DNA from: JACPSX01 sp035288405 [NCBI: bacterium]
GTDB lineage: Bacteria; JACPSX01
Direction: 5' to 3'
DNA length: 14,234 nucleotides
Assembly (NCBI GenBank): GCA_035288405.1
Contig: DATEAK010000276.1
Span: 1 to 14,234, forward strand
Below the pieces are notes generated by a model. It was given only the letters and a program-made list of their open reading frames with translations, searched no databases and was not told the DNA's origin. Of the stretch, positions 1-14,234 are shown in pieces. The first letter of the stretch is position 1. Every line of letters starts with the position of its first letter. The position numbers were made by a program, and so were the translations under genes.

Positions 1-257
1 ACAAGCTCCGCCACCTGCTCGTACGAGACTCCTCCTCTCTCTCGGGCCGGTCGTTTCGTCATTGCCATGACGAATGCTTTTTCAACCCCTCCCTCGTCCA
101 TTTCGCGGATGGACTCTTCGGGACTCACGACGGTACTGAACGCTTCCGCCCCAAAAAGACGGTCCAGTCCGCCCCTCTGAATCGGGCTCCATTGCGCATG
201 TTCGGCGCCCAGGTGGCGGAGATCGGTCGCAACATCGATTGCCAGGAGGTCGCTCAT
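1..257 (-). CDS. Amidohydrolase-like protein, 5' part only (runs off the left edge)
   Basis: This reading frame is open from an ATG at 257 to the window edge, giving 85 codons and no stop. The start follows a GGGAGGA ribosome binding site and lies 21 bases after the stop of the dehydratase gene upstream, so it is the third gene of that operon. The N-terminus (LLAIDVATD) followed by a stretch reading SPEESIREMDEGGVEKAFVM resembles the first beta-strand and helix of the amidohydrolase_2 (TIM-barrel metal-dependent hydrolase) family, which often sits beside MaoC-like dehydratases in degradation clusters. In that family the first strand normally ends in a metal-binding H-x-H; here the matching place reads A-T-D, so it may be a non-metal or altered member. 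Family assignment is moderate because most of the protein is not visible. Confidence 0.6.
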   Translation of the reverse strand, partial: MSDLLAIDVATDLRHLGAEHAQWSPIQRGGLDRLFGAEAFSTVVSPEESIREMDEGGVEKAFVMAMTKRPARERGGVSYEQVAEL

Positions 258-278
258 GATGTTTGGTCCTCCCTCTCG

Positions 279-1403
279 TTAAGATTCCCGGCTGTGCAGC
301 CCCACAGTAGCCGTCCCTGTGACGGTAGTTTCCTTGCGCTGGTTTTCCGTCCACAGCTCGCAGTCGACCAGGCACTCGCTGCCCTCTTTGCGTTTGCCTG
401 TAATCCGTCCGCGACACCAGGTCGTATCTCCGAACAGGTTGGGACGCTCGATCTTCACCTGGAGACGTTTGAGAAACCCGTCATCCCCCATCCAATTCGT
501 CAGGAGGTGGCCCATCCAACTGATGCGTTGGTGGCCCACATCGTAGGCCCCGGGCATGCCGATGATTTCCCGGGCGACCCTCTCATCCAGGTGCCCCACG
601 GCAGCGTTGATGAGTTCGCCCTGGGCGTTGCGGTAAAACATCTTGTCGCCCTTATAGGGATCCAGATAGGATCGCTCCAGAGCCTTGAAGGGCGTAGGAT
701 AACCGAGGCCCGCCATGTAACAAACCATGTCCACGAGGTTCAGGGGACCTTTGACCACGGGAGTGATCAGGTCCCCCGCATTCACCTCTTCCCAGAATCG
801 GGTCTTGGATCCTCTCATTTCTTCGCGCAGAACGTCCTGGCGAATAGCTTCCAGTTGTTCCTCGGTGTAGGTCTGTCTGCGCGCCTCCTGGCGCATATGA
901 CCCTCGGCTCCAACCCGGGGAATGCGGAGTGTGCGTCCCAAAGCACGGGCAAGGAGCTTGCCGTCCTGCCGGGTGTAGGTAACTTCCCCCACCTGAATCA
1001 GGAAACGTTCCACTTTTTTCCCGCGATGTTCCTCTACGTCTACGATCCGCACGCATGGGGTAATGCCGTCACCGGCACGCGCCACATCGTAAAAAGTCCA
1101 ATCGGTTCCTCCGAAGATGAGCTGGATGCCTCCGAGCCCGGGGGCTACGATCGTCGTGTCAACGGTGTGCAGGAAAGTGGGCGGGGCAATCGTGCAGCCG
1201 TAAGGGCTTTTCTTGCCGTAATCCCGGCTGCACCAGAGAGGATTTTCGTCTCCGATTCCGTGGGCGTAGTGACGGATCGCGTCTTGACTCGCCTCCTCGT
1301 TCCATTGGTTTCCGGGTTTCGCTCGCACCACTTCCTGACCGATCATGGCGCGGGCTTCCTGAACCAGCTCGTCCGTCAAGGGAATTGGCTGGACACCTGA
1401 CAT
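279..1403 (-). CDS. MaoC / FAS1-like double-hotdog dehydratase
   Basis: This is a protein of about 374 residues with two hotdog halves. The first half has the hydratase-like signature GIGDENPLW near residues 48-56. The second half carries YDVGHQRISWMGHLLTNWMG, typical of the FAS1-like dehydratase/MaoC proteins found in acyl-CoA catabolic clusters. In classical MaoC hydratases the D-x-N-P motif ends in His; here that place is Trp, as I recall is common in this subfamily. The likely role is hydration or dehydration of an enoyl-/3-hydroxyacyl-CoA or related acid in the cytoplasm; the substrate is unknown. An upstream in-frame start at 1514 exists, but the ATG at 1403 has a GGAGGAA site 7 bases upstream and overlaps the regulator's stop codon as TGATG, so translation is probably coupled. 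No frame damage is seen. Confidence 0.85.
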   Translation of the reverse strand: MSGVQPIPLTDELVQEARAMIGQEVVRAKPGNQWNEEASQDAIRHYAHGIGDENPLWCSRDYGKKSPYGCTIAPPTFLHTVDTTIVAPGLGGIQLIFGGTDWTFYDVARAGDGITPCVRIVDVEEHRGKKVERFLIQVGEVTYTRQDGKLLARALGRTLRIPRVGAEGHMRQEARRQTYTEEQLEAIRQDVLREEMRGSKTRFWEEVNAGDLITPVVKGPLNLVDMVCYMAGLGYPTPFKALERSYLDPYKGDKMFYRNAQGELINAAVGHLDERVAREIIGMPGAYDVGHQRISWMGHLLTNWMGDDGFLKRLQVKIERPNLFGDTTWCRGRITGKRKEGSECLVDCELWTENQRKETTVTGTATVGLHSRES

Positions 1404-2323
1404 CACTTGGTTCCTCCGGTTGGGGTTAAACTTTTTGTTGCGGGGTTGAAAGCGGGGAAAACGAGCTTCTTGCCCGGGAATCCTATTTTCTGCGACAACT
1501 CGAGAGCCGCGCAAACAGCCGCCTGCCCGAGGGACTCGAAATCGCCGTCGAGGAACTGAGCAGCCGGCCTTCCAATGCCGATGGCACCCATCACCGCGCC
1601 GGATTGATCCAGCACCGGAGCAGCCACTGCCCTCACACCCGGAAGGGATTCGTTCCTGTTCGTGGCGTAACCTCTCCGGCGCACCCGTTCCAATTCTTGC
1701 AGAAGGAGCTTCGTGGAAACGATGGTCTCACGTGTGAAGGGACGAAGCGGGGATTTCTTCAGGAGCACTTTCACCTCAGCACCACTACATCCGGCCAGTA
1801 GAGCCTTTCCAATCGCGCCATAATGAATCGGACGCTGGTCCCCTTCGATGATGATCAGACGGACCTGGTCGGGGCTTTCAACGGCAGCCACGGTCACCTG
1901 GGTCAATTCCTCTCGATCGGCGACTCGGAAGAACACAGTGGCGCGATGGCGGGCGGCCACGGGCTTCAGGACGGGATTGGCCAGGTCACAGAGGTACTGA
2001 AAGTTGCGGACTCGCCTGCCCAGCTCGAACAGCTTGAGACCCAGGCAATACTTTCCGTTCGGTTCCTGTTGTTCCAGAAAGTGTCGCCCCACGAGCGTAC
2101 GCAGCGCTTTGTGCGCTCGGCTCTTGTGCAGCCCAAGACGACGGCTGATTTCGGTGACGCCCAGCTCTTTCTCGGGCCCGAGAAAGCATTCGAGGATGCG
2201 AAGGCCCACATCGAGCCCTTGGGCTAGATAAAGGGTCGTCTTCCGGCGACGAGGCGGTGAAGAAGTTGGCACTGAGTCCGTCCCCTCCGGGGGTAGAGAG
2301 TATAAGTGCAACTGCGATCCCAT
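1403..2323 (-). CDS. IclR-family transcriptional regulator
   Basis: This 306-residue protein has the two-domain IclR layout. A winged helix-turn-helix occupies about residues 33-95 (GLRILECFL, then EISRRLGLHKSRAHKALRTL). An effector-binding domain follows, with YGAIGKALLAG, RRRGYATNRNE and PGVRAVAAPVLD near residues 168-245, all characteristic of IclR. The first 30 residues (Pro/Ser/Arg-rich) are poorly conserved, so the true start could be somewhat downstream. It is the first gene of the operon with the dehydratase and amidohydrolase. IclR proteins usually control the adjacent catabolic genes in response to a small aromatic or acid effector, and autoregulation is likely here by position. It is divergent from the plus-strand toxin-antitoxin remnants. 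Confidence 0.93.
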   Translation of the reverse strand: MGSQLHLYSLPPEGTDSVPTSSPPRRRKTTLYLAQGLDVGLRILECFLGPEKELGVTEISRRLGLHKSRAHKALRTLVGRHFLEQQEPNGKYCLGLKLFELGRRVRNFQYLCDLANPVLKPVAARHRATVFFRVADREELTQVTVAAVESPDQVRLIIIEGDQRPIHYGAIGKALLAGCSGAEVKVLLKKSPLRPFTRETIVSTKLLLQELERVRRRGYATNRNESLPGVRAVAAPVLDQSGAVMGAIGIGRPAAQFLDGDFESLGQAAVCAALELSQKIGFPGKKLVFPAFNPATKSLTPTGGTK

Positions 2324-2373
2324 CTGTTCTTGTATGGGAAAGCGAGTTTCGAGTTTAATCTTCTTGGCGCTGG

Positions 2374-2402
2374 ATTGTAAACGGAAAAATTCAATGCCCC
2401 AA
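2374..2402 (-). promoter_or_regulatory. Possible sigma-70-type promoter for the IclR operon
   Basis: On the minus strand a weak -35 box (TTGGGG, 2397-2402) is separated by 17 bases from a good -10 box (TACAAT, 2374-2379), about 50 bases upstream of the IclR start. Only the -10 box and the spacing are strong. A TTGACA also occurs upstream (around 2440), but without a -10 box at the right distance. Confidence 0.3.
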
Positions 2403-2451
2403 CCCTATCCCAGAGGGAGAGGGAGAATCCATGTCCTGTCAAAATACGAGT

Positions 2452-2546
2452 CATGGCCGCGGGCTCCTTGCGGTGGCATTTGTCGCAGTTCTCCTGGACG
2501 TTGTGGCCACCGAAACGGCGGCACATAGTTCCTCCGCGGAAGGCCG
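2452..2546 (-). pseudogene. Fragment of a multiheme cytochrome c 3' region
   Basis: The minus strand encodes NVQENCDKCHRKEPAAM, which closely matches NTQENCQKCHRKQPTAM at the end of the cytochrome gene at 4106-4678. By eye about 40 of the last 51 bases are identical, and the match continues upstream into the CGGCCTTCC-nGGAGG sequence. The preceding heme motif (CASCH in the neighbour) is lost: the aligned region has an insertion and frame change and reads MCRRFGGH. No start, signal anchor or other heme motifs are found around it, and after the Met codon the frame reads into unrelated sequence. It is therefore a relic of a duplicated or paralogous cytochrome gene in the same orientation as the nearby one. 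It occupies part of the 360-base gap between the IclR gene and the nucleotidyltransferase gene; the rest of that gap holds only the two predicted promoters. Confidence 0.75.
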
Positions 2547-2558
2547 CGGTAATCAGCC

Positions 2559-2587
2559 TTGACATTGCGCGGGCAAGGAAATAGAGT
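2559..2587 (+). promoter_or_regulatory. Predicted sigma-70 promoter for the toxin-antitoxin remnant genes
   Basis: A perfect -35 box TTGACA (2559-2564) is followed after 17 bases by TAGAGT (2582-2587; 4 of 6 match to the -10 consensus). Transcription would start near 2594 and run toward the nucleotidyltransferase gene, about 90-120 bases downstream. Confidence 0.45.
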
Positions 2588-2683
2588 TGTTTCAAAGGAT
2601 TATGTTCGCGGATTGTTCCTGGTTGGAATGTGGGAACCGACGGCTGCGGGAATCGTGTTGGGAAGTGATCATCACTACGGGGG

Positions 2684-3037
2684 ATGCTTGTTGTGGCAAG
2701 ATCCAGGCAAGTGAAGAGTAGCCGGCCTCTCAAAGGGATTCTTCGGGAGCTTGCGCAGGCACTAAAAGACCGATACGGGGAGAAATTTGTGGGTCTCTGG
2801 CTCTATGGATCCCAGGCCCGCGGTCAGGCCCACGACCAATCAGACGTCGACCTTTTGTTGCTCCTGCGGGGAGAAGTCCGACCCTCAAAAGAAATTGACC
2901 GGATTGCCGACCTGCTGGCCGATTTTAACCTGCGGTACGGAGAACTCCTGTCGGTTCTCCCTGTACATGAGCAGACTTTCAAGAACGGCGACGGCCCTTT
3001 CTGGCGCAACGTGCGCCGGGAAGGCAAGGCCGCATGA
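2684..3037 (+). CDS. MNT-type minimal nucleotidyltransferase (orphan HEPN/MNT antitoxin)
   Basis: This 117-residue protein has the minimal nucleotidyltransferase fold. Near residues 38-60 it reads LWLYGSQARGQAHDQSDVDL, giving Gly42-Ser43 and the catalytic pair Asp54 and Asp56 of the GSx10DxD motif. In HEPN/MNT (type VII) systems this protein is the antitoxin, modifying or neutralising an HEPN RNase encoded next to it. Here the ATGA overlap at 3034-3037 would start the partner, but the reading frame there gives only a short HEPN-like beginning before an unrelated antitoxin-like protein. An alternative GTG start at 2711 (residue 10) fits the usual family length better; the ATG at 2684 follows a run of five G. 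The motif is intact, so the enzyme could still be active. Confidence 0.85.
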   Translation: MLVVARSRQVKSSRPLKGILRELAQALKDRYGEKFVGLWLYGSQARGQAHDQSDVDLLLLLRGEVRPSKEIDRIADLLADFNLRYGELLSVLPVHEQTFKNGDGPFWRNVRREGKAA

Positions 3038-3123
3038 TTGAACGGGAAGGCTTGATCCACAAGGCCCGGCGCTTCCTAATGAAGAAAGTACCGCCTAACG
3101 GAGCCCGGAGGAAAGATAACGGG

Positions 3124-3444
3124 ATGCGTGCCGAATATGATTTCGCAGGCGGAATGCGCGGCAAGCACCATCGGGCCATGCAAGCCGGATATACAGTTAC
3201 GATTCATCAGGCGGATGGTACATCCGTCACTGAGGAGGTAAGACCTAAGGAAGGCGTAGTCATCCTAGCGCCAGATGTACGGGAGTACTTCCCGGACGCT
3301 GAGTCGGTGAACACAGCTTTGCGCTTGCTCATTAGGCTCATTCCTGACGAGCGTACCTCCGCTGCGAAAAGGGCGAAGAGTCGCGACGCGAGACGCCCGG
3401 ATGCCTTCCCCGGTGGCCGGAAATCGACCACGAAGAGGAGATAA
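3124..3444 (+). CDS. Small 'YDF..GxRGK' antitoxin-like protein
   Basis: From the ATG at 3124 the 106-residue product begins MRAEYDFAGGMRGK, then has GYTVTIHQADG (residues 22-32) and ends its conserved part with LAPDVREYFPDAESVNTALR (48-67). This matches a widespread family of small bacterial proteins of antitoxin-like appearance with a C-terminal 'DpDva..FPds..VN.ALR' segment; its biochemical function is not established. The tail is Arg/Lys-rich. The frame is open upstream to an ATG at 3034 that overlaps the nucleotidyltransferase stop (ATGA); those first residues (MIEREGLIHKARRFL) look like the start of an HEPN protein, so a longer 136-residue fused product is possible. I prefer 3124 because family members start with M-x-AEYDF and GGAGG lies 12 bases upstream, though that spacing is long. 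Confidence 0.65.
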   Translation: MRAEYDFAGGMRGKHHRAMQAGYTVTIHQADGTSVTEEVRPKEGVVILAPDVREYFPDAESVNTALRLLIRLIPDERTSAAKRAKSRDARRPDAFPGGRKSTTKRR

Positions 3445-3522
3445 GGGTAAATTGACTTCCGACTTATTTTCCAGGTCCAGGGGCTGGGTCAAAGGCCCTC
3501 GGTGAGATAGTGGAGGAGGACA

Positions 3523-3762
3523 ATGCCGAAGATTGAGGTAAACGAGGAGCAAATTCTGATTGCCCTGGAGCAGCTTTCTCCGGCGGCCAGACGGGTCGCA
3601 CTCGGCAAGCTGATTGGCGGCCTGGAAAGGCTCGACCGTCTGGTGGACCGAAACCGGGAAAAGATCGAGAGCATCTGTCGCGACCGAGGACTGGACTTTT
3701 CCCGACTCACGGAAGAAGAGCGCGAGGCACTGGTGGATGAGATTCTCCATACAGGTGCCTAG
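3523..3762 (+). CDS. VapB-like antitoxin of a PIN-domain pair
   Basis: This 79-residue acidic protein begins MPKIEVNEEQILIALEQLSP and continues as a mostly helical chain ending in LTEEEREALVDEIL. This layout is typical of the small antitoxins encoded directly before PIN-domain toxins. A strong GGAGGAGG site lies 5 bases before the ATG. The stop TAG (3760-3762) is immediately followed by the GTG start of the PIN remnant, as expected for a translationally coupled antitoxin-toxin pair. The N-terminal strand (KIEVNEEQI) could form a DNA-binding ribbon, but I cannot prove a ribbon-helix-helix. The gene appears intact although its toxin is not. Confidence 0.7.
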   Translation: MPKIEVNEEQILIALEQLSPAARRVALGKLIGGLERLDRLVDRNREKIESICRDRGLDFSRLTEEEREALVDEILHTGA

Positions 3763-3933
3763 GTGAAGGTTGTCCTGGACACCAACATCAATAAATTCCT
3801 CGAAACAGCTCAGGTCTCCGGCGCCACTTATATTATCTCTGGCGATCACCACCTTCTGAGTCTGGGAACATTTGCTAACATTTCTGTGATTCGAGCCCGC
3901 GCCTTTCTTGACACACTTGGTCCCAACGAGTAG
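3763..3933 (+). pseudogene. Internally deleted PIN-domain toxin (VapC-like)
   Basis: Reading from a GTG directly after the antitoxin stop gives 56 residues and a TAG. The product starts VKVVLDTNI, the first strand of PIN nucleases with the metal-binding Asp6, and jumps at about residue 10 to NKFLETAQVSGATYIISGDH (residues 10-29). The latter is the C-terminal part of this PIN subfamily, including the SGD-x-x-LL motif (Asp28). PIN toxins of this type are about 130-140 residues, so roughly 75-85 central residues, including the middle acidic active-site residues, are missing with the frame preserved. It should be catalytically dead. Both ends fit one family, so an in-frame deletion is more likely than a chance fusion; an assembly artefact cannot be excluded. 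Confidence 0.75.
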
Positions 3934-4105
3934 AGGTTGCACAGAAGTATTTGCGGGTTCTTGATAAACTGGTGCGGGCGTACGGTCGGGCAAACCTGTC
4001 CATAACCGTCGATGGTGGAAAGTTTCGACAGTGAAACACCTTCCCTTTGGCCTCTTTCCTGGGGCAGGAGGAAAGGCTTCAGGAAAAGCAGACGGGTGAA
4101 GCGGT

Positions 4106-4678
4106 CTAGCTCGCTGATTTGTTCCCGGCTGCCGGGGCCATGGCTGTGGGCTGCTTGCGGTGACACTTCTGGCAGTTTTCCTGGGTATTGTGGCAGCTTG
4201 CACATGCCTCCATGGAAGGCCGGTTCGTCGGTGTGATGCGGGCGTCGTGGGCGATGTTCACGTGACATTGCACGCAGGCGACTCCCATGTCGCCGGCGTG
4301 AAGCTTGTGAGGAATCTTGATCCCCTACACGTTGACTCGCATGATTCTGGGCTCGCCGTTTCCCACTTCCTTGTGGCAACTGCGGCACTTCTTGTCCACG
4401 TCACCGGGATCCGCTGAGAAGCTCTGCGGGAAACCTTGAGCAATGGGAAACTTGGCCTTGCCGTGGCAGCCGATGCAGGGAATTTTGGAGGTGTGCCCTG
4501 TAGCGGAGACTGCAAGAGGTGTGGCCCCCTGACCGTGGCAGGTCAGGCAAAAGCTCGGATTGCCGGAGGAGTAGCGGATCAGAGACAGAGTTCCCACGAT
4601 ACTGAGAACGATCGCAGCCACGCCTCCTAGGAGGATGGGGCCGCGCCAGCGATGAGGGATGCGGATCCCGGGATTCAT
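4106..4678 (-). pseudogene. Membrane-anchored six-heme cytochrome c with an in-frame TAG between hemes 3 and 4
   Basis: An ATG at 4678 with AGGAGG 9 bases upstream starts a protein with one N-terminal membrane anchor (about residues 15-35) and heme-attachment motifs at C44-H48, C68-H72 and C98-H102. A TAG at 4325-4327 (codon 118) follows RIMRVNV. The same frame then continues without interruption for 72 codons (GIKIPHKLH...) with three more motifs, C135-H139, C159-H163 and C169-H173, and a final TAG at 4106-4108. The layout suggests a NapC/NirT- or NrfH-like periplasmic electron carrier, last gene of the respiratory operon, 14 bases after the molybdoenzyme stop. If the TAG terminates, a three-heme protein remains. 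The part after it lacks a signal and could not be exported alone, so I list it as an interrupted gene. Alternatives are a recent nonsense change (for example GAG to TAG), a sequence error, or readthrough. Confidence 0.85.
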
Positions 4679-4692
4679 TATTGTTTTCCTCC

Positions 4693-6951
4693 TTACACCT
4701 TGGCTACTTCGACTTCAGTTTCCATCCAGGCGTATTCCTGGCTCACCGGATCTTCCTTTTTCGGAACGATGGCGTTTAGATAAATTCCGCTGCCTTGTCC
4801 CTCCCACCAGACCAGGAGGGTGTCGGGATCACTGCTCTTGAAGCTCTTGCCCCGGGCAATGCGGCCGTGCCCCCAGTGCCCGAAGCCTTCCGCACAGGCC
4901 ACCACCTGAGGGTGAACTCCCTGGCTGATCCGTACTTTCTGCGTGACGGTGCCGTTCGCAGTTTTCAGGCGCACCTGATCCCCCTCCCGCACATGCAGAG
5001 CTGCGGCGGTTTCAGGATGGAGCCACAGGGGGTTGTCATGCTGGATCTCGGCGAGCCACTTGCAGGCCGCGGTGCGAGACCCTCCGCGCACGGTGCCCTT
5101 GAAAGTGGCGAGCATGAGCCGGCCGTTCGTGCGCCCGTTTTTTTCGGGCTCATAGCTCGGCAATCCTGCGAATCCCTGGCGGTGCATGGCCTCGGAGTAA
5201 ACTTCAAAGCGGCGAGAGGCGGTCTTGAACCCTTTTCCCCGATACTGCCGGAATCGGGGCTTTGCTTTTTCGTTAAACCATACCCCTTTTTTCTTGAGGG
5301 CTTCAAACCCTCCGGCCCCGGCCAGTCCGTCGATCTTCGGGGCCACCTTTTCCAGGTAGTCTTCAAAACTCCGGTAGGGGAAGAACGGTTCGACTCCGGG
5401 GATTCGGCGCGCCAGATCCAGGCACACCTCGGTAAATGGTTTTACCTTGGGGGGAGGCGTGACGAGGGGTTGCCGCAAACTCACGTACGGTACGTGTTCG
5501 AAGCTGGGGCCTGACTCCAGATCCCAACGCTCGAGATAGGTGGCGTCGGGCAGGACCAAGTCGCACAAGATTGCGGTCTCGCTCATGAAGGTGTCCACTG
5601 CCACCGAGTAGGGAATGAGCCGCTCGTCCTTGAAGACTTGAGTGATGGACCCCGAGTCCGGGGAAGCGTAAACGGGGTTGGCGGTGTAGGCCAGGTAAAT
5701 TCCAACTTTGATTTTTCGGCGGGCAATGTCCGAGAACAGGTTGTTGTGGTGGAAGGGAGAAGCCTGGCTTACCTTGGGAGGCACCGGTGTCAGGTCCGGG
5801 ATCGCAGCTCGCCGAGGGAAACAGGGACCGCCGGGCACGTCGACGTTTCCGATCACGGCGTTCAGAAGCGCAACGCAGCGCTCGTTCTGTGTTCCCTGCT
5901 GCCGCATGGAAACTCCGCGACCCGTGAGTGTGGTCGCCGGCTTCGTGGTTGCAAACTCGCGGGCCAGCCTCCGGATCACTGCTGCCGGCACCCCGCTTAC
6001 CTTCTGGGCGGCTTCGGGCGTGTAGGGATCCAGGTGGCGGCGCATGTGAACCAGGGGGAAGTTCGTCCACTCTTCTAGAAACTGCCGGTCGTGGAGTCCT
6101 TCCTCGATGATGGTGCGGGCCATGGCCATGGCCACGAACCCGTCCGTTCCCGGAGTGATCGGGTACCACTCATCGCTGCGCCCCGAGGTGTTCGAGATGC
6201 GCACGTCGAAGGTGACCAGGCGGGCGCCGTTCATGCGAGCCTCGTTGAGGCGCTGGATGAGAGGCAGATGGAAGAGATAGGCCTCGTAAGGATTGCCGCC
6301 GAAGTTGAGGATGTATTTGCTACGGGAGATGTCGGGAATCAGCACATCCTCGCCGTAGGTGAGAAGAGAGGCTGTCTCCCGACTGGCGCCGCCCAGGGAA
6401 GTCTCCAGTGTGTCCGAGGAAGTTCCATAGGCATGCAGGAAGCGCCGCACGAAGTTCAGCGTGGCGTTCTCCTTGGACTTGAAGTTTCCCTGGAAGATGA
6501 AGCGGTCCGCCTGTCCTTTCGCCTTGAGCTCCTGCAGCTTGGTCGAGAGTTCCTGAATCGCCTGATCCCAGGAGATCTGTTCCCAGCGCATCTCCCCGCG
6601 CTTGCCCGTGCGCTTGAGGGGGAACAGGAGGCGATCCGGATTGTTCACCAGGTTGGTGCCCGCCTGGCCCCGGGCGCAGAGTTTGCCCCGATTATTGGGA
6701 TGCAGGGGATTACCCTCGATTTTCACCAGCCGCCCTGAGTTAGTATCCACGTAACCCAGGATGCCGCAGCCTGCCGCGCACTGAAAGCAGGTACTGGGGA
6801 TGGCGACCCGGGCTTTGCCGGTGGTACGTGATACTTCCTCTCCTCCCGGTTTGAGCTCCTGGCCGAGACCGGGCAGGGGAAGCATCTCCCCCAGGGCCAG
6901 AATTCCCGCCCCGCCGATTCCAAACTTAAGAAACCTTCTGCGATCAATCAT
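4693..6951 (-). CDS. Tat-exported molybdopterin oxidoreductase, catalytic subunit (PsrA/PhsA-like)
   Basis: This 752-residue protein has a Tat leader (DRRRFLKF at residues 3-10, then a hydrophobic stretch) and an N-terminal 4Fe-4S site C55-x2-C58-x3-C62-x29-C92. The Mo-bisMGD fold of the DMSO reductase superfamily follows, including FILNFGGNPYEA-like and FDVRISNTSGRSDEW segments and a C-terminal dinucleotide-binding domain (LHVREGDQVRLKTANG). The length suits polysulfide/thiosulfate-reductase-type enzymes, and the ferredoxin and NrfD neighbours fit that architecture. It would act on the outer face of the membrane. The place where many relatives have the Cys ligand to Mo reads S-L-G-G-A-S (185-190), with no Cys or SeCys, so the active site differs and the substrate cannot be assigned. 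The start ATG comes 2 bases after the SPFH stop codon, with no strong ribosome site, suggesting coupled translation. Confidence 0.92.
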   Translation of the reverse strand: MIDRRRFLKFGIGGAGILALGEMLPLPGLGQELKPGGEEVSRTTGKARVAIPSTCFQCAAGCGILGYVDTNSGRLVKIEGNPLHPNNRGKLCARGQAGTNLVNNPDRLLFPLKRTGKRGEMRWEQISWDQAIQELSTKLQELKAKGQADRFIFQGNFKSKENATLNFVRRFLHAYGTSSDTLETSLGGASRETASLLTYGEDVLIPDISRSKYILNFGGNPYEAYLFHLPLIQRLNEARMNGARLVTFDVRISNTSGRSDEWYPITPGTDGFVAMAMARTIIEEGLHDRQFLEEWTNFPLVHMRRHLDPYTPEAAQKVSGVPAAVIRRLAREFATTKPATTLTGRGVSMRQQGTQNERCVALLNAVIGNVDVPGGPCFPRRAAIPDLTPVPPKVSQASPFHHNNLFSDIARRKIKVGIYLAYTANPVYASPDSGSITQVFKDERLIPYSVAVDTFMSETAILCDLVLPDATYLERWDLESGPSFEHVPYVSLRQPLVTPPPKVKPFTEVCLDLARRIPGVEPFFPYRSFEDYLEKVAPKIDGLAGAGGFEALKKKGVWFNEKAKPRFRQYRGKGFKTASRRFEVYSEAMHRQGFAGLPSYEPEKNGRTNGRLMLATFKGTVRGGSRTAACKWLAEIQHDNPLWLHPETAAALHVREGDQVRLKTANGTVTQKVRISQGVHPQVVACAEGFGHWGHGRIARGKSFKSSDPDTLLVWWEGQGSGIYLNAIVPKKEDPVSQEYAWMETEVEVAKV

Positions 6952-6953
6952 CG

Positions 6954-7952
6954 TTATTCACTCGCTGAATGGCTGCCGTTGGCGTCCGGCTTTTCACCGT
7001 TGCCGCTGTTGCTGTTCGTAATCTTGTTGAGCGCGGTCACGCCCATGAGAGCTCCCAGCCCCATGGTTTCGACGGCCGAGCTCGGTACGATGACCATGGA
7101 GCCCCTCTCCTTGAGGCCTTCGTAGAGCATGTTCATGGCTCGCAGGTGAAGGGCCGTGGGATTATCCTTGTAGGATTCGGCTGCCTCGGCGAACATCTGG
7201 GCAATCTGAGTCTCCGATCGTCCGAGGATCACTCGGGCCTGACGCTCTCTCTCTGCCTGGGCCTGGATCGACAGGGCGTCCTGGAGAGAGGCCGGGATGA
7301 TCACGTCCCGGATCTCCACGGAAAGAACCTGAAGGCCCCAGCCGTCGGTGCGCTTGTCAATGAGGTTCTTGATCTGCTCGTCGATATTCTCACGCCCCAC
7401 GAGCATATCGGAGAGCTCGCTCTTGCCGATCACATCCCGCAGAGCCGTCTGGGATGCCCAGCTGATCACGTCGTAGTAGTCGGTGACTTCCAGTGCCGCT
7501 TTTTCAGGGTTGACGACTTTCCAGAAGCAGACGGCGTCCACGTCTACGGGGACGTTGTCTTTGGTCAAGGTTTCCTCGGCCCGGAAGCCGGTAGCGGTTA
7601 GCCGCAGGTCGATCCAGTAGGGAATCGTGTCAATCAGGGGGAAGATGAAAAAGAGGCCCGGGCCCGCCATCCTATGGAATTTCCCCAAGCGCAGGACGAT
7701 GGCGCGCTCCCACTGAGTCGCGACCTTCAGAGCCAGAAGGATAAACACGCCCACCGCCAGCAGAATCCCAGTAGGAATCGGGTTGTTTGTCAGGACGAAG
7801 GCCCCTACTCCGAACAGGGCGCACGCCACAAACAAGGTGGCCGAGAGGAGATTCGGGCGCAGCGTACCGGCCCGGATCTTCTGGGCCTCGAACTCATCCT
7901 GCTGTCTTTTGGCGGCGCGCCGGATCTCTTGCTTGGTACTCGGTTCCATCAT
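6954..7952 (-). CDS. SPFH/stomatin-like (slipin) membrane protein
   Basis: This 332-residue protein has a charged N-terminus and two hydrophobic segments at about 35-55 and 60-79. An SPFH domain follows (QWERAIVLRLGKF, then PGLFFIFPLIDTI and RAEETLTKDNVPVDVDAVCF), and then a helical, coiled-coil-prone stretch rich in Ala, Glu and Arg (IQAQAERERQARVILGRSE). This is the stomatin/slipin layout; such proteins form membrane-bound oligomeric scaffolds and often pair with an NfeD protein, which is absent here. It has AAGGAGGAA upstream of a doubled ATG and sits between the NrfD and molybdoenzyme genes. It is therefore probably made together with the complex and may organise or stabilise it in the membrane (inference). 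The C-terminal 20 residues are Asn/Ser/Gly-rich and probably disordered. Confidence 0.9.
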   Translation of the reverse strand: MMEPSTKQEIRRAAKRQQDEFEAQKIRAGTLRPNLLSATLFVACALFGVGAFVLTNNPIPTGILLAVGVFILLALKVATQWERAIVLRLGKFHRMAGPGLFFIFPLIDTIPYWIDLRLTATGFRAEETLTKDNVPVDVDAVCFWKVVNPEKAALEVTDYYDVISWASQTALRDVIGKSELSDMLVGRENIDEQIKNLIDKRTDGWGLQVLSVEIRDVIIPASLQDALSIQAQAERERQARVILGRSETQIAQMFAEAAESYKDNPTALHLRAMNMLYEGLKERGSMVIVPSSAVETMGLGALMGVTALNKITNSNSGNGEKPDANGSHSASE

Positions 7953-7979
7953 TCAGTTCCTCCTTGCGTGGTTACCAGT

Positions 7980-8879
7980 TTAGTGTTGGGGAATTGCCTG
8001 TCCGCCGATTACCATGGTGTAGCGCATCGCGAAGATTCCGAGCATGACTAGAACCGAGGCCACCGAGATCCCAAAGGGGGTCCGGGTGATGCGGTTGCTC
8101 AAGAGGGCAAGGGGGACCAGCGCCCCCAGGAGGATCTCTCCTCCCAGGAAGATATTTCGGAAGGCCCCTGTGAGGATGAGTTGTGCGGCCTCGTACGCTT
8201 CGTCGTGGGAGTTCAAGAGGACGAGAATGTCCGTGCCGATCAGGGAGAGATCCGCAACGATGGATACGATCAGCATGACCACCAGGCCGTTGATGAGGTC
8301 CATGTTAATCTTGCGCTCGGCGCTGAAGAATTTGTCCCGGGCGATTGCGATCAGAATCATCATGGCGATTCCGGAAACCATGGCCGAAGCCAGAAAGATG
8401 AAGGGCATCAACGCCGTGTTCCACAAAATGCGCGCCTTGGCCAGAGCCAGGATGAACCCCGTGTAGCCGTGCACCGACAGGGCGAGCGGGATGCCGATCA
8501 AGCCGAAGATCTTTGTGAGCTTGGCTTTTCCCATAAACATGAAAGTTCCGTAGATCATGCAGTTGATCGGGTACAGGGTGAGAAGAAACGAACCGTAAGA
8601 AATGGCCGAAGTTGGGTTGATGTAGTAGAAGAGTTCCCAGAAGCGCCAGGGCTGCTCCAGGTCGATCATCAAGTTCAAGGGCGCCACGATAAGGAGCAGG
8701 ATAGCCACGACGACGCCGATCTTCCCCAGGGGCTTGTAGCGGATCATGCCGAAGCCGTAAGCCAGTGTGGACAGGATGAAGGAACCGGCGCTGAGTCCCG
8801 TGAGATAGAAATAAACGGCAATGGGGATCCCCAGAGCCTCTCCGTAAGCGACGTTGTAAATGGTCGTAACTTCAGTCAT
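7980..8879 (-). CDS. NrfD/PsrC-family quinone-interacting membrane subunit
   Basis: This 299-residue, strongly hydrophobic protein has about eight membrane helices. The first helix region reads GIPIAVYFYLTGLSAGSFIL, typical of NrfD/PsrC, and the central part has LSVHGYTGFILALAKARILWN, also characteristic. NrfD proteins exchange electrons between the menaquinone pool and the attached four-cluster ferredoxin subunit. The gene starts one base after the ferredoxin stop (TAAGATG), with GAGGAAG inside the ferredoxin 3' end as ribosome site. It is the membrane component of the complex whose other parts are the ferredoxin upstream and the molybdoenzyme downstream. No heme ligation pattern of the cytochrome-b type is evident. 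Confidence 0.92.
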   Translation of the reverse strand: MTEVTTIYNVAYGEALGIPIAVYFYLTGLSAGSFILSTLAYGFGMIRYKPLGKIGVVVAILLLIVAPLNLMIDLEQPWRFWELFYYINPTSAISYGSFLLTLYPINCMIYGTFMFMGKAKLTKIFGLIGIPLALSVHGYTGFILALAKARILWNTALMPFIFLASAMVSGIAMMILIAIARDKFFSAERKINMDLINGLVVMLIVSIVADLSLIGTDILVLLNSHDEAYEAAQLILTGAFRNIFLGGEILLGALVPLALLSNRITRTPFGISVASVLVMLGIFAMRYTMVIGGQAIPQH

Positions 8880-8880
8880 C

Positions 8881-9486
8881 TTAGGCTTCCTCTACCCTTG
8901 TTTTGGCGGCCATCTCATCGAGGCCGATATAGAAAACTCGGGGCTCGGTCCCCTTCTCGGGCTTGAGAACCTGGATTGCGTTGGTGGCGATGAGACGGGA
9001 GATTTCGCTTTCGGGGTCGTTCACGTCTCCAAACACGCGGGCCCCGCCGGGACAGGTGTTGACACAAGACGGCACCAGCCCGGCGTCCACCCGGTGAAAG
9101 CAGAAGGTGCATTTCTGCACGATTTTCTTGACGGGGTTCACGTGCCGGGCGTCGTAAGGACAGGCGGCCATGCAATACTTGCAGCCGATGCAGCGGTGCT
9201 CGTCGATCATGACGATGCCGTCGGGCCTGCGGTAGGTCGCTTTCACGGGGCACACGCTCAGGCAAGCGGGACGCTCGCAGTTGTTGCACAGGCTGGGGAT
9301 GAAGACACGCCGTACGTTGGGGTAAGACCCTTTCTCTACGGTCTTGACCCAGGTCCGGTAGACTCCGAGGGGAACATCGTTTTCACTCTTGCAGGCAACG
9401 GCGCAGGAGTGACAGCCCAGGCAGCGCCTCAAGTCAATGAGCATGGCGTAGCGTTTGCTTTTTTTTTGGGAACCATTCCCTTTCAC
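8881..9486 (-). CDS. Four-cluster 4Fe-4S ferredoxin subunit (PsrB/NrfC/HybA-like)
   Basis: This 201-residue protein has four cysteine clusters in the order typical of DMSO-reductase-type electron-transfer subunits: C22-x2-C25-x2-C28-x3-C32, then CNNCERPACLSVCP, CIGCKYCMAACPYDARHV and CTFCFHRVDAGLVPSCVNTC. These would hold four 4Fe-4S clusters that connect NrfD to the molybdoenzyme. It has no export signal of its own, so it would be carried out with the Tat-exported catalytic subunit, as known for this family. The start is a GTG, 2 bases after the stop of the 40-residue protein upstream, with AGGGAAG as a modest ribosome site; a later ATG at codon 15 falls too close to the first cluster. Confidence 0.93.
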   Translation of the reverse strand: MKGNGSQKKSKRYAMLIDLRRCLGCHSCAVACKSENDVPLGVYRTWVKTVEKGSYPNVRRVFIPSLCNNCERPACLSVCPVKATYRRPDGIVMIDEHRCIGCKYCMAACPYDARHVNPVKKIVQKCTFCFHRVDAGLVPSCVNTCPGGARVFGDVNDPESEISRLIATNAIQVLKPEKGTEPRVFYIGLDEMAAKTRVEEA

Positions 9487-9488
9487 GA

Positions 9489-9611
9489 TTACTTCCCTTT
9501 TTCAGAAAGGTTTTTCCCCTGCGCGCCAAAGGCGTGCCAGCTCCAGGCGGCAAACAGCGCCACCGCAAACAAAATTCCGCCGAACGTCAAAAAGATCTTA
9601 AACCAGGTCAC
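9489..9611 (-). CDS. 40-residue single-span membrane microprotein
   Basis: A GTG at 9611 preceded by GGAGGAACCA opens a 40-residue frame ending in TAA, 2 bases before the ferredoxin start. The product begins MTWFKIFLTFGGILFAVALF, contains one membrane helix (about residues 4-24) with Trp residues at its far end, and finishes in a short polar tail rich in Lys and Gly. The good ribosome site, the tight spacing on the downstream side and the coherent transmembrane pattern argue for a real gene. It may be a small accessory subunit of the NrfD complex, comparable to small subunits of other respiratory complexes; that role is inference. Confidence 0.7.
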   Translation of the reverse strand: MTWFKIFLTFGGILFAVALFAAWSWHAFGAQGKNLSEKGK

Positions 9612-9637
9612 TGGTTCCTCCTTTCATGGCCTTCGCG

Positions 9638-10054
9638 TTACCCTGAGTTCGGGGGGGTGCCCTCAGAGGAAAAGAATTGCTGTACCGTCCTGAGCCCGAT
9701 GAGGAGAGGAGTGGGCTCGGAGGACGCTGCGGGATCGAGGTTCTTCTCTGGGTCGAACCTCTCCAGGGATCTGTTGACGAGATGTTTGGTGATGGCTCCC
9801 ACGGCCAGCGCTACTAGAGAGCCTACGGCCAGCCAGAAGAGGCAGGCCACGGCCACTGCGAGGGCCATGCCGCCGACTACGAAGAGGGTGACGACTCCGC
9901 GCTCCGGCAGGGGAGAACCCATGATACTCACTGCCGAGATCAAGCCGAAAGAGCCCCCATAAAATATTCCCCAGGGAACTCCCACGAACAGAAAAACTGC
10001 GGCACCGGCAACAGCGCCGACTTTCAGTTGGAGTCGCAGTGCTCGTCGTGTCAT
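9638..10054 (-). CDS. Small integral membrane protein of unknown function
   Basis: I do not recognise the family. The 138-residue product has a basic N-terminus, a hydrophobic segment at about 11-47 and another long one at about 53-90, so two to three membrane helices. A polar tail of about 45 residues follows, with Pro, Ser and Glu, which is probably cytoplasmic by the positive-inside rule. A good AGGAGAGG site precedes the ATG. It lies between the degenerate receiver gene and the 40-residue microprotein in the same transcription unit, so it is probably an accessory or assembly protein of the respiratory complex (inference from position only). Confidence 0.75.
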   Translation of the reverse strand: MTRRALRLQLKVGAVAGAAVFLFVGVPWGIFYGGSFGLISAVSIMGSPLPERGVVTLFVVGGMALAVAVACLFWLAVGSLVALAVGAITKHLVNRSLERFDPEKNLDPAASSEPTPLLIGLRTVQQFFSSEGTPPNSG

Positions 10055-10063
10055 GGCCCTCTC

Positions 10064-10495
10064 CTATTTTTGTACGCCCCCCTCCAGGGCCCGCAAAATC
10101 TGCCGCGGCTGGAAGGGCTCGAGAAAGCAAGGGAAGAAATCGACTTGCTCTCTTTCGCCACCGCAAAGCTCCGACTCATCTCCCACGGTTAGAATCACTC
10201 TGACCCCGGGATTGAGTCGGCGCACGATGGAAGCCACTTCGTATCCGGAAAGATCCCGAAGCTTCCCCTTGATGATGACTGCGTCCACCCCTCCGTTGAG
10301 CACCATGGAGACGGCCTTTCGGCCCTGGCGGGTTCGGGAAACCCGGTAGCCTTCCTCCTCGAGGAAATCCGTAAGGGACTCGCACTGGTCCTGTTCGTCG
10401 TGAACGAGAAGAATGCGCCGAACCTCGGGCCTTTCCGTGTCTCCGTTGCCCCTGGAGAAGAACTTTTTCCCAAGGAGATCCATCAATCCGTTCAT
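10064..10495 (-). CDS. Degenerate response-regulator receiver protein (pseudo-receiver)
   Basis: This 143-residue product consists of a short leader and one receiver-like domain with no output domain. RILLVHDEQDQ (27-37) matches the first strand of CheY-like domains, but one of the two acidic residues is His32. The strand that should carry the phospho-accepting Asp reads DAVIIKGKL, placing Lys76 there. The usual K-P-F motif near the end is EPF. Thr in VILTVG is kept. The domain therefore probably cannot be phosphorylated in the normal way and may act as a protein-interaction module. I chose the ATG at 10495 because AGAGGAA precedes it and the sigma-54 promoter at 10530-10545 would start the RNA near 10519, which rules out the longer frame from 10546. 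It is the first gene of the respiratory operon. Confidence 0.82.
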   Translation of the reverse strand: MNGLMDLLGKKFFSRGNGDTERPEVRRILLVHDEQDQCESLTDFLEEEGYRVSRTRQGRKAVSMVLNGGVDAVIIKGKLRDLSGYEVASIVRRLNPGVRVILTVGDESELCGGEREQVDFFPCFLEPFQPRQILRALEGGVQK

Positions 10496-10529
10496 CGGTG
10501 GTTCCTCTGTTAGTGTTGCCATGGAGAAG

Positions 10530-10545
10530 TGCAGGTTGTGTGCCA
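10530..10545 (-). promoter_or_regulatory. Sigma-54 (-24/-12) promoter of the respiratory operon
   Basis: The minus strand reads TGGCACACAACCTGCA. This matches the sigma-54 pattern TGGCAC-N5-TTGCW with the required 10 bases between the invariant GG (10543-10544) and GC (10531-10532); the only mismatch in the boxes is C for the first T of TTGC. The transcript would begin near 10519, giving a leader of about 24 bases that contains the AGAGGAA ribosome site for the ATG at 10495. The gene directly upstream encodes a sigma-54-dependent activator with an intact GAFTGA motif, which makes functional use likely. Confidence 0.8.
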
Positions 10546-10592
10546 CAGCGCCGACACACCGGCAACGCCTTAGCAGGCCGCTGAAAAAGTCT

Positions 10593-10620
10593 CGTGGTTC
10601 GACAGGCTCACCACGAACGG
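10593..10620 (+). repeat. REP-like palindromic repeat, copy 1
   Basis: The unit CGTGGTTCGACAGGCTCACC-ACGAACGG contains a 6-base inverted repeat (CGTGGT / ACCACG). It is inverted relative to the copy at 10648-10675 and related to it by the shared TTCGACA, GCTCA and CGAACGG blocks. This sequence type (TTCGACA-GGCTCA/CTGAGC-TTGTCGAA) recurs as intergenic repeats in many bacterial genomes. Confidence 0.65.
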
Positions 10621-10647
10621 TTAAGTACTAATGTTTTCAATAGCAGT

Positions 10648-10675
10648 CCCGTTCGGCCTGAGCTTGTCGAAGGCC
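10648..10675 (-). repeat. REP-like palindromic repeat, copy 2 (inverted)
   Basis: CCCGTTCGGCCTGAGC-TTGTCGAAGGCC is the inverted partner of the repeat at 10593-10620, with 27 AT-rich bases between them. It also has internal GGCCT / AGGCC arms. The pair lies between the response regulator gene and the sigma-54 promoter, so it could end or stabilise the upstream transcript, or simply be a mobile REP pair. Confidence 0.65.
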
Positions 10676-10784
10676 AAATGGAGGGCGTTAGATTTGCTGG
10701 AAGATTTGAGGGTCTGAGGAGTGTTCAGGAAGTTCGGAAAGGAGGGGAGAAAAAAAGTGAAACGAAGTTTTGCAAAGGATCATT

Positions 10785-12167
10785 TCATTCTTTAATGTCT
10801 TTCTGGCTCTCCTCAATCTTGCGCCAGAGGGTCACGGTGCTGATTCCGAGGATCTCAGAAGCCTTTTTGCGGTTCCAGCGGGTGGCCTGCAGAACTTCCA
10901 AAATGTAGTCTTGCTCGATCTTCTTGAGGGAAGGGTATTGATCAACCCCCTTGGCGTCATTTATAGCAACAGATGAGGCGGGTACCGCTTCGCTGTTGAG
11001 CTGGCTGAAGCTGTCTATGGTGATTATCTCTGCTTCGGTGAGGATCACGGCGCGCTCGACGGCGTTTTCCAGCTCCCGGACATTTCCAGGCCACGGGTAG
11101 CTCTCCAGGAGAGCACGAGCTCCAGGGGTGAACCCCCTCACCCGTTTCTTCAAATCCGCGTTATACTTCGCGAGAAAGTAGTCGGCCAGCAGAGGAATAT
11201 CTCCCGGTCGTTCACGCAAGGGAGGAAGCATGATCGGCATCACATTCAGCCGGTAGTAGAGATCCTCGCGAAAGGTGCCGCGGCGGATGGCATCCTTCAG
11301 ATCCCGATTCGTGGCCGCCACGATGCGCACATCTACGAAGACCTTGCGCTCGCTTCCCACGGGCTGGATCTCTCTCTCCTGCAAGGCTCGCATGAGCTTG
11401 GCCTGGAGATCAACGCTCATGTCCCCTACCTCGTCCAGGAACAAAGTTCCGCCGTCGGCGAGCTCGAAGAGCCCTTTCTTACGGCGCAGGGCTCCGGTAA
11501 AGGCGCCCTTCTCATGGCCAAAGAGCTCGCTTTCCAGGAGATCCGCGGGGATGGCGGCGCAATTGACCACCACCAACTGGCCGTTGGCACGGCTGCTCTT
11601 CTGATGAACCTGCCGGGCCACGAGCTCCTTGCCCGTTCCCGTTTCCCCCAGGATCAGCACCGTGGAATCAGTGACGGCCACCTTGTCGATGAGCTGGCAT
11701 ACTTTCTGAATGGGGTCACTCTCGCCGATGATTTTTCCGGCGCTCACGGAACGGCGCAGGGCTTCCTTGAGGGCCCGGTTTTCCTGGAGGAGGTGCTGGC
11801 GCTCCAGGGCATTTTTGATCACCAGGCGCAGCTCGTCGGGGGTGAAGGGCTTGGGAACGTAGTCTACAGCCCCCTCCCGCATGGATTCCACCGCCGTGTC
11901 CACGTCGGCGTAACCCGTGATCATGATGACCGCCAGTTGGGAATCGATTTTGTGAAGGGATCGCAGGAGCTCGATGCCGCTCATCTTGGGCATCTTGATG
12001 TCGGCCACGATGATATCGAAAGCGTCGGTCCGAAAGCGCTCAAGGGCTTCGAAGCCGTTGCTGCAGGTCACGACCTCGTAATTTTCTTTCTTGAGGGCTT
12101 GGGTGCAGGCGTCCCGTGTGTCTTCCTCGTCGTCCACGATCAGGATGCGCTTGCGGGGCAGTTCCAT
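10785..12167 (-). CDS. NtrC-family sigma-54-dependent response regulator
   Basis: This 460-residue protein has the full three-domain layout. The receiver (about 5-120) carries VDDEED at 11-16, the phospho-accepting Asp56 in VADIKMP and a normal KPF. The AAA+ domain (about 140-380) carries Walker A GETGTGKE, the sigma-54-contacting GAFTGA loop, Walker B GTLFLDEVGDM and the sensor-region motifs YRLNV and YPWPGNVREL. The C-terminal Fis-type helix-turn-helix is RKKASEILGISTVTLWRKI. It binds enhancer DNA and, when phosphorylated, drives sigma-54 polymerase. It starts 13 bases after the kinase gene, with AGGGAAAGGG as ribosome site, so the two form a two-component pair. Its likely target is the sigma-54 promoter just downstream at 10530-10545. 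No enhancer palindrome was identified with confidence. Confidence 0.95.
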   Translation of the reverse strand: MELPRKRILIVDDEEDTRDACTQALKKENYEVVTCSNGFEALERFRTDAFDIIVADIKMPKMSGIELLRSLHKIDSQLAVIMITGYADVDTAVESMREGAVDYVPKPFTPDELRLVIKNALERQHLLQENRALKEALRRSVSAGKIIGESDPIQKVCQLIDKVAVTDSTVLILGETGTGKELVARQVHQKSSRANGQLVVVNCAAIPADLLESELFGHEKGAFTGALRRKKGLFELADGGTLFLDEVGDMSVDLQAKLMRALQEREIQPVGSERKVFVDVRIVAATNRDLKDAIRRGTFREDLYYRLNVMPIMLPPLRERPGDIPLLADYFLAKYNADLKKRVRGFTPGARALLESYPWPGNVRELENAVERAVILTEAEIITIDSFSQLNSEAVPASSVAINDAKGVDQYPSLKKIEQDYILEVLQATRWNRKKASEILGISTVTLWRKIEESQKDIKE

Positions 12168-12180
12168 AAACCCTTTCCCT

Positions 12181-14037
12181 CTATGCAGACACCGCAGCCA
12201 CGCCGGCCTGCACCGGAAGGCGAAAGATCAGAGCCGTCCCTCCTTCACCGTTGCCGCTCTCAATCCAGATGTTTCCCCCGTGCCTCTGGATGATCCCGTA
12301 ACAGATGGAGAGACCGAGTCCCGTCCCTTTATCTTTGGTCGTGTAAAAGGGCTCGAAAACTTTGGAGTGCAGTGCCTTGGGAATGCCGGGCCCGTTGTCT
12401 TTTACCGTCACAACGACCCAGTCTAGATCGAGTGCCCGGGTAATGACCTCGATCCGTCCTCCGGCATGAAATGCCTGGACGGAGTTCTGCATGACGTTCA
12501 CCAGAACCTGCTGGATCTGACTGCGGTCGCAGATAACCCGGGGAAGATCGGGTTCCAAGTGCAAGTGACACTCTACATTATTAATACGGATCTCGTTGGC
12601 CAAAATGCTATTGGCGGCCAGGACGATCTGATTCATATCGTTGGGTTCCATGTCCGTGTTGGTGCTGCGAGTGTAGTCCAGCAGATCCGAGACGATCTTC
12701 TTGCTGCGCACCACGTTGTCCACGATCTTGCGGATGTTCTTGTAATGAGGATCCTCGGGGGCGGTTTCCTCCAGGACGAGCTTGGAATAGAGGAGGATGT
12801 TTCCCAAGGGATTGTTGATCTCATGAGCCACGCCGGCGGCGAGCTGCCCCGTGGCTGCCAGGCGCTCGGAGTGGATGAGCTGCTTTTGCAGTGATTCCCG
12901 GCTCTTCTCCTCGGTGAGATCGTGGGTAATATCCACATAGGCCAGGGTGTGGTCGTGCTCGTCTCGCAGGCTGCTGATGTTGACAAAAGCAGGGAAAGTT
13001 TTACCGTTCTTGCGCAGAAGCTGAATCTCGCTCCGGTAGGATCCTTCCAGTTCAACGGCATTCCAGACTCGACGCTGCGTCTCTCCCAGGAGGGAGTAAG
13101 GCTCACCGGTTAGTTCCATAGCACCGTAGCCGAGCATCTCCTCGGCGCCGTGACTGAAGAAAAGGATGGTGCCGTTGGGATCTATGACGATGATGGACTC
13201 GCGCACGTTGCCAAGCACCCGCTCCAGGAGTTCCTTTTTGTCCCGAATCTCGATGGAGCGTTTGAGGGCGTCGGCCATCTCGTTGAAGGATTGGGCCAGA
13301 ACTCCGATCTCGTCTTCTCCTTCGCCCAGAACTTTCCTGTCGAAATCCCCCTTGCTGAAGAACTTCGTCAAGTCCACGAGCTTTTTCAGGCGGTTGATCA
13401 CCAGGCGGTTCAACAGGAGACTCAGGACGATGACCGCGGTGATGATCATGAGTCCCATGGAGTAGAGAACCTCTCTGAATTTCGTGGCGATTTGCTTCTC
13501 AATGTCGGTCATGGAGAAGTCGGTGATGAGGACCCCGTTGATCTTGGTCAGGGGACTGTGACAGCCGTAGCACTCGGGTTCGTTGAAGATGGGGTTCACG
13601 TTGCGGAAGATTTGCTCGCCGTTCTCTTCCTTATATATGACGGTCTTGTTACGCACTTCGGGGCTATACCGGTGGCAGATCTGGCAGGTGTAATCGTTCT
13701 GATTGAGGATCTCACCGACCCGTCTCATCTCCGGGGACATCTTGATCTCCCCGCGCTTGTCCACCAGGAAAATGTTGTCTACCCCCTTCTGCTTGCCGAC
13801 GGTTTCGATGATGTAGCGGGCCTCCTCCAGATCGCGGTTGATCATGGCGTGCTTGAGGCTCCCCTTGATGACGTCGCTTAAGTAATGGGTGCTGGAATCC
13901 CGCAGGTTTTCGATGAGGTCGTGGCGAAAGCGGAACACCTGGTAGCTGTAGAAGACCGACATGATGGCCACGATGGCCACCACGATCCCCACAGTTGCCT
14001 TGAAGCGTAAGCTTTGATGAAACCTCTTGATCCTCAA
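12181..14037 (-). CDS. Membrane sensor histidine kinase with two extracytoplasmic c-type heme motifs
   Basis: The kinase is about 618 residues. Membrane helix 1 is at about 14-32. An extracytoplasmic sensor domain follows with CQICH at 118-122 and CYGCH at 156-160, then membrane helix 2 (about 192-214), a HAMP linker and a PAS domain (near 285-400, DPNGTILFFSHGAEEMLGYG). The HisKA domain has the phospho-accepting His405 in HEINNP, and an HATPase domain follows with DNGPGIP and GTGLGLS. The heme motifs point to covalent heme attachment outside the cytoplasm and a redox- or ligand-sensing role. The start is uncertain: the frame opens with a TTG at 14118 that has no ribosome site. I prefer the TTG at 14037, which gives the usual short basic leader (RIKRFHQSLRFK) before helix 1 and has a weak AGGTTGG upstream. 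It is co-transcribed with the regulator downstream. Confidence 0.92.
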   Translation of the reverse strand: MRIKRFHQSLRFKATVGIVVAIVAIMSVFYSYQVFRFRHDLIENLRDSSTHYLSDVIKGSLKHAMINRDLEEARYIIETVGKQKGVDNIFLVDKRGEIKMSPEMRRVGEILNQNDYTCQICHRYSPEVRNKTVIYKEENGEQIFRNVNPIFNEPECYGCHSPLTKINGVLITDFSMTDIEKQIATKFREVLYSMGLMIITAVIVLSLLLNRLVINRLKKLVDLTKFFSKGDFDRKVLGEGEDEIGVLAQSFNEMADALKRSIEIRDKKELLERVLGNVRESIIVIDPNGTILFFSHGAEEMLGYGAMELTGEPYSLLGETQRRVWNAVELEGSYRSEIQLLRKNGKTFPAFVNISSLRDEHDHTLAYVDITHDLTEEKSRESLQKQLIHSERLAATGQLAAGVAHEINNPLGNILLYSKLVLEETAPEDPHYKNIRKIVDNVVRSKKIVSDLLDYTRSTNTDMEPNDMNQIVLAANSILANEIRINNVECHLHLEPDLPRVICDRSQIQQVLVNVMQNSVQAFHAGGRIEVITRALDLDWVVVTVKDNGPGIPKALHSKVFEPFYTTKDKGTGLGLSICYGIIQRHGGNIWIESGNGEGGTALIFRLPVQAGVAAVSA

Positions 14038-14177
14038 AGGCCAACCTATGGATGCAGAACGAACTTCGAACGGTTGACCCCTCCCAATGGGGAATACATG
14101 TAGTCTCTTTGGGGACAAATGGCAACTAAGGTAATTGCACTACGCGCTGGGGTCCGGCCGGAGAGGGGATTGTGGCC

Positions 14178-14202
14178 GGGGGTTAAATCAGTGATTTCCC
14201 CC
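14178..14202. other. Imperfect hairpin upstream of the kinase gene
   Basis: GGGGG-TT-AAATCA-G-TGATTT-CCCCC forms a stem of 6 plus 5 pairs with a two-base bulge and a one-base centre. On neither strand is it followed by a clear T run, so it is not a standard intrinsic terminator. It could be an operator or a processed stem in the leader of the kinase-regulator transcript. Confidence 0.4.
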
Positions 14203-14208
14203 CCTCCC

Positions 14209-14234
14209 CCCGTTCTCCCTGAGCCAGTCGAAGG
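14209..14234 (-). repeat. REP-like repeat, third and partly degenerate copy at the right edge
   Basis: CCCGTTCTCCCTGAGCC-AGTCGAAGG resembles the repeat at 10648-10675 (CCCGTTCGGCCTGAGCTTGTCGAAGG), with about five differences by eye. It touches the window edge, so any partner copy lies outside. It shows that the repeat type occurs at both ends of the two-component gene pair. Confidence 0.5.

What the first reader, a model, noticed from the sequence alone, without database searches (positions are those of the whole stretch)
10064..14118. Complete sensor-to-promoter circuit: heme kinase, NtrC-type activator and a sigma-54 promoter at the head of the respiratory operon
The activator has an intact phospho-acceptor, GAFTGA loop and Fis helix-turn-helix. 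The sequence between it and the next gene contains TGGCAC-N5-CTGCA with correct GG/GC spacing, 35 bases before a start codon with its own ribosome site. This predicts that the whole downstream molybdoenzyme/NrfD operon is switched on by a signal read at an extracytoplasmic heme. The promoter match and gene order are seen; the regulatory link is inferred.
Basis: partly seen in the sequence, partly recalled or inferred. Interest (0 to 1): 0.7.

Follow-up and report, generated by a model that had tools for sequence, protein, structure and literature searches.

The report
Heme-kinase switch for respiratory genes
A bacterium related to groundwater bacteria carries a sensor protein with two heme-binding motifs, a partner gene activator and the matching type of promoter in front of a set of respiratory genes; distant relatives keep the same layout, so this looks like a real switch built from known kinds of parts, with one odd member: its first gene makes a signal-receiver protein that seems unable to be switched on in the usual way.

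Summary
On the minus strand lie a histidine kinase with two extracytoplasmic CxxCH motifs (14118-12181), an NtrC-type regulator with intact Asp, GAFTGA loop and Fis helix-turn-helix (12167-10785), a -24/-12 element (10545-10530) and an operon starting with a small receiver (ATG 10495). Alone the promoter match is weak (3 of 20 Markov-shuffled windows have one as good). Position and conservation make it convincing: the 87%-identical relative keeps it (1 difference in 23 bases; 12 in the 27 before it), and of five relatives with the order kinase-regulator-receiver, four (the close one included) have their best -24/-12 site at that junction; the fifth has a GT-for-GC variant. The sensor is a two-heme relative of known c-heme Cache domains, so each part is of a known kind. 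Less expected: the operon's first gene encodes a pseudo-receiver lacking key residues in all six cassette loci, and the 'molybdoenzyme' has Gly where PsrA has a Cys. RpoN was not found in the relative's draft and could not be checked for the window. Signal, transcript start and regulation are inferred.

The parts
12181..14118 (-). sensor histidine kinase, extracytoplasmic sensor with two CxxCH motifs, HAMP, PAS, HisKA, HATPase_c; start codon uncertain (the relative's frame begins 27 residues later)
13558..13686 (-). stretch encoding the two heme motifs CQICH (13686-13672) and CYGCH (13572-13558)
   Evidence: of 18 aligned sensors (chosen from 51 loci) 18 have the second motif (11 CxxCH, 7 Cx4CH) and 15 the first
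10785..12167 (-). NtrC/AtoC-like response regulator: receiver with intact Asp, AAA+ with GAFTGA, Fis HTH
10758..10787 (-). tentative regulator-binding dyad TGAAATGA-N14-TCGTTTCA at and after the regulator's stop, both arms kept in L001; not seen in L105
   Evidence: found by eye, no test
10573..10691 (.). stretch of about 119 nt without counterpart in L001, able to form a long imperfect stem-loop
10530..10545 (-). -24/-12 (sigma-54 type) promoter element TGGCACACAACCTGCA; predicted +1 at 10519
10064..10495 (-). stand-alone pseudo-receiver, first gene of the operon (acceptor Asp replaced by Lys)
9638..10054 (-). small protein, membrane-like by eye, no Pfam or NCBIfam match
8881..9486 (-). 4Fe-4S electron-transfer subunit (most bits to TtrB; over the DsrO cut-off, 208.9 of 200)
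7980..8879 (-). NrfD/PsrC-type membrane subunit
6954..7952 (-). SPFH/band-7 protein (HflK-like)
4693..6951 (-). CISM catalytic-type subunit, nearest solved relative PsrA; Gly in place of the PsrA Cys recalled as Mo ligand
4106..4678 (-). cytochrome c gene with six CxxCH motifs, interrupted in frame by TAG in the window; uninterrupted in L001

Best explanation
A two-component switch. The kinase carries a Cache-type sensor outside the cytoplasmic membrane with two c-type heme sites. A change at those hemes (most likely the redox state of the periplasm or of the respiratory chain, less likely NO binding) alters kinase activity. The kinase phosphorylates the adjacent NtrC-type regulator, which assembles on a site upstream of the -24/-12 element and, by ATP hydrolysis, opens sigma-54 polymerase there. 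This turns on the operon: pseudo-receiver, small membrane protein, FeS subunit, NrfD, band-7 protein, CISM subunit and multiheme cytochrome c. Shown: gene content, intact catalytic motifs, the element, its conservation at that junction. Inferred: heme attachment, signal, phosphotransfer, binding site, transcript, and any role of the pseudo-receiver (plausibly feedback on kinase or regulator).
For: Intact motifs. The element is a conserved island in L001; of the 7 codons that differ in the overlapping upstream reading frame 5 change the amino acid, so coding does not explain the conservation. Junction test: 26 loci with heme kinase plus AAA+ regulator, 8 with p<0.05, all 8 at or below 0.002 (window and L001 among them), Fisher P 6e-9; five cassette loci without the near-copy L001, P 1.4e-8; 9 loci whose regulator lacks AAA+: 1 with p<0.05 (0.041), P 0.57. 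Shuffled-gap P 0.001-0.0275 in the six cassette loci. L105 has a terminator-like stem and T run between regulator and element (by eye). No sigma-70-type match at the scan's threshold in 9600-14234 (0 found, 1.5 expected). Gaps between the operon's genes are 1-27 nt, except 151 nt before the FeS gene. Heme-kinase stretches of 16 kb or more hold NrfD or a cytochrome with at least 3 hemes in 28 of 33 cases against 0 of 20 arbitrary stretches of six of the same genomes. RpoN domain in 80 of 98 genomes searched, G032 and G087 included, G001 not; 12 of 20 activator loci of G001 have a GAFTGA-type loop.
Against: The match alone is at chance level for a 14-kb window, and a second site in the window scores almost the same (9539-9524), so an internal start before the FeS gene is possible. 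18 of the 26 AAA+ loci show no significant site just after the regulator (p 0.055-0.971). The loci are not independent (several per genome, some near-copies), so the Fisher values overstate. L107, with the same order, has only a GT-for-GC variant. In L106 no respiratory gene was recognised behind the receiver. No RpoN domain was found in G001, a 2.9-Mb draft whose completeness is not given; no genome is held for the window. No convincing activator site shared by window and L105. In the window an extra 119 nt or so separates the putative activator site from the promoter. A terminator-like site lies inside the operon at 10019-10000 (7 such sites found in the region, 4.9 expected). The scoring weights were mine, from a recalled consensus.
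Confidence: 0.8

Rival explanations
1. The -24/-12 element is a real sigma-54 promoter, but the adjacent regulator acts mainly elsewhere and another activator drives this operon.
For: G001 encodes many activators (15 AAA+ matches at E 6e-67 or better; 12 of 20 loci with GAFTGA-type loop); no binding site for this regulator could be demonstrated.
Against: Kinase, regulator, promoter and receiver stand in this order in L001, L105, L106 and L108, and the regulator shared with L105 at 61% identity has a closely similar C-terminal recognition region.
Confidence: 0.1
2. The element is a chance match; the operon is read through from kinase-regulator or from a sigma-70 promoter the scan does not see.
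For: 3 of 20 Markov windows have an equal best site; a second site scores almost the same; no RpoN found in G001.
Against: Conserved island in L001; same junction in distant relatives; terminator-like stem before the element in L105; stem-loop stretch between regulator and element in the window.
Confidence: 0.07
3. The circuit is real but the kinase is a periplasmic NO sensor, so the operon answers nitric oxide rather than redox poise. (This rival concerns the signal only and can hold together with the best explanation's wiring.)
For: A signalling-type c-heme Cache domain is reported to behave as an NO sensor (PMC12889525, preprint; abstract, sections 7 and 13 and passages read); the profile of 18 sensors matches that family.
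Against: The motif that defines that family is one CxxCH, this sensor has two; the regulated genes look like an electron-transfer complex, not an NO-detoxifying enzyme; the loci are rich in multiheme cytochromes and NrfD.
Confidence: 0.25

Closest known systems
BccR-cbcBA circuit of Geobacter sulfurreducens (BccR, its type and its locus GSU0598 are recalled; the paper is not held; CbcBA induction when easier acceptors are absent, near -0.2 V, seen in a passage of PMC12307469)
   Same: A regulator, recalled as sigma-54-dependent, helps to induce a respiratory cytochrome operon at low redox potential; a protein with an additional heme motif, GSU0599, is reported in that genome (PMC3831638, passage) and would be BccR's neighbour by recalled numbering.
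   Different: The operon here is a PsrABC-like complex with band-7 protein, cytochrome and a leading pseudo-receiver, not a bc-type cytochrome; different lineage. Linkage and sigma-54 dependence of BccR were not checked here.
sCache_heme (DUF3365/Tll0287) sensor domains, incl. GSU0582 and GSU0935
   Same: CxxCH near the end of a Cache-like domain; the profile of 18 sensors finds 3b42 (E 4e-10) and 3b47 (E 1e-8).
   Different: A second, more N-terminal CxxCH. Additional motifs were already noted for Adeh_2011, Adeh_3383, GSU0591 and GSU0599 (PMC3831638, passage). The window's sensor alone matches 3b47 only at E 0.24, the six-member profile at 9e-6.
NtrC-family response regulators (AtoC, ZraR, NtrC)
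   Same: Full receiver-AAA+-Fis architecture; best solved match 4l4u, E 6e-109.
   Different: Below the cut-off of all 25 NCBIfam models shown (of 119 matched), e.g. AtoC 506.9 of 714 bits.
Polysulfide/thiosulfate reductase PsrABC and the Qrc complex
   Same: CISM subunit + FeS subunit + NrfD/PsrC; Qrc also has a multiheme cytochrome and a QrcB without Mo/W-pterin cofactor (PMC6303296, passages).
   Different: The PsrA Cys is Gly here; PhsA and all three Qrc subunit models are below cut-off; the FeS subunit is over the cut-off of another complex's subunit, DsrO (208.9 of 200), but NrfD is far below DsrP (70.3 of 350); a band-7 gene lies in the operon.
Pseudo-receivers / aspartate-less receivers (PMC12632262, passages), with CmrT of CmrRST discussed there
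   Same: A receiver lacking conserved residues, encoded with a two-component pair.
   Different: Single-domain, at the head of a putative sigma-54 operon of respiratory genes.

Membership tests
sigma-54 (-24/-12) promoter | GG and GC separated by 10 bases within TGGCAC-N5-TTGC (consensus recalled) | tested here: met
   one departure (C for the first T)
sigma-54 (-24/-12) promoter | conservation at the same place in relatives | tested here: met
   4 of 5 cassette relatives, variant in L107
sigma-54 (-24/-12) promoter | RpoN in the same organism | tested here: inconclusive
   no genome held for the window; none found in G001; 80 of 98 genomes searched have it
sigma-54 (-24/-12) promoter | transcript start 12 bases after the GC and activator dependence | not testable with these tools
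   needs RNA and mutants
NtrC-family response regulator | receiver with Asp, AAA+ with Walker motifs and GAFTGA, Fis-type HTH | tested here: met
AtoC equivalog | NCBIfam score above cut-off | tested here: not met
   506.9 of 714 bits
sCache_heme sensor domain | CxxCH in the C-terminal part of the domain and similarity to GSU0582/GSU0935 | tested here: met
   (profile of 18); weaker with fewer sequences
sCache_heme sensor domain | Pfam Tll0287-like (PF11845) above its cut-off | tested here: not met
   15.2 of 24.1 bits for the window; 8 of 18 members match at E<=1; Mcp40H-20_sensor PF21563 21.2 of 27 bits, 17 of 18 members at E<=1
sCache_heme sensor domain | Cache fold | tested here: inconclusive
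   model pLDDT 46, not used; WalK sensor chains matched at E about 1e-3
sCache_heme sensor domain | covalent heme c, NO binding | not testable with these tools
   needs protein
[quoted passage not shown]
   PF00072 47.5 bits, cut-off 30.2; acceptor Asp replaced by Lys
Polysulfide reductase PsrA / thiosulfate reductase PhsA | Cys ligand to Mo (recalled) and score over the PhsA cut-off | tested here: not met
   Gly at the aligned place; PhsA 340.5 of 694 bits
Qrc menaquinone reductase | QrcB, QrcC, QrcD above NCBIfam cut-offs | tested here: not met
   196.6 of 440, 128.7 of 400, 34 of 570 bits
DsrMKJOP complex | DsrO and DsrP above NCBIfam cut-offs | tested here: not met
   DsrO 208.9 of 200 (met), DsrP 70.3 of 350 (not met)

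The most novel reading that the evidence does not exclude
The operon's first product, a receiver protein that can no longer take a phosphoryl group, is a dedicated feedback part of the circuit: once sigma-54 polymerase is switched on, the pseudo-receiver docks on the kinase or on the regulator's receiver and limits or sharpens the response. Its presence right behind the promoter in several genomes, each time with key residues lost, would make this a conserved heme-kinase / NtrC / pseudo-receiver module for respiratory complexes.
Probability: 0.3. Interest if true: 0.62.

Novelty: new variant of a known kind. Interest (0 to 1): 0.5.

Why it matters
It ties a two-heme extracytoplasmic kinase to a specific promoter and a specific respiratory complex in a close relative of a Candidatus Tectomicrobia draft genome, with a clear and testable prediction. 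The recurring pseudo-receiver at the head of the operon gives a natural set of cases for asking how receivers that cannot be phosphorylated act; a 2025 paper calls the mechanisms that switch bacterial pseudo-receivers a mystery (PMC12632262, abstract and passages).

Tried and rejected
Chance match: rejected on position and conservation, although the match alone is not significant. Upstream GTG start of the receiver gene (10546), which would put the promoter inside the gene: rejected because 5 of the 7 codons differing from L001 in 10546-10496 change the amino acid while the element itself is kept. GAFTGA as a discriminator: the 27 AAA+ regulators examined carry GAFTGA, GAYTGA or GAFTDA, and junction hits do not follow the loop type (6 of 19 with GAFTGA against 2 of 8 without). 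Shared activator site in window, L001 and L105: TTGCAAAA and a few other short words are shared by window and L105, but none of 7 bases or more by L001 as well. Structure of the sensor: two-sequence AlphaFold model too poor for a fold search. Searching relatives of G087 and of G311 again covered 386 genomes each and listed the same matches, so those two searches added nothing. Search by phylum of G001 reached only G001. Literature: ten searches; no title or abstract start listed there describes this kinase-regulator-pseudo-receiver-NrfD arrangement; the lists were capped and I opened nine papers in part (passages or sections), so this is weak evidence of absence. The D. vulgaris sigma-54 regulome paper (PMC4641369, passages) has no occurrence of NrfD or heme but describes a regulator beside the Ohc cytochrome complex; PMC12316311 (passages) has no occurrence of NrfD or cytochrome; PMC12325454 and PMC2577667 (passages) gave nothing on GSU0598 or GSU0599.
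Full report
What is there. On the minus strand the window reads, in order: a sensor histidine kinase (14118-12181), an NtrC-type response regulator (12167-10785), a 289-base gap, a 143-residue receiver (10495-10064), a small protein without family match (10054-9638), an FeS subunit (9486-8881), an NrfD protein (8879-7980), an SPFH/band-7 protein (7952-6954), a CISM-type subunit (6951-4693) and a cytochrome c (4678-4106, with an in-frame TAG). Gaps from the receiver on are 9, 151, 1, 27, 2 and 14 bases. The kinase has HAMP, PAS, HisKA and HATPase_c domains and two CxxCH motifs before the HAMP domain. The regulator has an intact receiver, GAFTGA and a Fis-type helix-turn-helix; its best solved relative is an NtrC-family regulator, 4l4u, E 6e-109.

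The promoter match by itself. TGGCACACAACCTGCA (10545-10530) is the only match with one mismatch to TGGCAC-N5-TTGCW in the window; but at up to three mismatches the window has 50 matches with 54 expected, 3 of 20 Markov-shuffled windows contain a site scoring as high, and a second site in the window, 38 bases before the FeS gene, scores 14.2 against 14.3. So by itself the match could be chance. Restricted to the gap between regulator and receiver, the best site is better than in shuffled gaps (P 0.007). No sigma-70-type promoter was found by the consensus scan in 9600-14234 (0 found, 1.5 expected in shuffles).

The close relative. The scan of named genome contigs with the CISM protein gave one locus, 90% identical: L001, a Candidatus Tectomicrobia draft genome whose isolate name says groundwater. 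DNA identity along the operon and the two-component genes is 86-88%, and the whole gene order is kept. The gap there is 171 bases; the 23 bases GTGGCACACAACCTGCACTTCTC differ at one position, the 27 bases just upstream at 12. The window has about 119 extra bases in the gap (10573-10691); the stretch 10546-10700 folds more strongly than shuffles (z -2.9, 1 of 200 as stable). An in-frame upstream GTG (10546) exists in both, but of 7 codons differing between it and ATG 10495, 5 change the amino acid, so coding does not explain why the element is kept.

Distant relatives. A search of 386 genomes with the sensor part of the kinase gave matches in 55. I fetched 49 stretches around listed matches, mostly the best-scoring, and annotated them with the window's proteins. 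L105 has kinase, regulator (61% identical), receiver (34%), five-heme cytochrome, CISM subunit, FeS, NrfD and band-7 (56%) in one direction. L108 has kinase, regulator, receiver, five-heme cytochrome, CISM, FeS, NrfD; L107 kinase, regulator, receiver, eleven-heme cytochrome, band-7, then the contig end; L106 kinase, regulator, receiver, with no respiratory gene recognised in the remaining 3 kb. In L105, L106 and L108 the best -24/-12 site of the whole stretch lies between regulator and receiver; in L107 the best site in that gap is AGGCACGATTTTTGTA, with GT for GC. L105 also shows, by eye, an inverted repeat followed by a T run in the gap just before the element, as expected if the operon starts there.

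The test over all usable loci. Of 51 stretches (49 plus window and L001), 35 had a response regulator within 1.5 kb behind a recognised heme kinase on the same strand and enough sequence after it; the other 16 were dropped by these rules. For each I compared the best site in the 400 bases after the regulator with windows of equal length elsewhere in the stretch. Regulator with AAA+ domain: 26 loci, 8 with p<0.05 (window, L001, L105, L106, L108, L133, L150, L151; all at or below 0.002), L107 at 0.055, the remaining 17 from 0.109 to 0.971; Fisher P 6e-9. Regulator without AAA+: 9 loci, one with p<0.05 (0.041), Fisher P 0.57. The loci are not independent (several per genome, some near-copies), so these P values are too small. 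Some loci in which the respiratory genes lie elsewhere have a strong site ahead of those genes instead (L110 TGGCACGCTATTTGCA 920 bases and L123 TGGCACGCGTGTTGCT 865 bases before the next recognised respiratory gene); I did not test these formally. The score weights were mine and the consensus recalled; an unweighted version gave P 0.002-0.0725 for the six cassette gaps.

Link to respiration. Of 33 heme-kinase stretches of 16 kb or more, 28 hold an NrfD protein (16) or a cytochrome with at least three hemes (24); of 20 arbitrary 19.5-kb stretches from six of the same genomes, none does.

Sigma-54 itself. No genome is held for the window. In the relative's draft genome neither the DNA-binding nor the core-binding domain of RpoN was found, but it has 15 AAA+ activator matches at E 6e-67 or better, a GAFTGA-type loop in 12 of 20 activator loci, and 7 exact TGGCAC-N5-YTGCA matches against 1 for the reversed pattern; 80 of 98 genomes searched have RpoN, including G087 and G032 that carry the cassette (G311 was not in that search). 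I read the absence as missing sequence, but it is not shown.

The sensor. In 18 aligned sensors (chosen from the 51 loci) the second heme motif is kept in 18 (11 CxxCH, 7 Cx4CH) and the first in 15. The profile of all 18 finds the periplasmic heme-c domains 3b42 (E 4e-10) and 3b47 (E 1e-8), and WalK sensor domains at about 1e-3; with the six cassette sensors only, 3b47 is found at 9e-6 and 3b42 at 0.001, and the window's sensor alone reaches 0.24. That family is named sCache_heme in a 2026 preprint, whose tested signalling member bound NO (PMC12889525; abstract, sections 7 and 13 and passages read). Sensors with an additional heme motif were already noted in Anaeromyxobacter and Geobacter (PMC3831638, passage). 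So the two-heme sensor is not new in kind.

The receiver. Aligned to the regulator's own receiver, the window's small receiver has His-Asp for the Asp-Asp pair and Lys for the phospho-acceptor Asp; the Thr and Lys positions are also changed. The corresponding small receivers have Lys (L001, L105), Ala (L106), Glu (L107) and, next to a divergent regulator, Gly (L132) at the acceptor; L108 keeps Asp but lacks the acidic pair. By the published definition these are pseudo-receivers (PMC12632262, passages). L133 has an intact, longer receiver-containing protein instead and was not counted; small receivers in loci without AAA+ regulator were not examined. That paper discusses pseudo-receivers acting by contact with the other parts of a two-component pair; here such a role is a guess.

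The complex. The CISM subunit's nearest solved relative is PsrA (2vpw, E 1.8e-65), and the PsrA stretch SLCTAPRE aligns with SLGGASRE, so the Cys that I recall as the Mo ligand is Gly; in my alignment L105 and L108 have no Cys there either. QrcB is a known relative without Mo/W-pterin cofactor (PMC6303296, passages). The FeS subunit has most bits to TtrB (259.0 of 416) but passes the DsrO cut-off (208.9 of 200), while NrfD is far below DsrP (70.3 of 350). Whether the CISM subunit holds Mo is open, so I do not name the complex.

Verdict. Observation confirmed; interpretation supported; parts of known kinds in a conserved arrangement with an unusual leading gene. The closest functional precedent I know, BccR and cbcBA in Geobacter, is partly recalled.

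Noticed in passing
4106-4678 (-), TAG at 4325-4327: The cytochrome c gene is interrupted in frame by a TAG; the frame continues with three more CxxCH motifs, and L001 has an uninterrupted 188-residue gene. Nonsense mutation, assembly error or read-through cannot be told apart.
   Followed up: partly
4693-6951 (-): CISM subunit has Gly where PsrA has the Cys recalled as Mo ligand; L105 and L108 have no Cys there either.
   Followed up: partly
6954-7952 (-): An SPFH/band-7 gene sits inside the respiratory operon; L105 and L107 keep a 53-56% identical copy with the cassette. Its role there is unknown.
   Followed up: no
10573-10691: About 119 bases without counterpart in L001, holding an imperfect inverted pair seen by eye and in the fold (the repeat search at 18 nt listed none there); a similar piece seems to end the window near 14220 (by eye).
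   Followed up: partly
2452-2507 and 4139-4194: Direct repeat, 80% identical: a stray copy of the cytochrome gene's 3' part; L001 has several matching pieces.
   Followed up: no
9524-9539 (-): Second-best -24/-12-like site of the window (TGGCACGCCTTTGGCG), just before the FeS gene; L001 has a weaker one at the corresponding place (5096-5111).
   Followed up: no
9489-9611 (-): Possible 40-residue peptide, membrane-like by eye, in the 151-base gap before the FeS gene (translated).
   Followed up: no
10000-10019 (-): Terminator-like stem and T run inside the small membrane protein gene; such sites are at about chance number in the region.
   Followed up: no
2684-3037 (+): ORF whose start looks like a small nucleotidyltransferase; by eye only, not searched.
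   Followed up: no
L109, L110, L111, L113, L119, L132, L144 (sensor parts): Seven of 18 aligned sensors have Cx4CH instead of CxxCH as the second heme motif.
   Followed up: no
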